NCBI RefSeq assembly: GCF_016820655.1
Contig: NZ_WSFT01000053.1
Coordinates: 310,001 to 374,000 of the forward strand
DNA length: 64,000 nucleotides
Direction of reading: 5' to 3'
From: Anaeromonas frigoriresistens
Lineage (GTDB): Bacteria > Bacillota > Clostridia > Tissierellales > SIT17
In this document: one piece after another, positions 1-64,000 of the stretch
Numbering within the stretch: the first letter of the stretch is position 1
How the letters are laid out: each line of letters opens with the position of its first letter
Translations under genes and position numbers: made by a program
Notes under the pieces: generated by a model
What the model was told of the DNA's origin: nothing
Database searches by the model: none
The model's input: only the letters and a program-made list of their open reading frames with translations

Positions 1-21
1 AAGAATGATTGAGGTGATAGT

Positions 22-681
22 ATGGATTCTAAAATAAACGATAAAATAAGCCTCGATAAATATATTAAAATATTGAGAGATATATATTCATCAGAAAATG
101 GAAAAAAGCAAGCTATAGAAGAAGAATTAAATCTAAAAAAAGATGAAATACAGAGTATAGATAATAGAATTGATATTTTAGAAAAAACTAACATATTATT
201 ACAAAAAACTAGTGAATATGCAAGAGAACAGGCAAAAAAACAAATAGAAGGATTAGTTACTAATTGTCTACAATATATATTCGATGAAAATATGGAATTC
301 GAAATAGAAATTCAAGAATTGTATGGAAAACCTAATGCAGAGTTTTATGTAATAACAAAAGGTGAAGAAACAATAAGAACAAAGCCTGAAGATTCAAGGG
401 GCGGAGGAGTAATAGATATTATATCTTTATCTTTACGAATTGCTTTCTTACAAATACATAAACCTCAAGTCTATGGGCCATTAATATTAGATGAACCTGC
501 AAAACATGTAAGTGAAGATTATATTTTTAATGTTTCTGAATTTTTAAAACAAGTCTCTGAAATGTTTAATAGACAAATAATAATGGTTACTCATAATAAT
601 CATCTAGCTTCTATCGCAGATATTGCTTATAGAGTACAATTAAGTGGGATTACTAGTGTAGTAAGCAAAATAGAAGAATAA
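22..681 (+). CDS. C-terminal half of a Rad50/SbcC-like ABC ATPase (stand-alone)
   Basis: The 219-residue protein begins with a charged, probable coiled-coil segment (about residues 15-80). The second half of an ABC ATPase head follows: a glycine-rich signature-like segment (SRGGGVIDIISLSLRI, about residue 125), a Walker B (PLILDEP) with a D-loop, and a switch histidine in MVTHN (about residue 190). No Walker A/P-loop is present, so it cannot bind ATP alone in the usual way. A good ribosome site (GAGGTGAT) precedes the ATG at 22, so this looks like a real start, not a window-edge truncation. Inference: it pairs with an N-terminal half encoded just upstream, outside the window, as a split SMC/Rad50-type DNA repair ATPase. 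The exact family is not recognised. Confidence 0.7.
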   Translation: MDSKINDKISLDKYIKILRDIYSSENGKKQAIEEELNLKKDEIQSIDNRIDILEKTNILLQKTSEYAREQAKKQIEGLVTNCLQYIFDENMEFEIEIQELYGKPNAEFYVITKGEETIRTKPEDSRGGGVIDIISLSLRIAFLQIHKPQVYGPLILDEPAKHVSEDYIFNVSEFLKQVSEMFNRQIIMVTHNNHLASIADIAYRVQLSGITSVVSKIEE

Positions 682-720
682 TTCTTTATGTAAACTATTA
701 CCAATGCATCCTTAATTCAC

Positions 721-749
721 TTGACATATATATTAAAAAATATTAAAAT
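721..749 (+). promoter_or_regulatory. Sigma-A promoter ahead of the rny leader
   Basis: TTGACA at 721-726, a 17-bp spacer, then TAAAAT at 744-749. This is a near-consensus vegetative promoter. Transcription would start near 755, about 170 bases before rny, giving a long leader. Confidence 0.75.
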
Positions 750-754
750 ATAGA

Positions 755-855
755 CGGGTGATAGTAAATCATTATTTATACTTTAATTGTTTCTGCAGCT
801 AGGTATTGACGTAATGTAGAGATATCTAAGCCGAGAATTCTCGGTTTATATTTTT
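755..855 (+). ncRNA. Unidentified structured leader RNA or small RNA ending in a hairpin
   Basis: Between a near-consensus promoter and rny lie about 100 bases with no reading frame that end in a 9-bp hairpin (827-835 pairs with 840-848, AATT loop) followed by a T-rich run. This arrangement fits a riboswitch-type attenuator or a short independent RNA. I compared it by eye with TPP, purine, SAM, lysine, glycine, preQ1, c-di-GMP, fluoride, ZTP, guanidine and T-box consensus elements and could not place it. Function unknown; that it is a functional RNA is inference. Confidence 0.4.
827..853 (+). terminator. Hairpin with T-rich tail in the rny leader
   Basis: A 9-bp stem with one G-U pair (827-835/840-848), loop AATT, then TATATTTTT. 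It is either the terminator of the leader RNA or an attenuator controlling rny. Confidence 0.5.
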
Positions 856-923
856 ATCATGATTTATTTAAATAATCCATTAATAAAAACGAAACGAAAC
901 TTGAAAAATTAATAGTAAAGGAG

Positions 924-2477
924 GTGCTTCCAATTTTAGAAGGAATAATCCCAGTAATTATAGCAATTATTACACTAATAATAGGTGTATTTATAGGTAT
1001 ATATATAAGAAAAGTAATTGCTGAAGGAAAAATTAGGACTGCTGAAGAAGAAGCTAAAAAAATAATTGAAGAAGGTATAAAGGCAGCTGAAACTGCTAAA
1101 AAAGAATATCTCATTGAAGGAAGAGAAGAAGTTCATAAAATGAGAAATGAGATAGAAAGAGAAAATCGTGAAAGAAGAAATGAGCTACAAAGACTTGAGA
1201 GAAGATTAGTTCATAAAGAGGAATCCATTGATAAAAAGAATGATTCTCTAGACCGAAAAGATGATTTTCTTAATAAAAAATTAAAAGGTATAGAAAATAA
1301 AGAAAAAGACATTAATGATTTATACCAAAAACAAATTAATGAGTTAGAAAGACTTTCAGGATTAACTAGTGAGCAAGCAAAAGATTTATTACTTAGTGAT
1401 ATTAGAAAAGAAATTAATCATGAAGCAGCAATTATGATTAAAGAAATTGAAAATAAAGCTAAGTTAGAAGCAGAAAAGAAATCAAGAGAAATATTATCAT
1501 ATGCTATACAGAAATGTGCTGCTGATCATGTGGCTGAGACAACTGTTTCTGTAGTATCTTTACCAAATGATGAAATGAAAGGAAGAATCATCGGTAGAGA
1601 GGGAAGAAATATAAGAACTCTTGAAACACTTACAGGAATAGATCTTATTATTGATGACACTCCAGAGGCTGTAATCTTATCAGGATTCGATCCTATAAGA
1701 AGAGAAGTAGCTAGAATAGCTTTAGAAAAGCTTATAGCTGATGGTAGAATACATCCTGCTAGAATTGAAGAAATGGTCGAAAAGGCAAAACGCGAGGTAG
1801 ATAATCACATTAGAGAAATGGGTGAACAAGCTACTTTCGACACTGGAATTCATGGACTTCATTCGGAAGTTATAAGATTATTAGGTAGACTTAAGTATAG
1901 AACTAGTTATGGACAAAACGTACTAAAACATTCAATCGAAGTATCTCACTTAGCAGGTATTATGGCAGCAGAGATAGGTGCAGATGTTAGAGTAGCTAAA
2001 AGAGCTGGTCTACTTCATGACATAGGTAAAGCTGTAGATCATGAAGTAGAAGGTCCTCATGTAGCCATAGGAGTGGACATATTAAAACGCTTTAAAGAAA
2101 ATAAAGATGTTATTCATGCTGTAGAAGCTCATCATGATGATGTAGAACCATCTACAGTAGAAGCTATACTAGTACAAGCAGCGGATGCAATCTCAGCTGC
2201 AAGACCAGGTGCTAGAAGAGAAACTTTAGAATCATATATTAGACGTTTAGAAAAACTTGAAGAAATAGCTAATTCCTTTGAAGGGGTAGAAAAATCATTT
2301 GCTATTCAAGCAGGAAGAGAAGTTCGAATAATAGTAGATTCAAATCTTATTAGTGACTTAGATATTGTCCATATATCTAGAGATATTGTTAAGCGAATAG
2401 AAGGAGAGCTTGACTATCCTGGACAAATTAAAGTTAATGTTATTAGAGAAAGTAGAGCTATTGAATATGCAAAATAA
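924..2477 (+). CDS. rny: Ribonuclease Y
   Basis: Membrane-anchored endoribonuclease that starts decay of many mRNAs in Firmicutes. Order: an N-terminal membrane helix (about residues 6-28), a long charged coiled coil (about 30-190), a KH domain with [15 protein letters not shown] (about 215-235), and an HD domain with HSIEVSHL and [12 protein letters not shown] (about 335-430). Length is about 517 residues against about 520 in the family. The start is unclear: the GTG at 924 overlaps the Shine-Dalgarno AAAGGAGG, which would instead position an ATT codon at 933. The B. subtilis neighbour spoVS follows, as in other Firmicutes. Identification is firm; only the first codon is in doubt. Confidence 0.96.
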
Positions 2478-2504
2478 AAAGAAGGGTTAAACCCTTCTTT
2501 TTTT
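2476..2504 (+). terminator. Rho-independent terminator after rny
   Basis: The stem GAAGGG/CCCTTC (2481-2486/2492-2497) is extended by A5/T5 pairs and followed by a T run directly after the rny stop codon. Confidence 0.85.
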
Positions 2505-2574
2505 ATTGCCGTTAATAAATATAGTAAGTAAATTAAATGAATTATTAAAAGATTTAAAAAAATCATTACTAAAA

Positions 2575-2603
2575 AAAGGATTTTACTTAATTTTGTAGAA
2601 TAC
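2575..2603 (+). promoter_or_regulatory. Sigma-H promoter of spoVS
   Basis: AAAGGATTT at 2575-2583, an 11-bp spacer, then GTAGAATAC at 2595-2603. This fits the Bacillus sigma-H consensus (RnAGGAWWW, 11-12 bp, RnnGAATWW) except for one base in the last W pair. B. subtilis spoVS is known to depend on sigma-H, so element and gene agree. Confidence 0.7.
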
Positions 2604-2645
2604 TTACTATAATCAAAGTATAATTTTATCAAAGGGGGCAAAATA

Positions 2646-2906
2646 ATGGATGTATTAAAAGTATCAGCAAAATCAAGTCCAAATTCTGTAGCTGGAGCAT
2701 TAGCAGGAGTTTTAAGAGAGAAAGGATCTGCTGAAATACAAGCAATTGGTGCCGGTGCTCTAAATCAAGCAGTTAAAGCAGTAGCTATTGCTAGAGGATT
2801 TGTAGCTCCTAGTGGGGTAGACTTAATTTGCATACCTGCATTTACAGATATTCAAATTGATGGTGAGGAAAGAACTGCAATTAAATTAATAGTAGAACCT
2901 AGATAA
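2646..2906 (+). CDS. spoVS: Stage V sporulation protein S
   Basis: 86 residues, the usual length for SpoVS, a small alpha/beta (Alba-like) protein that may bind nucleic acid and is needed for normal sporulation and septation in B. subtilis. The sequence is highly conserved in kind (starts MDVLKVSAKSSPNSVAGALA). The ribosome site AAAGGGGGC lies just upstream. It is a single-gene unit with its own sigma-H promoter (2575-2603) and terminator (2909-2938), and sits after rny as in Bacillus. Confident call. Confidence 0.97.
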   Translation: MDVLKVSAKSSPNSVAGALAGVLREKGSAEIQAIGAGALNQAVKAVAIARGFVAPSGVDLICIPAFTDIQIDGEERTAIKLIVEPR

Positions 2907-2908
2907 CT

Positions 2909-2938
2909 AAAAGAACCTGCCAAATGGTAGGTTCTTTT
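2909..2938 (+). terminator. Terminator after spoVS
   Basis: A 13-bp stem (2909-2921/2926-2938, one G-U pair) with loop AAAT; the 3' arm ends in TTTT. Confidence 0.85.
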
Positions 2939-2956
2939 ATATAGTATTAAATCTAT

Positions 2957-2986
2957 TTGTAATTACTATAATCTATTGGGTATAAT
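2957..2986 (+). promoter_or_regulatory. Sigma-A promoter of the PHP-padR unit
   Basis: TTGTAA at 2957-2962, an 18-bp spacer and a perfect TATAAT at 2981-2986. The predicted transcript start is about 2993, after the ATG at 2992, which supports the downstream start at 3028 for the next gene. Confidence 0.55.
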
Positions 2987-3027
2987 AGTGTATGAATAGT
3001 ATTTATATATACAAGTGGAGGGAAAAA

Positions 3028-3855
3028 ATGAAAAAAGCAGATTTACATATTCATACTACAGCTTCTGATGGAAAACTTAATCCTTCTGCTGTAGTGGACC
3101 TAGCTGCAAATAGAGACATAAGATTAATAGCTATTACTGACCACGATACTATAATGGGTATTGATGAAGCAATAAAGAGATGCAATATATATGATAAAAT
3201 AACAGCTATACCTGGTATAGAATTAAGCACATTATATAGTGATAGTGAAGTTCATCTCTTGGGTTATTTTATTGATTATGAGAATGAAACTATAGTTAAT
3301 TTATCAAAAGAAATTAATGATTACAGATATAAGAGAGCTGATAAAATAGTAAGTAAATTACAGAATCTAAATATAGATATCTCAATGGAAGAAGTCTTAA
3401 GTGAGTCAAAGATCAAAAATATAGGAAGACCTCATATTGCAAGAGTATTAATGAAGAAGGGTTATGTTAAAGATATTTCAGAAGCATTTAATGATTATTT
3501 AGGTAAAGGCAAAAAGGCCTTCGTGGATAGATATAAGTTAAGTCTTCAAAAGGGAATAGATATTATACATGAATGTGGAGGAGTAGCAATACTAGCTCAT
3601 CCTGTTTTATTGAATATAAATATTGAAGATATTGTTGATAAATTCGACATTGATGGTATTGAGGTTTATCATTCTAAACATTCAATAGAAGACTCTCAGA
3701 AGTATTTACAAATTGCCAAAGAAAACAATCTATATATTACTGGAGGTTCAGATTTTCATGGTGATAAAAATAAAGAGGCTCCAAATATTGGAGATGCTTT
3801 TATAGATATAAAGGAACTTAGTGAATTATTAGATATATATAAATATAAAGTTTGA
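3028..3855 (+). CDS. PHP-domain metal-dependent phosphoesterase (TrpH/RnmA-like)
   Basis: 275 residues. The PHP signature is complete to the eye: DLHIHTTASDG near the N-terminus, ITDHDT (about residue 43), GIEL, and later the histidines in AHP and GSDFHG near residue 240. Family members are 5'-to-3' RNA exonucleases or nucleotide bisphosphate phosphatases (E. coli RnmA/TrpH). I chose the ATG at 3028 because it follows GTGGAGGG at 6 bp; an upstream ATG at 2992 lies at the predicted transcription start. It overlaps the region of the padR start, so the two are probably co-transcribed. The substrate is inferred only from family. Confidence 0.85.
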   Translation: MKKADLHIHTTASDGKLNPSAVVDLAANRDIRLIAITDHDTIMGIDEAIKRCNIYDKITAIPGIELSTLYSDSEVHLLGYFIDYENETIVNLSKEINDYRYKRADKIVSKLQNLNIDISMEEVLSESKIKNIGRPHIARVLMKKGYVKDISEAFNDYLGKGKKAFVDRYKLSLQKGIDIIHECGGVAILAHPVLLNINIEDIVDKFDIDGIEVYHSKHSIEDSQKYLQIAKENNLYITGGSDFHGDKNKEAPNIGDAFIDIKELSELLDIYKYKV

Positions 3856-3866
3856 AGGTGATTATA

Positions 3867-4238
3867 ATGACAAAAAAAAGAAACAGACAATTTCCTACTA
3901 AAATAAGTACTACTGCTTTTGTTAAGCTATATATACTACACTTATTAAGAGAAAAAAGCTATTACGGTAATGAAATCATTGATGAAATTAAAGAAAGGTT
4001 AAAGGGAAAATGGGAGCCTTCTCCAGGGATGATTTATCCTCTTCTAAGAGAGTTAGAAGAAGAAAATTATATTAAAGGTTGGTGGGAGGAACCTGATAAA
4101 AGATCTATAAGACATTATAGATTAACAGAAGAAGGCTATCAACACTATATGAAAATAAAACTATTATATAAGGATAGCTTTATGGACTCATTAACTATAA
4201 TTGAGTGTGTGTTAAAGGATGTATATAAAGAAAGTTAA
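3867..4238 (+). CDS. PadR-family transcriptional regulator
   Basis: 123 residues with the PadR winged helix: YILHLLREKSYYGNEIIDEI, then SPGMIYPLLRELEEENYIKGWW and RHYRLTEEGYQ. PadR proteins are usually repressors that respond to small ligands. I set the start at 3867, downstream of GAAGGTGAT; the reading frame is open upstream to a TTG at 3852 that overlaps the previous stop. It follows the PHP gene by about 11 bp, so one transcript is likely. Targets are unknown. The C-terminal helix for dimerisation is short (PadR-s1-like). Confidence 0.88.
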   Translation: MTKKRNRQFPTKISTTAFVKLYILHLLREKSYYGNEIIDEIKERLKGKWEPSPGMIYPLLRELEEENYIKGWWEEPDKRSIRHYRLTEEGYQHYMKIKLLYKDSFMDSLTIIECVLKDVYKES

Positions 4239-4322
4239 GATTTATTAAATATTGATATTTTAGAAGGATTATAATGATATTTATAGAAGTTAGACTTACC
4301 AATTAAAAAATGGAGGTATATT

Positions 4323-5513
4323 ATGAATTTAAAATTATCAAATAAAATTTCAAACATTTCACCATCAGTAACATTAGAAATTACAGCAAAGGCAAAGCAA
4401 ATGAAAGCAAATGGTATTGATGTAATTGGCTTTGGAGCAGGAGAACCTGATTTTAATACTCCTAAGAATATTAGAGACGCAGGTATTGAGGCAATAGAAA
4501 AAGGTAAAACAGGTTATACAGCAGCATCAGGAACTAATGAATTAAAGAAAGCTATATGTGATAAGTTTAAAAGAGATAATAATTTAGATTATAATGTTGA
4601 AAATATAATAGTATCAAGTGGAGCTAAACATTCATTGTTTAATGCTCTTTCAGCTATTTTAAATCCAGGAGATGAAGTCATTATTCCTGTACCTTATTGG
4701 GTTAGCTATCCAGAGTTAGTTAAATTAGCAGATGGTAATCCTGTAGAAGTAAAAACACCTGAAGAAAATGACTTTAAATATTCTTTAGATAATTTAAACA
4801 ATGCTCTAACAGATTCTACTAAAGCAATAATACTAAATAGTCCAAGTAATCCTACAGGTACTGCATATACAAAAGAAGAATTAGAGAAAATAGCTAAATG
4901 GGCTATAGATAATGAAATTTTCGTTATATCTGATGAAATTTATGAAAAGTTAATTTATGATGGAAATGAGCATATAAGTATAGCATCAATAAATGATAAT
5001 ATTAAAGAACAAACTATAGTTATAAATGGTATGTCTAAAGCTTATGCAATGACTGGATGGAGAATTGGATATACTGCAGCTCATAAAGATATTATAAAAT
5101 TGATGAGTAATTTACAAAGCCACTCTACTTCTAATCCTACTTCCATATCTCAATATGCTAGTGTGGAAGGATTAAATGGTGAAGAAACTGCTATAAAAGA
5201 GATGATAAAACATTTTATTGAAAGAAGAGACTATATGGTTGATAGAATTAATTCTATTGATAATCTATCTTGTAAAAAGCCTAAAGGTGCCTTTTATGTA
5301 ATGGCGAATATCTCAAATATAAAAGGAAAAATTATTCATGGTAAAACTATAGAAAGTTCTATTGACTTAGCAAATCTTTTACTAGATGAAGCTCATGTAG
5401 CTGTAATTCCAGGTATAGCTTTTGGAGATGATAATTATATAAGACTTTCTTATGCAACATCTCTAGAAAATATAAAAGAAGGTTTAAATAGAATAGAAGA
5501 ATATATAAAGTAA
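4323..5513 (+). CDS. aspB: Aspartate aminotransferase, class I (Ib)
   Basis: 396 residues, the standard length of bacterial Ib aspartate aminotransferases. PLP-binding features are visible: SSGAKHSLFNAL early, NSPSNPTG around residue 178, DEIYEKLIYDG, and the Schiff-base lysine in GMSKAYAMTGWRIGY (about residue 238). It transfers amino groups between aspartate and 2-oxoglutarate; family members can also accept other substrates. Ribosome site GGAGG sits 9 bp before the ATG. It may share a transcript with padR, 84 bp upstream. Exact substrate range cannot be read from sequence. Confidence 0.93.
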   Translation: MNLKLSNKISNISPSVTLEITAKAKQMKANGIDVIGFGAGEPDFNTPKNIRDAGIEAIEKGKTGYTAASGTNELKKAICDKFKRDNNLDYNVENIIVSSGAKHSLFNALSAILNPGDEVIIPVPYWVSYPELVKLADGNPVEVKTPEENDFKYSLDNLNNALTDSTKAIILNSPSNPTGTAYTKEELEKIAKWAIDNEIFVISDEIYEKLIYDGNEHISIASINDNIKEQTIVINGMSKAYAMTGWRIGYTAAHKDIIKLMSNLQSHSTSNPTSISQYASVEGLNGEETAIKEMIKHFIERRDYMVDRINSIDNLSCKKPKGAFYVMANISNIKGKIIHGKTIESSIDLANLLLDEAHVAVIPGIAFGDDNYIRLSYATSLENIKEGLNRIEEYIK

Positions 5514-5519
5514 ATATTA

Positions 5520-5546
5520 AGGAGATGCGGAAATTTCACATCTCCT
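5520..5546 (+). terminator. Hairpin between aspB and purB
   Basis: An 8-bp stem (5520-5527/5539-5546) with an 11-base loop, then a weak T-rich stretch. It may terminate aspB or act as a processing element upstream of purB; its arms contain GGAGA and TCTCC. Confidence 0.5.
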
Positions 5547-5576
5547 ACAATTATTTTATCTAGAAAGGAGTTATTT

Positions 5577-7007
5577 ATGAAATTAGAATATGAAAATCCA
5601 TTAATAGAAAGATATTCAAGCAAAGAAATTTCTAAAATATTTTCACCAGATAATAAGTTTATTACATGGAGAAAATTGTGGGTGGCTTTAGCAGAATCCG
5701 AGAAAGAGTTAGGGTTAAATATTACCCAAGAACAGATAAATGAATTAAAATCAAATATTAATAATATAGATTATGAAAAAGCTAATGAAATGGAGAAGAA
5801 ATTCAGACATGATGTAATGGCCCATGTACACACCTATGGGGAACAATGTCCTAAGGCTAAAGGTATTATTCATTTAGGTGCTACAAGTGCCTTTGTTGGA
5901 GATAATACTGATGTAGTAGTAATGAAGGAAGCATCAATATTGATTAAAAATAAAATAATAAACCTCATGGATAAGATGTCACAGTTTGCTTTAGAATATA
6001 AAGCTTTACCTACCTTAGGTTATACACATTTTCAACCAGCTCAAATGACTACAGTAGGTAAGAGAGCATCCTTATGGTTATATGATATCCATATAGACTA
6101 TACTAATTTAATTTTTCAAATAGATAAATTAAAGTTCAGAGGAGTAAAAGGAACTACAGGTACTCAAGCGAGCTTTCTTAACCTTTTTGATAATGACAAT
6201 GATAAGGTCAAAAAATTAGATAAGTTAGTAGCTAAAAAAATGGGATTTGATAATATACATCCAGTCTCAGGCCAAACATATTCTAGAAAACAAGACTTTG
6301 ATATATTATCGGTACTAAGTGGGATAGCACAATCATTACACAAGATCAGTAATGATATAAGGTTATTGCAGCATTTAAAAGAAATAGAAGAACCTTTTAA
6401 TAAGAGCCAGATAGGATCTTCAGCTATGGCCTATAAGAGGAATCCTATGAGAAGTGAAAGAATATCTTCATTAGCTAAATATATTATGGCTAATTTGATG
6501 AACCCTGCTTTAATACATTCAACTCAGTGGTTTGAACGTACCCTTGATGATTCTGCTAATAGAAGACTTTCAATTGCTCAAGCTTTTATGGCATGTGATG
6601 CAATACTAGATATTTCTATTAATGTTTTTGATGGGTTAGTAGTATATGAAAATGTAATAAAATCAAATATAGACAAGGAATTACCTTTTATGGCCACAGA
6701 AAATATTTTAATGGAATCTGTAAAAAGAGGAAGAGATCGACAAGAGTTACACGAAGAGATACGAATCTTGTCCATGGAAGCAGCAAAAGAGGTAAAGGAA
6801 TTGGGTATGAAAAATGAGCTTATTGAGAAGATAAAAAACTCAAATAAATTTCCATTATCTAATAAAGAAATTGACGAGATAATCAATCCTAAAAACTTCA
6901 TTGGTCGATCTGAATATCAAGTAGAAGAATTTATAAGTGAGTATATAAATCCCATATTAAATAATAATAAAGATGTTTTAGGAGTAAATATAGAATTAAA
7001 AGTTTAA
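5577..7007 (+). CDS. purB: Adenylosuccinate lyase
   Basis: 476 residues. It belongs to the fumarase/aspartase superfamily and cleaves adenylosuccinate and SAICAR in purine synthesis. The signature loop reads GSSAMAYKRNPMRSERI (about residues 280-297), and HLGATSAFVGDNTD and TLGYTHFQPAQ are also present. The residue after SAM is A where many homologues have P. A strong ribosome site (AAAGGAG) precedes the ATG. It stands alone, away from any purine operon, between aspB and a strong bidirectional terminator. Confidence 0.96.
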   Translation: MKLEYENPLIERYSSKEISKIFSPDNKFITWRKLWVALAESEKELGLNITQEQINELKSNINNIDYEKANEMEKKFRHDVMAHVHTYGEQCPKAKGIIHLGATSAFVGDNTDVVVMKEASILIKNKIINLMDKMSQFALEYKALPTLGYTHFQPAQMTTVGKRASLWLYDIHIDYTNLIFQIDKLKFRGVKGTTGTQASFLNLFDNDNDKVKKLDKLVAKKMGFDNIHPVSGQTYSRKQDFDILSVLSGIAQSLHKISNDIRLLQHLKEIEEPFNKSQIGSSAMAYKRNPMRSERISSLAKYIMANLMNPALIHSTQWFERTLDDSANRRLSIAQAFMACDAILDISINVFDGLVVYENVIKSNIDKELPFMATENILMESVKRGRDRQELHEEIRILSMEAAKEVKELGMKNELIEKIKNSNKFPLSNKEIDEIINPKNFIGRSEYQVEEFISEYINPILNNNKDVLGVNIELKV

Positions 7008-7017
7008 CATATCAAAT

Positions 7018-7058
7018 AAGCATAAGTTTACATAATAACATTATGTAAACTTATGCTT
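7018..7058. terminator. Bidirectional terminator between purB and uvsE
   Basis: A perfect 18-bp stem (7018-7035/7041-7058) with a 5-base loop. The 3' arm includes the stop codon of uvsE on the minus strand, so the same hairpin can end both convergent transcripts. Confidence 0.8.
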
Positions 7059-8013
7059 TAATTGTGGCATTATTTATGATTTGATAATCCTGTTGTTTTT
7101 TTATATCCTCAATTAGTTTCACTAAAGCTAAGTTTTTCTTTTTAGCTTCAATCATAATATCAAAATCTTGATTTAAGTTCTTAGCTTTATCAATGAACTC
7201 TTTAAAAAAGAAATAATCTATATAATCATGATGAGCTCTAAAGTTCTTCTCATCCTTAGGGCTAGATAAATGAACTTTGGGAGGGAAGGGTTGAGATTTC
7301 CAAGTATTAAATATTTCCTCTAAGTACTCACCGATAGGTTTATCACGATTATTACACCAATGATGATGAATATCCAAAACCATAGGTACTTTGGTTTCTC
7401 TACAAACCTCTAAGACATCTTCCACATCATAAATTTTATCATCGTTTTCTACAATAATTCTACTTTTAATATCTTCTGGCAATTTTAAAAAATTCTCTAC
7501 AAATCTCTTTTTTGTTTTTTCTTTACCATCATATTTACCTCCAATATGTAATACTAATTTTCCATCTTGAGGAGACAAATCCATACTTGACATAATATTA
7601 TTATGGTATTCTAAAATCTCAATAGATTTCTCAACAACATTATCTTTAGGAGAACTAATTATAGTAAAGTGATCTGGATGCATACTTACTCTTAATTTAT
7701 TGTCATTTATAATTTTAGAAATACTTTTATATATTTCCTGAAACTCCTTAGTATAATCCCAATCTATAACATCAGAATGAGTAACTAAAGGTACAAGTCT
7801 TGAAGATAATCTATAAACTTTTATATCACTTGCTACATTATACAATAGAATCCTTTTAGTGTTTATAAGATTCTCTTTAGTAATTTTTTTTAGTTTATAT
7901 AATTTAACCTCTGAATCTTTCATTTTTTCATAATTAGTATAAGTCATTGTTTTAGAAGGGGAACAATTTTTTAAATCTATAGCCATAGCTACATATCCAA
8001 AGCGTATTAACAT
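7051..8013 (-). CDS. uvsE: UV DNA damage endonuclease
   Basis: 320 residues of the UvdE/UvsE family, a TIM-barrel, metal-dependent nuclease that nicks DNA 5' to UV photoproducts. Recognisable segments: RFGYVAM at the N-terminus, SMHPDHFTIIS (about residue 110), LVLHIGGKYDGK, RIIVENDD and VPMVLDIHHHWCN (about residues 210-222), which carry the conserved His, Glu and Asp ligands. The ribosome site AAAGGAAG precedes the ATG. Homologues in Bacillus contribute to spore UV resistance. A perfect Spo0A box lies about 60 bp upstream near a TATACT -10-like element, so sporulation control is possible (inference). Confidence 0.95.
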   Translation of the reverse strand: MLIRFGYVAMAIDLKNCSPSKTMTYTNYEKMKDSEVKLYKLKKITKENLINTKRILLYNVASDIKVYRLSSRLVPLVTHSDVIDWDYTKEFQEIYKSISKIINDNKLRVSMHPDHFTIISSPKDNVVEKSIEILEYHNNIMSSMDLSPQDGKLVLHIGGKYDGKEKTKKRFVENFLKLPEDIKSRIIVENDDKIYDVEDVLEVCRETKVPMVLDIHHHWCNNRDKPIGEYLEEIFNTWKSQPFPPKVHLSSPKDEKNFRAHHDYIDYFFFKEFIDKAKNLNQDFDIMIEAKKKNLALVKLIEDIKKQQDYQIINNATIKA

Positions 8014-8350
8014 AAATAAATCTTCCTTTCGCTATAATAGTCTTTAGAATTGAGTATAAGGGTAAAAGATGTCGAAACATGCAATAATATAGGCACATTA
8101 AATAAAACTCTTTAAAAATCAATTTAACAAGTCGAATTTTAGCAAAAATAAAAATTATAGAATAGTATATAGAAATAATTAATATATATCGACATAAAGT
8201 AACATTTAACTATAAGGGGTAGAATTAAGTATAAAATGATGGATAATTAATAATAAAGAGCACGAAAAAATCATTAAATTATTTTAATCCAGTAAATTAT
8301 TAAATAAATTATTAAAAATAATCATTAAAATAGAGCTAAATTCCCTTTAT
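8014..8350. promoter_or_regulatory. Long AT-rich intergenic region with Spo0A-box-like sites
   Basis: No gene is visible in this stretch. It holds a perfect Spo0A box (TGTCGAA, 8070-8076) and two one-mismatch copies (8130-8136 and, on the other strand, 8188-8194). On the minus strand TATACT (8053-8058) could be a -10 for uvsE, placing the perfect box over its -35 region. The rest is featureless A/T-rich sequence. Confidence 0.35.
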
Positions 8351-8403
8351 TTTATGTCACAAAATTATTATTTTGTGACATAAAGCATAAAAAATGGTAT
8401 AAT
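8351..8403 (+). promoter_or_regulatory. Promoter overlapped by a 15-bp palindrome (probable operator)
   Basis: Perfect inverted repeat 8351-8365/8370-8384 (half-site core TGTCACAAAAT, spacer TATT). Within its right arm is a -35 (GTGACA, 8375-8380), then 17 bp, then a perfect TATAAT (8398-8403). A repressor bound to the palindrome would block the -35. No terminator role is likely because no plus-strand gene lies close upstream. Confidence 0.6.
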
Positions 8404-8433
8404 AATAATATAATTTGTTAAGGAGTGATAATT

Positions 8434-9390
8434 ATGCATGATATCCCAATTATATTAGAAGATTTTTTAAATTACTTAGATACTATCAAAGGCAAATCAA
8501 AAAACACTGTAAAAGAATATTATTATGACTTAAGAACCTTTCTAAGGTTTATTAAATATAGGTATAGATTAGTTGATAGAGATATAGAATTTGATGAGAT
8601 TGATATAACAGATGTGGATATACATATCATGAAAAGAATTAACCTTCAGGACTTATTTGCTTATATTTCATATGTAGACAAGCAAAGAGATAATTCTAGC
8701 AATACTAGAGCTCGTAAAGTTGCAAGCATAAGATCATTTTTTAAGTATTTACATAATATTGTAAAATTAATTGATGAAAACCCAGCAATTGACTTAGAAA
8801 CGCCAAAAATAACCTCCAGACACCCTTCTTACCTAACCCTTGAGGAATCATTATTATTATTAGAAAACATTGGAGGTCAATTCCCCAAAAGAGATTATGC
8901 TATAATTATGATATTCTTAAACTGCGGACTAAGATTGTCAGAATTGGTGAGTATAGATATAAACAGAATAAAGAAAGATACTTTAACAGTTGTAGGTAAA
9001 GGAAATAAAGAACGCACAATTTATTTAAACGATTCCTGCATATATGCAATAGATGAATATCTAAAAGTTAGACCTAGAGACGGTGTCAAAGATCCTAAAG
9101 CTCTATTTTTAAGTAAAAGAAAAAACAGACTAAGCATAAGAGCTGTTCAACATTTAGTAAAAAAACATTTAGAAAATGCTGGATTAGATACCGAAAAAAT
9201 ATCTACCCATAAGTTACGCCATACAGCCGCTACCCTAATGTATAAACATGGAAATGTAGATATAAGAGCCTTACAACAAATATTAGGACATAACAGTGTA
9301 TCTACCACACAAATATATACACATTTAGACGATGATAAATTAAGACAAGCAGTTAAAAGCAATCCTCTATCAAAAAGTCCCAAGAAATAG
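8434..9390 (+). CDS. Tyrosine recombinase, XerC-like
   Basis: 318 residues. An N-terminal SAM-like core-binding domain (about 5-110) is followed by the catalytic domain. All active-site residues are visible: Arg in CGLRLSEL, Lys in VGKGNKERTI, HKLRH, His in LGHNS, and the Tyr nucleophile in QIYTHL. The ATG at 8434 lies 8 bp after AGGAG; a GTG at 8425 overlaps that site and is unlikely. The length and absence of phage genes nearby suggest a chromosome-dimer or housekeeping recombinase. A second Xer protein is encoded at 52902. Its promoter carries a palindromic operator. Whether it acts at dif with the other Xer is inference. Confidence 0.88.
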   Translation: MHDIPIILEDFLNYLDTIKGKSKNTVKEYYYDLRTFLRFIKYRYRLVDRDIEFDEIDITDVDIHIMKRINLQDLFAYISYVDKQRDNSSNTRARKVASIRSFFKYLHNIVKLIDENPAIDLETPKITSRHPSYLTLEESLLLLENIGGQFPKRDYAIIMIFLNCGLRLSELVSIDINRIKKDTLTVVGKGNKERTIYLNDSCIYAIDEYLKVRPRDGVKDPKALFLSKRKNRLSIRAVQHLVKKHLENAGLDTEKISTHKLRHTAATLMYKHGNVDIRALQQILGHNSVSTTQIYTHLDDDKLRQAVKSNPLSKSPKK

Positions 9391-9409
9391 TTAATTTCTT
9401 GGGACTTTT
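9373..9409. terminator. Bidirectional terminator made from two coding ends
   Basis: A 16-bp stem (9373-9388/9394-9409) with a 5-base loop. The loop region contains the two abutting stop codons (TAG at 9388-9390 on plus, TAA at 9393-9391 on minus), so the arms encode the last residues of both proteins. Confidence 0.85.
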
Positions 9410-9693
9410 ATAATATCTCCCGGTCTAATATATTGACTTTCTAAGTTATTCATTTTTTCTATTTCATATACAATCTTTCTAACATCCTCACCATAAGGAT
9501 TGTGATCATGAGCTATTTCCCAGATAGTATCTCCCTCCCTAACGAAAACTTTGTAATAATCTTCATATGTATTCTCTTGGGCTACTACTATGTTCAATAA
9601 ACCATTAATTAATAATGTTAGTAATAATAAAGTAACTGATAAAAATGTAGTAAATCTAAATTTATTAACTATGACTATTCTTTTCGTTTGCAC
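9391..9693 (-). CDS. yneA: LysM membrane protein, YneA-like SOS cell-division suppressor
   Basis: 100 residues: a short basic N-terminus, one membrane helix (about residues 13-38), then a LysM domain starting at YKVFVREGDTIWEIA (about 47-98). B. subtilis YneA has the same layout, the same divergent position next to lexA, and delays division during SOS. The GTG start at 9693 follows GGGAGGGG. Its promoter has a LexA box in the spacer (9741-9754) and another box (9707-9720) lies downstream of the predicted start, so LexA repression is strongly indicated. Function is assigned from architecture plus context, since LysM sequence alone is generic. Confidence 0.82.
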   Translation of the reverse strand: MQTKRIVIVNKFRFTTFLSVTLLLLTLLINGLLNIVVAQENTYEDYYKVFVREGDTIWEIAHDHNPYGEDVRKIVYEIEKMNNLESQYIRPGDIIKVPRN

Positions 9694-9706
9694 TTTTAAC
9701 CCCTCC

Positions 9707-9720
9707 CGAACATTAGTTCT
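9707..9720. promoter_or_regulatory. LexA (SOS) box 1
   Basis: CGAACATTAGTTCT matches the Firmicute LexA box CGAAC-N4-GTTCG with one mismatch. It lies between the yneA promoter and its start codon. Confidence 0.75.
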
Positions 9721-9732
9721 TTCATTAATTAA

Positions 9733-9761
9733 ATTATAACAGAACGGATGTTCTTAGTCAA
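9733..9761 (-). promoter_or_regulatory. yneA promoter
   Basis: On the minus strand: TTGACT (9761-9756), a 17-bp spacer, TATAAT (9738-9733). LexA box 2 fills the spacer. Confidence 0.8.
9741..9754. promoter_or_regulatory. LexA (SOS) box 2
   Basis: AGAACGGATGTTCT has perfect dyad half-sites GAAC/GTTC and sits inside the yneA promoter spacer. Confidence 0.8.
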
Positions 9762-9768
9762 GAAAAAA

Positions 9769-9782
9769 CGAACGAATGTTTG
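9769..9782. promoter_or_regulatory. LexA (SOS) box 3
   Basis: CGAACGAATGTTTG has one mismatch to CGAAC-N4-GTTCG and overlaps the -35 of the lexA promoter, as expected for autoregulation. Confidence 0.75.
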
Positions 9783-9808
9783 ATACTTTTTTATTTCTAT
9801 GTTATAAT
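9780..9808 (+). promoter_or_regulatory. lexA promoter
   Basis: TTGATA (9780-9785), a 17-bp spacer, TATAAT (9803-9808), just ahead of lexA and overlapped by LexA box 3. Confidence 0.8.
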
Positions 9809-9839
9809 ATTTTAAAATAGACATTGTGGGGTGCTACAT

Positions 9840-10460
9840 ATGTATGAAGACTTATCAAAGAAACAATATAATATATTAAATTTTATAAAAGAAGAACTTA
9901 AAGCCAAAGGATATCCTCCATCAGTTCGAGAAATCTGCAAGGCCGTAGGTCTTAAATCAACATCAACCGTCCATGGACATCTATCTAGATTAGAAAAAAA
10001 AGGCTATATAAGAAGAGATGCTACAAAACCAAGAGCCATAGAAATTTTAAATAGTAAAGATGACAATATCTTTAGCAGAAAAGAAATTGTAGAAGTACCC
10101 ATTATTGGTAAAGTAACTGCCGGAGCTCCTATATTGGCTACAGAAAACATCGAGGATACTTTCCCACTTTCGGTAGATTTTGTTAATAACGATACAGTTT
10201 TTATGTTATCAGTTACTGGAGAAAGTATGAAGGATGCTGGAATATTAGACGGAGACTATGTCTTAGTTAAACAACAGAACACCGCCACAAACGGAGATAT
10301 CGTTGTAGCATTAATTGAAGATGAGGCTACAATAAAAAGATTTTATATGGAGAAAGATCATATAAGACTACAGCCAGAAAACCAAGATATGGAACCAATA
10401 ATAGTTAGGGATGTAACAATACTAGGCAAAATAAAAGGTGTATTTAGAACAATAAATTAA
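9840..10460 (+). CDS. lexA: LexA repressor
   Basis: 206 residues. The N-terminal winged helix ([40 protein letters not shown]) binds SOS boxes. The C-terminal self-cleavage domain has the Ala94-Gly95 scissile bond in VTAGAPI, the catalytic Ser129 in TGESMKDAG and Lys166 in EATIKRFY. The start is taken at the ATG at 9840, about 8 bp after GTGGGG; a GTG at 9831 is part of the ribosome site. It is cleaved on RecA activation, releasing SOS genes. It is divergent from yneA with three LexA boxes between them. Very confident. Confidence 0.98.
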
Positions 10461-10490
10461 GGCCCAAAGGCCTTTTTTTATTGTTCTAAA
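10443..10490. terminator. Bidirectional terminator between lexA and ynbB-like gene
   Basis: Core stem AAGGCC/GGCCTT (10459-10464/10469-10474) with T run, extended by outer arms 10443-10456/10477-10490 that fall in the coding ends of both convergent genes. Confidence 0.8.
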
Positions 10491-11769
10491 ATAAGTTGCT
10501 ATTTTTGAAAGTTGATAAAACTTTCATTATTCCATATTTACCATGATAATAATTTAATCCCCCTTGAAGATATACTATATAAGGTTCTCTAATTGGTGCA
10601 TCAGCACTTAATTCTATAGATGAGCCCTCAACAAAAGCTCCAGATGCCATAATTACTGGTTCATCGTAACCTGGCATATCCCACGGCTCTGGTTTTACAT
10701 GGGAATCCACAGGAGAAGAAGCTTGAATAGACTGACAAAATTTTATCACCTTTTCTTTATTATCCATTTTAATAGCCTGTATTATATCACTTCTTTCATC
10801 CTCCAACTTAGGTATTATCTCATATCCTAAGTTGCTAAATACCTTTGCTGCAAGTATTGCAGTTTTAATGGACTCTGATACAATTTTTGGGGCTAAAAAT
10901 AAACCTTGTAAAGTACGTCTAGTAGTACCAAAAGTTAAGCCACATTCTTTCCCTATACCAGGAGCAGTACTTTTGTTAGCTATCCGTTCTATTAAATCCT
11001 TCCTCCCTACTATATAACCGCCAGTTAAGGCTAATCCACCACCTGGATTCTTTATTAATGAGCCAGCCACAATGTCAGCTCCTACATCACTAGGTTCTTT
11101 TATATGAACAAATTCTCCATAACAGTTATCCACCATACAAATAACATCTTTTTTAACCATCTTCACTCTTTTAATTACCATTTCTATCTCTTCAATAGTT
11201 AAAGCCTTTCTAAAACTATAGCCTGTAGATCTCTGTATTAATACAATTTTCGTTTGAGAAGATATATTAGAAACAAGACGTTCAACATCTATACTTTCAT
11301 CATTTAATGGTATTTCTTTATATTTTATTCCTTGTTCCAATAAAGTTCCCGGTTCATCCCCTTTCTCACCTATTACCTTCAACAATGTATCATAAGGAGC
11401 ACCAGCTGCCGAAATAAGCTCATCTCCTGGTAAGAGGATACCAAACAATGTTAATGATAATGCATGTGTACCAGAAACAATCGTAGGCCTTACTAAAGCA
11501 TCCTCTGTATTAAATATGTTAGAATATATTTTTTCTACCTTTTCCCTCCCTACATCTCCATAACCATAACCAGTAGTCCAGTTAAAATTTGTAGCATCTA
11601 ATCTTTCTTTTTGCATAGCATTTAAAACTTTTAATTGATTATATTCACTTATTTCATCAATTCTATTGAATTGAGAACTAATATCAGTTTCAGCCTTCTG
11701 TACTAACTCTATAATTTCTTTATCTACATCACCTTGTTTACATAATAATTTTACAGTCAATTCATTCAT
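10486..11769 (-). CDS. Methionine gamma-lyase/aluminium-resistance family PLP enzyme (YnbB-like)
   Basis: 427 residues of the family often annotated as aluminium resistance protein or methionine gamma-lyase-like (B. subtilis YnbB). PLP-fold features: SGTHALSLTLFG (about residue 100), DNCYGEFV with the PLP-contacting Asp (about 215), and the probable PLP lysine in GSLIKNPGGGLA (about 238). The ATG at 11769 follows AGAAGGTG; a GTG at 11778 overlaps it. Position beside hfq and miaA matches Firmicute synteny. The true substrate of this family is not settled; a C-S lyase role is inferred from family names. Confidence 0.85.
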   Translation of the reverse strand: MNELTVKLLCKQGDVDKEIIELVQKAETDISSQFNRIDEISEYNQLKVLNAMQKERLDATNFNWTTGYGYGDVGREKVEKIYSNIFNTEDALVRPTIVSGTHALSLTLFGILLPGDELISAAGAPYDTLLKVIGEKGDEPGTLLEQGIKYKEIPLNDESIDVERLVSNISSQTKIVLIQRSTGYSFRKALTIEEIEMVIKRVKMVKKDVICMVDNCYGEFVHIKEPSDVGADIVAGSLIKNPGGGLALTGGYIVGRKDLIERIANKSTAPGIGKECGLTFGTTRRTLQGLFLAPKIVSESIKTAILAAKVFSNLGYEIIPKLEDERSDIIQAIKMDNKEKVIKFCQSIQASSPVDSHVKPEPWDMPGYDEPVIMASGAFVEGSSIELSADAPIREPYIVYLQGGLNYYHGKYGIMKVLSTFKNSNLF

Positions 11770-11801
11770 TAGTTTCACCTTCTTATAGTTTTATGTATAT
11801 A

Positions 11802-11841
11802 TTAAAAAAGTATTCTATCCTAGGATAGAATACTTTTTTAA
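11802..11841. terminator. Terminator after hfq
   Basis: Near-perfect palindrome with 19-bp arms (11802-11820/11823-11841) ending in A/T runs on both sides. On the minus strand it ends the miaB-to-hfq series and separates it from the next gene. Confidence 0.85.
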
Positions 11842-11853
11842 TATAGTCAATAT

Positions 11854-12078
11854 TTACTTATCTAAAAAATCAACATTCTTTGATGGTATTATTGTTGAAA
11901 TAGCATGTTTGTATATCATATTTTGTTTTCCATCAATCTCTAACACAATTGTATAATTATCAAAACCTTTTACCAAGCCCTTCAGCTGAAAACCATTTAC
12001 TAAATAAATTGTAATACTAATGTTTTCTTTTCTAACTTTATTTAAAAAAGTATCTTGTAAGTTAATATTCCCTTTCAT
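11854..12078 (-). CDS. hfq: RNA chaperone Hfq
   Basis: 74 residues, typical for Gram-positive Hfq. Sm1 motif is seen in [27 protein letters not shown] and the Sm2 motif in IYKHAISTI. It forms a hexameric ring that binds small RNAs and A-rich mRNA segments; its importance in Firmicutes varies. It starts 4 bp after the miaA stop, with its ribosome site GGGAGG inside the end of miaA, so translation is likely coupled. Confidence 0.97.
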
Positions 12079-12082
12079 TTAC

Positions 12083-13033
12083 TTACCTCCCTTTCATGTT
12101 TATTTTGTCATTAATAATAGAAATGATTTGCTTAGTTGCATCTTCTTTATTTTTATATTTATCTAGGTCTATCCATTTAATTCTATCATCTCTTCTAAAC
12201 CATGTAAGTTGTCTTTTAGCGAACCTTCGAGTATCTCTTTTTAATAATTCCACAGCTTCCTCTAAAGTCATATTTCCCTCTAAATATCTTATAATCTCTT
12301 TATACCCTAATCCTTGCAAGGAAACAAGTTCTTTATCATAACCCTTCTCTAATAAACTTTTAACTTCATCCACTAATCCCTCTTCAATCATTAGGTCAAC
12401 CCTATAATTTATTCTTTTATAAAGTTTTTTTCTATCCATAGTTATTCCAAAAATTATTATATTAAAATCCGGATTAGGTTCTCTAAGCTTATTATATTTT
12501 TTACTCATTGGTTTTCCCGTCTCATAATATATCTCTAAGGCTCTAACTATTCGTTTAGTATCATTTTCATGTATTCTTAAATATGATTTTTCATCTACTT
12601 CCTTTAGTAACTCATGTATATAGTGATTCCCTTTTTCTTCAGCTATATTATAGTATTTCTCCCTTAACTTAGGATTAGATACAGCCTGAGTAAAGTCTAA
12701 ATTATAAACCAATGAATTTATGTATAAGCCTGTGCCCCCAACCACTAAAGGAAGTTTACCTTTAGTGTAGATTTTATCAATATAGTTATAGGCAGATTCT
12801 TTAAAATCAGACACACTATAATCTTCATTTGGAAAAACTTCATCTATCATATAGTGATTTATACCATCCATTTCATTTTTAGTAACTTTAGCAGTACCAA
12901 TATCCATATACTTATATATCTGCATTGAATCTGCTGATATTATTTCTCCATTTATTTTTTTAGCTACTTCTATAGAAATAGCCGTCTTACCTGCTGCTGT
13001 AGGTCCTACTATAAGTATTAAATCTTTTTTCAT
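12083..13033 (-). CDS. miaA: tRNA dimethylallyltransferase
   Basis: 316 residues. The P-loop GPTAAGKTAIS lies at residues 8-18, SADSMQIYKYMDIGTAK follows (substrate and catalytic Asp), then VGGTGLYI and the C-terminal LTWFRRD motif. It adds a dimethylallyl group to A37 of tRNAs reading U-initial codons; MiaB, encoded upstream in the same cluster, then methylthiolates the product. It follows mutL by 15 bp in one operon. Confidence 0.97.
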   Translation of the reverse strand: MKKDLILIVGPTAAGKTAISIEVAKKINGEIISADSMQIYKYMDIGTAKVTKNEMDGINHYMIDEVFPNEDYSVSDFKESAYNYIDKIYTKGKLPLVVGGTGLYINSLVYNLDFTQAVSNPKLREKYYNIAEEKGNHYIHELLKEVDEKSYLRIHENDTKRIVRALEIYYETGKPMSKKYNKLREPNPDFNIIIFGITMDRKKLYKRINYRVDLMIEEGLVDEVKSLLEKGYDKELVSLQGLGYKEIIRYLEGNMTLEEAVELLKRDTRRFAKRQLTWFRRDDRIKWIDLDKYKNKEDATKQIISIINDKINMKGR

Positions 13034-13048
13034 ATAATCATCCTTATA

Positions 13049-14920
13049 TTATTGAATTCTCTTAAACATTTTTTCAATCTCATACTTTGTTATTTTAATA
13101 GTTATAGGTCTTCCATGAGGACATGTAAAAGGATTGTCACATTTTTTTAAATCCTCTATCAATTGATTTATTTCTATACTGCCAAGAAAATCTCCTGCTT
13201 TTATAGCATTTGTACAAGACATCTTTATAATCTTCTCTGCTTTCAATTCATACCTATTATTTATCTCATTGCTTAAATTATCAAGAATATCAATAAATAA
13301 TTTTTTATTGTCAGGCCACCCAAATACCATAGGAACTCCTCTTAAAAGTATTGTATTATGACCAAACTCTTCAATATCAAACCCTAATTTTCTAAATAAA
13401 TCTATATTATTAGATACTAACTGAAATTCATGATGATTTAAATTAAGATTTTCATTAGCAAGTAAAGGTTGTATTATAACCGCTTCTCTTTCATACTGAT
13501 TCTTTAATTTTTCATACATAACTCTCTCATGTGCAGCATGTTGATCTATCATATACATAGCATTATCTTTTTTATCTTCAGCTATAACATATGTCTCAAA
13601 TATTCTTCCTAAAATATTTAAAGTAGGAAAAGCATTCTTTCTAGATTGAGTATTATTATCATTACCTTTATAATTACTATCTATATCATCATCCATATTA
13701 TCATCTATAGTATAATCAGAAGAAACATCATAATTATTCTCACTGATTATATCCGGACTTTTATTTAATTCTGATTTATATTGATTATTTAAATGATTTA
13801 TTTCTTTATTAGTTATAACTATATTATCACTGGTATCAACGTTTGATTCTGATGAGTCTATTATATCAATTATGTTTTCTTGAGTTCCCTGGTCTTTTTC
13901 CTTTGTAAGTTGAACTTGAGGAACTAAATTTTCTCCAAGTAATCTTTTTTTAATCATACTCTTGATTTTATCAACTACTATCATTTCATTTTCAAATCTT
14001 ACTTCTATTTTTGATGGATGTACATTAACATCAACATCTTCAGGGTCTATATCTATATATAAAAATACTATTGGAAACCTATTTATAGTTATTAATGAAC
14101 TATAAGCATCTTCTACGGCTTTTGATAAAATCAAGCTGCTAACATATCGTTTGTTAATAAAAAACAATTCATTGCTTCTATTTCCTCTTGTTAATGATGG
14201 TTCAGAAATATATCCCCAAATCCTAAACTTATCATTTACATAACTTACCTTTATCAATGATTTAGTATATTCTTTGCCATATATACTATATATAGTTGAT
14301 TTAATATCTCCATTTCCAGGAGTTTTAATTATATTCTTACCATCTTTAATATATTTAAAAGATATATTAGGATTACACATGGCTAGTTTATTTATTATGT
14401 CTCCTATATTAGCAGATTCAGCTCCTTCTGACTTTAAAAATTTTCTTCTTACTGGAGTATTATAAAAAATGTTTTTTACAATAATAGTAGTGCCTTTAGG
14501 GGCACCTACATCTAGTTCTTCTTTTAATACCCCACCATGAATTTCTACCGATTTTCCAATATTATTATCTTCAGTTTTAGTTATTAATTCCACCATTGAT
14601 ACTGCTGAAATACTTGCCAGTGCTTCTCCTCTAAACCCTAAAGATAGGACTCTTGATAGATCCTCTGGGTTAGATATTTTACTAGTTGAATGCCTTAAAA
14701 AAGCTAATTGAATATCTTCCGGATTTATTCCATTTCCATTATCAGTTACTCTTATATAGCTTTTTCCTCCTTCTTTAATTTCAATAGTTATACTAGTAGA
14801 ATCAGCATCAATAGAGTTTTCTATAAGTTCTTTTACGATCGAAGAAGGTCGTTCTACTACTTCTCCAGCTGCAATTTTATTGATTGTATTATCATCTAAT
14901 ATTCTAATTTTATTTGTCAT
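13049..14920 (-). CDS. mutL: DNA mismatch repair protein MutL
   Basis: 623 residues. GHKL ATPase motifs are intact: ELIENSIDAD, VTDNGNGI, RHSTSKI and GFRGEALASI. A poorly conserved acidic linker (about 350-425) leads to the dimerisation domain with the endonuclease motif DQHAAHERVMYEKL, SCTNAIKAGD and CPHGRP. This marks it as a nicking MutL, as expected in organisms lacking MutH. It sits 8 bp after mutS and 15 bp before miaA. Confidence 0.98.
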   Translation of the reverse strand: MTNKIRILDDNTINKIAAGEVVERPSSIVKELIENSIDADSTSITIEIKEGGKSYIRVTDNGNGINPEDIQLAFLRHSTSKISNPEDLSRVLSLGFRGEALASISAVSMVELITKTEDNNIGKSVEIHGGVLKEELDVGAPKGTTIIVKNIFYNTPVRRKFLKSEGAESANIGDIINKLAMCNPNISFKYIKDGKNIIKTPGNGDIKSTIYSIYGKEYTKSLIKVSYVNDKFRIWGYISEPSLTRGNRSNELFFINKRYVSSLILSKAVEDAYSSLITINRFPIVFLYIDIDPEDVDVNVHPSKIEVRFENEMIVVDKIKSMIKKRLLGENLVPQVQLTKEKDQGTQENIIDIIDSSESNVDTSDNIVITNKEINHLNNQYKSELNKSPDIISENNYDVSSDYTIDDNMDDDIDSNYKGNDNNTQSRKNAFPTLNILGRIFETYVIAEDKKDNAMYMIDQHAAHERVMYEKLKNQYEREAVIIQPLLANENLNLNHHEFQLVSNNIDLFRKLGFDIEEFGHNTILLRGVPMVFGWPDNKKLFIDILDNLSNEINNRYELKAEKIIKMSCTNAIKAGDFLGSIEINQLIEDLKKCDNPFTCPHGRPITIKITKYEIEKMFKRIQ

Positions 14921-14928
14921 CTAATCAC

Positions 14929-17592
14929 CTAGATTTCTTTTGTTTTATTAATTAAATCATTTAATATATTCATAGACTGTAGGGGAGTTATATTAATAAG
15001 TTCAATATCTTTTATCATTTCAATGATTTCTTGCTTCTTAAAGTTAAACATATCAATTTGGTTCTCTTCAGAAGCAGTTAAAGAATTAGAATCTAGTGCA
15101 ACCTCCTCATGGACTATTAGTTCTTTATCAATATCTTGATAATTGATATCACTTTTTTCCAATTCTTTTAATATCATTTTAGCTCTAGATATTACTTGGG
15201 ATGGAACACCAGCTAAGTTAGCCACTTCTATACCATAACTTTTATCCGCTTCTCCTCTTACTACTTTTCTTAAAAAGATAATATCTTCTCCATCTTCTTT
15301 GACAGTTATCTTATAATTTTTCACACCATCCAGACTACCTTCTAATTCTGTTAACTCATGATAATGGGTTGAGAATAAAGTTTTTGCACCTATGTTATTT
15401 TTATCACCTATATACTCAATAACAGCCCAAGCTATACTGAGCCCATCATAAGTGCTGGTACCTCTTCCAATTTCATCAAGAATTACTAAGCTATCAGAGC
15501 TACTATTATTAAGTATATTTGCAACTTCGCTCATTTCTACCATAAAAGTACTTTGTCCTTGAGATAGATCATCACTGGCACCTACTCTAGTAAAGATTCT
15601 ATCAACTAATGATATATTTGCATATTCTGCTGGTACAAAACTTCCAATCTGAGCCATTAAATTTATAATTGCAACTTGTCTCATATAAGTAGATTTTCCT
15701 GCCATATTTGGACCAGTAATAACATTTAATCTATTACTTTCTTTGTCTAATAATGTATTATTCGGAATAAACATATCACCATCTAATACCTTTTCAACCA
15801 CAGGATGCCTTCCATTTTTGATTTCTATTATTCCCTTATCATTTATATTAGGTCTAATATAATTATTTTTGTATGCTACCTGTGCTAACGAATTTAAAGC
15901 ATCGATATTAGAAATTATTCTTGCGGTATTTTGTATTCTTTCTATTTCAACTCTAATAAGATCTCTAATTTCATTAAAAAGTTTATATTCTAATATAGTG
16001 CTTTTTTCTTCAGCTCCTAATATTTTCGATTCCATTTCTTTTAATTCTGGCGTGATATATCTTTCAGAATTAGATAAAGTTTGTTTTCTAGTGTAATTGT
16101 CAGGAACTAAATTCAAATTTGATTTGGTAACTTCAATATAGTATCCAAACACTTTATTAAACCCTACTTTTAAAGATTTAATACCAGTTCTAGACTTTTC
16201 TGTAGTTTCTAATTGAGATAACCATTTCTTTCCTTCTGTTGAAGCAGTTATTAATTCGTCTAAACTATCATTGTATCCTTTTTTTATTATCCCTCCATCT
16301 TTAATAGAGATAGGTGGGTCATCTACTATAGATTTATTTATTAATTCATAAATATCAGGCAATAAATCTATATTGGTAGCTAGTTTTTTAAAATAATCAC
16401 AATTAGATTCAATTAATAACTCTCTAACTTGAGGTAGTACATTAATAGAATTCTTAAGTGCAATCATATCCCTTGCATTGGAACTTCCATATGAAATTCT
16501 TCCCATAAGTCTTTCAATATCATAAATTTCTTTTAAGTTTTCCTTAATATCACCCATTAAAATAAGATTATTTATTAATGACTCTATACCATTTAACCTT
16601 TCATTTATAAGGGATTTATTTAATAAAGGTTGTTCTATCCACTTTTTAAGCATACGGGCTCCCATTGATGTTGCTGTTTTATCTAATACCCATAGTAAGG
16701 AACCTTTTTTTGTTTTATCTCTAATAGTTTCTGTAATTTCTAAATTTCTTCTTGTATTAATATCTAAAATCATAAAGTTATCTATACTATACTGGGAAAT
16801 ATTATTAATATGCTTTAATGAGGTCTTCTGAGTTTCTTCTAGGTATTGTAATAAAGCACCTGTACTTTTAATAGAGTAATCAGAGTCTCCTAAACCATAT
16901 CCTTCTAAGTTTAGTACCTTAAAATGATTTTTAATTACTTTTTTACTTTCATTAGTATTGTATATCCATTCATGATACTCATTAACAGTAGAATTAAATT
17001 TATCTTCTATATCTTTAACAATTCTTGTGTCATAAAGATATTTGTTAACAATAACTTCCCTAGGCTTTATTTTAGCTAATTCATCCACCATACTATTACG
17101 AATTAAATTAAAATCAACATTCCTTTTCTCAGTAGTATATAACTCTCCTGTGGTTATATCAACATAAGATATACCCATGCCTTTTTCACTTAAATAAGCA
17201 CTAGCTAAATAATTATTGTCTTTTTCATCCAACATTTTAGAATCTGTAATTGTTCCAGGGGTAACAATTCTAACAATGTCTCTTTTTACTATTCCTTTTG
17301 CTTCTTGAGCATCCTCCACCTGCTCACATATAGCTACCTTATAACCCTTTGACACCAATTTTGCTATATATCCGTCAGCAGAATGATATGGAACTCCGCA
17401 CATAGGAGCTTTTTCTTTTTGACCACATTCTCTTCCAGTTAAAGTTATTTCTAATTCTTTTGATGCAGTTATAGCATCTTCAAAGAACATTTCATAGAAA
17501 TCTCCCAATCGAAAAAACAAAACTGAATCTTTGTTTTTATTTTTAATATCCATATATTGTTGCATCATAGGTGTTAACTTTCCCAATTTCAT
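14929..17592 (-). CDS. mutS: DNA mismatch repair protein MutS
   Basis: 887 residues. The mismatch-reading motif is in FYEMFFEDA (about residue 30). The P-loop GPNMAGKSTYMRQ (about residue 615), Walker B with LVILDEIGRGTSTYDGLSIAW and FSTHYHEL complete the ABC ATPase. The C-terminal helix-turn-helix and a tail with IDMFNF (resembling beta-clamp-binding peptides) follow. It recognises mispairs and small loops, then recruits MutL. Ribosome site AGGAGGAATGAAATTG immediately precedes the ATG region. Confidence 0.98.
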   Translation of the reverse strand: MKLGKLTPMMQQYMDIKNKNKDSVLFFRLGDFYEMFFEDAITASKELEITLTGRECGQKEKAPMCGVPYHSADGYIAKLVSKGYKVAICEQVEDAQEAKGIVKRDIVRIVTPGTITDSKMLDEKDNNYLASAYLSEKGMGISYVDITTGELYTTEKRNVDFNLIRNSMVDELAKIKPREVIVNKYLYDTRIVKDIEDKFNSTVNEYHEWIYNTNESKKVIKNHFKVLNLEGYGLGDSDYSIKSTGALLQYLEETQKTSLKHINNISQYSIDNFMILDINTRRNLEITETIRDKTKKGSLLWVLDKTATSMGARMLKKWIEQPLLNKSLINERLNGIESLINNLILMGDIKENLKEIYDIERLMGRISYGSSNARDMIALKNSINVLPQVRELLIESNCDYFKKLATNIDLLPDIYELINKSIVDDPPISIKDGGIIKKGYNDSLDELITASTEGKKWLSQLETTEKSRTGIKSLKVGFNKVFGYYIEVTKSNLNLVPDNYTRKQTLSNSERYITPELKEMESKILGAEEKSTILEYKLFNEIRDLIRVEIERIQNTARIISNIDALNSLAQVAYKNNYIRPNINDKGIIEIKNGRHPVVEKVLDGDMFIPNNTLLDKESNRLNVITGPNMAGKSTYMRQVAIINLMAQIGSFVPAEYANISLVDRIFTRVGASDDLSQGQSTFMVEMSEVANILNNSSSDSLVILDEIGRGTSTYDGLSIAWAVIEYIGDKNNIGAKTLFSTHYHELTELEGSLDGVKNYKITVKEDGEDIIFLRKVVRGEADKSYGIEVANLAGVPSQVISRAKMILKELEKSDINYQDIDKELIVHEEVALDSNSLTASEENQIDMFNFKKQEIIEMIKDIELINITPLQSMNILNDLINKTKEI

Positions 17593-17646
17593 TCCTCCTG
17601 ATTATTACATTAATTAAAACAAATAGACTAAGAAGTAATCCCTAGT

Positions 17647-18027
17647 CTATTTACCACATTTTCCACTACAATTATCACAACCAGAGCCACCGCTAATGCC
17701 TGTAAAATATTCTAGTATGTTATCTATATTTTTCATTAATTTTTCCACTTTATCTTTTGCAGCAGTGTAGTCATTATACTGTGTATTCTCTAATAGTTTA
17801 TTATTTAGTTTATCTATCTCACATTTTATAACATTTATTTTTTCTGTATCTCTATCTATTATTGCCTTTTTTTGTAGAATATTTTTATCTTCAATATCCT
17901 TTTGAAGGCTCACAGCTTCTTTATCATTATAAAACAACTCTTCCTTTATTAGATAATCATTAAACACTTCAGAATTTTGAATTGATTTTCCTAATTTTCT
18001 AGCTATGTCTAATACATTGTTATACAT
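17647..18027 (-). CDS. ricA: YmcA/RicA-like protein of the YlbF/YmcA family
   Basis: 126 residues, mostly helical, with a cysteine tail [11 protein letters not shown] (C-x2-C-x3-C). In B. subtilis RicA (YmcA), RicF and RicT form a complex carrying iron-sulfur clusters, interact with RNase Y and steer mRNA processing and development. The position between miaB and mutS matches ymcA, not ylbF. The start overlaps the miaB stop by 8 bp. rny lies in the same window, about 15 kb away. The RicF and RicT partners are not in this window. Assignment rests on synteny plus the Cys tail. Confidence 0.82.
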
Positions 18028-19342
18028 CTATTTCACCTTCCAAGGTCCATGTCTTAGCTTTTAAGATCTTAACATTTACTATTTTACCTATGAGATCATC
18101 TCCGCCTTTAAAATGAACTAATCTATTAGTGTCAGTTCTACCTGATAATTTTGTAGAATCATTTTTACTAAAGTCCTCCGCTAATACCTTTACAGTTTTT
18201 CCAATTAGTTCTTTATTTCTCTCAAAACTAATAGGATGTAAGGTATCTAATAATTTTTGAAATCTTTGATGCTTTATTTCATCAGGAACTTGATTCTCCA
18301 TATCTGCAGCAGGAGTACCCTCTCTTATTGAATATAAGAAAGTAAATGCTGAATCAAATCTAGCTTTTCTAACTACCTCTAATGTATCTTCAAAATCTGC
18401 TTCTGTTTCTTCTGGAAACCCTACTATTATATCAGTGGTAAGGGATATATCTGGGATTTCTTTTCTTATTTTTTCAACCAAGCTTAGATATTGTTCTTTA
18501 GTATATCTTCTATTCATTTTCTTTAATATTCTATTACTTCCTGACTGAAAAGGTAAATGCAAATGATTAGATACCTTCTCACAAGTCTTTATAGCATTAA
18601 TAAGGTCATCTGATAAATCCTTAGGATGAGATGTCATAAACCTAATTCTTTCTAAGTCATCAATTTCATTTAACATATGCAGTAATTGAGCAAATGTTAA
18701 CTTACTATCGAGTGTTTTACCATAAGAATTAACATTCTGACCTAATAGAGTAATTTCTTTATAACCTTCTTTACTTAATTTTAATGCCTCTTCTAATATA
18801 TCTTCTGGTTCTCTACTTTTCTCTCTTCCTCTTGTATAAGGAACTATACAATAAGTACAGAAGTTATTGCATCCATACATAATATTAATAAATGCTTTGA
18901 AATCATATTTTCTTTTGGTTGGAACTCCTTCTACTATTTCTTCATTGTCCTCCCAAACATCCACTAACATATTCTTCTTTTGATCATGATCTTCTAATAA
19001 TTCAGGTAGCTTATGAATATTGTGGGTTCCAAATATTAAGTCCACATGAGAGTATTTTTCTTTGATGACTAATCTTACTTCTTCTTTTTGCATCATACAA
19101 CCACATATAGCTATAATTAAATTTGGATTTTCTCTTTTTAGCCTTTTTAATTCTCCTAGATTACCGTACACTTTTAGTTCTGCATTTTCTCTTACTAAAC
19201 AAGTATTGTATATAATTAAGTCTGCTTTTTCTTTATCACTAGTAGCTATATATCCTAAGGAATTTAGTATTCCTTCAATTTTTTCTGAATCATGCTCATT
19301 CATCTGACAACCCCATGTAGTTATAAGGTATTTTTTATTCAT
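18020..19342 (-). CDS. miaB: tRNA-2-methylthio-N6-dimethylallyladenosine synthase
   Basis: 440 residues. N-terminal cluster-binding domain ([13 protein letters not shown], with further Cys in NTCLVRENA and AICGCMMQ), radical SAM motif [11 protein letters not shown] (about residue 155), and a C-terminal TRAM domain. It adds the methylthio group to i6A37 made by MiaA. I place the start at 19342, 7 bp after TTAGGAGGA; the frame is open 13 codons further upstream without a ribosome site. It is the first gene of the series miaB-ricA-mutS-mutL-miaA-hfq. Confidence 0.97.
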
Positions 19343-19425
19343 TTTTATTCCTCCTAAATGATTCTGAACTATAGTATTCAATTATTCTTTATTATAACAA
19401 ACATTGAAAAAAAAAAGAAGTATCT

Positions 19426-19572
19426 ATGTGGTTTGAAAAGTTGAAAAAATAGTATATCATTTCAATATTTTGTGAAAATCATTTTTATGAAGTAATAGAA
19501 GAATATAATAACAGAAGAAATATTGTTTATAATTCATTAAATGATATGGAACTTGCTAGCTATTATAAATAA
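19426..19572 (+). pseudogene. Small reading frame interrupted by an amber codon
   Basis: From the ATG at 19426 a 48-codon frame runs to TAA at 19572 and is broken only by TAG as codon 9 (19450-19452). The part after the stop is rich in charged and aromatic residues and ends MELASYYK. A plus-strand terminator lies 35 bp downstream, which fits a once-transcribed small gene. The ribosome site (AAGAAG) is weak. Its length and helical look recall Spo0E-type phosphatases, but the SQELD motif is absent, so I make no family call. Confidence 0.3.
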
Positions 19573-19586
19573 AAACAAAAAAAATA

Positions 19587-19633
19587 ACACCTAAAAGGTG
19601 TCAACTAGAGGAAGAATATCTTCCTCTTTTTCT
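19587..19633 (+). terminator. Tandem hairpins, the second a plus-strand terminator
   Basis: Hairpin 1: ACACC/GGTGT (19587-19591/19597-19601). Hairpin 2: a perfect 9-bp stem 19607-19615/19619-19627 followed by TTTTC. There is no T run on the minus side, so it serves the plus strand. Confidence 0.6.
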
Positions 19634-19638
19634 TATGT

Positions 19639-19788
19639 TTAATATTCTTGCTTTAATACTCTTTCATATATTTCGCATTTGTCTACATTACAACATCCAT
19701 CAAGGTTATGTATACAAGTTATAGCACCACATTTCTTCAATCTACTTACTTGTTCCCTATTCGTATTATTAATAATATTTTCTTTCAT
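19639..19788 (-). CDS. Cysteine-rich 49-residue protein
   Basis: Short gene with strong signals: TAAGGAGGA 7 bp before the ATG at 19788 and a near-consensus promoter (19809-19838). The product has a helical, polar N-terminus and five cysteines (20, 25, 32, 33, 38; C-x4-C-x6-CC-x4-C), with His27, then a charged tail ending KQEY. There is no signal peptide or membrane segment, so it is probably cytoplasmic, and the Cys/His spacing suggests metal or cluster binding (inference). I do not recognise the family. It is encoded between miaB and an unknown gene, and is transcribed alone. Confidence 0.75.
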   Translation of the reverse strand: MKENIINNTNREQVSRLKKCGAITCIHNLDGCCNVDKCEIYERVLKQEY

Positions 19789-19808
19789 ATACATTCCTCC
19801 TTAACTAA

Positions 19809-19838
19809 ATTATAACATTTCATATTAAATAATGTCAA
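19809..19838 (-). promoter_or_regulatory. Near-consensus sigma-A promoter of the Cys-rich gene
   Basis: On the minus strand: perfect TTGACA (19838-19833), an 18-bp spacer, perfect TATAAT (19814-19809). One of the strongest promoters in the window. Confidence 0.85.
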
Positions 19839-19952
19839 GTATAAATTCAGAATTTTGCAATTTGTTTTAAGTCTTAATTCATATATATGGAATATAAGCT
19901 AACAAACAACCTTTTTATGCATAATAAAGAATGGTATGTTGCAAAACAAAAA

Positions 19953-19980
19953 AATAGAAATAGTTAATACTATTTCTATT
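19953..19980 (-). terminator. Terminator of the 241-residue unknown gene
   Basis: A 12-bp stem (19953-19964/19969-19980) with loop TAAT, followed on the minus strand by a T7 run. It overlaps the stop codon at 19976. Confidence 0.85.
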
Positions 19981-20701
19981 GGATGAAATCATTTAGTGTA
20001 AATTTTTCATTTGTTCTCTTATTTAGTGTTTTTAATATCTTACACATAATAAACTCTTCATCATTTATAATTTTTATAGGTTTATTTGTATTATTCATAG
20101 GTTTAAGATAAAATACTACTTTCTTTTCTTCGTTTTTTTCTATAGATAAAATTCCCTTTTCGTATAATTTTATATTAGCTAAAACCAAAGTTGGAAAATT
20201 AATTTCTCCAAAATCTTTAGTGTCTATATTTTGAAGTTCGAATTTACTAAAAGCCATTAACATAGTGATTAATTGTTCTAATGTTGTTTCTGATATATAA
20301 AAGTTATCAAAGTTTCTTTCTTTTATTACCTCTGAAACATATTTTTTTATTGACAACTTTGGATATATAGCTAAATAACCCTTTTTCACTTCTATAGGTT
20401 TAAATACATCATAAAATTTTTTAATAAAATCTATAGTTAGATGATACTCATCAATATTTGCATTAATTTTTTTATCTATATTTTGTATATATTCTGTACA
20501 AACTAAAATTAGTAATTTTTTTATATCCCGTTTTTCAAATAAAGTATCAAAATATATTTCTTTCTTTATATATATTGGATCTATATGATTCATAATATAT
20601 ACGATTTTATTAAATTCATATATATCTTTTCTTATAATATCTTTTTCATCTTTATTTAATAGATAATTTAACTGTGTTTTATAATCTATTTGAGAGTTCA
20701 T
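19976..20701 (-). CDS. Uncharacterised 241-residue protein
   Basis: A real gene: AAGGAGGATC lies 6 bp before the ATG and a strong terminator follows. The product is soluble-looking, with no signal peptide, membrane helix or obvious catalytic motif. It is rich in Lys, Ile and Asn, with alternating helical segments (for example KKLLILVCTEYIQNIDKK, about residues 75-92) and a probable small beta region near residues 195-215. I do not recognise a family. It is monocistronic, between the Cys-rich gene and a K+ channel gene facing away. No function is proposed. Confidence 0.7.
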   Translation of the reverse strand: MNSQIDYKTQLNYLLNKDEKDIIRKDIYEFNKIVYIMNHIDPIYIKKEIYFDTLFEKRDIKKLLILVCTEYIQNIDKKINANIDEYHLTIDFIKKFYDVFKPIEVKKGYLAIYPKLSIKKYVSEVIKERNFDNFYISETTLEQLITMLMAFSKFELQNIDTKDFGEINFPTLVLANIKLYEKGILSIEKNEEKKVVFYLKPMNNTNKPIKIINDEEFIMCKILKTLNKRTNEKFTLNDFIQ

Positions 20702-20856
20702 ATTTAGATCCTCCTTCTATATTATTTTCTGTAATCTTTTAAATATTATAGTGCTAGGAAAATACTATATTTAGATTAAATTAAACATTAAGCTAAATAT
20801 AAACTTATAATCCATTAAAATCATAAGCAGATATATCCATCAAATGTATTTAAAAG

Positions 20857-20878
20857 TTATAAAAAGAGATTTTTATAA
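20857..20878. repeat. Perfect 9-bp inverted repeat upstream of the K+ channel gene
   Basis: Arms 20857-20865 and 20870-20878 with a GAGA loop, 38 bp before the channel start. It could be an operator or a leader hairpin; the sequence is only A/T, so chance is possible. Confidence 0.35.
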
Positions 20879-20915
20879 GATAATAATATTAAGGAAAGGA
20901 TGTTGAATTTTAACT

Positions 20916-21932
20916 ATGCTGTTACTTAAAAAATTACATCTATCAATGCAAAATACAAAACTTTATAAATCTTTAGCAATTGTTCTAGCATTCATAATGA
21001 CTTCTTCTTTCTTGTTTTATTTTTTTGAAGTAGAAAAGAACCCTAAGATTGACAATATAGGAGACGCTTTTTGGTGGGGTTTCGTTACCAGTACTACAGT
21101 AGGATATGGAGATATATATCCTGTTACACAAATAGGTAGAACAATAGCTATATTAGTAATGCTTATAGGCATAGGTATATTTGGTTTTATAACAGCTTCT
21201 TTTGCTTCATTATTTGTTGAGGAGAACTTAAAGAGAGGGATGGGACTAGTGGATGTAACTTTTAAAAATCATATTATAATAATTGGTTGGAATTATAGAT
21301 CAAAATCCATTATTGAAGAATTAATTAACGAAGATGATAATATTAAAATAGCAATAATAGATAATATAGATGAAAATCCCTATAGAAATAAAAATATTTC
21401 ATACATTAAAGGAAATCCATGGAAAGATAATGTACTAGAAAGAGCTAATATTAAACATGCAAAAACAATAATTGTTTTAGCAGATAGAAAATTAGAAAAT
21501 CCCGAAATGATGGATGCTAAATCTGTTCTCACATGTTTAGCAGTAGAGAAATTAAACAAAGATGTTTATCTTGTTGCAGAAGTAGTCGATCATAATAATA
21601 CAACTCATTTTTTAAGGGCAAATGCAAACGACATTATAATAAGTAATGAAATAGAAAGTAAAGTCTTAGTAAGAAGTATATTATATAAGAGTGTAAACAA
21701 AGCAATTAAAGAACTTATAACAAACTCATATGGTTCTGAATTATATGAAACTTTAGTACCAAAAGAATATATTAATAATAAATACATAGATGTCTCTTCC
21801 GATCTATTACACAGAGGTGTTACTTTAATAGGTTATTTTAGAGATGGAAATACTTATTTAAGTCCAAAGCTAGACACCATTATAAAAGAAAAAGATATAC
21901 TTGTTTATATTGCACCAGAAAAAGTTCTATAA
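20916..21932 (+). CDS. Two-TM potassium channel with cytoplasmic RCK (TrkA-N/TrkA-C) domain
   Basis: 338 residues. TM1 (about 17-40), pore helix and selectivity filter TTVGYGD (about 65-71), TM2 (about 80-105), then an RCK NAD-fold domain starting NHIIIIGWNYRS (about 118) and a TrkA-C-like end from about 250. The layout matches MthK-type ligand-gated K+ channels. Start choice is awkward: the best ribosome site (AAAGGATG) lies 15 bp before the ATG at 20916, while an in-frame ATT at 20907 is at better spacing. The gene ends 6 bp inside the convergent pdxR-like gene. Confidence 0.92.
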   Translation: MLLLKKLHLSMQNTKLYKSLAIVLAFIMTSSFLFYFFEVEKNPKIDNIGDAFWWGFVTSTTVGYGDIYPVTQIGRTIAILVMLIGIGIFGFITASFASLFVEENLKRGMGLVDVTFKNHIIIIGWNYRSKSIIEELINEDDNIKIAIIDNIDENPYRNKNISYIKGNPWKDNVLERANIKHAKTIIVLADRKLENPEMMDAKSVLTCLAVEKLNKDVYLVAEVVDHNNTTHFLRANANDIIISNEIESKVLVRSILYKSVNKAIKELITNSYGSELYETLVPKEYINNKYIDVSSDLLHRGVTLIGYFRDGNTYLSPKLDTIIKEKDILVYIAPEKVL

Positions 21933-21953
21933 CCCTATATTGTTTATAGAACT
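21924..21953. terminator. Bidirectional hairpin in overlapping 3' ends
   Basis: A 10-bp stem (21924-21933/21944-21953) with a 10-base loop. The arms contain the ends of the K+ channel and the pdxR-like gene, which overlap by 6 bp. Confidence 0.65.
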
Positions 21954-23366
21954 ATTTATTATACGATTTTTTTCATCTTTGATAAATTGATCTATTAATT
22001 CAAATAATCTAATTATACCTTTTTCTAAGTTAGTTTTATTAATTGAAGCAATATTAATACGAAAATATTCTATATCATATATATCATTGTAAAATCTAGA
22101 TCCAGAATAAATTAAAATCTTATTATTTTTAAGATAACTTTCCAATCTTTGAGAAGAATAACCATCAGGTAGTGAAAACCAAAAATTGAATCCTCCCGAA
22201 GGTCTATAATATCTTAAGTACACAGGTTTATATTTCTTAATATATTCTTTTGTAAGATTATATTTATCATTATAAATATTACTTATTTTTTGTATATGAT
22301 CCTTCCATAAACCTTCTTTCAAATACAAAGCAAATACTCTTTGAATAAATCCAGAAGTAGATATATCAGAGAATTGTTTTCCTAATAAAAATTTATGCTG
22401 CAAACTAATAGGTAATATAGCAAACCCTAGTCTTATTCCAGGCATAAAACTTTTAGAAAAACTTTTCAAGTATATAACCCTATTATTTTCATCTAAGCTC
22501 TTTAATGGTTTTAGTCTTTGATTATTAAATATAATATCACTTATATAATCATCTTCTATAATGTAAGCATCATACTTTTCTGCTAATTTAAGTATGGATA
22601 TTTTAGTTTCTTCAGAGTATGAAAAACCTGTTGGATTTTGATAAATAGGCATGACATATATTATCTTTGGTCTTAATATTTTTATCTTTTGTTCTAAATT
22701 AATTAAATCTATACCATCTCTATCTACTGGAATTTCTACTATTTTTGCTGACCTAGACTTAAAAGAATATAGTGCACCTGAGTAAGTAGGACTTTCGGTT
22801 ATTACAGTATCTCCATAATCTACTATAGTTTTACTAATAATGTCTATTCCTTGTTGTGCTCCTGAAATTATTTGTATGGACTCTAACGGCACCTGAATAC
22901 CAAGTTCCTCTAGATAACAAACTATGGCATTTCTTAATGGTAAATACCCTTTACTATCTTGATAATCAAAAGCTATACCTCCATCTCTATCTACTACTTT
23001 ATTCATTAACCTTTTAAAATCATTTACAGGAAATAAGTCTGAATTACTAGTTATATTTGTAAAATCATATAATATATCAAGAGATATATCATTATTTTGA
23101 TCTTTTTTCTGAGGATAAATTTTATTTACATAAGTACCACTGCCTAACTTCTTATATACATAACCCTCTTCCTCTAATAGCCTATATGCATTTACTACCG
23201 TAGAACTATTTATTCTTAATAATTTAGATAGTTCTCTTATTGATGGTAATTTCCCATTTGAATTTAAAATATCCTTATCTATCATATTTCTTATTTCGTT
23301 ATACAATTGAATATATATAGGTTTATTTTTGTCTTTATCTAATATAATTTTAGAAAATATATCCAT
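21927..23366 (-). CDS. MocR/PdxR-family regulator (GntR helix-turn-helix fused to aminotransferase fold)
   Basis: 479 residues. A GntR winged helix is at the N-terminus (PIYIQLYNEIRNMI, LPSIRELSKLLRINSSTVVNAYRLLEEEGYV). A class I aminotransferase-like domain follows with SGAQQGID (about 165), YQNPTGFSYS (about 245), EDDYISD and the PLP lysine in KSFSKSFMPGIRLGF (about 305). Such proteins sense PLP or amino-acid adducts; PdxR controls pyridoxal synthesis. No pdxST genes are nearby, so the target is open. The ATG follows GGAGGG. Confidence 0.9.
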   Translation of the reverse strand: MDIFSKIILDKDKNKPIYIQLYNEIRNMIDKDILNSNGKLPSIRELSKLLRINSSTVVNAYRLLEEEGYVYKKLGSGTYVNKIYPQKKDQNNDISLDILYDFTNITSNSDLFPVNDFKRLMNKVVDRDGGIAFDYQDSKGYLPLRNAIVCYLEELGIQVPLESIQIISGAQQGIDIISKTIVDYGDTVITESPTYSGALYSFKSRSAKIVEIPVDRDGIDLINLEQKIKILRPKIIYVMPIYQNPTGFSYSEETKISILKLAEKYDAYIIEDDYISDIIFNNQRLKPLKSLDENNRVIYLKSFSKSFMPGIRLGFAILPISLQHKFLLGKQFSDISTSGFIQRVFALYLKEGLWKDHIQKISNIYNDKYNLTKEYIKKYKPVYLRYYRPSGGFNFWFSLPDGYSSQRLESYLKNNKILIYSGSRFYNDIYDIEYFRINIASINKTNLEKGIIRLFELIDQFIKDEKNRIINSSINNIGL

Positions 23367-23395
23367 TTAACCCTCCATTAATATATACAAGATTA

Positions 23396-23938
23396 CTATT
23401 TCTTTTTTCTTTTGAAAAATAGAAACTTCTTGCTTTCTAAACTATTTAATTTTTCTTTTAATTTAATTATCTCATAGCTTTTCTCTTTTAGTTTTAATTT
23501 TAATTTAGCATTTTCAGTAATTAATATATCTTTATCTTTATCTACTTGTTTATTTATTAATTCAATAATTTCTTCTTTCAAATCTTCTAAAACTAAGGTT
23601 TCCCTTTCCTTTGCTTCTATTATATCAGCTGAGTGCAAATTTATACCAGGTTTCTTTTTAGTTTCGTTCATAAGAACAGTAACACAAGCTTCATTTGTTC
23701 CATTCTCAATAAGATCAGGGGATTTTAATATTAGTTTAATCTGTTTATTTGAATATCCCTTCTGTTGTAAATTCTTTATTTTTTTTAATAGCTCAATTTC
23801 CATATCAGTATAAAATCTATGATTCACTTCATTTCTGGGTATTTCTAATTCAAACTCTTTTTCATAATATCTTAACACATGATTTTCATATCCTAAAATA
23901 TCAGAAACCTCTGAAATACTTAACTTTCTATCATCCAT
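23396..23938 (-). CDS. MerR-like DNA-binding protein with C-terminal coiled coil
   Basis: 180 residues. Residues 5-70 form a MerR-type winged helix (LSISEVSDILGYENHVLRYYEKEF, NHRFYTDMEIELLKKI, GYSNKQIKLIL). After a linker, a coiled coil (about 110-170) ends in a basic-aromatic tail FLFFKRKKK. No ligand-binding domain or metal cysteines are seen. The start at 23938 follows AAGGAGGTAGG. The layout recalls Bacillus RacA, which anchors origins to the cell pole, but sequence similarity cannot be judged here; an ordinary MerR-like regulator is equally possible. Confidence 0.75.
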   Translation of the reverse strand: MDDRKLSISEVSDILGYENHVLRYYEKEFELEIPRNEVNHRFYTDMEIELLKKIKNLQQKGYSNKQIKLILKSPDLIENGTNEACVTVLMNETKKKPGINLHSADIIEAKERETLVLEDLKEEIIELINKQVDKDKDILITENAKLKLKLKEKSYEIIKLKEKLNSLESKKFLFFKRKKK

Positions 23939-24065
23939 ATTCCTACCTCCTTTTATTATATACTTTCTTTTTATATTTAAAAATTCCTTCACAAAAATAT
24001 CTACTTATTTTTACATTTTTAAATATAATTCTACAAATCAATAAGGCAAAGTTTTCTTGTTAACA

Positions 24066-24096
24066 AAAAAAAACAACCATAATGGTCGTTTTTTTA
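24066..24096 (-). terminator. Terminator of the M42 peptidase operon
   Basis: A stem around 24073-24078/24084-24089 (one G-U pair on the minus strand) extended by A/T pairs and followed by a long T run on the minus strand. Confidence 0.75.
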
Positions 24097-25092
24097 TAAA
24101 TTAAATTCTTTGTTTATTAATTCTTTAAGTAATAGTATTGAATTTTCCACATCTTCTTTATTTATTGTCTCATTAGGTGAATGAATATATCTTGTAGGTA
24201 TTGATATAACACCGGAAGGAACTCCTTCTCTAGATAGGTGTATTGATCCTGAATCAGTACCTCCATATTCTAATACCTCCATTTGATATTTAATTTTATT
24301 TTCTTTTGCAGTATTAACCATAGCCTCTTTAATTTTAGGATGAACAATAACTGATTTATCCATTACTTTAATGGCTGTACCTTTTCCTAATCCAACTGCA
24401 AATCTCTTTGACTTTGGTGTGTCGCCTGTTCCAGTTATATCTACAGCTATACCTATATCAGGATTAATTTTATATGCTGAAGTTTTCGCTCCTCTTATGC
24501 CAAGTTCTTCTTGCACAGTGAAAGTAAAGTATACGTCATTATTTGTGCCTTCTAAGCGTTTTAATGCTTCAATCATTACATAGCATCCTATTCTATCATC
24601 TAAACATCCTGAGGTGATTCTCGAGCCCTCTTCATAATATTCACTAAGATATACACATGAATCTCCTACATTAACTTTCTTTTCCGCTTCTTCTTTATCT
24701 TTAGCTCCTATATCAATGTAAAGATTTTCTAATTTCAATTTGTTTTTGTCCTCTACATTTTCATTTGATATAACTCCTATAGTTCCATTTTCAAATATAA
24801 CTCTTTGACTAATACTTAATAACGAGGATATGCCTCCAATATTAGTAAATCTTAAAAATCCTTTTTTATCTATATCAGTTATCATTAATCCGATTTGATC
24901 CATATGCCCTGCTATCATTATCTTCTTACCGGAACCTTTTTTTCTAGCAATTAAATTACCTAGATTATCAATTTCTATTTCATCTACATAATCTTTAATT
25001 TCATTAATTATTAATTCTCTAACCCTTTCTTCATTTCCCGATGGTGAGAAAGTCTTAACAAGATTTTTTAATAAATCACTATTAAATTCCAT
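24094..25092 (-). CDS. M42 family metallopeptidase (third of three)
   Basis: 332 residues of the M42 glutamyl-aminopeptidase/deblocking aminopeptidase family, which form large tetrahedral zinc (or cobalt) peptidases that trim short peptides. Metal and catalytic motifs are intact: AGHMDQIGLM, CLDDRIGCYV, TVQEELGIRGA, DITGTGD and RYIHSPNE. Its start codon overlaps the previous peptidase stop by 1 bp. Tandem paralogues with different N-terminal halves suggest different peptide preferences or mixed assemblies (inference). Confidence 0.93.
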   Translation of the reverse strand: MEFNSDLLKNLVKTFSPSGNEERVRELIINEIKDYVDEIEIDNLGNLIARKKGSGKKIMIAGHMDQIGLMITDIDKKGFLRFTNIGGISSLLSISQRVIFENGTIGVISNENVEDKNKLKLENLYIDIGAKDKEEAEKKVNVGDSCVYLSEYYEEGSRITSGCLDDRIGCYVMIEALKRLEGTNNDVYFTFTVQEELGIRGAKTSAYKINPDIGIAVDITGTGDTPKSKRFAVGLGKGTAIKVMDKSVIVHPKIKEAMVNTAKENKIKYQMEVLEYGGTDSGSIHLSREGVPSGVISIPTRYIHSPNETINKEDVENSILLLKELINKEFNL

Positions 25093-26114
25093 TAATTAAT
25101 ACCTCCCTCTAATATTTTTTTGATAGAAGCTTGCAATAAATTATAAGCATTTTCATAATCACTTTTATTTATGACACTAACTGGTGTGTGAATATTTCTA
25201 CAAGGAACTGATATTGTAGCTGTTTTAACTCCTTCTTTTGAAAGGTGGATAGTTCCTGAGTCATTACCTCCAACACTAGTTTTTCTATATTGATATTTAA
25301 TATTGTTTTCATGGGCTACTTTAATTAATAAGTCTCTTAATTCTTTATTAAAATAAGTAGTTCTATCCATAAGAGATATTGCTGGACCTTCTCCTAATCT
25401 AGTAGCTTGTAAGTGTGTATCACTATTTTCTAAATCTGCACAAGTTGTACCTTCTAGTATGATAGCTATATCTGGCTCTATTTTAAATGCAGCAGGGCCC
25501 GCTCCTCTAAGACCTACTTCCTCCATTACAGTAAATGCACCATATATATCGAATTCATTATCAGTTTGTAACAACTCAATAAGTAAAGCACATCCTATCC
25601 TATCATCTAAAGCTTTTGCCTTGATTAGATTATCACCGAATTCTCTAAAGTCGCTATCAAAGCTAATATAATCACCAATTTTTATTAATTTTTCTGTTTC
25701 CTCTTTGGAGTAAGTTCCTATATCAACATATAACTGTTTTAAATCTAATGCATTCTTTCTTTCCTTAGCCTTCTGAAGATGTATTGGTTTAGCTCCAATA
25801 ACTCCATCAATTTTCTTATTACCTACCTTTACTCTTTTTGACACTAGAATTCTTTTATCTATACCACCAACAGGAATGAATTTAATCAGTCCACTATCAT
25901 CAATATCAGATACCATTAAGCCTACTTCATCCATATGAGCTGCAATTAATAATCTTGGCCCTTTTACGTTCCCTTTTTTGTAAACAATTACATTTCCAAT
26001 CTTATCTATCTCATAATTATCTACATGATCCTTTATCTCTTCAATGATAATATCTCTTACTTCCTTCTCATTACCAGAAACACCACTGGCTTCAGTTAAT
26101 CTTTTTAATAACAT
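25092..26114 (-). CDS. M42 family metallopeptidase (second of three)
   Basis: 340 residues. The M42 motifs are AAHMDEVGLM, ALDDRIGCAL, TVMEEVGLRGAG, a Glu-containing ILEGTTCAD, and RNIHTPVS with the last metal His. It carries EGTTCAD where the first and third paralogues have a DV/DI segment, a change near the fifth metal ligand that separates M42 subgroups. The start lies 10 bp inside the upstream paralogue. Part of a three-gene translationally coupled unit. Confidence 0.93.
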   Translation of the reverse strand: MLLKRLTEASGVSGNEKEVRDIIIEEIKDHVDNYEIDKIGNVIVYKKGNVKGPRLLIAAHMDEVGLMVSDIDDSGLIKFIPVGGIDKRILVSKRVKVGNKKIDGVIGAKPIHLQKAKERKNALDLKQLYVDIGTYSKEETEKLIKIGDYISFDSDFREFGDNLIKAKALDDRIGCALLIELLQTDNEFDIYGAFTVMEEVGLRGAGPAAFKIEPDIAIILEGTTCADLENSDTHLQATRLGEGPAISLMDRTTYFNKELRDLLIKVAHENNIKYQYRKTSVGGNDSGTIHLSKEGVKTATISVPCRNIHTPVSVINKSDYENAYNLLQASIKKILEGGIN

Positions 26115-27160
26115 AAATACCCCTCCAAATTATCACTAGTAATTTCAGAAATAAATCTTGCAATAAGATTACCAGAGTTCTTTATGTCATCCATGTTAAT
26201 AGTCTCTACAGTAGTATGCATATACCTTAATGGTAAAGAAATAAGTAAACAAGGCACACCAGCCATGGATATTTGCATAGATCTAGCATCAGTTCCAGTA
26301 GGTCCTGATTCTACTTCAATCTGATAAGGTATATTATATTCCTCAGCTACCTCTATAAGTTTTTGTCTTAAAGTTGGGTGAATATTCCCCCCAAGAGTAA
26401 TAGCAGGTCCTTTTTTCATTTCTATTGAATCAGCTTTATCTAATTCTGGGGTTTTTCCAAAGCCCACATCTATTGCAATACCAATGTCTGGATTTATCTT
26501 GTATGTACTAGTAATAGCCCCTCTAGTTCCTACCTCCTCTTGAATAGTAGATACGAAATAAACATCTGCTTGATGATTAAGTTTTTTCAATTCTTTAGCA
26601 CATTGAAGCATAGTTGCTACTCCTGCTTTATCATCTAAAGCTTTACCTGTAACTGAATTTCCTTGTAATTCTGTAAATTCTCGATTTATAGTTATAATAT
26701 CTCCTATACATATTAATTCTTTAACTGTTTTTTTATCATATCCTATATCTATGTATAAATCATCCATCTCAAAAGCTTTATCGCTATCACTTGAGTCTTG
26801 TAAATGTGGAGGTTTAGTCCCAATTACACCAAAAACCTCCCTTTTACCATGAACAATAACTTCCTGGGCGACTAATGTTCTAGGGTCGATTCCTCCTACA
26901 GATGTAAATCTTATTGTTCCTGAGTCATCAAAATCCTTTACCATTAGGCCGATTTCATCCATATGAGCTGCTAGCATTATCTTAAGATTTGAAACGTTAT
27001 TAGTACCTCTTTTAATAGCAATAACACTACCCAATTTATCATAGTCAATGTCATCACTATACTCTTTAAAAGTATTTACAATATATTCAGAAATATTTTC
27101 CTCATATCCTGAAACACTTGTTGAATTAGATAAATATTTTAGAAATTCTAATGTATTCAT
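26105..27160 (-). CDS. M42 family metallopeptidase (first of three)
   Basis: 351 residues. Motifs: AAHMDEIGLM, ALDDKAGVAT (Lys in place of Arg after DD), TIQEEVGTRGA, DVGFGKTP, and RYMHTTVE. Ribosome site AGGGAGG precedes the ATG. It leads the three-peptidase operon, which fits an amino-acid-fermenting lifestyle. Paralogue-specific names (ysdC, ytoP, frvX) cannot be assigned safely from sequence alone. Confidence 0.93.
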   Translation of the reverse strand: MNTLEFLKYLSNSTSVSGYEENISEYIVNTFKEYSDDIDYDKLGSVIAIKRGTNNVSNLKIMLAAHMDEIGLMVKDFDDSGTIRFTSVGGIDPRTLVAQEVIVHGKREVFGVIGTKPPHLQDSSDSDKAFEMDDLYIDIGYDKKTVKELICIGDIITINREFTELQGNSVTGKALDDKAGVATMLQCAKELKKLNHQADVYFVSTIQEEVGTRGAITSTYKINPDIGIAIDVGFGKTPELDKADSIEMKKGPAITLGGNIHPTLRQKLIEVAEEYNIPYQIEVESGPTGTDARSMQISMAGVPCLLISLPLRYMHTTVETINMDDIKNSGNLIARFISEITSDNLEGYLCY

Positions 27161-27241
27161 AAAAATCCTCCCTTCTTAAATTTCACATGTTTATTATAAC
27201 ATAATATTTCTAAAAATTATTTATTTTCAAACAATTTTAAC

Positions 27242-28018
27242 TTATTTGCTTTTTTTATTATAAAAGAAGGTCTCAATTGCTTGTAAGTTATATTTATTTG
27301 GAAAAATAATTTGTTCTGTACTCCCCACAAACAGCACTCCCACATTACTTAATGCACTGTAAAATTTTTTATACATGATACTTTTAGCTTCTTCAGTAAA
27401 GTAAATCATTACATTTCTACACAAAATCAAATCGCAATCAGTAGGATATTTGTCATCTAATAAATTCATTTTTTTAAATGTAACCCTATTTTTAACATCA
27501 TCTTTAATTCTATAGGTATTTTCTATTCTATCAAAATACTTATCTTTAAATTCTGTAGGAAGCTCCTTTAAACTCTTCTCAGAATATAAACCTAACTTTG
27601 CTTTTTCAATTGCACTTTCATCAATATCAGTTGCTAGGACTGATACATTTGATAGACTAGTGAATTTTGATAATAACATAACTAAAGAGTAAGGTTCTTC
27701 CCCTGTTGAACATGCACTGCTCCATACCTTTAATTTCTTTTTTGTTTTCAGTAGATTTGGGATGATTTCATTATCTAAAACATCCCATTGTTTATGATTT
27801 CTATAAAATTCAGATACATTAATTGTTAAGTAATTCATAAATTCATTTAACAATTCTTTGTCACATTTTAGCATTAAGTAGTAATCATCGAAGTCCTTAA
27901 AACCATTTCTTGATACTAAAGAACTTATTCTTCTTTTCATTTGTTTTTCTTTATAACTTGATAAGTCAATATTTATTAGACCTAAAATATCGTTTTTAAA
28001 TTTCTCATATTTATCCAT
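27242..28018 (-). CDS. cheR: CheR-type protein-glutamate O-methyltransferase (orphan)
   Basis: 258 residues. The N-terminal helical CheR domain (about 1-75, with NVSEFYRN) is followed by the SAM-binding domain: VWSSACSTGEEPYSLVM (about 98), LATDID (about 128) and LILCRNVMIYF (about 192). It methylates glutamates on chemoreceptor signalling domains. No other chemotaxis gene is nearby, and it is transcribed alone between the M42 operon and ispH-rpsA. The C-terminus stops at the core fold, with no TPR or receiver domain. Confidence 0.93.
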   Translation of the reverse strand: MDKYEKFKNDILGLINIDLSSYKEKQMKRRISSLVSRNGFKDFDDYYLMLKCDKELLNEFMNYLTINVSEFYRNHKQWDVLDNEIIPNLLKTKKKLKVWSSACSTGEEPYSLVMLLSKFTSLSNVSVLATDIDESAIEKAKLGLYSEKSLKELPTEFKDKYFDRIENTYRIKDDVKNRVTFKKMNLLDDKYPTDCDLILCRNVMIYFTEEAKSIMYKKFYSALSNVGVLFVGSTEQIIFPNKYNLQAIETFFYNKKSK

Positions 28019-28057
28019 ATTAATACTCCTTATTCTTGTTATTAAAATATTGATATG

Positions 28058-28089
28058 TAAAATAAGGAAGGTTTCCCTTCCTTATTTTA
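28058..28089 (-). terminator. Terminator after ispH-rpsA
   Basis: A 14-bp stem (28058-28071/28076-28089) with loop TTTC, ending one base before the stop codon of ispH-rpsA. Confidence 0.75.
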
Positions 28090-30063
28090 TTAGTCTTCTT
28101 TATTATTTTTTATCATATCTCCTACTGTTAATTCAGTATCTTCTTCATCTTTATAAGTATTTTCTTGTCTTTCTTCAGTTTCTTTTATGCTTAAACTTAA
28201 TCTATTATTTTCTGAATCAATATCTAAAATTTTAACTTTAACTGTATCTCCTTTAGAAAGTTCTTCTGAAGGCTTAGCAATATGCTTATGTGATATTTCA
28301 GATATGTGAACTAGTCCATCTAGTCCAGATTCTATTTCTACAAACGCACCAAAATCTACTATTTTAACTACTTTTCCTTCGACAATATCTCCAATATTAT
28401 ATTTGTCTTTAACATTTTCCCAAGGATGTTCAGTTGTTTGCTTATATCCTAATGAAATTCTTTCCTTTTGTTTATCAAAGTCGAGAACTATAACTTCAAC
28501 TTTATCTCCAACTTTTACCACTTCAGAAGGATGATTAACTCTTCCCCAAGATAATTCAGAAATATGAACTAAACCATCAATTCCACCAATATCTACAAAA
28601 GCACCAAAGTCAGTTAATCTTTTAACTTCACCTTCAATTTTTGCACCTTTTTCTAATTTACTCCATAACTTGTCTTTTTTCTCTGTTAGTTCTGCCATCT
28701 CTACTTCTTTTCTTGACAATACTAATCTTTTCTTTACTCTATCAAACTCAATGATTTTTAAAGATAATTCTTTACCTAAGTATTTATTTAAATCGTCTAC
28801 ATAGTTTATAGATATATGAGATGCAGGGATAAATCCTCTTAATCCATTAACTAAAACAATAGCTCCACCTTTTACTATTTCAACTATTTTACCATTTACT
28901 AAAGTTCCGTCATCATAAACACTTTCTATTTCTTCCCATCCTTTTATATCCACTACTCTTTTCTTTGATAACAATACATTACCTTCACCATCATCCAAAG
29001 AAAATACATAAACTTCTATTTTATCTCCTTCACTAAGTGTTTCTTCAGGATTTATATTTGGATCATTTGATAATTCAGATTTTTTGATTATTCCATCAGA
29101 CTTATAGCCTATGTTTACCATTACTTCATCTTTATTTACAGATATAACAGTACCTTCTATAATGTCTCCCTTGTTTACACTTACTAAACTTTTTTCAATT
29201 TCTTCCATCATCATGTTCATTTCATTATCAATATTACTCACTTGATTGACAACCTCCTTAATTATCCAGTCAGGTGTTGATGCACCTGCTGTAATTCCTA
29301 CTAAATTATATTTTTGTAATTCTTTAATATTTAAATCATCAACAGTTTCAATATGATAAGTGTTTTTACAAATATCCTTACTTATTGTAACAAGTTTTTG
29401 AGTATTAGAACTATGATAACCACCTATAACTATCATTGCATCCACTTTTCCAGCTACTTCTTTACATGACATCTGTCTAAGCTTAGTAGCATTACAAATA
29501 GTGTTAAATTTTAATACTTCATTTGACTTTTTACTTATCAATTCTGATAATAATTCAAATTTTTCTTCATTCATAGTAGTTTGTGCTACAATACATATTT
29601 TATCATATTTCTTTGTATCTTCAATATCATCTTTTGAGTTAATTATATTTGCACTATTATTACACCAACCATTTATGCCAATAACTTCAGGATGTTCAGG
29701 GTTACCTATTATAATTATTTTATACCCTTTATTATAATATTCTTCAACTTTTTTCTGAATTTTTCTTACAAAGGGGCATGTTAAGTCTAAAGATTCAATA
29801 TTTTTATTTTCTAATTTACTATGAATATCAATAGGTACACCATGGGAACGAATTATAACAGTCCCTGAATCTACCTCGTCGAGACTCTTAATAGTATTAA
29901 GTCCTTTTTTACTTAAAAAACTTATTGCCTGTTTATTATGGATTAAAGGACCTAATGAATGAACTCCTTTATTAGTATCTATGGTTTCTAATGTTTTATT
30001 TATAGCTCTTTCCACTCCAAAGCAAAAGCCTGAATTTTGAGCTAAAATTATTTTCAATTTCAA
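28090..30063 (-). CDS. ispH-rpsA: IspH-RpsA fusion: HMBPP reductase joined to ribosomal protein S1
   Basis: 657 residues. Residues 1-280 are IspH (LytB), the last iron-sulfur enzyme of the MEP isoprenoid pathway, with its three cluster cysteines in GFCFGVERA, LTCPFVRK and ICNATKLRQ. Residues about 300-640 hold four S1 RNA-binding repeats, for example GAFVDIGGIDGLVHISELSW. The fusion is well known in Clostridia and joins isoprenoid synthesis to translation for unknown reasons. It ends an operon after plsC and cmk. No frameshift or linker break is seen. Confidence 0.97.
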   Translation of the reverse strand: MKLKIILAQNSGFCFGVERAINKTLETIDTNKGVHSLGPLIHNKQAISFLSKKGLNTIKSLDEVDSGTVIIRSHGVPIDIHSKLENKNIESLDLTCPFVRKIQKKVEEYYNKGYKIIIIGNPEHPEVIGINGWCNNSANIINSKDDIEDTKKYDKICIVAQTTMNEEKFELLSELISKKSNEVLKFNTICNATKLRQMSCKEVAGKVDAMIVIGGYHSSNTQKLVTISKDICKNTYHIETVDDLNIKELQKYNLVGITAGASTPDWIIKEVVNQVSNIDNEMNMMMEEIEKSLVSVNKGDIIEGTVISVNKDEVMVNIGYKSDGIIKKSELSNDPNINPEETLSEGDKIEVYVFSLDDGEGNVLLSKKRVVDIKGWEEIESVYDDGTLVNGKIVEIVKGGAIVLVNGLRGFIPASHISINYVDDLNKYLGKELSLKIIEFDRVKKRLVLSRKEVEMAELTEKKDKLWSKLEKGAKIEGEVKRLTDFGAFVDIGGIDGLVHISELSWGRVNHPSEVVKVGDKVEVIVLDFDKQKERISLGYKQTTEHPWENVKDKYNIGDIVEGKVVKIVDFGAFVEIESGLDGLVHISEISHKHIAKPSEELSKGDTVKVKILDIDSENNRLSLSIKETEERQENTYKDEEDTELTVGDMIKNNKED

Positions 30064-30068
30064 TCCTC

Positions 30069-30659
30069 CTATCCATTACTTTTTAAACTATATATTTTTT
30101 TTAGTATATCATCACTTATTGATTTATACTCTTCTATACTCAATTTACCTTTTTGATTATTGTGTAATTCCATGGGTTGTCCTAAATATACATTTATTTC
30201 ACTAAACAACTTATAACTAGTGTCAATATATACAGGTACTACAGGAGATTTAGATTTAACTGCTATCATAGCCACCCCTGGTTTCGCTTCTATTTTTTCC
30301 CCTTTTACAACCCTTTTTCCTTCTGGAAATATTCCTAGTACTTTATCACTTTTTAGTATTTTTAAAGCTCTCTTTATTGCACTTAAATCAGCACCATCTC
30401 TATCAACTGGAAATGTACCTAACTTCTCAATAAAAGATCCTAAGATCTTATGTTTAAACAATTCTTTTTTAGCTATATAGTGAACTTGACTATTCTTAAA
30501 AATGACAGCTACTAATACTGGATCAAAATAATGTATATGATTTGAACATATTATCATTCTAGAATCAACTAGTACATTTTTATCTCCGTGAACTTTTACT
30601 CTGTATAACATTTTAAACAAAACACTAGCTACACTTCTTACAAAGTTATATAAACCCAT
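30069..30659 (-). CDS. plsC: 1-acyl-sn-glycerol-3-phosphate acyltransferase
   Basis: 196 residues. The acyltransferase HX4D motif is in SNHIHYFDP (about residue 37), the glycerol-phosphate-binding FPEGKR lies near residue 115, and the third block VPVYIDTS near residue 142. It makes phosphatidic acid at the membrane; a hydrophobic N-terminal segment may dock it. It is tightly placed between cmk and ispH-rpsA, an order common in Clostridia. Confidence 0.93.
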   Translation of the reverse strand: MGLYNFVRSVASVLFKMLYRVKVHGDKNVLVDSRMIICSNHIHYFDPVLVAVIFKNSQVHYIAKKELFKHKILGSFIEKLGTFPVDRDGADLSAIKRALKILKSDKVLGIFPEGKRVVKGEKIEAKPGVAMIAVKSKSPVVPVYIDTSYKLFSEINVYLGQPMELHNNQKGKLSIEEYKSISDDILKKIYSLKSNG

Positions 30660-30676
30660 TTTTATACCCCCTTGAA

Positions 30677-31336
30677 TTAATTAATATTATCTTTTATATA
30701 ATCTAATAAAACTTGAACAACTTCCTCTATACTTTTATCAGTTGTGTCTATTTCAATAGCATCTTTTGTTTTAATTAAAGGGGATATCTCTCGTGTACTA
30801 TCAATTTCATCTCTTACCTTAACTTCTTGTATTATATCTGATAACGATACACTCGGATCTCTTTTAATTATTTCTTCATACCTTCTTTTGCCTCTTTCTT
30901 TCGGTGTGGCATTTATATAAAACTTTAAATTAGCATCAGGTAAAACATGACTAGCAATATCTCTTCCATCCATAATCACATCATTATTCTTAGAAATTTT
31001 TCTTTGTATATTTACTAATTTTTCTCTTACTTCCTTAATTCTTGCAACAATAGATACATTGTTACTTATATCATTAGTTCTTATTTTATCATCTACAATT
31101 TTTCCATCTAAATATATATGGTTATTCTTAAAATCTATTTCTGTATCTTTTAATACGTCTATTATTTTTGAAATATCTTTTAAATCTATGTTTTCATTTA
31201 TTAATTTGTAAGTTAATGCTCTATACATTGCTCCAGTATCTATATAAATAATATTCAATTTGCTGGCAATTAATTTTGCAATAGTACTCTTCCCTGCTCC
31301 AGCTGGTCCATCTACAGCTATTACTAAATTTGACAT
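30677..31336 (-). CDS. cmk: Cytidylate kinase
   Basis: 219 residues. P-loop AVDGPAGAGKSTIAKL (residues 6-21), IDTGAMYRALT and MDGRDIASHVLPDA, all typical of CMP kinase. It phosphorylates CMP and dCMP for nucleotide recycling. In many Firmicutes cmk sits upstream of rpsA; here the same link is kept, with rpsA fused to ispH. Confidence 0.97.
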   Translation of the reverse strand: MSNLVIAVDGPAGAGKSTIAKLIASKLNIIYIDTGAMYRALTYKLINENIDLKDISKIIDVLKDTEIDFKNNHIYLDGKIVDDKIRTNDISNNVSIVARIKEVREKLVNIQRKISKNNDVIMDGRDIASHVLPDANLKFYINATPKERGKRRYEEIIKRDPSVSLSDIIQEVKVRDEIDSTREISPLIKTKDAIEIDTTDKSIEEVVQVLLDYIKDNIN

Positions 31337-31361
31337 TTAATTTCATTCCTTCTCTACATAT

Positions 31362-31724
31362 TTATTTTAATAAATCTTTTCTTAATCTTTTTGCTCCCTT
31401 AAGATAAATATGACTTACTTGGGATTGTTTTTTATCAGAATTCAACATAATAAGAATTCTTATACATTTTTCCAAACTATTCTTAACATACATTTCTTGA
31501 AAACATAGTAAACTACATTCTACTAATCCAATCTCTCTAGCAGCTTTTGCTGGATAAGCTTCATTTAAATCCTCTGTAGCTGTAAATAATATGGATATTA
31601 TATCTTCAGATTGTATATTGTTTTCCATAATTAATTGATTTAATAATGTTTTGGTATTAAGTATTATATGTTCATTGTTATTTTCTTCAACTGTAATTGC
31701 TCCTCTAATACTCACAACACCCAT
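31362..31724 (-). CDS. aroH: Chorismate mutase, AroH type
   Basis: 120 residues, the single-domain trimeric AroH fold of Bacillus type. Key residues appear in GVVSIRGAITVEENN (Arg near residue 6), LFTATEDLNEAYPAKAAREIG (Glu and Arg of the active site) and LECQ-like CSLLCFQEM. It converts chorismate to prephenate for Phe/Tyr synthesis. The ATG at 31724 is 8 bp after AGGAG, so the GTG at 31733 is not preferred. Confidence 0.92.
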   Translation of the reverse strand: MGVVSIRGAITVEENNNEHIILNTKTLLNQLIMENNIQSEDIISILFTATEDLNEAYPAKAAREIGLVECSLLCFQEMYVKNSLEKCIRILIMLNSDKKQSQVSHIYLKGAKRLRKDLLK

Positions 31725-31779
31725 ATATACCACTCCTGTTCATATATTATATATTAATTTAAAAACTACCTCAAGGTGC

Positions 31780-33021
31780 TTAACAACAACTTTCTCCTGC
31801 AAGGTATCCTGTAGAATATGCAATTTGTAAATTAAAACCTCCAGTATAAGCATCTACATCTAGGATTTCCCCGCAAAAATATAGACCTTTTACTATATCA
31901 GACTCCATTGTAGAGGGGTTTATTTCTCTCGTGTCTACACCGCCAGAAGTAACATATGCTTCTTTTATAGATCGTAAACCTGATATACTTAATTCTAATT
32001 CTTTAAGAATACTAACTATACCTTTCCTATTTTCTTTATTTAATTGGTTAGCTTTTAAATTATATTCAATGTTTAATCTTTTCAAGATATTTAGTCCTAA
32101 AGCATATGGTATTAAATTATCTATTATATTAATTATATTTTTATTAGAATTATATTGTAATAATCCTAATAGTTTATCATCAAATTCTTTTTCATTAAGG
32201 TGAGGGAAAAAATCTAGTCTTAATTTAATGTTATTATTTTGTTCTATGGTTCTGTTCTTCCTGCAACTTAAATTAAATACACTTGGACCAGATATTCCGT
32301 AATGGGTAAAAATTATATCTCCAATTTCATTATCTACTTCTTTTTTATTATGAATTAATGAAATTTTCACCTCTGTTAAGCTTATTCCTTTTATTTCTTT
32401 GATCCAGTCTTCTTTAATATTAAAAGGTACCATAGAAGGTATGAGAGAAACTATATTATGACCTAGTTTTTTTGCAAAATCATATCCATCTCCCGTAGAT
32501 CCAGTTGCTGGATATGATTTACCACCAGTGGATATTATAAGTTTATCAGCTTTAATTGTGTGGTTTTTATCATTTTTAATATAATCAATAATAAACTTAT
32601 CGTCTTTTTTATTTATTTTATATACCTTTGTGTTTAAACTTATATCAACATTGTTATCTAGTAGGTATCTTTCTAAAACATTCGTTACATCAATTGACTT
32701 ATTAGTGATAGGAAAGCATCTGTTATTATCTTCAACCTTTACCTTTAATCCGTATTGGTCCAATATATCAATAATGTCCTTATTAGTGAAAGAATAGAAT
32801 GCAGAGTACAAAAAGTAATTATTTCTAGTAACATTATCTATCAATTCTTCTATAGAACATAAATTAGTTATATTACACCTACCATTTCCTGTGATTAACA
32901 TTTTCTTTCCGATTCTTTCATTCTTTTCAATTAAAATTACATTAGCTCCTTTTTTACTTGCAGTGGCTGAAGCTATTATACCTGCAGGACCTCCACCAAT
33001 TACTACTATTTTTTCTTTCAT
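31780..33021 (-). CDS. NAD(P)/FAD-dependent oxidoreductase of the HI0933/BaiN family
   Basis: 413 residues. FAD-binding GGGPAGIIASATA at residues 8-20, GNGRCNITNLC (about 46-57), STGGKSYPATGSTGDGY (about 164), and the C-terminal FCGEILDVDAYTGGFNLQIA (about 385). The family includes YhiN and the bile-acid enzyme BaiN, but its general role is unknown; the name does not imply bile acid use here. It follows the phosphatase gene by 3 bp and leads toward aroH and cmk, a conserved clostridial block. Confidence 0.9.
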   Translation of the reverse strand: MKEKIVVIGGGPAGIIASATASKKGANVILIEKNERIGKKMLITGNGRCNITNLCSIEELIDNVTRNNYFLYSAFYSFTNKDIIDILDQYGLKVKVEDNNRCFPITNKSIDVTNVLERYLLDNNVDISLNTKVYKINKKDDKFIIDYIKNDKNHTIKADKLIISTGGKSYPATGSTGDGYDFAKKLGHNIVSLIPSMVPFNIKEDWIKEIKGISLTEVKISLIHNKKEVDNEIGDIIFTHYGISGPSVFNLSCRKNRTIEQNNNIKLRLDFFPHLNEKEFDDKLLGLLQYNSNKNIINIIDNLIPYALGLNILKRLNIEYNLKANQLNKENRKGIVSILKELELSISGLRSIKEAYVTSGGVDTREINPSTMESDIVKGLYFCGEILDVDAYTGGFNLQIAYSTGYLAGESCC

Positions 33022-33024
33022 AAT

Positions 33025-33633
33025 TTAATCCTCCAACGTTATTCTTTCATTCATACATTTTATTTGTGGTTTATTATTGATGAATTCAACTATTGTTAAA
33101 CCACAATTACTAATAGATAATTTTCTATAATTACTCAAATCTAAATCAAGTAATCCTAGAAGTATAACTTTTATCACAACTCCGTGGGATACTAAAAGAA
33201 TATTCTTTCCTTTATGTTTTTCATGTAATTTATTGATAAAACCCATAGCTCTTTCTTGTACCTTTATGAGACTCTCTCCCTTTGGTATTGTTAGATTATG
33301 AGGAGTATTTCTCCAAGTATAGTAGTCTTTATTATTTTTTTTCTCTATTTCTTCTAATGTAAGGCCTTGCCAATCTCCAAAGTTAATCTCCCTTAAATCT
33401 TCTATTTGTATTAATTCTGTGGACAACTTATCAGATATTATTTTAGCTGTGTTATAAGCTCTATTTAAATCACTGGAATATATATACTCAAAATCAGTAT
33501 TTTTAAGCTTATTTGCAACTTTCAAGGCTTGAAGTTGCCCCTTTTCAGTTAATTCTATATCTTTTTGTCCTTGAACTCTTCCTAATTCATTCCATTTTGA
33601 CTCACCATGTCTTATTATATATAGTCTTTTCAT
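33025..33633 (-). CDS. Histidine phosphatase family protein (GpmB/CobC-like)
   Basis: 202 residues. The catalytic RHGES motif is at residues 8-12, followed by NELGRVQGQKDIELTEKG; the second His is in LLVSHGVV near residue 150, and an acidic INFGDWQG segment is near 87. Members dephosphorylate small metabolites such as alpha-ribazole phosphate or sugar phosphates; the substrate cannot be told from sequence. First gene of the block running down to ispH-rpsA. Confidence 0.9.
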   Translation of the reverse strand: MKRLYIIRHGESKWNELGRVQGQKDIELTEKGQLQALKVANKLKNTDFEYIYSSDLNRAYNTAKIISDKLSTELIQIEDLREINFGDWQGLTLEEIEKKNNKDYYTWRNTPHNLTIPKGESLIKVQERAMGFINKLHEKHKGKNILLVSHGVVIKVILLGLLDLDLSNYRKLSISNCGLTIVEFINNKPQIKCMNERITLED

Positions 33634-33702
33634 AATACCTCCAATATAATATATATTTAAATATATTATGGCTTTTAATTTATTATTAAAATCAATCCAT
33701 TA

Positions 33703-33728
33703 AAAAAAGTAGCCTTAGCTACTTTTTT
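33703..33728 (-). terminator. Terminator after the RpiR regulator
   Basis: An 11-bp stem (33703-33713/33718-33728) with loop CTTA. The outer arm pairs six A with six T, serving the minus strand (kor operon end). Confidence 0.85.
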
Positions 33729-34617
33729 ATAAATCATAATCTATTATATCACTTTTATTCTTATCATCATATATATTATATTCATCCCATATACTTTCTA
33801 GTTTAGAAAAATATGTACTTACTTCATTTTTGTTCTTTATACCTAATGCAATTATCAATGCATTAATAAGACTCATTGGAGCCACTAAAGAGTCTACAAA
33901 TGATACCATATTACTCTTAGCCTCTAAAGTATAGTCAGATATCTTAGATATTGGTGATAGATTACCATCAGATATACCTATGATAGTACAACCTTGTTTT
34001 TTTACATACTGTAAAGCATCCAAAGTTTTCTTAGAATATCTAGGATAACTTATACCTATAACCACATCATCTTTCGTTACTCTTAATAACTGTTCAAATA
34101 TATCACTCATTCCAAAGCTAACAACCTTAACATTATCAAGTATAAGACTTAAATAAAACCCCAAATAACCAGCCAATGCAGTAGAGCTCCTTAAACCTAG
34201 TACATATACTCTTTTTGCATTAGATATTTCATCTATTACATTATAAAAGGTATCATTATCTAAATTATCTAATGTAGTTCTCATATTATTAATATCAGCC
34301 CTGACTACTTTCTTGATAAAATTTTCTTTATCTGAGAAATCTTCCATTCCTAATCTTTGAACCGTTGTAAGTTTATTTTTTATTAGCTCTTGGAGAGATT
34401 TTTGTAACTCAGGATACCCAGAAAATCCCAAAGCATTAGCAAATCTAACAACTGTAGATTCACTAACACCAACCATTTCTCCTAATTTCGAAGCAGTCAT
34501 AAATGCAGCTTTGTCATAATTTGATATTATATATTCTGCAATTAGCCTCTGTCCTTTACTTAAGTGACTAAAATTCAGTTGAATCAGCTTAATTAAATCT
34601 CTTTTATTTTCATCCAT
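33727..34617 (-). CDS. MurR/RpiR-family transcriptional regulator
   Basis: 296 residues. An N-terminal RpiR helix-turn-helix (FMTASKLGEMVGVSESTVVRFANALGF, about 35-62) and a C-terminal SIS sugar-phosphate-binding fold (VYVLGLRSS, about 135; GISYPRYSKKTL, about 185). RpiR proteins usually sense phosphosugars. It lies 13 bp after korC and ends the operon, so it probably responds to, or controls, the kor genes; the direct repeats at 37375-37437 are candidate sites (inference). Confidence 0.9.
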   Translation of the reverse strand: MDENKRDLIKLIQLNFSHLSKGQRLIAEYIISNYDKAAFMTASKLGEMVGVSESTVVRFANALGFSGYPELQKSLQELIKNKLTTVQRLGMEDFSDKENFIKKVVRADINNMRTTLDNLDNDTFYNVIDEISNAKRVYVLGLRSSTALAGYLGFYLSLILDNVKVVSFGMSDIFEQLLRVTKDDVVIGISYPRYSKKTLDALQYVKKQGCTIIGISDGNLSPISKISDYTLEAKSNMVSFVDSLVAPMSLINALIIALGIKNKNEVSTYFSKLESIWDEYNIYDDKNKSDIIDYDL

Positions 34618-34630
34618 AAAATCGTCCTTA

Positions 34631-35158
34631 TTAGATAATATTTAAACCTTGTTCATATGCTTTTTCATTAACTTTTTCTGTTCCTGGGGGAACCCTTTTT
34701 AGTATAGCTTCCTTTAATGCTTCTTCAGAAACTATTTTTGTTATTCCATTAATAGCACCTAATGCAACTATATTTGCAACCATAGAAATACCGATATTAT
34801 TTACAGCTTTTTCTATAATAGGCACATGAAATATTTTAACATCAGTTCTTTCTGGTTTCTCTACATCTTTATCTATAATTAGAATACCATTTTTCTTCAA
34901 AGAATCCAAATATTCATCACAAGATTTCTGAGTTAAACTTAATAACACATCACATTTTCTAACCTTTGGATAGTTTATTTCAGTATCGCTTATAATAACC
35001 TCAGCTTTACTAGCTCCACCTCTAGCTTCTGGTCCATATGATTGAGTCTGTATAGAATTTTTACCATCTATCAAAGCTGCTTCAGCCAATATTATTCCTG
35101 CTAAAATTAACCCTTGACCACCTGATCCACTTAATCTAACCTCTGTTTGTCCCTTCAT
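34631..35158 (-). CDS. korC: 2-oxoacid:ferredoxin oxidoreductase, gamma subunit
   Basis: 175 residues. The gamma domain begins EVRLSGSGGQGLILAGIILAEAA and contains TQSYGPEARGGASKAEVI, both typical of the POR/KOR gamma subunit that helps bind CoA. The start at 35158 follows GAGGGGAGATAAT; the frame runs 9 codons further upstream, overlapping korB, without a ribosome site. Last structural gene of korDABC. Confidence 0.94.
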   Translation of the reverse strand: MKGQTEVRLSGSGGQGLILAGIILAEAALIDGKNSIQTQSYGPEARGGASKAEVIISDTEINYPKVRKCDVLLSLTQKSCDEYLDSLKKNGILIIDKDVEKPERTDVKIFHVPIIEKAVNNIGISMVANIVALGAINGITKIVSEEALKEAILKRVPPGTEKVNEKAYEQGLNII

Positions 35159-35159
35159 A

Positions 35160-35981
35160 TTATCTCCCCTCTTGCATTCTATCAATAATTTTTTGATACT
35201 CCTCAGTATACTCTGCCTCTTTATTACTATATAGCTCTCCTATAACAATCTTATTACCTATTTCATCCTTACTTAGCTTATTTGCAGCTTTAATGTTAAT
35301 AGTACCATTTTTTAAATGCTTCATCATTTCTGGAGCATCACCTTTTTTGTTTTTTCTACCATAATATGTTGGACAAATACTTAAAGATTCTATAAGAGAA
35401 AAACCTTTATTCTCTATACCTTTTATGGTCAAATCTTTAATCTGCTTAGCATGATATGCTGTAGACCTTGCAGTATATGTGGCACCAGAAGCCTTTGCTA
35501 ACTCGCATAAATCAAAATTCTTATCTATATTTCCATAAGGTGCAGTAGTTCCTTTTTCTTTTGTAGGAGTTGTTGGTGAATATTGTCCACCTGTCATACC
35601 ATATATATTATTATTAAATACTATTGTAGTTATATCAATATTTCTTCTAGCTGCATGTATAAGATGATTTCCTCCTATAGCAGCACAATCTCCATCCCCT
35701 GTTACCACAATAACGTGTAATTCAGGGTTTGCCATTTTAATTCCTGTAGCAAATGCTAATGCTCTACCATGAGTAGTATGTAGAGTATTGAAGTCCATAT
35801 ATCCTGGAGCTCTAGAGGAACAGCCTATTCCTGATACAATACAAACTTTATCTTTTTCTAATCCAAGTTCATCTATAGCATCGACTACTGCTTTCATAAT
35901 AATCCCATGCCCACATCCAGGACACCATATATGTGGCAATTTATCCATTCTAAAATATCTATCTAACAATTTGCTAGGCAT
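35160..35981 (-). CDS. korB: 2-oxoacid:ferredoxin oxidoreductase, beta (TPP) subunit
   Basis: 273 residues. It binds thiamine pyrophosphate through GDGDCAAIGGNHLIHAARRN (about residue 98) and has HIWCPGCGHG near the N-terminus with the CxxC pair. NNIYGMTGGQYSPTTP is the usual signature of KOR-type beta subunits. It overlaps the end of korA by 19 bp, consistent with coupled translation. Substrate could be 2-oxoglutarate or a branched-chain 2-oxoacid. Confidence 0.95.
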   Translation of the reverse strand: MPSKLLDRYFRMDKLPHIWCPGCGHGIIMKAVVDAIDELGLEKDKVCIVSGIGCSSRAPGYMDFNTLHTTHGRALAFATGIKMANPELHVIVVTGDGDCAAIGGNHLIHAARRNIDITTIVFNNNIYGMTGGQYSPTTPTKEKGTTAPYGNIDKNFDLCELAKASGATYTARSTAYHAKQIKDLTIKGIENKGFSLIESLSICPTYYGRKNKKGDAPEMMKHLKNGTINIKAANKLSKDEIGNKIVIGELYSNKEAEYTEEYQKIIDRMQEGR

Positions 35982-37117
35982 AATACGTCCCCCTTAATTT
36001 TCTCCAATATTTCATCTGGAGTAATTAATTGTCCATTTACTCTACCATATTTAAAGACTTCACAATCCTTATCAGCTGCCCGTTCAACCTCTAACACATA
36101 TTGTCCAAGATTCATTTCTACAACTATAACTTTTTTAACTTTTTTTGTTAGTTCTTTTATTTCCTTCTCTAAGAAAGGCCATATAGTTATAGGTCTAAAT
36201 AGTCCTACTTTTATCCCTTCTTCTTTAGCTAATTCAATAGCACTTTTAGCAGATCTAGCAGTACCACCATAGGCTATTATAGCAACATCAGCATCTTCTA
36301 ACATATACTCTTCATAGTTTGTTATATCATCAATATTATCTTCTATTTTGTTCATAAGTCTATTAATTAGGTTTTCAGCTATGACAGAGTCATTACTTGG
36401 GAAGCCAGTCTCGTCATGCACTAGACCTGTAACATGATACCTATAACCATCTCCAAAAGAAGCCATTTTAGGAACTATATCTCCATCTTTCACTTCATAA
36501 GCTTTATACTCATCAGGATCACATGTAGGCTTAACTCTATCTATAATTTCAATTTCTTCTCTATTTGGTATTTCTATCTTTTCTCTCATATGCCCAATAA
36601 CTTCATCTAACATTAACATAACAGGCATTCTATATTTTTCAGCATAGTTAAAGGCTTTAACAGTCAAATCAAAAGTCTCTTTTACTGATGATGGAGTTAG
36701 AGCAATTACTGGATGATCTCCGTGAGTTCCCCATCTCGCTTGCATAATATCACCTTGTGCTGGAGAAGTTGGTAGTCCTGTACTAGGACCTCCTCTTTGT
36801 ACATTCACTATAACACATGGAATCTCTGTTATTGCTGCATACCCGATATTCTCTTGTTTTAAAGAAAATCCTGGGCCACTAGTAGCGGTCATAGATTTAA
36901 GACCAGCCAATGATCCTCCAATAACTGCCGCCATACCTGCAATTTCATCTTCCATTTGAATGAATTTCCCACCAACTCTTGGTAACTTTAGTGATGAGAT
37001 TTCTGCTATCTCTGTAGATGGAGTTATAGGATAACCTGCATAAAACTTCATACCTGCTGCTAAAGCTCCTTCTACGCATGCTTCATTCCCTTGCATAAGC
37101 TTTATGTTTTTATTCAT
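35963..37117 (-). CDS. korA: 2-oxoacid:ferredoxin oxidoreductase, alpha subunit
   Basis: 384 residues. YPITPSTEIAE (about residue 33), MEDEIAGMAAVIGGSLAG and TSGPGFSLKQENIGYA mark the alpha subunit; the C-terminal half has the transketolase-like domain. The complex oxidatively decarboxylates 2-oxoacids to acyl-CoA and reduces ferredoxin, a central energy step in amino-acid fermenters. I prefer the ATG at 37117 (9 bp after GGAG) over that at 37126, which touches the ribosome site. It overlaps korD. Confidence 0.95.
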   Translation of the reverse strand: MNKNIKLMQGNEACVEGALAAGMKFYAGYPITPSTEIAEISSLKLPRVGGKFIQMEDEIAGMAAVIGGSLAGLKSMTATSGPGFSLKQENIGYAAITEIPCVIVNVQRGGPSTGLPTSPAQGDIMQARWGTHGDHPVIALTPSSVKETFDLTVKAFNYAEKYRMPVMLMLDEVIGHMREKIEIPNREEIEIIDRVKPTCDPDEYKAYEVKDGDIVPKMASFGDGYRYHVTGLVHDETGFPSNDSVIAENLINRLMNKIEDNIDDITNYEEYMLEDADVAIIAYGGTARSAKSAIELAKEEGIKVGLFRPITIWPFLEKEIKELTKKVKKVIVVEMNLGQYVLEVERAADKDCEVFKYGRVNGQLITPDEILEKIKGDVLCLANC

Positions 37118-37322
37118 CCGACTCATCTCCTTCTAAATAAATAGCATAGTCAGGACATCTTAGTTCACAAAGTCCACATTTTATGCATGAATCCAAATCC
37201 TTTATATTTATGATATCGTTTTCCATCTCTAAAACATCCTTGGGACAAAATTCGACACAAATTCCACATCCCTTACACCAGTCTTTATCCACAATCAATT
37301 TCTTGTCTTTTTTTGTGGCCAC
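37110..37322 (-). CDS. korD: 2-oxoacid:ferredoxin oxidoreductase, delta subunit (2[4Fe-4S] ferredoxin)
   Basis: 70 residues with two intact cluster motifs, CKGCGICVEFCP and CIKCGLCELRCP. It transfers electrons from the TPP site to free ferredoxin. It is first in the operon, directly downstream of the promoter with paired direct repeats. A four-subunit DABC order is typical of KOR/VOR-type enzymes. Confidence 0.95.
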   Translation of the reverse strand: MATKKDKKLIVDKDWCKGCGICVEFCPKDVLEMENDIINIKDLDSCIKCGLCELRCPDYAIYLEGDESDE

Positions 37323-37354
37323 TATAAAGCCCCCTTTTAATTTTTTCTAACTAA

Positions 37355-37383
37355 ATAATACCAAAATAATAGACATTTTGCAA
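37355..37383 (-). promoter_or_regulatory. kor operon promoter
   Basis: Minus strand TTGCAA (37383-37378), a 17-bp spacer, TATTAT (37360-37355). The -35 is contained in the first of two direct repeats. Confidence 0.65.
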
Positions 37384-37437
37384 TTTATATTTCATTATTT
37401 TAAAGAAATTTTATTATTTTGCAAGTTATATTTCATT
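37375..37437. repeat. Two 22-bp direct repeats upstream of kor (candidate operators)
   Basis: Copies at 37375-37396 and 37416-37437 are identical at 21 of 22 positions (core TTATATTTCATT) and begin 41 bp apart, close to four helical turns. The first covers the -35 of the kor promoter. A shorter TATATTTC copy appears near 37458-37465. This layout fits cooperative binding of a regulator. Confidence 0.65.
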
Positions 37438-37456
37438 TTATGCAAAATTTATAATT

Positions 37457-38212
37457 TTATATTTCGATTTTACTATTTTTCAAAGTTTCTAAACTTTTAT
37501 AGTCTGTTAAATCAAAATGTAATGGTGTAATGGATATATACTTGTCTTCTATAGCCTTTATATCACTAGTGTTTTTATTTTCAATATCTATCAATTCTCC
37601 CGCTAACCAGTAGTAGCTTTTACCCATTGGATCTTCTCTTTTTATATATTTATTATTATACCTTCTTATCCCTAATTCTGTAATTATAGTCCCTTTTATA
37701 TCTTCTTTATTTAATGATGGTACATTAATATTGAATATCAATCCATCTTCTAAAGTTGAAATAATTTCTATCAAATTGCAAGAAAAATGCTTAGCTCCTT
37801 CATAGTTAATTTTGTCTTCACCGTAAGAAACTGAAATAGCAATAGATTTAATATTATGAATAGCTCCTTCTATAGCAGCAGAAACTGTCCCAGAATATAA
37901 AACATCAGTTCCTAAATTAGGTCCATTATTAATTCCAGATACTACCAAGTCAGGTTTTTCTGTTAATATAGATTCTAAGGCAATTTTAACACAATCACTA
38001 GGTGTACCTGAAATCATATAGCCTTCAATCCCTTCATGTATATCAGTTCTTACTACTCTTAATGGTGCATGAAGAGTAATAGAGTGACCTGAAGCACTTC
38101 TTTCCCTATCAGGAGCTACAACTGTCACCTTTCCAATTTTTGATAGTTCTTTTGCTAAATCTCTTATTCCGATAGCATTTATGCCATCATCATTAGTCAA
38201 TAATATATTCAT
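37457..38212 (-). CDS. surE: 5'/3'-nucleotidase SurE
   Basis: 251 residues. The metal site is in ILLTNDDGI at the N-terminus, with VVAPDRERSASGHSIT (about 35-50), GTPSDCVKIAL and VSGINNGPNLG (about 92-103). It dephosphorylates nucleoside 5'- and 3'-monophosphates. It stands alone, divergent from the RNase H-like gene and downstream of the kor promoter region. Confidence 0.96.
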   Translation of the reverse strand: MNILLTNDDGINAIGIRDLAKELSKIGKVTVVAPDRERSASGHSITLHAPLRVVRTDIHEGIEGYMISGTPSDCVKIALESILTEKPDLVVSGINNGPNLGTDVLYSGTVSAAIEGAIHNIKSIAISVSYGEDKINYEGAKHFSCNLIEIISTLEDGLIFNINVPSLNKEDIKGTIITELGIRRYNNKYIKREDPMGKSYYWLAGELIDIENKNTSDIKAIEDKYISITPLHFDLTDYKSLETLKNSKIEI

Positions 38213-38282
38213 TTTCTTCCTCCCTAATATAATATCAATTATTCGTAAATAATATAGTACAAATAGATTTTGAGGTGAAATA

Positions 38283-38921
38283 ATGATACAAATAGATGAT
38301 GCAGGTAGTGGTAGTCTAATCGGTGGTACTATTATTGGAGCTATGAGATGTGATACTAAAGAGTACTATTATAAAATTATCCCTTTAGAACTATATAATT
38401 TTGAAAATTTCAAGCAAAAAAAATACCTAGATTACGTAGTTGATATAACAGTGGATCTATTCAATTCCCTTAATGTATCCAAAGAAGAAAAAATATTAGT
38501 TTGTAGAGGATACATGTTTGATAATTTAAGGAAATGGTTAAAAGATAATAATTATAATTTTACAAGCACAAAAATTTATGATCCATTACAAAATATAATT
38601 GAAAAATCTTTTGAAGATTACACTTTATCTTTAGGCTTTCCAAAAGAGATAATAAGTTATACTAAGTATCCATTTCATTTTCATAGAATTTTAAAATGGG
38701 TTTATTCAGACTATGATAAGAGAAAAAAGTTATGTAAAGTAGGATGGAAAAGTTGGCAAAAATATAAAAACCTTAACTTAGAGATAACTTATGAGGAAAT
38801 AAAGAAATCCAATTATCTATGTTTAAAATGCAATAAAGTTATAGATAAAAACAGTAAAGTAAAAATAATCAACTATACTAGTAATCGCCCCGATAGAATA
38901 ATACTACATCACAAATGTTAA
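38283..38921 (+). CDS. Uncharacterised RNase HII-like protein with C-terminal zinc-ribbon-like motif
   Basis: 212 residues. The N-terminus reads IQIDDAGSGSLIGGTIIGA, whose pattern (acidic pair, A-G-x-G, x-L-x-G) resembles the first active-site strand of RNase HII, normally DEAGRGPLAG. The C-terminal 35 residues hold C180-x2-C183 and H209/H210/C212, a likely zinc ribbon. The middle is rich in Lys, Tyr and Trp. AGGTG is the ribosome site 7 bp before the ATG. Single plus-strand gene in a minus-strand region. I do not recognise a named family; an RNase H-fold nucleic-acid enzyme is inference. Confidence 0.75.
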   Translation: MIQIDDAGSGSLIGGTIIGAMRCDTKEYYYKIIPLELYNFENFKQKKYLDYVVDITVDLFNSLNVSKEEKILVCRGYMFDNLRKWLKDNNYNFTSTKIYDPLQNIIEKSFEDYTLSLGFPKEIISYTKYPFHFHRILKWVYSDYDKRKKLCKVGWKSWQKYKNLNLEITYEEIKKSNYLCLKCNKVIDKNSKVKIINYTSNRPDRIILHHKC

Positions 38922-38963
38922 ATATCAGGCTTTAAAACATTAATGTTTTAAAGCCTGATATTT
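38920..38963. terminator. Bidirectional terminator, 44-bp perfect palindrome
   Basis: Perfect dyad 38920-38963 between the convergent RNase H-like and oadA genes, with A/T runs at both ends. Confidence 0.85.
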
Positions 38964-38966
38964 ATT

Positions 38967-40364
38967 TTAAACAGGATATGTTTTATCTTCTTTATTTAAC
39001 AAATCGTTATCAATACTGTATTTTTCAGCTTGACGATATTGAAAGTATTTTAGTGCTACTTGTGGGAATAAAGCATAAGATAATACATCTTCTTCTTGTT
39101 CTATATATTCTTTGATTTCATCTTTATAATTTTCTAATTGAGGTTCTAATAAATCAGCTGGCCTTCCTGTATATATTTTCTCATCGCCTATTATTTTCTT
39201 CTTTATATCTTCTTTTATCTCTATCGTAGGTTTACCATACAATCCTTTTACATAATTTTTAATCTCTGAAGGTACCATCTTATATCTTTCACCTAAAATC
39301 ACATTAAATACTGCTTGAGTACCTACCATCTGACTCATAGGAGTAACTAATGGAGGGTATCCTAAATCTTCTCGTACTTTAGGTACTTCTTCTAATACTT
39401 CTTGAAATTTATCTATTGATCCTTGTTGTTCTAATTGTGAGACAAGATTAGATAGCATACCACCAGGTACTTGATATACAAGAGTCTTAGGATCAACCCC
39501 TAATACTTTAGTTTTCAAAATTCCTTTCTCTTGATACTTATCTCGAATATCTCTAAAATATTCAGCGATTTCATTCAAATTATTTAAATCGAATCCTGGT
39601 TCTCTTCCAGATCCATCTAAAGATGCAACCATAGGTTCTGTAGCAGGTTGACTTGTTCCATTTCCTAAAGGAGATAAGGCAGTATCAATTACATCTACTC
39701 CAGCTTCTACTGCTTTCATATAAGTTTGATTTGCTATTCCACTAGTAAAATGAGAATGAAGTTGAATTGGTATACTCACAGTTTCTTTTAATTTTTTGAT
39801 TAAATCATAAGCATTATAAGGTAATAATATACCAGACATATCTTTAATACATATTGAATCTGCACCCATTTCTTCCATTTCTTTAGCTAGTTTTAAATAG
39901 TATTCAGTGTTATGTACAGGACTCGTAGTAAAAGATATTGCAGTTTGAGCGTGTCCCCCAGCTTCCTTTGTGGCTTTTAATGCTGTTCTTAAATTCCTTG
40001 TATCATTTAAAGCATCAAATATACGTACTATATCAATTCCATTGTAGATAGACTTCTTTACAAATTCTTCTACAACATCATCTGGATAGTTTTTATAGCC
40101 TAACAGATTCTGACCTCTTAATAACATTTGTAATTTAGTGTTTTTAATAGCTTTTCTTAATTTTCTAAGTCTTTCCCATGGATCTTCATTTAAAAATCTC
40201 AAAGAAGCATCGAATGTAGCTCCTCCCCATACTTCTAATGAATGATATCCAGCCTCATCTAATTTTTTAGCGATAGGTAACATTTCTTCAGTTGTCATTC
40301 TTGTAGCCATAAGAGACTGATGAGCATCTCTAAGAATAGTTTCTGTAAATTTTACTTTTGACAT
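38967..40364 (-). CDS. oadA: Carboxyltransferase of the oxaloacetate decarboxylase alpha/PycB family
   Basis: 465 residues. A DRE-TIM barrel (TETILRDAHQSLMATRM at the N-terminus, LRGQNLLGY about 80-88, IKDMSG, LHSHFTSG) plus the conserved carboxylase helical domain. The chain ends after this domain, with no C-terminal biotinyl segment or MKM motif, so it needs a separate biotin carrier. No oadB, oadG or biotin carboxylase gene lies nearby. Oxaloacetate or pyruvate is the likely substrate; methylmalonyl-CoA carboxyltransferase 5S is an alternative. Confidence 0.88.
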   Translation of the reverse strand: MSKVKFTETILRDAHQSLMATRMTTEEMLPIAKKLDEAGYHSLEVWGGATFDASLRFLNEDPWERLRKLRKAIKNTKLQMLLRGQNLLGYKNYPDDVVEEFVKKSIYNGIDIVRIFDALNDTRNLRTALKATKEAGGHAQTAISFTTSPVHNTEYYLKLAKEMEEMGADSICIKDMSGILLPYNAYDLIKKLKETVSIPIQLHSHFTSGIANQTYMKAVEAGVDVIDTALSPLGNGTSQPATEPMVASLDGSGREPGFDLNNLNEIAEYFRDIRDKYQEKGILKTKVLGVDPKTLVYQVPGGMLSNLVSQLEQQGSIDKFQEVLEEVPKVREDLGYPPLVTPMSQMVGTQAVFNVILGERYKMVPSEIKNYVKGLYGKPTIEIKEDIKKKIIGDEKIYTGRPADLLEPQLENYKDEIKEYIEQEEDVLSYALFPQVALKYFQYRQAEKYSIDNDLLNKEDKTYPV

Positions 40365-40383
40365 AATAAACCTCCTCTAGAAG

Positions 40384-40953
40384 TTATATTTTTTCTATAC
40401 AAAATATGAAAGGTGGATTATTTATTTGGTTAATAAAATCCATCTTCATCACTGTGAACTTCCGCTGGTCTAACTTATTTAAATATTTTTCTACTGCTAT
40501 CTTTTCTTCTTTTCCTCCGGAGTGTCCATAGTAAACCACTACAATTAGTATACCGTTTTCCTTTAGACTATACAATACACTTTCTATACCTTTTAAAGTG
40601 GTATTAGGTTTTGTTATTATAGAATGATCTCCACTTGGTAAATATCCTAGGTTAAAAATAGCTAAATCAATTTTATCATTAATATATTCAGATATTCTTT
40701 CATGGGAGTCACATATCAGTTCCACTCTATCTAATAAATTATTTTTTTCTAATAACTCTTTACTACTATCTATAGCAACTTTCTGTATATCAAAACCATA
40801 TACTTTTCCGTTACTACCAACTCTTTTAGCTAGTTCTAAAGTATCATTGCCATTACCTATAGTAGCATCTACTGCAGTCATGCCTTTTTGTAATTTAATA
40901 TCTATAACATGTTTTGCTAAGTCTGTAGCTTTTGTTAATAGTCTTTTACTCAT
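40384..40953 (-). CDS. mnmM: SAM-dependent methyltransferase, YtqB/MnmM family
   Basis: 189 residues, a single Rossmann methyltransferase: AVDATIGNGNDTLELAKRVG (about 24-43), VYGFDIQ, and NLGYLPSGDHSI (about 107-118). That last motif with KPNTTL is typical of the family once called rRNA methylase and shown in Bacillus (YtqB) to methylate aminomethyl-uridine at tRNA position 34. It overlaps nothing but sits 2 bp from the GNAT gene and 20 bp from oadA. Confidence 0.82.
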   Translation of the reverse strand: MSKRLLTKATDLAKHVIDIKLQKGMTAVDATIGNGNDTLELAKRVGSNGKVYGFDIQKVAIDSSKELLEKNNLLDRVELICDSHERISEYINDKIDLAIFNLGYLPSGDHSIITKPNTTLKGIESVLYSLKENGILIVVVYYGHSGGKEEKIAVEKYLNKLDQRKFTVMKMDFINQINNPPFIFCIEKI

Positions 40954-40955
40954 GC

Positions 40956-41336
40956 TTATCTCCTTTTACAATTATGTTTAGAAAAGAAATCTTCAATAAT
41001 ACATTCAAGATTATCGTCATTTTTAATAAATCCTTTTCTTAGAAGATAATCACAATTATTTTTATAAAATACTTTATTAATGTTGTCTAACCTTAATGAA
41101 TTTAAAGCTGTTCTTATTAAACCATCACCAAAATTCATGTTTCTATAATTTTCTAAAACGAATAAATCTTTTATAGAGGCTATTTTATTATTCTTAGTTA
41201 CAATTATATAACCTAACTTTTTATTATCTTCTTCTACTATGAATATAATATCCTTATCATATTCAATTCTACCCAAATAATAATTATCTAAAAAGGCTTT
41301 ACAATTTTTATAGTCATGTTTGTTTATTATTATCAT
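40956..41336 (-). CDS. GNAT-like N-acetyltransferase
   Basis: 126 residues, short for the family. A recognisable GNAT core: KLGYIIVTKNNKIASIKDLFVLENYRNMNFGDGLIR, where RNMNFGDG replaces the usual R/QxxGxG/A acetyl-CoA loop (N in place of the first G). The C-terminus ends in Cys/Lys/Arg. Substrate unknown. Ribosome site AAAGGAGG precedes the ATG. The 2-bp gap to the methyltransferase gene suggests joint expression. Confidence 0.72.
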   Translation of the reverse strand: MIIINKHDYKNCKAFLDNYYLGRIEYDKDIIFIVEEDNKKLGYIIVTKNNKIASIKDLFVLENYRNMNFGDGLIRTALNSLRLDNINKVFYKNNCDYLLRKGFIKNDDNLECIIEDFFSKHNCKRR

Positions 41337-41394
41337 TTTTACCTCCTTTGATGAAACAATTACATTATAATAGATATCTATATATATTTAAAGT

Positions 41395-41436
41395 AAAAAA
41401 ATATAGTAAGGATTTAAATCCTTACTATATTTTTTT
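41395..41436. terminator. Terminator after the pseudouridine synthase gene
   Basis: A 42-bp palindrome (arms 41395-41415/41416-41436) with A/T runs on both flanks. It contains the stop codon of the minus-strand gene. Confidence 0.8.
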
Positions 41437-42132
41437 CAGATAATTTATTTCATCCTCATCTAAGTACCTAAATTGTCCTTCCTTTAAATCTTCTAATTCT
41501 ATATTGCCCATGGCTATTCTCTTTAATTCTAAGACAGGATGACCTATTGCATCACACATCTTTCTAACTTGTCTGTTTTTACCTTCATGTATTATTATTT
41601 TCAATATTGATGAATCTTTACTTTTATTTAATATCTCTATCTCAGCTTTTGATGTTATATAATCTTCGATTCTTAAACCTTTTCTAAATTTCAATAACTC
41701 TTCTTTTGTTGGTATCCCTTTCACTTTTGAAATATAAGTTTTGTTTATTTCATGACTAGGATGTGTTAATTTATATGTTAAATCTCCATCATTAGTTAAT
41801 AATAATAAACCAGATGTATCATAATCTAATCTTCCTACTGGATATACTCTCTGATCTATATTGGGTATTAAACTCATAACTGTTTTTCTATTAAACTGAT
41901 CAGATACACTAGTTATATACTCTGTTGGTTTATTTATTAGTATATATATTTTTTTAACTTCTATTTTTATTATTTTTCCATTTACTTTAATAATATCTTT
42001 ATCCACGTCTACTTTATATCCTAACTCATCAATAATCTCATCATTAACTTTTACATTCCCTGCTTTAATAATTTCTTCAGATTTTCTTCTAGAAGCTACT
42101 CCTGCCTTTGCCATAAACTTTTGTAATCTCAT
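41425..42132 (-). CDS. rluB: Pseudouridine synthase, RluB/RsuA family
   Basis: 235 residues. An N-terminal S4 RNA-binding domain (RLQKFMAKAGVASRRKSEEII), then the catalytic motif VYPVGRLDYDTSGLLLLTNDGDL (Asp near residue 103) and KNRQVRKMCDAIGHPVLELKR. Likely target is 23S rRNA U2605-type position (RluB), though RsuA-like 16S targets cannot be excluded. In B. subtilis rluB lies near scpAB and a dacB-type gene, matching the context here. Confidence 0.92.
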   Translation of the reverse strand: MRLQKFMAKAGVASRRKSEEIIKAGNVKVNDEIIDELGYKVDVDKDIIKVNGKIIKIEVKKIYILINKPTEYITSVSDQFNRKTVMSLIPNIDQRVYPVGRLDYDTSGLLLLTNDGDLTYKLTHPSHEINKTYISKVKGIPTKEELLKFRKGLRIEDYITSKAEIEILNKSKDSSILKIIIHEGKNRQVRKMCDAIGHPVLELKRIAMGNIELEDLKEGQFRYLDEDEINYLKKI

Positions 42133-42172
42133 AAAAAACTACCTCTTCTCTAAATTCTTTACTTTTATAATA

Positions 42173-43453
42173 TCACACTATTTTATCTTCATAAATATTT
42201 AGTAAACCTAGCCTTATAATTTTATCTTTTATTTTTTCCTTATCTATTGTATATAAACCTAATTCTTTCATTCTATTAAAATATATTGAACCTGCAAAAG
42301 TAAATCTTTTCTTTAAACCCTCTATACTCTTAGTCTCTTCATTCGCATAAGCAATTATATCACCACTAGCCAAGTTTCTTGGAAGCTCTAATAATGGCAT
42401 ACCTAAACTTAATCTTATGCTATTATGACCAGCTAATGACCCTGTTACTATTGCTTCAGTATGACCTACAAAGAAGCCTGATTTTTCACCACCACAAAGA
42501 AGATTATCTATACCTTCTACTTTCATGTTATTATATCTTGGAGCAATTGATAAGTACCTTATTGAATTTCCTAGTCCTCCTGAATATGGATCTTCAAATT
42601 TAACATTTTCTAATCCCTTTATTTTTCTTAATTTATCTAATGGATAAAATGGTGTCATTAATTTTGCATGTCCAGTATCTAATAGTATTATCTTTTCAGC
42701 AAATTCTTTTAATGAATACTGTTGACATACTTTCAAATCTAACTTTTCTAAATTTACGTCTTCTTTAGGTACTGTTAATATTACTACTCCTTTATCATTT
42801 AATTCTTTTTGTAAATCTTTACTTAGGGTTTCTTTGTTTAATTTACATGAACCACTAAATGCACCATAAGATCCATTATTTCTTTGTCCCAAAACATCTT
42901 CTATTCCACATCTCTCAGTTATGCTTACTCTTGGTCCATAGGAAGGACATCTTAAAATACACATAGCACAGCCATTACCATATTTTAAGCAATTCCCCAT
43001 AGGTCCAGTGGAGCCAGTAGTTTCTATGAATACATCTCCTTCTATATGTGATTTATCCGATAATACCACTTTTGTTATTTTATTTTTAACCTTCACAACA
43101 TCAGTTACTCTCCTACATGTCAATATGCTTATTCCCAGATCTTCTAATTGCTTTTTCACTAATGGTTCAATTTTATTTACATCATATAATGAGGCATGAT
43201 TATGTCCAGGAAAATCAATATCTACATGTCGTGAAACCTTATCACATATATTGAATAGTTCTCCCGCTCCTAAATGTATAGACTCTTCAGCAGCAGTATA
43301 TCTACCATTGTTTCTCATGATACCTCCTACGTTACCTAAGCCTAAGAGCATATCTGTTTTTTCAATTATAGTTACATCTCCTCCAGCTTTCTTTGCACTT
43401 ATAGCTGCAGCACATCCTGCCCATCCACCGCCTATAATAATTACTTTAGTCAA
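42173..43453 (-). CDS. FAD-dependent oxidoreductase with extra cysteine cluster
   Basis: 426 residues. Dinucleotide-binding GGGWAGCAAAISA at residues 8-20, then an insert with C155-x6-C162-x2-C165-x3-C169 (within GNGCAMCILRCPSYG), which resembles a [4Fe-4S] site. LLCGGEKSGFFVGHTEA (about 325) is the second FAD contact. It somewhat resembles TrmFO/GidA-type and FAD_oxidored proteins but lacks their tRNA domains. It overlaps the preceding electron-transfer gene by 8 bp, so the two are surely one unit. Function unknown. Confidence 0.82.
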   Translation of the reverse strand: MTKVIIIGGGWAGCAAAISAKKAGGDVTIIEKTDMLLGLGNVGGIMRNNGRYTAAEESIHLGAGELFNICDKVSRHVDIDFPGHNHASLYDVNKIEPLVKKQLEDLGISILTCRRVTDVVKVKNKITKVVLSDKSHIEGDVFIETTGSTGPMGNCLKYGNGCAMCILRCPSYGPRVSITERCGIEDVLGQRNNGSYGAFSGSCKLNKETLSKDLQKELNDKGVVILTVPKEDVNLEKLDLKVCQQYSLKEFAEKIILLDTGHAKLMTPFYPLDKLRKIKGLENVKFEDPYSGGLGNSIRYLSIAPRYNNMKVEGIDNLLCGGEKSGFFVGHTEAIVTGSLAGHNSIRLSLGMPLLELPRNLASGDIIAYANEETKSIEGLKKRFTFAGSIYFNRMKELGLYTIDKEKIKDKIIRLGLLNIYEDKIV

Positions 43454-44408
43454 TATTAACCCTCCTTTTAATTAACTCTCTTATATCTATTTGAGTTTTA
43501 CATCCTTTAACAGATCCTTCATTTTCTAAATGAGCCGAGCATGCGCCACAAACACCTTCTCCACAACATATTTCACTATTATTAGTTGCTGAAATATTTA
43601 TACTTGGATCTATCTCATCAATAAGTTCGATAATCTTTTTGTGAAATATATCTGAACCTGCAGAAAATACAAAATCTATTTTTTTATCAATCATAATTTC
43701 TTTTATATATTCTTGTTCTTTATATTTCATAGTATCAATAAAAATAATTTCAATATTTTTGTGTGATAAATAATTTAATATAAAGTTATCTTCTAGCTTA
43801 CCTTTATCCAAAATAAGTGTTATATTATTATTTTTTACGATCTTATTAATCAATAACAAAGTAGGGGCTTGAGCTACACCTCGAGCTATCAATAAACAGT
43901 TGTTATTTTTTAAGGTCTTAATATTATTTAATCCGTATATTCCATTCCAATAAGGACCTCTTATTAAAATATTATCCGATTCATTAAGTCTTTTTGTTTT
44001 AGTACCTAATACTTTGTATACAATATATACATATCCTTCTTTTTCATTAGCCTGCATAATAGACATCGGAACATCAAAAAATTGAGGTAATCCTTCACCT
44101 CTAATAAAAATATAAGCTCCTGGTTGTTTTAATTGTCTCGCTAGAGTTTTAGTCGTTTCAATTTTAAGTAAATACACTTCATTCCCTAGTGACTCTTTCT
44201 TTAATATTTTGCTTGAATAAAATTTCCTACTATTTTTTTTAACGTAATCATTCCAAACAAATTCACTATAGATACAACTACCTCTCCAGTTACAATCACA
44301 AAAATCTTGACCTCTAAGAATAGAACAAGTTATACAATCCCCTGTTTCAGCCAAATAGCATGGACAATATTCACTACCTGCATCAATGCACAGTAATCTT
44401 TTATTCAA
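43446..44408 (-). CDS. PyrK-like FAD/[2Fe-2S] electron-transfer protein with Cys-rich N-terminus
   Basis: 320 residues. Residues 1-50 hold eight cysteines (7, 15, 17, 25, 28, 37, 39, 45), not part of normal PyrK. A ferredoxin-reductase-like FAD/NAD domain follows (about 60-270, with QPGAYIFIRG and RGVAQAPTLLL). The end has the PyrK-type [2Fe-2S] pattern C282-x4-C287-x2-C290-x12-C303. Starts with TTG after GGGGGAAGAT. No pyrD is adjacent; its partner is the FAD enzyme at 42173-43453. An NAD(P)H-linked electron bridge is inferred. Confidence 0.85.
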   Translation of the reverse strand: MNKRLLCIDAGSEYCPCYLAETGDCITCSILRGQDFCDCNWRGSCIYSEFVWNDYVKKNSRKFYSSKILKKESLGNEVYLLKIETTKTLARQLKQPGAYIFIRGEGLPQFFDVPMSIMQANEKEGYVYIVYKVLGTKTKRLNESDNILIRGPYWNGIYGLNNIKTLKNNNCLLIARGVAQAPTLLLINKIVKNNNITLILDKGKLEDNFILNYLSHKNIEIIFIDTMKYKEQEYIKEIMIDKKIDFVFSAGSDIFHKKIIELIDEIDPSINISATNNSEICCGEGVCGACSAHLENEGSVKGCKTQIDIRELIKRRVNID

Positions 44409-44449
44409 TATCTTCCCCCCCTTATTTTAGCTTTTTGCCTATATTATTA

Positions 44450-44472
44450 AGATATTATTTTTACTAATATCT
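44450..44472. promoter_or_regulatory. Dyad upstream of the redox pair (candidate operator)
   Basis: AGATATTA (44450-44457) and its inverted copy (44465-44472) with a 7-bp spacer, about 40 bp upstream of the TTG start, near a minus-strand TTGTAA (44479-44474). It may be a repressor or redox-sensor site. Confidence 0.35.
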
Positions 44473-44488
44473 GTTACAAAGAAAATAA

Positions 44489-44520
44489 AAAAAGACTTCT
44501 TATTTGATTAGAAGTCTTTT
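44489..44520 (-). terminator. Terminator after the first D,D-carboxypeptidase gene
   Basis: An 11-bp stem 44490-44500/44510-44520 with a 9-base loop; the outer A/T run continues as T on the minus strand. Overlaps the stop codon at 44519. Confidence 0.75.
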
Positions 44521-45640
44521 AGAATATACTATCTATAAAATTAACCATTTTATCTTTTAAAGTTTTTTCATTTATACTTTCTGATAACTTAATATCACCT
44601 TTATATATATTTTGGTCCTTTAAAGTAATATTAACTTCCCCTACTACAGTTCCTTTTTTTACCGGGGCTGTTAATGTTTTAGGAATTTTTACTGAAATCT
44701 TTATATCCTTTACTTCATCTTTTAATAAAGGATAATAGAAGTCTTTATTTATAACTATGGGTAACTTATCAATTTTTCCGTTATTAATTGATATATTTTT
44801 TATAAAATTACCCTTGCGCAATATGTGGGTGTTTTTATAATTATTAAAACCATAGTCAAATAAGTTATAGCAATCATTAAACCAATTATTATCATTTAAA
44901 ACTACAGCAATCAGTTGTATATCATCTCTAGTAGCACTAGAAACCAAACATCTTCCTGCTGCTTGGGTATAACCAATCTTAACTCCATCGCCTCCATCAT
45001 ACTGCCATAAAGTTTTATTTTTATTATAAAAATGAGAATTCAAATCTCTATCTGAAACATAATCAACTGTTTTAGATATTTTTCTAAAGGTTTCATTTTT
45101 TAAAGCTACTTGTGAAATTAATGCTAAGTCATATGCAGTAGTATAATGATTTTCAGAGTGTAATCCATGAGGATTAGTAAAATTAGTATTAATTGCACCA
45201 ATCTCTTTAGCTCTTTCATTCATTAAAACAGAAAAATTATCAATGCTCCCTGCTATATGACATGCTATAGCTGTTGCAGCATCATTTCCTGATCTAAGTA
45301 TCAATCCATATACTAAATCTTTTAATTTTACCTTTTCATTTGGTTTAAGATAAATACTAGATCCTTCAACATTTGTCCATTCTTCTTTTACTATAACTGT
45401 TTCATCTAAATCACCTTTTTCAATAGCTATTAATGCTGTCATTATTTTTGTAGTACTAGCCATAGGTAGCTTTTGATTAATATTTTTAGAATACAATATC
45501 CTACCGCTATCTCGTTCTATAAGAATAGCACCTCTTGCACTTTCATTAGGCGCCATTGCTATTGAAAATGAATGGGTAACCGGAAGTACAGCTATAAAAA
45601 AGAGAGTAATTATAGATATTATGATATTTTTCTTAAACAA
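44519..45640 (-). CDS. D-alanyl-D-alanine carboxypeptidase family protein with altered KTG box
   Basis: 373 residues. Signal peptide (about 1-28), then a penicillin-binding fold: S62-T-T-K65, S117-G-N119 and K221-I-G223. The third motif is normally K-T/S-G; here Thr is Ile (codon ATT), which removes the hydroxyl that helps hold the substrate or penicillin carboxylate. A C-terminal beta domain (about 270-345) and an amphipathic anchor helix end the protein. It may trim peptidoglycan weakly or have lost activity. A second paralogue with intact KTG is at 48977. Confidence 0.88.
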   Translation of the reverse strand: MFKKNIIISIITLFFIAVLPVTHSFSIAMAPNESARGAILIERDSGRILYSKNINQKLPMASTTKIMTALIAIEKGDLDETVIVKEEWTNVEGSSIYLKPNEKVKLKDLVYGLILRSGNDAATAIACHIAGSIDNFSVLMNERAKEIGAINTNFTNPHGLHSENHYTTAYDLALISQVALKNETFRKISKTVDYVSDRDLNSHFYNKNKTLWQYDGGDGVKIGYTQAAGRCLVSSATRDDIQLIAVVLNDNNWFNDCYNLFDYGFNNYKNTHILRKGNFIKNISINNGKIDKLPIVINKDFYYPLLKDEVKDIKISVKIPKTLTAPVKKGTVVGEVNITLKDQNIYKGDIKLSESINEKTLKDKMVNFIDSIF

Positions 45641-45742
45641 AAAATCACCTCAAAATTATTATTTGTATATTTAATTTAAAAATTCAATATTGAGATGCTA
45701 AGTTTTACTTTAAAATCTATATATTGTTTACAATAGTAAAAT

Positions 45743-45768
45743 AAAAAGTCTTCTATAGAAGACTTTTT
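45743..45768 (-). terminator. Terminator after ytfJ
   Basis: A perfect palindrome (AAAAAGTCTTC stem, 45743-45753/45758-45768) immediately after the ytfJ stop codon on the minus strand. Confidence 0.8.
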
Positions 45769-45775
45769 ATAATAA

Positions 45776-46213
45776 TTAACAATTACCATTATCTTTTTCT
45801 ACATCTACCTTTATATCTTTATTATTTTTAAATTTATGTTGTAAATTTTGACTTACTTTAGGTATAAAATCTAATATATTATTTAATATGTTAGATCCTT
45901 GGTCTACAGGTAATAGTTTCATCTGACCATTGCCTACTACTATAAAAGCTACTGGTTGAACCGAAATACCTGCTCCTGATCCTCCCCCAAAAGGTAGTTT
46001 GGAAGAGTTTTCTTCATTATTCTCTTTAGATTTCTCTTTACCATTAAATTCTGTACCTCCAGATGCAAATCCAAGTGATACTTTAGATATAGGTATTATA
46101 ACTAATCCATCAGGTGTTTCCACAGGGTCCCCTACTATAGTATTAACATCTACCATTTCTTTTAAAGACTCCATTGTAGTATTCATTAAACCCTCTATAG
46201 GATGATTAGGCAT
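45776..46213 (-). CDS. ytfJ: GerW family sporulation protein YtfJ
   Basis: 145 residues. The family core is clear: HPIEGLMNTTMESLKEMVDVNTIVGDPV, TPDGLVIIPISKVSLGFASGG and GGGSGAGISVQPVAFIVV. In B. subtilis YtfJ is a forespore (sigma-F) protein; in related species GerW affects spore germination. It overlaps ytfI by 8 bp, and the ytfI-ytfJ order near scpAB matches Bacillus. Confidence 0.95.
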   Translation of the reverse strand: MPNHPIEGLMNTTMESLKEMVDVNTIVGDPVETPDGLVIIPISKVSLGFASGGTEFNGKEKSKENNEENSSKLPFGGGSGAGISVQPVAFIVVGNGQMKLLPVDQGSNILNNILDFIPKVSQNLQHKFKNNKDIKVDVEKDNGNC

Positions 46214-46841
46214 CTAATTCACCCCCCTTCACTATTGATAATATAGAAAATAAAATAGCTTTAATTATATAGATAATTTTAATCTGAATTATACAATTAA
46301 AGTCAATTTCAAAAACATTTTCATTATAAATAGTGTTTACGTCATACTTGAATTTTATTAATTTATATTTTGAATAAACATAAGAAAATATCATAGATTT
46401 AATAGACCATAAAATTCCTGATGAAATAGCACATACTGCTGCATCATTATATCCTATCTTAGTCTCCCAATATAACTCTTGTATTTTTATCTTTTTTAAC
46501 AAATAATTTTTAAAACTTTTCATACTATTAAAAATTATTTGATGATGATATAATTTTTTAAATAAATCTATAATCTTCCTTAATGATATTTTTTTTCGTT
46601 TTTTATTTAATGATCTCTTCTTAGTTTCTATATCTCTTGTAATATTAAAATTAATATCTTCATTAGATATTAACATATCTATATAAGGTATTTCTAATTG
46701 TATTATTTTTATTCTTTCAGTTAATTTTACATATATATGTAAATTATCATCATCATGTTTTCTAGACATTTTAAATTGTATAAAGAAAGGTATATTTATA
46801 AAAATCATTATTGCTATTAAAAATACTATCAGAATATACAA
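46206..46841 (-). CDS. ytfI: DUF2953 protein YtfI
   Basis: 211 residues. One N-terminal membrane segment (about 1-18), a basic middle (KKRSLNKKRKKISLRK), then helices and a probable second hydrophobic end (about 185-203, IKIIYIIKAILFSILSIV). The start is a TTG at 46841 after GGAGTG. The pairing with ytfJ supports a sporulation role; biochemical function is unknown. Identification is mainly by position and general look. Confidence 0.72.
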   Translation of the reverse strand: MYILIVFLIAIMIFINIPFFIQFKMSRKHDDDNLHIYVKLTERIKIIQLEIPYIDMLISNEDINFNITRDIETKKRSLNKKRKKISLRKIIDLFKKLYHHQIIFNSMKSFKNYLLKKIKIQELYWETKIGYNDAAVCAISSGILWSIKSMIFSYVYSKYKLIKFKYDVNTIYNENVFEIDFNCIIQIKIIYIIKAILFSILSIVKGGELDA

Positions 46842-46925
46842 TTAATTCACTCCATTTTTATTGTCTAGGTAAGTTTATGTAAATATCACAAATACTATAT
46901 TTTCTTTATTATCTCCATAATAAAA

Positions 46926-46953
46926 AAAATAACACATCAATCTGTGTTATTTT
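46926..46953 (-). terminator. Terminator after scpB
   Basis: An 11-bp stem (46926-46936/46943-46953) with a 6-base loop. T run on the minus strand; overlaps the last codons of scpB. Confidence 0.8.
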
Positions 46954-47482
46954 CATCTAAATCAATATCTTTTAATTCTTTAAGTTTAGGAAGCTCACTA
47001 ATATCTTTTAATCCAAAATGTTTTAAAAAATTATCAGTAGTTCCATAGATAATAGGTTTACCTGTTCTATCTAATCTTCCTTTTTCTTCGACCAAGCCTT
47101 TTTCTATCAATGTATTGATAGACTTATCACATTTAACGCCTCTAATACTTTCAATTTCTACTCTTGTGATTGGTTGTTTATAAGAAATTATAGATAAAGT
47201 TTCCAATGCAGCATTAGATAATCCTTTACTGTTTTTTTGTACTACTAACTTTTTAATATACTCATAATGCTCTGATCGGGTGCATAATTGATAGCTGTCT
47301 TTTATTTGAATGATTTGAAGACCTCTTCTATTATAATTAAACTCATTGATCATCTCTTCCATTATCTCAATAATAGTATCTTTGTCTATTTCTAATACTT
47401 CTGATAAAGACCCTATTGATAAAGGTTCACCCCATATGTATAAAACTCCTTCAATAATTGACTTTAATTCTCTTGTGTCCAT
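46937..47482 (-). CDS. scpB: Segregation and condensation protein B
   Basis: 181 residues with two winged helices: LKSIIEGVLYIWGEPLSI..., then ALETLSIISYKQPITRVEIESIRGVKCDKSI and the DRTGKPIIYGTTDNFLKHFG signature. It binds ScpA in the SMC condensin complex that organises and segregates chromosomes. It starts 4 bp after scpA, inferred co-translation. Confidence 0.97.
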   Translation of the reverse strand: MDTRELKSIIEGVLYIWGEPLSIGSLSEVLEIDKDTIIEIMEEMINEFNYNRRGLQIIQIKDSYQLCTRSEHYEYIKKLVVQKNSKGLSNAALETLSIISYKQPITRVEIESIRGVKCDKSINTLIEKGLVEEKGRLDRTGKPIIYGTTDNFLKHFGLKDISELPKLKELKDIDLDENNTD

Positions 47483-47486
47483 ATTA

Positions 47487-48224
47487 TCACCTATGCTTTT
47501 TACTTAGTTTAATATTTGAGAAATTATTATCTTGATAGATATTAACTTCTTTCATTTTTATTAATTCTAAAATTCCAATAAATATAGTTACTATACTTGA
47601 CCTTGTTAGCCTATTCTCAAATAGTTCTTCAAAACCAACTTCTTTATTAGAAATCAATTTATTTCGTATTAGATTCATTGCTTCATCAATTGAAATTTCT
47701 TCTCTTTTTATTTCATGAAATTTTTTATTATTTTTTTCTTTAAACTTTTTATGAATTAAGTTATCAAAAGCTTTTATTAAGTGAGATAGTTCTAACCCAT
47801 CTAAATTAGTACTATCATCTTCATCATTAATATTGATTTCTTCTTTAGGTTTGTAGAATACTTTACCATGAATATCTTGCCTACTTTTTAGATCTTCAGC
47901 TGCATTCTTGTACCTTTTATACTCAATTAACCTTCTTATAAGTTCCTCCCTAGGATCAGCCTCTTCCATTTCAATCTGTTCCCCTTCTACCTCAGTATTG
48001 GGAAGAAGCATTCTAGACTTTATTTCTAATAATGTGGCAGCCATTATTAAAAACTCACTGGTAATTTCTAAATCTAATTCTTCCATATGGGACAAATATT
48101 CAATATATTGTTCTGCAATCCTAGCTATTGGTATATCATATATATCTACTTCCGCTTTTTCTATTAAGTGATACAAGAGGTCGAAGGGACCTTCAAAACT
48201 TTCTAAACTAATCGTATACTTCAT
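47487..48224 (-). CDS. scpA: Segregation and condensation protein A (kleisin)
   Basis: 245 residues. The N-terminal SMC-binding part carries LESFEGPFDLLYHLIEKAEVDIYDIPI and the C-terminal winged helix ends in FIGILELIKMKEV, both typical of bacterial kleisin ScpA. It bridges the SMC heads with ScpB dimers. Placed upstream of scpB as in other Firmicutes. Ribosome site AGGAGTAG precedes the ATG. Confidence 0.97.
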   Translation of the reverse strand: MKYTISLESFEGPFDLLYHLIEKAEVDIYDIPIARIAEQYIEYLSHMEELDLEITSEFLIMAATLLEIKSRMLLPNTEVEGEQIEMEEADPREELIRRLIEYKRYKNAAEDLKSRQDIHGKVFYKPKEEININDEDDSTNLDGLELSHLIKAFDNLIHKKFKEKNNKKFHEIKREEISIDEAMNLIRNKLISNKEVGFEELFENRLTRSSIVTIFIGILELIKMKEVNIYQDNNFSNIKLSKKHR

Positions 48225-48249
48225 GTCTACTACTCCTAATATTTTTTAA

Positions 48250-48855
48250 TTAAACAGTTAAAACTATTATATTTACAACTCTATATATAATCGGCGTTAA
48301 TACTCCGTCAACACCATTGATTAAAATAAATATAATTAGTAATCCATATAATTTTCGCTCATGTTTATAAAACTTATATTCTAATTTTTGAGGTAACAAG
48401 CTAGCCAAGACCTTAGACCCATCTAATGGGGGTAATGGTAGTAGATTAAATAATGCTAACACCACATTATACCATATAGAAGAGACCAATATTGAATAAA
48501 TAATATTATTTGTTACTTGAACATTTGTTAATACGATAGCGGATATAATTGCAAGTAGTATATTAGTAGCTGGTCCTGCTATTGAAACTAATATAGTTCC
48601 TAATCTTCTATTCTTAAATTTAAATGGATTAATAGGTACTGGTTTAGCCCATCCAAAACCTACAATTAATAACATTAGAAATCCAGCTATATCAATATGT
48701 GCTATAGGATTTAATGTTAGTCTCCCACTATCTTTGGCAGTATCATCTCCCATAATATAAGCGGCTAGACCATGAGCTAACTCATGAAATGTAATAGCGA
48801 AAAATAATGCTGGTAAAATTATTGCTTTAGATAAAAAGTAGTTAGTAATATTCAA
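48250..48855 (-). CDS. Site-2 protease family (M50) membrane protein
   Basis: 201 residues, with four to five membrane segments. The zinc motif HELAHG (about residue 25) lies in the first, and the second metal-ligand segment NLLPLPPLDGSKVL (about residue 137) in the third or fourth. This short, PDZ-less type (B. subtilis YwhC-like) is common near scpAB. Substrates are unknown. It is separated from scpA by 25 bp, in the same direction. Confidence 0.92.
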   Translation of the reverse strand: MNITNYFLSKAIILPALFFAITFHELAHGLAAYIMGDDTAKDSGRLTLNPIAHIDIAGFLMLLIVGFGWAKPVPINPFKFKNRRLGTILVSIAGPATNILLAIISAIVLTNVQVTNNIIYSILVSSIWYNVVLALFNLLPLPPLDGSKVLASLLPQKLEYKFYKHERKLYGLLIIFILINGVDGVLTPIIYRVVNIIVLTV

Positions 48856-48895
48856 TATATACCCCCTATACTATAGAAAAGAAATCTATAAAAAA

Positions 48896-48956
48896 TAAAA
48901 TGCTAAATATATTTTATAATTTTTATATAAAAATTACAAATACATTTAGCATTTTA
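48896..48956 (-). terminator. Terminator of the dacF-like gene
   Basis: A 13-bp outer stem (48896-48908/48944-48956) with an A/T-rich inner hairpin, followed on the minus strand by a T-rich run. Confidence 0.65.
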
Positions 48957-48976
48957 ATAGTCATTTAGTCATTTAA

Positions 48977-50134
48977 TTATTTAGATACCAAATTATTTAG
49001 TAGCTTGTTAAACATGTTTATAACATTAGCCTTTTTGATATTCTCATCAATAATCAATTTCTCATTTATTAATGTTTCATTTTTCATCTTAACTACTACT
49101 TCTCCAACTTTTTGTCCTTTGGAAATAGGAGCTTTTATAGAATCGTCTATTTTTATTTCTTTTGTTATTTCCTTACTCTGACCTTTTTTTATTAAAACAC
49201 TAATATCTTTTTCCACTTTAACTTGAACTTCTTGTTTCTTACCTTTTTCAACTATTGTTTTGCCAACTATATCGCCTTTATTATATACTTTTACTGATTC
49301 ATAGTTTGCAAATCCATAATCTAATAATTTTTTTGAATCTTCATTTCTTATACCAGATGATTTTGACCCTAAAATAACACTAATAAATGTAGTATTATTT
49401 CGAGTAGCAGATGCTGCAAGACAGTATCCTGCATTTTGTGTAAAACCTGTTTTTATTCCGTTTGCTCCTTCATAAAACCTGATTAACTTATTAGTATTTA
49501 CTAATTCTTGCTCTACATCTTTATCTTTCCCTACCAGTATTGTAGTCATCCACATTGAAAGCCACTTATTTATTGATTTATGAGTTAATAATTCTCTCCC
49601 CATAAGTGCAATATCATAAGCCGTAGTATAATGTTTCTCATCAGGTAATCCTGTCAAGTTTTTAAAATTTGTATTTTTCATATTAAGCTCTTTAGCTTTG
49701 GAATTCATCATCTCTAAAAATAATTCTTCACTACCTGCTATATGTTCTCCTATAGCTACAGAAGCATCATTAGCAGATCTTAAGCATATAGCTTTAAGTA
49801 ATTCTTCTACAGTGTTTGTTCCGCCAGGCTCGAGATAAACTTGACTTCCACCCATACTAGCAGCATTTTTACTTATGGAAACATTATCATTAAGATCAAT
49901 TCTTCCTTCTTCTAAAGCTTCCATCATTAATATTAACACCATAATTTTTGTTATACTTGCTGGTTCTAATTTTTCATTTATGTTTTTATCATATAGAACT
50001 CTTCCCGAATCAAAATCCATCAACAAAGCTGCTTTACCTTCTACTTCAAAAGGTTGATCAGCATATATACTTTTCGGTACTATAGATAGTGATATCAGTA
50101 CTATCAATATAATTGTAGTGATTTTCTTAAACAT
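48977..50134 (-). CDS. dacF: D-alanyl-D-alanine carboxypeptidase, DacF-like
   Basis: 385 residues. Signal peptide (about 1-25), active-site S60-I-T-K63, S120-A-N122 (Ala in the SxN middle), K228-T-G230, a C-terminal beta domain and an amphipathic helix for membrane association. DacF removes terminal D-Ala from peptidoglycan and, in Bacillus, tunes spore cortex cross-linking; the gene follows nucleoside phosphorylase genes there too. A sigma-F-like -10 (GGAAAATATA) lies upstream of the ribosome site with a GTATA at 14 bp, shorter than usual spacing. Confidence 0.9.
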   Translation of the reverse strand: MFKKITTIILIVLISLSIVPKSIYADQPFEVEGKAALLMDFDSGRVLYDKNINEKLEPASITKIMVLILMMEALEEGRIDLNDNVSISKNAASMGGSQVYLEPGGTNTVEELLKAICLRSANDASVAIGEHIAGSEELFLEMMNSKAKELNMKNTNFKNLTGLPDEKHYTTAYDIALMGRELLTHKSINKWLSMWMTTILVGKDKDVEQELVNTNKLIRFYEGANGIKTGFTQNAGYCLAASATRNNTTFISVILGSKSSGIRNEDSKKLLDYGFANYESVKVYNKGDIVGKTIVEKGKKQEVQVKVEKDISVLIKKGQSKEITKEIKIDDSIKAPISKGQKVGEVVVKMKNETLINEKLIIDENIKKANVINMFNKLLNNLVSK

Positions 50135-50198
50135 ACCAGACCTCCTTTCTTATATAATTATATTTTCCATAGTTTATATAATTATACGAGTCTAGCAT

Positions 50199-50244
50199 AA
50201 CATGAAAAAACTGCTAAAAATATTTTTAGCAGTTTTTTCATGTT
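50199..50244 (-). terminator. Terminator after the nucleoside phosphorylase gene
   Basis: A 22-bp near-perfect dyad (50199-50220/50223-50244) including a TTTTTT run within its arm. It overlaps the stop codon at 50243. Confidence 0.8.
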
Positions 50245-51568
50245 ATATTCTCTTGATACCATCTTTATCGACTATTCCATAAATAAGTTGTTTATTATCA
50301 TTACTTTTTTCAGATATTTTCACTATATTTTTCATTCTTTTTGCTGCTTCCTTTAACTTTTTATCACTATTTCCGTGTAAGAAAGCTATTGTTTCACCCG
50401 TGGATACTTTATCATATTTCTTCTTGTTTAATATAATACCTGCAGACATATCTATTTGACTTTCTTTTGTTTCTCTTCCTGCACCTAAAATCAATGCACA
50501 TCTACCTATTTCTTCTGCATTCATTTCACTTATATAGCCTGCCTCATCAGCTTTTAATTCTAAAATTTGTTCAGCTTTTGGCAATAAATTAGGGTTATCT
50601 ACCTGATGTGAATTTCCACCTTGAGCAGTTATAAATTCTTTAAACTTATCAAATGCACTTCCATCGTCAATTACTTTATTTAATAATTGATATCCTTCTT
50701 CTATAGATTCAACCCTTTTGCCTAATAATAACAATCTTGATCCTAAGGCAAGAGTTAATTCTAATAAATCTTTAGGTCCGCGACCTTTTAAGGTATTAAT
50801 CGCTTCTTTTACTTCTAGTGAATTACCTATAGCATATCCAAGTGGTTCATCCATATCTGAAATAATTGCTATTGTATCTCTATCCATACCAATACCTATA
50901 TCAACCATTTCCTTTGCTAATTCAAATGCACTATCTAAATCTTTCATAAAAGCTCCGCTTCCAACTTTTACATCTAAAACAATAGCATCGGACCCTGAAG
51001 CTAATTTTTTACTCATTATACTACTAGCAATAAGAGATGTATTATCTACTGTAGCAGTTACATCTCTTAAAGAATATAATTTCTTATCAGCTGGTGCTAT
51101 ATTAGCTGTTTGTCCTGCAACAGCTAATTTAATTCTATTTACATTAGATATGAATTTTTCCTTAGAAAGACTAATATCTAATCCTTCAATAGATTCTAAT
51201 TTGTCTAATGTTCCTCCTGTATGACCTAAACCTCTACCAGACATTTTTGCAACAGGTAAGCCACAGGCTGCTACCATTGGTCCTAATACTAAAGTAGTTT
51301 TGTCACCCACACCACCTGTACTGTGCTTATCTACTTTTATACCTTCAATAGAAGTTAAATCAATCTCTTCTCCAGAACGCAACATTGCTTCTGTTAAATT
51401 AACAGTCTCTTCTTTAGACATCTTTTTAAAGAATATTGCCATTAATAAAGCTGATGCTTGATAATCAGGAATACTTCCATTTGTGTAGTTTTCTATAAAG
51501 AAATTTATTTCTTCCTTACTTAATTCATTTCCTTCTCTTTTTTTCTTGATTATTTCATACATATTCAT
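50243..51568 (-). CDS. pdp: Pyrimidine-nucleoside phosphorylase
   Basis: 441 residues. The phosphorylase signature KMSGRGLGHTGGTLDKLESI (about 110-129), the phosphate-binding KHSTGGVGDKTTLVL and SIMSKKLASGSDAIVLDVKVGSGAF are all present. It splits uridine and thymidine to free base and (deoxy)ribose-1-phosphate, which DeoB next to it converts to the 5-phosphate. It follows deoB by 24 bp. Confidence 0.95.
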   Translation of the reverse strand: MNMYEIIKKKREGNELSKEEINFFIENYTNGSIPDYQASALLMAIFFKKMSKEETVNLTEAMLRSGEEIDLTSIEGIKVDKHSTGGVGDKTTLVLGPMVAACGLPVAKMSGRGLGHTGGTLDKLESIEGLDISLSKEKFISNVNRIKLAVAGQTANIAPADKKLYSLRDVTATVDNTSLIASSIMSKKLASGSDAIVLDVKVGSGAFMKDLDSAFELAKEMVDIGIGMDRDTIAIISDMDEPLGYAIGNSLEVKEAINTLKGRGPKDLLELTLALGSRLLLLGKRVESIEEGYQLLNKVIDDGSAFDKFKEFITAQGGNSHQVDNPNLLPKAEQILELKADEAGYISEMNAEEIGRCALILGAGRETKESQIDMSAGIILNKKKYDKVSTGETIAFLHGNSDKKLKEAAKRMKNIVKISEKSNDNKQLIYGIVDKDGIKRI

Positions 51569-51592
51569 TTATATTGATACCTCCTATACCGC

Positions 51593-52774
51593 CTATTTTG
51601 TTCTAATAATATCATAGAAACTATTGCCATTTCTCATGCTTTTTAAGTTAAGCAGCTCTAATACAGTAGCTCCAATATCAGAAAAGCTATCTCTTACACC
51701 TATATTAGTAGGTTTGATATTTTCTCCATATACTAAAATAGGTATATATTCTCTTGAATGATCAGTACTATCTGTAGTTGGATCACATCCATGATCAGCA
51801 GTGATTATTAAAACTTCCTTATCACTCATATTGTCAAAAATTTCAGGTAGTCTTTTGTCAAATTCTTCCAATGCATTAGCGTACCCAGCAACATTATTTC
51901 TATGTCCGTATTTCATATCAAAATCAACAAGATTAGTGAAAATTAGCCCTCTAAAGTCTTCTTGCATATACTCAAGTGTTTTATTGACTCCATCCATATT
52001 ACTTTCTGTATGTACACTTTCAGTTATACCTGCACCACTATATATATCAACAATTTTACCTACAGCCTTTACTTCCATACCTGATTCTTTTATAATATCA
52101 AGGAAAGTTTCATGAATAGGTTTTAATGAGTAATCATGTCTATGAGATGTTCTGACATATTCTCCACCTTTGCCTACAAATGGTCTAGCTATTACCCTAC
52201 CAACACCATTTTCACCTTGTAAAAAACCTCTCGCTTTCTCACACATACCATATAACTCACTTAATGGTATTATATCTTCATGGGCTGCAATTTGAAACAC
52301 ACTATCCGCAGAAGTATATACTATAGGATATCCAGTTCTTACATGTTCATTACCTAATTCTTTTATAATTTCAGTACCAGAGGCAGGTTTATTACCTATA
52401 GTCTTTCGCCCTATCATTTCTTCAAATTTATCCATAATACTCTTTGGAAAACCATTTGGATAAGTAGGAAAAGGTTCTTCTAAGATTATACCCCCAATCT
52501 CCCAGTGTCCAGTGGTTGTATCTTTACCTTTAGATTTTTCGAGACTTTTCCCAAAAGCACCTATGGGATCACTGGCACTCTCTAAATAATCAACTCCATT
52601 AATATTACCTATCCCCAACTTTCTCAAATTAGGTATATTTAAACTTCCTATCTTCTTTATTATATTACCCAATGTATTACTATTTACATCTCCGTATTCA
52701 TCGGCATCAGGTAAAGCTCCTATACCTACGCTATCTAATACTATTAATGTTACTCTATTTATCATTTTTTTCAC
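51593..52774 (-). CDS. deoB: Phosphopentomutase
   Basis: 393 residues of the alkaline phosphatase-like superfamily. Metal-binding pieces: VTLIVLDSVGIGALPDA at the N-terminus, SKGKDTTTGHWEIGG with the phosphorylated Thr (about residue 90), YGHRNNVAGYA and ITADHGCDPTTDSTDHSRE. It interconverts ribose-1- and ribose-5-phosphate. Order xerD-deoB-phosphorylase-dacF agrees with Bacillus. Confidence 0.97.
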   Translation of the reverse strand: MKKMINRVTLIVLDSVGIGALPDADEYGDVNSNTLGNIIKKIGSLNIPNLRKLGIGNINGVDYLESASDPIGAFGKSLEKSKGKDTTTGHWEIGGIILEEPFPTYPNGFPKSIMDKFEEMIGRKTIGNKPASGTEIIKELGNEHVRTGYPIVYTSADSVFQIAAHEDIIPLSELYGMCEKARGFLQGENGVGRVIARPFVGKGGEYVRTSHRHDYSLKPIHETFLDIIKESGMEVKAVGKIVDIYSGAGITESVHTESNMDGVNKTLEYMQEDFRGLIFTNLVDFDMKYGHRNNVAGYANALEEFDKRLPEIFDNMSDKEVLIITADHGCDPTTDSTDHSREYIPILVYGENIKPTNIGVRDSFSDIGATVLELLNLKSMRNGNSFYDIIRTK

Positions 52775-52873
52775 CTTCCTTTAATTTGTACCCATTTAAT
52801 TAGTTTATATAAAAATATTATTAATTATTAGAGTATAGCTTATGTAAGTTCTTATATTATAATACAATGTAAA

Positions 52874-52903
52874 AATCCATTATATCATATAATATAATGG
52901 ATT
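52874..52903 (-). terminator. Terminator after xerD
   Basis: A 12-bp stem (52874-52885/52892-52903) with a 6-base loop and T5 on the minus strand, overlapping the xerD stop codon. Confidence 0.8.
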
Positions 52904-53792
52904 AAGCTCTAGGATGAGCCTTTTTATAGACGTCATTTATACGTCTTTTATTTACTTTTGTGTATATTTGCGTTGTAGAAATATCAGCATGTCCAAGCAT
53001 TTCTTGAACTGATTTTAAATCAGCACCATTTTGTAATAAGTGAGCAGCAAAAGAGTGTCGAAGAGTATGAGGAGTTATTTTTTTATCGATATTTGCTTTT
53101 TTAGTATAAGTTTTTATTATTTTCCAAAAACCTTGTCTAGTTAATCTTCTACCATGATAATTAACAAATAATGATTTTTCCTCTGTATTCTTTATTAATT
53201 TATGCCGCATCAATTTAATATATATATCTAAAGACTCAATACAAAGTTTTCCTATTGGTATAACTCTTTCATTAGAATAATCTTTTGATGATACAATTAT
53301 ACCCAAGTCTAAATTAACATCTTCCACATTCAGAGAGATCAACTCACTTACTCTAATACCAGCTGCATACAACAATTCTAACATTGCCTTGTCTCTTGTA
53401 CCTTTAGGTGTTAAAATATCTGGTTGCTTTAATAAAATGTCAACTTCTTCTAAACTGAGTATGCTAGGAAGTTTTTTTTCTTGTTTCGGTGACTTTAAAT
53501 TAGCAGTGGGATCTTTTCTTGTTAAACCTTCATTCAATAAATATTGATAAAAGGCTCTTAAAGATGCTAAATTTCTTGATATAGTTGAAGGAGCTCTACC
53601 TTTTTTTTGTAAATCAATCATATATGTAATAATTGTTGTTTTTGATATATCAAAAATATTGTCCTCTATATCACTATTATTTAAATACTCATTAAATTGT
53701 TTTAAGTCACGATTATATGACTCGATTGTATTTGCTGATAATTCCCTGTCCCATCTAATATAGTCAATAAATTTTTCTGTTAAGTTTTCCAT
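52902..53792 (-). CDS. xerD: Site-specific tyrosine recombinase XerD
   Basis: 296 residues, the canonical XerD size. Active site: Arg in AAGIRVSELI, Lys in VSSKDYSNERVIPI, HTLRHSFAAHLL, His in LGHADIST and Tyr in QIYTKV. It resolves chromosome dimers at dif. The start at 53792 follows AAAGGGG; the frame opens 10 codons earlier without a ribosome site. The VSSKDYSNERVIPI segment differs from the common GKGxKxR, but the Lys is kept. Confidence 0.94.
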   Translation of the reverse strand: MENLTEKFIDYIRWDRELSANTIESYNRDLKQFNEYLNNSDIEDNIFDISKTTIITYMIDLQKKGRAPSTISRNLASLRAFYQYLLNEGLTRKDPTANLKSPKQEKKLPSILSLEEVDILLKQPDILTPKGTRDKAMLELLYAAGIRVSELISLNVEDVNLDLGIIVSSKDYSNERVIPIGKLCIESLDIYIKLMRHKLIKNTEEKSLFVNYHGRRLTRQGFWKIIKTYTKKANIDKKITPHTLRHSFAAHLLQNGADLKSVQEMLGHADISTTQIYTKVNKRRINDVYKKAHPRA

Positions 53793-53868
53793 TTTAATCC
53801 CCTTTAATCCCATTTTCTTCATAAGTAGTGTATTCTACAAAACATTTACAAAATCCTTTTTTTAATTT

Positions 53869-54081
53869 TTAAAGATCAAAATAAAATCCAAGAATTTTTT
53901 TAAAGTTATATATAGAAGTGTTTCTCACATAACTATATGACATAACTAAGATAGAATTAGATTTTGGTGGTTCTGATATTTCATTTCTATACTTATATTC
54001 TTCTATTGAAACTTGAATAATTATAAGTAACAGTACTATTATAAATATAATTTTACAGATAGTAAATAAAGAATTTTTCAT
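53869..54081 (-). CDS. Small membrane protein of unknown function
   Basis: 70 residues: basic start, one membrane helix (about residues 8-25), then a polar outside or inside domain with a probable YSYVRNTSIYNFKKILGFYFDL end. GGAGTG is the ribosome site. It lies 20 bp after spoIIM and before xerD in the same direction, so it may share the sporulation unit. No family recognised. Confidence 0.6.
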   Translation of the reverse strand: MKNSLFTICKIIFIIVLLLIIIQVSIEEYKYRNEISEPPKSNSILVMSYSYVRNTSIYNFKKILGFYFDL

Positions 54082-54100
54082 TATTTATTCACTCCAGGGT

Positions 54101-54718
54101 CTATAGTATGATCTTCATTAAATAAGGTGTAATATAGGCTTCCACAATTCCTCCTATTATAAAACATAAACAAGTAATTAATATAAAAAAAGAAAATCCA
54201 AAGGTTTCTTTAAATAAGCTTTCTTTTTTATTTTTCTTTCTTCTCTTTATGAAGTTTATACTATAAGAAATGGATGAAGAAGAGATTATTATTATTCCAG
54301 GTATAATAAATATATTTTGAGGTATTAATGTTAACAGAGCTAACATTAGGCCTTTAAAACCAAAATCATTTATCATAAAACCTATAGTAAATCCTATAGT
54401 AAACCCTCTAAAAAGTACAATTCCTAAAGTAATTGGTACTCCTAAAATTATAAGTCCTAATATCCAAATTACTAAAGTGGTTTTTAAATTATTAAATATA
54501 GAATACTTTAGTAAAGATACATTATCAATTTTCTGTGAATCTATATTAGAAAAAAAGTTACTTATAAAACTATGTAATTCACCCCTCTGACTTTCACTCA
54601 AAATTTTTATAGTGATAACACCTGCTGAAATCCCAATCATTAGAATAACAGTAACTAAGAAATATATAAATAAATTATTTTTAAAATGTTTTATAAAACC
54701 AGATTTTAAATTAAACAA
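54101..54718 (-). CDS. spoIIM: Stage II sporulation protein M
   Basis: 205 residues, about five membrane helices. It is the membrane partner of SpoIID and SpoIIP in the engulfment machine. The start is a TTG at 54718, 6 bp after AAAGGAGG; the upstream extension encodes the ribosome site and must be excluded. A conserved pattern LRGFTIGFTIGFMI (about 125-140) is typical of SpoIIM. It lies between nudF and xerD as in Bacillus. Confidence 0.92.
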   Translation of the reverse strand: MFNLKSGFIKHFKNNLFIYFLVTVILMIGISAGVITIKILSESQRGELHSFISNFFSNIDSQKIDNVSLLKYSIFNNLKTTLVIWILGLIILGVPITLGIVLFRGFTIGFTIGFMINDFGFKGLMLALLTLIPQNIFIIPGIIIISSSSISYSINFIKRRKKNKKESLFKETFGFSFFILITCLCFIIGGIVEAYITPYLMKIIL

Positions 54719-54780
54719 TAATATCCTCCTTTCATACAAGCTATACAAAATATTATGCCTGAAAAGAGGATATTATTACT

Positions 54781-55326
54781 TTATTCACTTTTAGTTTTAA
54801 GTAATCTTTCTACCATTTGAATACCGATTATTGTTTTACTATCACATATTTCCCCTATTTCTATCATATGAATTAGTTTTTCTATTGGAATTTTTTTAAC
54901 ATCTATATATTCATCAGTATCAGGTGTAGCTTCACCTTCTTCTAAATCTCTTGCAATAAAAAGATACATCTTTTCATTACAAAAACCTGGAGAAGTATAA
55001 AATTCTAACATATATTCATAATCATCTGCTTCTAATCCTGTTTCTTCTTTCAGTTCTCTAATAGCACAATCCTTAGGTTCTTCACCAATCTCTATTTTTC
55101 CTGCAGGTAATTCTAGTATTTCTTTGTCTATAGCTTTCCTATATTGGTTAACTAAATATATCTCATTTTTATCAGTTATTGGAACAATACAAACTGCACC
55201 AGGATGTTCTACAATTTCTCTTTTTGAATACTTTTTATCTGGAAGTTCAACTGTATCTATTCTTAGATTTAGCATCTTTCCTTCATAAACTTTTTCAGAC
55301 TTCATAGTCTTTTCTATATAACTCAT
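54781..55326 (-). CDS. nudF: ADP-ribose pyrophosphatase (Nudix)
   Basis: 181 residues. The Nudix box G-x5-E-x7-REUxEExGU is complete in the stretch starting GKIEIGEE and ending RELKEETGLEAD (about 85-107). It hydrolyses ADP-ribose to AMP and ribose-5-phosphate. The ATG at 55326 follows TTAGGAGG at 6-7 bp. In B. subtilis nudF also precedes spoIIM. Confidence 0.94.
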   Translation of the reverse strand: MSYIEKTMKSEKVYEGKMLNLRIDTVELPDKKYSKREIVEHPGAVCIVPITDKNEIYLVNQYRKAIDKEILELPAGKIEIGEEPKDCAIRELKEETGLEADDYEYMLEFYTSPGFCNEKMYLFIARDLEEGEATPDTDEYIDVKKIPIEKLIHMIEIGEICDSKTIIGIQMVERLLKTKSE

Positions 55327-55430
55327 CAAAAACCTCCTAAAATAATAAGAATATTTTATAGGATAAAACATACACTTTAATTATATTATATATTCTTTTT
55401 AAAATTTGTAAAGTAAATGGAGGTATTAAC

Positions 55431-55559
55431 ATGTATAGAATATTATCTAAAAACCAAATGGTGTTAATAGGAAATATAAACGATATCTGCGATTTATTAA
55501 CGGATTATTCCTTTAAATATACTACTTTAAAAGAACTTATAGATAGTTTGAACAAATAA
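55431..55559 (+). CDS. Hypothetical 42-residue protein
   Basis: A short plus-strand gene with a good ribosome site (GGAGG, 7 bp before the ATG). The product starts MYRILSKNQM and has two predicted helical pieces, one Cys, and no signal or membrane segment. The last 23 bases overlap the end of the convergent DUF3866 gene. No family recognised; chance open frame possible, but start signals support it. Confidence 0.45.
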   Translation: MYRILSKNQMVLIGNINDICDLLTDYSFKYTTLKELIDSLNK

Positions 55560-56595
55560 AATTCCCTACAGCATTTAGAGCATAATAATAGTCTTTATTC
55601 TGCTCGAAATTTTTACCCATAGAGGTTGGAGTTATATTAAATGATTTTATAACATCTTCTATTCCCTCTCCAGAAATATGATAAATATTATGTTTATCAT
55701 ATAAGTGGTTGTTCTTTAATTGTTTTTCAATTATATGATTTTTGTCAATATCCAACATAGGTATGACTACATTAACCCTATTATTTACTATCTCAGATAG
55801 TATAGTTATAGTATGATGACTTATTCCTATATGTCTTAACCTATCATCCTCAAAACTAATCCTAGGAATACAAATGCCATTACCTCCTAGTTTTATTATT
55901 CCATCTAATATATAGGCTTGCTCAATTCCACTAAAACCATATTTTGTATTAGTACCTACTATACCTGGTCCCATTGCAATTAGAGTTACATCTGCCTTAA
56001 CAATTTCCTTCGCTGCTATAAGGGCGCTATATATATTTATACATTCATAATCACCACCAAAAGCATGATTTATAGTAATAGTTTTATCAATTAAAGATTT
56101 TTCCTTTAACCTTTTTACTGAATTACTAAAATTTATTGGAAGGGCTCCTCCATCAGTCATAATATAACAGATCCTAACTCTAGGTCTCTTAAATTTGATA
56201 CTAGCAGCCAAAGGTTCTATCATGCTATGAAGTTCCCCTACAGCATAAATAGATTCTTTCAATGATATATTTTTGTTAAAAAGTTTATTATACTCACTTT
56301 TCTCTTCCAAAGTTGAACATCTTATTTGTTGTGGTGTATATCTCATTTTCATAATGTGTCCATCTGTATCAGAGATTTCTTTTTCAATATTATTTAATAT
56401 AGATATAATAAAATGATATCCTCCAGTACCTAAATTCAATCTAACAGCTGTGGTATTTACAATAACATAATCATCAACCTTAATTATTCCTGTTATATTT
56501 GTATAATTTATTGCTTTATTAATCTCATCTCCTATTTTCACTTCTACTATTGTAGTATTCTTATCTTCAGATATTATATTAGTTATTTTACCCAA
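55537..56595 (-). CDS. DUF3866 family protein
   Basis: 352 residues. A beta-rich N-terminal domain (about 1-75) and an alpha/beta domain with ICYIMTDGGALPINFS (about 142-157), HAFGGDYECINIYSAL and LIAMGPGIVGTNTKYGFSG. The glycine-rich loops suggest nucleotide or phosphate binding. The family has no known function. It is the last gene of a four-gene unit with an MraY-like transferase, a GT2 and a SteA-like protein. Confidence 0.82.
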   Translation of the reverse strand: MGKITNIISEDKNTTIVEVKIGDEINKAINYTNITGIIKVDDYVIVNTTAVRLNLGTGGYHFIISILNNIEKEISDTDGHIMKMRYTPQQIRCSTLEEKSEYNKLFNKNISLKESIYAVGELHSMIEPLAASIKFKRPRVRICYIMTDGGALPINFSNSVKRLKEKSLIDKTITINHAFGGDYECINIYSALIAAKEIVKADVTLIAMGPGIVGTNTKYGFSGIEQAYILDGIIKLGGNGICIPRISFEDDRLRHIGISHHTITILSEIVNNRVNVVIPMLDIDKNHIIEKQLKNNHLYDKHNIYHISGEGIEDVIKSFNITPTSMGKNFEQNKDYYYALNAVGNFICSNYL

Positions 56596-56623
56596 TTTTA
56601 TTTCTATCAGAATTTCACCCCCA

Positions 56624-57424
56624 TTATATTTTTCGTCCTAAATAATCAAAATAATTCAGTATTTTATTATTACTGATAATTTTGCTTAAAGATACTTTTT
56701 CAGATATTAAATTTATAACTAGTAATATTAATAGAATAATAGGTTTATTGATATCATTAGTTACTATACTTACACCTAAATAATACCCTAATACATTTGA
56801 CCCTATATCACCTAGCATAGCTCTGCCTTTAATATCAATAGGAAAATAAGCTAATGATGAACCAATAATAATTATAGACAATAAGTCATATCGGTTATAA
56901 GCAGTAAATATTAGTATTATCCCTAAACTTATGTAAAAAATTTTCATTACTCTTCCTGGTCGCATATCAAAAAGATTTAGTGTATTAATACTAAGTACTA
57001 TAATAAGACTATCCAAAACAAATATATATAAATTTGTATAGAGTATATATGCAGTGAATAGGGATGATAATGATCCTATAATAATTTTCAAAATCCCTGA
57101 TGTCAGTCGACCATTTATCAACTCCATAACATGTCCTTTAAATCCTTTACTACTATTACCAAAAAAGTCATCTATAATTCCCATGAATGCTACCAACTCA
57201 CCAATCAAAATAATCATGAATACATTGTAATCATTATAATAAATGAGAACTATAGGTGCTAAAATTAGTTGAGTAATAGAAATGCTTAACCCCATACTAT
57301 TTGGTATGCTTAATCCTAAGTAATTTATTTGAATATGTTGAGATTCATAAATTAAATGTAAAATCTTATCACATAAAACTAAATTAATTATATAAGATAG
57401 TAAGAATAAATATATTTCTAACAT
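56624..57424 (-). CDS. MraY/WecA-like polyprenyl-phosphate transferase family membrane protein
   Basis: 266 residues with around eight membrane helices. Family marks: MGIIDDFFGN (Mg-binding DD, about 80-89), NTLNLFDMRPGRVMK (altered NxxD loop, about 146-160) and MLGDIGSNVLGYYLG (about 203-217). It is shorter than MraY (about 320), and NLFDMRP differs from the MraY NLTDGLDG, so the sugar substrate may differ. Its ribosome site (GAAGGTG) lies inside the end of the GT2 gene. Probably transfers a sugar phosphate to a lipid carrier. Confidence 0.8.
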   Translation of the reverse strand: MLEIYLFLLSYIINLVLCDKILHLIYESQHIQINYLGLSIPNSMGLSISITQLILAPIVLIYYNDYNVFMIILIGELVAFMGIIDDFFGNSSKGFKGHVMELINGRLTSGILKIIIGSLSSLFTAYILYTNLYIFVLDSLIIVLSINTLNLFDMRPGRVMKIFYISLGIILIFTAYNRYDLLSIIIIGSSLAYFPIDIKGRAMLGDIGSNVLGYYLGVSIVTNDINKPIILLILLVINLISEKVSLSKIISNNKILNYFDYLGRKI

Positions 57425-57428
57425 TTTG

Positions 57429-58115
57429 TCACCTTCGTTTATACATAAAAAAAAGAGTAAAAAAAATATCTTTAAATTGTTTACCTCTATGGAAAAAACC
57501 TTTTATATCTCTCCCTGTAACTCTATGACTCATATCTACATTTACTTCTTTTATGCTAAGACCATTTTCTATAGCTTGAATTGTCATTGCCACTTCTATT
57601 CCATATCTATCTGGAATATACTCAATTGACTCTAATGCTTTTTTTGAATATATTCTTTGTCCTGATAGTACAGAATCCAAAGAATTTCCCGTGTAAAATT
57701 CAACTCCAAATTTGGCCAGTTTTTTTACTAATCCTATACCAGTCTTTTTATCTAACTCTTTAAATCTTGATATTGCAATATCATATCCATCTCTTAAAAC
57801 TGGATTTATAAGACTTTCTATTTCTTGAGAAGTATGACCTAAATCCCCATCAATGAAAATATAGTATTCGGATTTAATTTTATTTAACCCTTCTTTTATA
57901 GCATATCCTTTACCTCTATTTTTATCTATTTTGATACAGTCAACATTATTTTTTTTTACTTCTTCAAAGGTATTGTCTGATGAACCATCGTCTATTACAA
58001 TAATCTTTTCAATATCATCAATTTGTTTTAACCCATTTATTGTAGAAGATATTTTATCTCCTTCATTATAAACTGGTATTATGACAGATAACCTATGATA
58101 TTCTTGAGTATCCAT
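57429..58115 (-). CDS. Glycosyltransferase family 2 protein
   Basis: 228 residues. GT2 features: VIIPVYNEGDKISSTIN (about 10-26), IVIDDGSSDNT (about 39) and the metal-binding DGDLGH (about 89-94). Lacks the C-terminal membrane helices of DPM-type enzymes. Placed directly at the end of the steA-like gene (0 bp apart) and 4 bp before the MraY-like gene, so one operon. Likely builds an envelope sugar with them (inference). Confidence 0.87.
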   Translation of the reverse strand: MDTQEYHRLSVIIPVYNEGDKISSTINGLKQIDDIEKIIVIDDGSSDNTFEEVKKNNVDCIKIDKNRGKGYAIKEGLNKIKSEYYIFIDGDLGHTSQEIESLINPVLRDGYDIAISRFKELDKKTGIGLVKKLAKFGVEFYTGNSLDSVLSGQRIYSKKALESIEYIPDRYGIEVAMTIQAIENGLSIKEVNVDMSHRVTGRDIKGFFHRGKQFKDIFFTLFFMYKRR

Positions 58116-59081
58116 TTAATCACCTATTATATTATTTATTCCTTTGACATCTATAATCTTATCTCCAATAAAAGATCTAATTAATGTAGTGCTAGACATG
58201 CCTTTTCTTCCTTTTTCTAAAAAGTCAATAATATTATTATGTGAACCTACCAATACTATATTTTTACAATTACTTAAGTAAGCTATTATTATTGCAGCAT
58301 CTTCACTAGTTCCAAAAAAATTAAACATTTTATATTCTAATCCCAGTTTATCTATTCTATACCTACCAGGTGCAGTACCATCTAAATAGCCATGGACAAT
58401 TATTTCCTTTGACTTAAGTAAACAACTATCAGATACACTATCCATATCTCCTATAATTATATCTGGTATAATATCTTCTTTAATTAAGGCATCTCCTCCA
58501 CCATCTATACCTATAATAATAGGCTCATTTATTTTGATATAATTTATTAAACTATGTAAATCTTCTTTAAAAGAATGACCTCTTGATACTAATAAAACAT
58601 CTTTATTAGTAATTTTAGTATTTAAATATGGCAAATGTATGTCTCTAAATAATAAGTCCTTTTCCTTATCAATATATTTCCAAGTATTAGTCATAAATTC
58701 CTTAATAGTTTCTATAAATGTGTTGTTATCAATATTATTTATTACTGGAGACAATTCACATAAGTATGCACCATTAATAAATAATTTATTATTGATTATT
58801 TCACATGTATCACCATTATTGATAAAAGAGTAAAAACAAGATTCTATGTCATATAATGGGATATTAAAGCTAGATAAAACTCCAGGTCCTCTATTAGGAT
58901 ATGATCCTGTACAAGATTTCCTAGTATTTATAACAGCTGAAACTTTACATTCTACTAAAGAATAGGCAGCCAGTTCATCCAAATCAGAATGGGCAATTAA
59001 TGCAATATTTCCTTTTTGTGCTTTATTTATAAGAGACTTTGTTCTTTTGTTTTTTATGATTAACCCTTTAATATCAGTCAC
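58116..59081 (-). CDS. steA: SteA-like protein (thiamin-pyrophosphokinase-like fold)
   Basis: 321 residues. An N-terminal domain (about 1-170) is followed by a TPK-like domain with IGIDGGGDALIKEDIIPDIIIGDMDSVSD (Asp cluster near 198-224) and DGTAPGRYRIDKL. SteA is described in actinobacteria as a cytokinetic-ring protein; homologues in Clostridia are placed near spo0A. Actinobacterial SteA is about 390 residues with a membrane tail; this one ends earlier, so membrane attachment is unclear. First gene of the envelope cluster. Confidence 0.78.
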   Translation of the reverse strand: MTDIKGLIIKNKRTKSLINKAQKGNIALIAHSDLDELAAYSLVECKVSAVINTRKSCTGSYPNRGPGVLSSFNIPLYDIESCFYSFINNGDTCEIINNKLFINGAYLCELSPVINNIDNNTFIETIKEFMTNTWKYIDKEKDLLFRDIHLPYLNTKITNKDVLLVSRGHSFKEDLHSLINYIKINEPIIIGIDGGGDALIKEDIIPDIIIGDMDSVSDSCLLKSKEIIVHGYLDGTAPGRYRIDKLGLEYKMFNFFGTSEDAAIIIAYLSNCKNIVLVGSHNNIIDFLEKGRKGMSSTTLIRSFIGDKIIDVKGINNIIGD

Positions 59082-59173
59082 TCCTAATTAATCATTTTAT
59101 CTTATTATTAGTTATTTTCTTATTTTAATACATAAGTATCATTTATGATAACATTTATTATGATACTTATTAT

Positions 59174-59203
59174 AAAAAAAAGAACCTAAAAGGTTCTTTT
59201 TTT
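59174..59203 (-). terminator. Terminator after spo0A
   Basis: Stem GAACC/GGTTC (59182-59186/59192-59196) extended by A7/T7, loop TAAAA. It serves spo0A on the minus strand. Confidence 0.85.
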
Positions 59204-59204
59204 C

Positions 59205-60017
59205 TTACATATTTCTTTCTAATCTTAATTTATCTGCAACCATAGCAATAAATTCACTATTAGTTGGCTTACCTTTATCATTATGTACTGTATATCCAAA
59301 TAAATTATTAATAGTATCTACTTTACCCCTACTCCAAGCTACTTCTATTGCATGTCTAATTGCTCTTTCTACTCTACTAGGTGTCGTGTTGAATTTCTTA
59401 GCTATTGAAGGATATAACTCTTTTGTTACTGCACTTAATAGTTCTATATTATCTACTACCATTCCTATTGCTTCTCTTAGGTACAAATAACCTTTAATAT
59501 GGGCTGGCACACCTATCTCATGAATTATATTAGTAATTTTTGCTTCCAAAGATTTAGTATTATCATTATTTGATCTATTTATAATACTACTACTTCCTCT
59601 GTTTGATGACATACTTCTTTCTCTGATTTCTGTTTCTCCACCTGTTAATTGTCTTATTCTTTTCATAAAGACTTCAAAATCAAAAGGTTTTACTACATAG
59701 TAATCTGCTCCTAAGCTAATCGCTCTTTGAGTTATCTTATCTTGTCCCACTGCTGATAAAACTATAGTTTTAGGATATGTATTTAAATTCATCGAATTTA
59801 TTTTTTCTAAAACTCCCAATCCATCTAGGTGTGGCATAATGATATCTAGTACTAATACATCCGGGACTTCATTTGAAATCATATCTACGGCTTCTAATCC
59901 GTCCTTTGCCATTCCTATAACCTCTACATCATCTTGTGTAGATAAATACTCATTAAGTATGTTACAAAAGTCTTTGTTGTCATCAGCGATTAAAATACTA
60001 ATTGGTTTATTACTCAC
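59205..60017 (-). CDS. spo0A: Sporulation master regulator Spo0A
   Basis: 270 residues. Receiver domain with acidic D12 and D13, the phosphorylated D58 in [13 protein letters not shown] and the Lys in VVKPFDF; C-terminal DNA-binding domain with [18 protein letters not shown] and [12 protein letters not shown]. The GTG at 60017 follows AGGGGG at 7 bp and lies downstream of the sigma-H promoter; a longer frame begins at about the expected transcript start and is unlikely. Next to spoIVB as in all spore-formers. Confidence 0.98.
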
Positions 60018-60061
60018 TTGATTACCCCCTAATTTATACTTTCTATATATTCCCATAATAC

Positions 60062-60090
60062 TAATTCGACAAAAATGATATATTTCCTTC
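60062..60090 (-). promoter_or_regulatory. Sigma-H promoter of spo0A with overlapping Spo0A box
   Basis: Minus strand: GAAGGAAAT (60090-60082), an 11-bp spacer, GTCGAATTA (60070-60062), matching RnAGGAWWW-N11-RnnGAATWW. TGTCGAA (60071-60065), a perfect Spo0A box, overlaps the -10. This is textbook feedback control at spo0A. Confidence 0.8.
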
Positions 60091-60146
60091 TTAATTTCCT
60101 ATTTTTAAGTAATTTTTTTTCATTTTTCTTAAATACTTTAAAAAAT

Positions 60147-60180
60147 CCTTGTTTTACAACATAAAAAAGAAAAAACAAGG
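60147..60180 (-). terminator. Terminator overlapping the end of spoIVB
   Basis: Stem CCTTGTTTT/AAAACAAGG (60147-60155/60172-60180), T run on the minus strand. It encodes the phenylalanine-rich last residues of SpoIVB. Confidence 0.7.
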
Positions 60181-61554
60181 AGACTTCCTCATTTTTTCTT
60201 TTCCAATTTCATTATTAATCAATTCTGCTTGTTCTAGCATCCATTCTATATACAAACCATAACCTTTAGTTGGTTCATTAACAAAAACATGCGTTATTGC
60301 ACCTACAATTTTCCCATCTTGTATAATTGGACTTCCACTCATTCCTTGGACAATACCACCAGTTTTTGATAATAATTCTTTATCTGTTACTTTTATAACC
60401 ATACTTTTAGATTCTATATTTAACTGACTTTCAAGTTTTACAATTTCAACGTCGAATTTTTTTATTTCTTTACCATCTATTGTACTTAATATATATGCTT
60501 TTCCTTCTTTAATTTCATGTTGTAATGCAATAGGAATTGGTTCTTCAAAAAATGGATTTTTAAATTCTTTTGTCATTTTACCATAAATACCAAAAGTCGT
60601 ATTTTTATCAATTTTCCCCAATAGATTTTGTGATTCAAAAAACATTCCTCTTAATTCTCCTGGATGTCCTTTCTTTCCTTGTTCTATTGAAGATATAGTT
60701 GCCTCTAATATTTCCCCATCGCTTATACTCATTAATTTGCCAGTATCAATGTCTGATATTCCATGTCCTAACGCTGCAAACTTTTTTGTCTCAGGATGAT
60801 AAAATGTTAGCGTTCCTATACCAGCAGTTTTATCTCTTACCCATAGCCCAATTCTATAACTATCATCTTCTTTACTTTTTATAGGTTTAATATTAGTAGT
60901 GAACTCTTTCCCATCTCTTCTAATCTTTAATTTAACTTCATTATTACCTATATTATTCAACAATTCAATAACATGATATGAGTCTTTAATTTTTATATCA
61001 TTTATTTCTAAAATTGAATCTCCAACTTCAATGCCAGCTTCCTTTGATGGAATATATGTTTTACCATCTTTGCCTTCTATCTTTGATATTGCTACAATTA
61101 ATACTCCATCAGTATTGATTTTGACACCAATAGAATGTCCACCAGGATATAATTTAATTCTATTTACTATATTCACTTCCATAGTTTTTACTGGAACTAA
61201 ACCAAGTAACTTTATTTTTATATTAGTTTTACCTTCTTTTTCTGTGTTCAACTTATATGAATTTCTAGCCATTAGATTTAACTGATCATTATTATTTTCT
61301 ATTTGTAATATTTTATCTTTTGTTTGTAATACATCTAGAGTAAAGGGAAATAATATATCTATATTCTTTTTATCTCCTTTGAAAAGATTTATATTTGAAG
61401 GTAGTTGAAATATATTTACTATTTGAATAATATATACAAAAACAACTACTAAAAAGACATAAGACATAGCTTTTCTCTTTTTATTTTTATTGAAATTTGA
61501 ATTCAAAGAATTATCACTCTCCAAATTCCCCTTTTTTGTATCCTTCACCTCCAA
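60154..61554 (-). CDS. spoIVB: SpoIVB peptidase
   Basis: Up to 466 residues. A membrane anchor (about 30-50), a PDZ domain with AGIEVGDSILEINDIKIKD (about 170-190), then the S55 serine protease domain: the His in LGHGISDIDTG (about 260) and the catalytic Ser in VQGMSGSPIIQDGKIVGAITHV (about 415). It is made in the forespore and signals to mother cell sigma-K processing. The start is uncertain: the TTG at 61554 lacks a ribosome site and GGAGGTG lies at its own 5' end. The tail FFFFML reflects an embedded terminator. Confidence 0.94.
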   Translation of the reverse strand: MEVKDTKKGNLESDNSLNSNFNKNKKRKAMSYVFLVVVFVYIIQIVNIFQLPSNINLFKGDKKNIDILFPFTLDVLQTKDKILQIENNNDQLNLMARNSYKLNTEKEGKTNIKIKLLGLVPVKTMEVNIVNRIKLYPGGHSIGVKINTDGVLIVAISKIEGKDGKTYIPSKEAGIEVGDSILEINDIKIKDSYHVIELLNNIGNNEVKLKIRRDGKEFTTNIKPIKSKEDDSYRIGLWVRDKTAGIGTLTFYHPETKKFAALGHGISDIDTGKLMSISDGEILEATISSIEQGKKGHPGELRGMFFESQNLLGKIDKNTTFGIYGKMTKEFKNPFFEEPIPIALQHEIKEGKAYILSTIDGKEIKKFDVEIVKLESQLNIESKSMVIKVTDKELLSKTGGIVQGMSGSPIIQDGKIVGAITHVFVNEPTKGYGLYIEWMLEQAELINNEIGKEKMRKSPCFFFFML

Positions 61555-61576
61555 AGAAAGTGTTTGTTTATATATT

Positions 61577-61606
61577 TAATTTTCGCTTATTAATGTCCAA
61601 ATATTC
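61577..61606 (-). promoter_or_regulatory. Possible sigma-F/sigma-G promoter of spoIVB
   Basis: Minus strand: GAATA (61606-61602), a 15-bp spacer, GCGAAAATTA (61586-61577), close to the forespore consensus GnATA and GGnnAnAHTR. B. subtilis spoIVB is transcribed by sigma-F and sigma-G. Confidence 0.4.
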
Positions 61607-61703
61607 TATATAATAATTAAGTGAAATGTAAAGTAGACTCTCAATTTCCAAAATAAATAATGTTTAATAAAAAAAGAGTTAATATTTAGCTTTATGCATA
61701 AAA

Positions 61704-61733
61704 AAATAGAAGTATAAGATAATACTTCTATTT
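61704..61733 (-). terminator. Terminator after recN
   Basis: A 12-bp stem (61704-61715/61722-61733), loop AAGATA, T6 on the minus strand; directly after the recN stop. Confidence 0.85.
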
Positions 61734-63425
61734 TTATTTAAGTTTTTTTGAAAGTTCTATCATTTCTTTTGCATGGAGTCTTGTCGTGCTAGTAAGATCT
61801 ACTCCTCCTAATAATCGAGAAAGCTCATCAATACGATCTTCATAACCTAAGTTTCTGACATGGGTTCTAGTTTCATTTATTTTGGTATTTTTTAAAATTA
61901 AGAAATGGGAATCTGCCATTGCTGCTATCTGTGGAAGATGGGTTATACAAAGCACTTGATGGTTTCTAGAAATATTTGTTATCTTCTCTCCTACTATCTG
62001 AGCTGTTCGACCACTAATACCTGTATCAATTTCATCAAATATCATTGTTGAAATATTGTCTGTTTCAGCTGTAATAGATTTTATTGCTAACATTATCCTA
62101 GACATCTCTCCACCTGAAACTATTTTAGAGAGTTTTCTTAATGGCTCACCAAGATTTGTAGAAATTAAAAACTCTATTTTATCTATACCTTTAATATTTG
62201 GAGATAGTAAAATTTCATGATTAACTTTAAAATTTACATTTTTCATATTAAGTTCATATAATTCATTTATTATATCCTTTTCAAATTTATCAATTATATT
62301 TTTTCTTATCTTTGATAAATTCTTTGATAATTTTAATAACTCCATCTCTTTATTTTCTATTTTTTTATGTAATTCATTGATTTCCTTTTCATCATTAATA
62401 ATTTTATCTAGCTCTTCGGTGATATCATCTCTATAATTTAAAACTTCAGATATATTAGACCCATATTTTCTTTTTAATTTATTTATTAATTCAATTCTTC
62501 CATCAAGAAACTCTAGTCTTTCTGGATCATACTCTATGTTTTCAGAATAACTTCTAATATCTCTTGCAAAGTCTTGCATTTGATATATTATATCATTAAT
62601 ATTATCATAGTAATTGTTTAGAGTATCATCAAACTTTGATATTTTATTTAAATCATGAGAGATTACATTTAATCTATCTATTATTGAAATATCATTATAA
62701 TCATTATAATCTAGTGCATTATAACTTTGGTTTAAAATTTTTGATATTTCTTCTTGATTTGATAGTTTGCTATATTCATTCATTAACATATCTTCTTCAT
62801 TAGACTTTAACTCTGCAGTATTTATTTCATCTACTTGAAACTTTAATAAATCGATTTTTCTTTCCCGTTCCATTTCATCTATCACTATACTGGATAATCT
62901 TTTCTTTAAATCATTTAACTCTAAATATTTATTATAAATTTCATCTTTATAAGAATTTAAATCTTTACCTCCTAATGAATCTATCAGTTCAATATGGTTT
63001 TCAGAGGATAAAAGGGATTGATGCTCATGCTGTCCATGAATGTCAACTAGATAATGGGTTAACTGCTTTAACATTGTTAAAGTTATTGTATGACCATTTA
63101 CTCTAGAAAAGCTTCTTCCATTTAAATGAATTTCTCTGCTAATAAGTAATGTATTGTCTGGTTCACAATCTATTCCATATTCCTTTAGAATAGAATTGAT
63201 ATTTCTAGGGTTGTCCAAGTGAAATAAAGCTTCTATTATTGCTTTATCTTTTCCAGTTTTTATAAAATCTTTATTGGATCTTTCTCCTAAAATCATGCTA
63301 ACAGCATCAATTATTATTGACTTTCCCGCCCCAGTTTCTCCTGTTAATACGTTAAACCCTTTTGTAAAAGATATATTTAAATCATCTATTATAGCAAAAT
63401 TTTTAATATTCAATTCAAGAAGCAT
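61734..63425 (-). CDS. recN: DNA repair protein RecN
   Basis: 563 residues. SMC-like: P-loop in TGETGAGKSIIIDAV (residues 29-43), a central coiled coil (about 160-370), the signature SGGEMSRIMLAIK (about 435) and Walker B TMIFDEIDTGISGRTAQ. It acts early in double-strand break repair. No SOS box is visible in the 15-bp gap before it; it is 15 bp after argR and likely shares its transcript. Confidence 0.97.
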   Translation of the reverse strand: MLLELNIKNFAIIDDLNISFTKGFNVLTGETGAGKSIIIDAVSMILGERSNKDFIKTGKDKAIIEALFHLDNPRNINSILKEYGIDCEPDNTLLISREIHLNGRSFSRVNGHTITLTMLKQLTHYLVDIHGQHEHQSLLSSENHIELIDSLGGKDLNSYKDEIYNKYLELNDLKKRLSSIVIDEMERERKIDLLKFQVDEINTAELKSNEEDMLMNEYSKLSNQEEISKILNQSYNALDYNDYNDISIIDRLNVISHDLNKISKFDDTLNNYYDNINDIIYQMQDFARDIRSYSENIEYDPERLEFLDGRIELINKLKRKYGSNISEVLNYRDDITEELDKIINDEKEINELHKKIENKEMELLKLSKNLSKIRKNIIDKFEKDIINELYELNMKNVNFKVNHEILLSPNIKGIDKIEFLISTNLGEPLRKLSKIVSGGEMSRIMLAIKSITAETDNISTMIFDEIDTGISGRTAQIVGEKITNISRNHQVLCITHLPQIAAMADSHFLILKNTKINETRTHVRNLGYEDRIDELSRLLGGVDLTSTTRLHAKEMIELSKKLK

Positions 63426-63440
63426 CTTATATCTCCCCCA

Positions 63441-63893
63441 TTACTCCAATAATTTATAAAATATATCCAATATTTCATCTATTTTTTCTGCATCACTAAT
63501 TGCAACAAATACCGTGTCATCACCAGCAATAGTACCTACCACTTCTTTTACCCCTAGGTTATCAATAGCTGATCCTGATATTTGAGCAGCTCCTGGTATA
63601 GTTTTTAATACCAGCAAATGTCCAGCTGCATGAATTGATACGATGGAATTCTTAAAAATATTTATCAATCTATCAGTTATTCCATCTTGATTTTGTCCTA
63701 TAGCAGCATATTTATACTTGCCAGATTTAGACATAACTTTAACTAACCTTAATTCTTTTATATCTCTTGATACAGTTGCTTGAGTTACATCAATTCCAGC
63801 TGATTTTAGATAATGAGCTAGTTCCTCTTGTGTCTCTATTTCATTATGATTAATTAAATCTATTATCTTGCTTTGTCTCACGTATTTTTTCAT
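63441..63893 (-). CDS. argR: Arginine repressor ArgR/AhrC
   Basis: 150 residues. N-terminal winged helix with QEELAHYLKSAGIDVTQATVSRDIKEL (about 23-49) and a C-terminal hexamerisation and arginine-binding domain with PGAAQISGSAIDNLG and GTIAGDDTVFV (about 118-130). It controls arginine synthesis and breakdown genes. Linkage argR-recN-spoIVB-spo0A is conserved in Firmicutes. Ribosome site AAGGGGGC precedes the ATG. Confidence 0.97.
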   Translation of the reverse strand: MKKYVRQSKIIDLINHNEIETQEELAHYLKSAGIDVTQATVSRDIKELRLVKVMSKSGKYKYAAIGQNQDGITDRLINIFKNSIVSIHAAGHLLVLKTIPGAAQISGSAIDNLGVKEVVGTIAGDDTVFVAISDAEKIDEILDIFYKLLE

Positions 63894-63913
63894 TTGTTGC
63901 CCCCTTGGATTTT

Positions 63914-64000
63914 TTATAACTTATTATGAGAGTCTCTTACTACTTCTTGAATTTTATTATCTATATTTATATTAGATATCTCTTGAGTAATATAAGCAAT
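63914..64000 (-). CDS. C-terminal end of a gene cut by the window edge
   Basis: The last 28 codons of a minus-strand gene that enters from beyond 64000 and stops with TAA at 63916-63914, 20 bp before argR. It ends EVVRDSHNKL. Firmicute synteny would suggest tlyA or nadK here, but the visible piece is too short to decide. Confidence 0.55.
   Translation of the reverse strand: MAYITQEISNINIDNKIQEVVRDSHNKL

Follow-up and report, generated by a model that had tools for sequence, protein, structure and literature searches.

The open frame at positions 38283-38921 on the plus strand encodes a 212-residue protein, beginning MIQIDDAGSGSLIGG, which is the product of a real and strongly conserved gene and is predicted to have an RNase H-like fold. 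It lies in a window of 64,000 nucleotides, the whole stretch of DNA analysed here (G000:C10:310001-374000, within a 3.2 Mb assembly). In the reading that we prefer, and to which we give an even chance based on predicted models and residue conservation, an N-terminal hairpin of RNase HII type (IDDAGSGSLIGG) would present D5 and D6, which together with C74 at the end of strand 4 and E107 on the helix after strand 5 would form a [D/E]-D-C-E metal site. This site would act on structured nucleic acid, and a C-terminal CxxC...HxxC finger would serve as an accessory that helps to hold the substrate. The codons concerned are found at 38295-38300 (D5 and D6), 38502-38504 (C74) and 38601-38603 (E107), and those of the finger (C180, C183, H209 and C212) span 38820-38918, all on the plus strand.

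The gene is identified by its open frame, its relatives and its predicted fold. A ribosome-binding site, GAGGTGA, can be read at 38272-38278 on the plus strand, with 4 bases between it and the ATG. In a genome scan from which the best 80 of 82 relatives were kept (46-81% identity), nearly all are from Clostridia, and residues 1-212 are matched in 79 of the 80 loci, the remaining one ending at a contig edge. Most of these 79 full-length relatives align with no gap at all, giving a nearly gap-free alignment. Comparison with L020, the nearest named relative (81% identical), shows 33, 13 and 84 differences at the first, second and third codon positions, respectively, which indicates protein-level selection on this frame. 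Damaged copies were also seen: L093 is frameshifted, and in-frame stops are found in the orthologues L057 (like L093, one of the 79 full-length loci) and L307, whose close relatives are intact, so that these stops represent either recent loss or sequencing error. At the other end of the gene, a 21-bp hairpin runs from the stop codon (38919-38964, common to both strands) with a folding energy of -26.9 kcal/mol, equalled by none of 200 shuffles; it is a likely terminator for both convergent genes and could stop transcription from both directions.

The family is widespread but patchy. The gene is present in 18 of the 60 nearest genomes, with its own genome counted, and only one of three further congeneric genomes carries it, showing that it is dispensable. 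It was found in 46 of 291 genomes drawn from the class; in draws from the phylum, a window-type profile matched 25 of 299 genomes, some distantly only, and a distant-branch profile matched 37 of 398.

The first-pass annotation had left the protein without a family, and our searches bear this out: among Pfam, NCBIfam, PHROGs and PADLOC profiles and PDB sequences, none credibly matches the window protein. The RNase HII model PF01351 is not listed for it up to an E-value of 1, nor is it among the 25 families listed, of 46, in a scan of 78 family members, and the integrase core model PF00665 (rve) is likewise not listed for the window protein. The scans of the 78 members gave scattered weak matches. 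The strongest, to the heptose guanosyltransferase model NF049965, involves 2 of 78 members (best E-value 2e-5), and nothing comparable is seen in the window protein; weak matches to CbiK (5 of 78 members, best E-value 0.0046), to Pox_D5 and DUF6487 (both in the window protein) and to APC11 were set aside. YkuK/DUF458-type proteins (PF04308) are also small RNase H-like proteins of spore-formers, but PF04308 is absent from the window protein's matches listed up to an E-value of 1. Among the papers listed by literature searches on the motif string and related phrases, none deals with the 212-residue protein family. A family that is conserved and widespread in Clostridia is unnamed in the searched profile libraries, and this gap in annotation could be closed immediately.

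Structure prediction was performed with AlphaFold for the window protein, using 78 family sequences, and for a 280-residue relative, using 35 sequences from all three branches of the family. The window model (pLDDT 93.1, pTM 0.87) has the elements E2-7, E17-22, E27-32, H47-63, E71-74, H77-88, E93-96 and H102-116, which follow one another as they do in an RNase H core. The second model (pLDDT 93.3, pTM 0.74) represents a different branch, but the two input alignments share members, and neither model contains a metal. A beta-beta-beta-alpha-beta-alpha-beta-alpha core and a fold match to known RNase H-like members are both found in these predicted models. With VIA-align, run on Foldseek's candidates, the window model matches A. 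fulgidus RNase HII (1i39; Z 10.3, 153 residues aligned, rmsd 3.4), 3p83_D (Z 10.2, 160 aligned, rmsd 3.7) and human RNase H2A (3puf_D; Z 9.4, 159 aligned, rmsd 3.8), and in the RNase HII/H2A/HIII rows generally 141-166 residues are aligned, from residue 1 to residue 157-177. For the 280-residue model, 127-145 residues align with RNase HII/H2/HIII, which fill the first 13 of 50 rows (Z 10.4-9.0) ahead of the first integrase (Z 9.0); for the two models together, the Z range for RNase HII/H2/HIII is 8.3-10.4. The RNase H-like fold suggested in the first-pass annotation is therefore what both branches are predicted to have, and over the full length, at about 127-166 residues, the models appear closest to RNase HII/H2/HIII.

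Over a shorter span, retroviral-type integrase cores compete with these enzymes. In Foldseek's ranking, retroviral integrases rather than RNase HII head the list for each of the two models, the top matches being lentiviral integrases (E-values 2.2e-4 for the window model and 4.9e-7 for the 280-residue model), and a viral structure search also returned mainly retroviral integrases. In VIA-align the integrase core of ASV reaches Z 10.5 over 102 residues of the window model, level with A. fulgidus RNase HII. Such cores share with the family the RNase H-like core and a Glu in the helix that follows strand 5. By eye, the spacing C74-x-G-x-x-F79 and Q103-x3-E107 also resembles the D-N-G-x-x-F and Q-x3-E motifs of integrases. 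The protein might on these grounds be a domesticated DDE-type integrase or transposase core with Cys for the second Asp, but we consider this improbable. In the window model only about 96-113 residues align with integrases, versus 141-166 with RNase HII/H2/HIII. When the family was compared using hhalign with 19 rve domains (a usable domain being obtained from 19 of 24 loci), the match had P 0.02, second best of 28 targets, and C74 was not paired with the catalytic Asp. Nor is any integrase or transposase context seen at the loci of the family, the gene occupying a conserved single-gene locus.

The best of those 28 targets, which comprised RNase HII, rve, 24 neighbour families and two reversed alignments, was RNase HII (P 0.0031), with the hairpin in register; the match spans some 17 columns, its absolute strength is low (a probability of 10%), and global hhalign found nothing. 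The hairpin itself, ID[DE]xGxGx[LF]xG with two adjacent acids ending strand 1, is shared with RNase HII. We compared the family with a canonical set of 24 enzymes, taken from 30 RNase HII/HIII loci by omitting six that are near-duplicates or, in one case, an HIII-type protein. All 24 of these enzymes contain the pattern [DE][DE]xGxGx[LFM]xG, as do 77 of the 78 family members, and it is absent from the 889 other ORFs of 100 residues or more taken from the same loci. In the VIA-align pairings, window residue 1 falls on residue 2 of the A. fulgidus enzyme, 3 of T. kodakarensis, 30 of human, 12 of E. coli, 14 of T. maritima and 93 of B. stearothermophilus HIII. If strand 1 is read free of gaps, D5-D6 would stand on the catalytic Asp-Glu pair of all six enzymes, and in the 280-residue model a Glu-Asp pair sits in the same register as D5-D6 of the window protein. 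The first reading of this DNA had noted that the start of the protein mirrors the active-site strand of RNase HII, an observation that these comparisons reinforce.

Beyond the hairpin and the predicted fold, the family and RNase HII part ways. Compared with RNase HII, the family has Asp for the Glu of the acidic pair (and Glu for the Asp in the 280-residue branch), GSG or GGG for GRG, apparently Cys for the third Asp, and an added C-terminal zinc finger. The GRG after the acidic pair is present in 24 of 24 RNase HII sequences versus 0 of 78 family members, and the five signatures GRG, DSK, AAS-I-x-AK, HKGY-type and HR-x-F each occur in 22-24 of the 24 canonical enzymes versus at most one of the 78. 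The genome moreover has its own canonical rnhB (G000:C10:190856-191392), as do 59 of the 60 genomes searched. Because PF01351 misses the protein, the other RNase HII signatures are absent and the genome encodes a standard enzyme, the window protein is not an RNase HII; that it could still be a divergent true RNase HII supplementing the standard one, as the common hairpin and predicted fold might be taken to say, we regard as highly improbable on the same three counts.

The hairpin also bears on a quite different reading, in which the protein would be a nucleotide-binding protein of ASKHA type (actin/sugar-kinase fold) holding a phosphate with its DAGSGS loop. This loop does resemble the phosphate-1 loops of that fold, but the hairpin has the length and glycine pattern of RNase HII, the window model consists of one RNase H-like core, and no actin-like structure appears among the 50 rows of either VIA-align table, although by the tool's own note such an absence is not proof against the fold. 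We give this reading very little credence.

How the putative active site is built was assessed in 116 distinct sequences. The acidic pair at positions 5-6 is Asp-Asp or Glu-Asp in 115 of them, and D6, C74, E107, W139 and K152 are unchanged in all 116. As 38 of the 116 were picked by a pattern demanding the hairpin and C-x-G-x-[IVM]-F, the constancy of D6, G8, G10, C74, G76 and F79 is partly by construction, which applies equally to the family alignment used in the profile comparison; E107, W139 and K152 lie outside this pattern. Six loci that the pattern missed were checked by tblastn (four distinct sequences, one with an internal stop and one cut at the N-terminus), and all six keep C74 and E107, while three have Ser at position 76, so that G76 is not invariant. 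With respect to the acid set of RNase H-like proteins, the strand 1 and helix acids are thus present and the strand 4 position is Cys. At position 100 we see G in 46 sequences, D in 30, E in 22, N in 14 and other residues in the rest, giving no conserved counterpart of the fourth Asp of RNase HII. The equivalence of positions 74 and 100 to the third and fourth RNase HII Asp, and of C74 to the Asp found there in RNase H-fold nucleases, is drawn from topology and order. Of the set of acids whose clustering the first-pass annotation proposed to check, only a part is therefore present: D5-D6 are in register and E107 is constant, but the position expected to hold the next catalytic Asp is a constant Cys.

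The constancy of C74 and E107 would fit an unusual metal site of [D/E]-D-C-E composition, or else a site that is inactive and has been retained for some other purpose. Catalysis may have been lost, because the strand-4 acid is Cys and the fourth RNase HII Asp lacks a conserved counterpart. In that case the protein would be a non-catalytic RNase H-fold protein that has lost the canonical Asp and serves in nucleic-acid or junction binding, or in scaffolding, with the finger as a second contact. The missing third and fourth canonical acids argue for this, as does the behaviour of W139 and K152, which equal the proposed ligands in constancy but play no part in the metal-site scheme; together with Y126-H134, unchanged in the 78-sequence alignment, they look like a binding surface. 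The RNase H-like superfamily is described in a review (PMC3985635) as including variant and incomplete sites, and members with rearranged or incomplete sites are there said to be often inactive. Invariance of D6, C74 and E107 would be unusual for a functionless site, on the other hand, and Cys is able to serve as a metal ligand. We treat the non-catalytic protein as a serious alternative, if a somewhat doubtful one. For the [D/E]-D-C-E metal site that we prefer, whether the altered site catalyses a reaction seems to us about evenly balanced. A more specific proposal is unlikely: that in strict anaerobes the protein cleaves nucleic acid with a site that, through Cys in place of one Asp, is suited to a softer metal (Zn, Fe(II) or Mn), and that it acts at a step of the spore cycle. 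If the protein is active, it would show that cysteine can be accommodated in the active site of an RNase H fold, and spore-formers would have one more nuclease in their repertoire; if inactive, it would be a clear example of this fold being converted to a binding function.

The tail of the window protein reads C180-x2-C183 and H209-H210-x-C212. Family members retain C180, C183, H209 and C212 but vary at H210, so that of the zinc-ribbon tail first described as CxxC...HHxC the four putative ligands stand but the second His does not, nor is the finger universal, one branch being without it. Three architectures are seen. Branch I, the window type, is about 212 residues long with a single CxxC...HxxC finger, and a few of its members carry C-terminal extensions; those of L303 and L306 comprise about 100 residues and are unlike the second finger of the 280-residue branch. 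Branch II, of about 280 residues, has two such fingers, and branch III, of about 175 residues, has none and is represented by four loci in one family of genomes. Since the finger occurs twice in one branch and not at all in another, it is best regarded as accessory. The tail is likely a zinc site, either ribbon or treble clef. Named zinc-finger families matched only below cut-off when the window protein, its tail, two other tails and six branch II/III proteins were searched, and the weak matches to SLX1_C, LIM and L24e suggest the treble-clef type. The likeness to these treble-clef and zinc-ribbon fingers lies in the CxxC-x25-HxxC spacing of the tail, which is that of PARP-type fingers, whereas no family match for the tail exceeds the cut-off.

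The gene had been described as alone on the plus strand, and the same arrangement recurs at most loci of the family. Its neighbours in the window, both on the opposite strand, are surE and an oxaloacetate decarboxylase-type subunit. Among 81 loci, both neighbours are visible in 74, and in 67 of these 74 both lie on the opposite strand; surE is the divergent neighbour in 50 of the 74. These counts point to a single-gene unit at an old chromosomal place. Beyond surE, the minus strand of the window at 34631-37322 holds a four-gene cluster resembling 2-oxoacid:ferredoxin oxidoreductase and an adjoining RpiR-type regulator (names assigned by eye), a stretch that stays beside surE and the 212-residue gene in many loci. 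A different setting is seen in some Thermosediminibacterales/Tepidanaerobacteraceae-like genomes (L061, L079, L083 and L096), where the gene lies beside two peptidase-like genes and near mraW/mraZ-like genes, all named by eye from ORF starts; its place has therefore changed at least once.

That the gene might be a mobile or defence gene was considered and rejected. Two scans found no relatives on viral contigs, none is found in phage records, and PADLOC gave no match for three proteins. The one copy in a plasmid record is damaged: the frameshifted L093 (NZ_CP017270.1, 22620-23120 and flanks) comes from a 24.6-kb record of Geosporobacter ferrireducens called a plasmid, which contains a broken-up copy of the series RpiR, 2-oxoacid oxidoreductase, surE, the 212-residue gene and oxaloacetate decarboxylase. 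An intact chromosomal copy is L058, and the plasmid copy is possibly an assembly artefact.

Most members of the family come from spore-forming anaerobes, and nearly all the genomes that carry it also have spoIVA, although most spore-formers are without the gene. In the class draw spoIVA is present in 43 of 46 genomes with the gene versus 166 of 245 without (291 genomes; Fisher 1.4e-4), and in the phylum draw in 36 of 37 genomes with the family versus 300 of 361 without (398 genomes; Fisher 0.017); phylogeny is ignored in both tests, the pairs of spoIVA and gene were matched by eye, and draws of equal size were taken as the same genomes. We infer from this a link between the protein and the spore-forming life style.

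Finally, the region upstream of the gene was compared between orthologues. A promoter-like element at 38227-38254 on the plus strand, made up of ATA (38227-38229) and AATAATA (38248-38254), is common to orthologue upstreams. The pattern [AC]ATA[AC]TA occurs in 45 of 67 family upstreams, against a mean of 8.1 and a largest value of 15 in 200 shuffles, the 67 being 80 loci minus 14 removed by hand as near-duplicates or damaged, plus the window. With mechanical ORF starts it is found in 42 of 66 upstreams (expected 11.2), and in 13 neighbour families its frequency equals or comes close to the expected value (the highest being 11 of 51, against 7.1 expected). A promoter model trained on the family performs moderately on held-out family upstreams (AUC 0.70). 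The idea that the element is read by a sporulation sigma factor is unsupported by the controls, in which the pattern occurs in 5 of 20 spoIVA upstreams (expected 2.8) and 11 of 24 SASP upstreams (expected 3.5), and by two-block models trained on spoIIID or SASP upstreams, which do not recognise family upstreams (AUC 0.47-0.55). In several genera (for example at L031, L033, L035, L045 and L058), the intergenic region between surE and the gene, which is 38213-38282 in the window, contains two facing -10-like elements by eye, AATAGTAAT ... AAATACTA, a possible overlapping divergent promoter.
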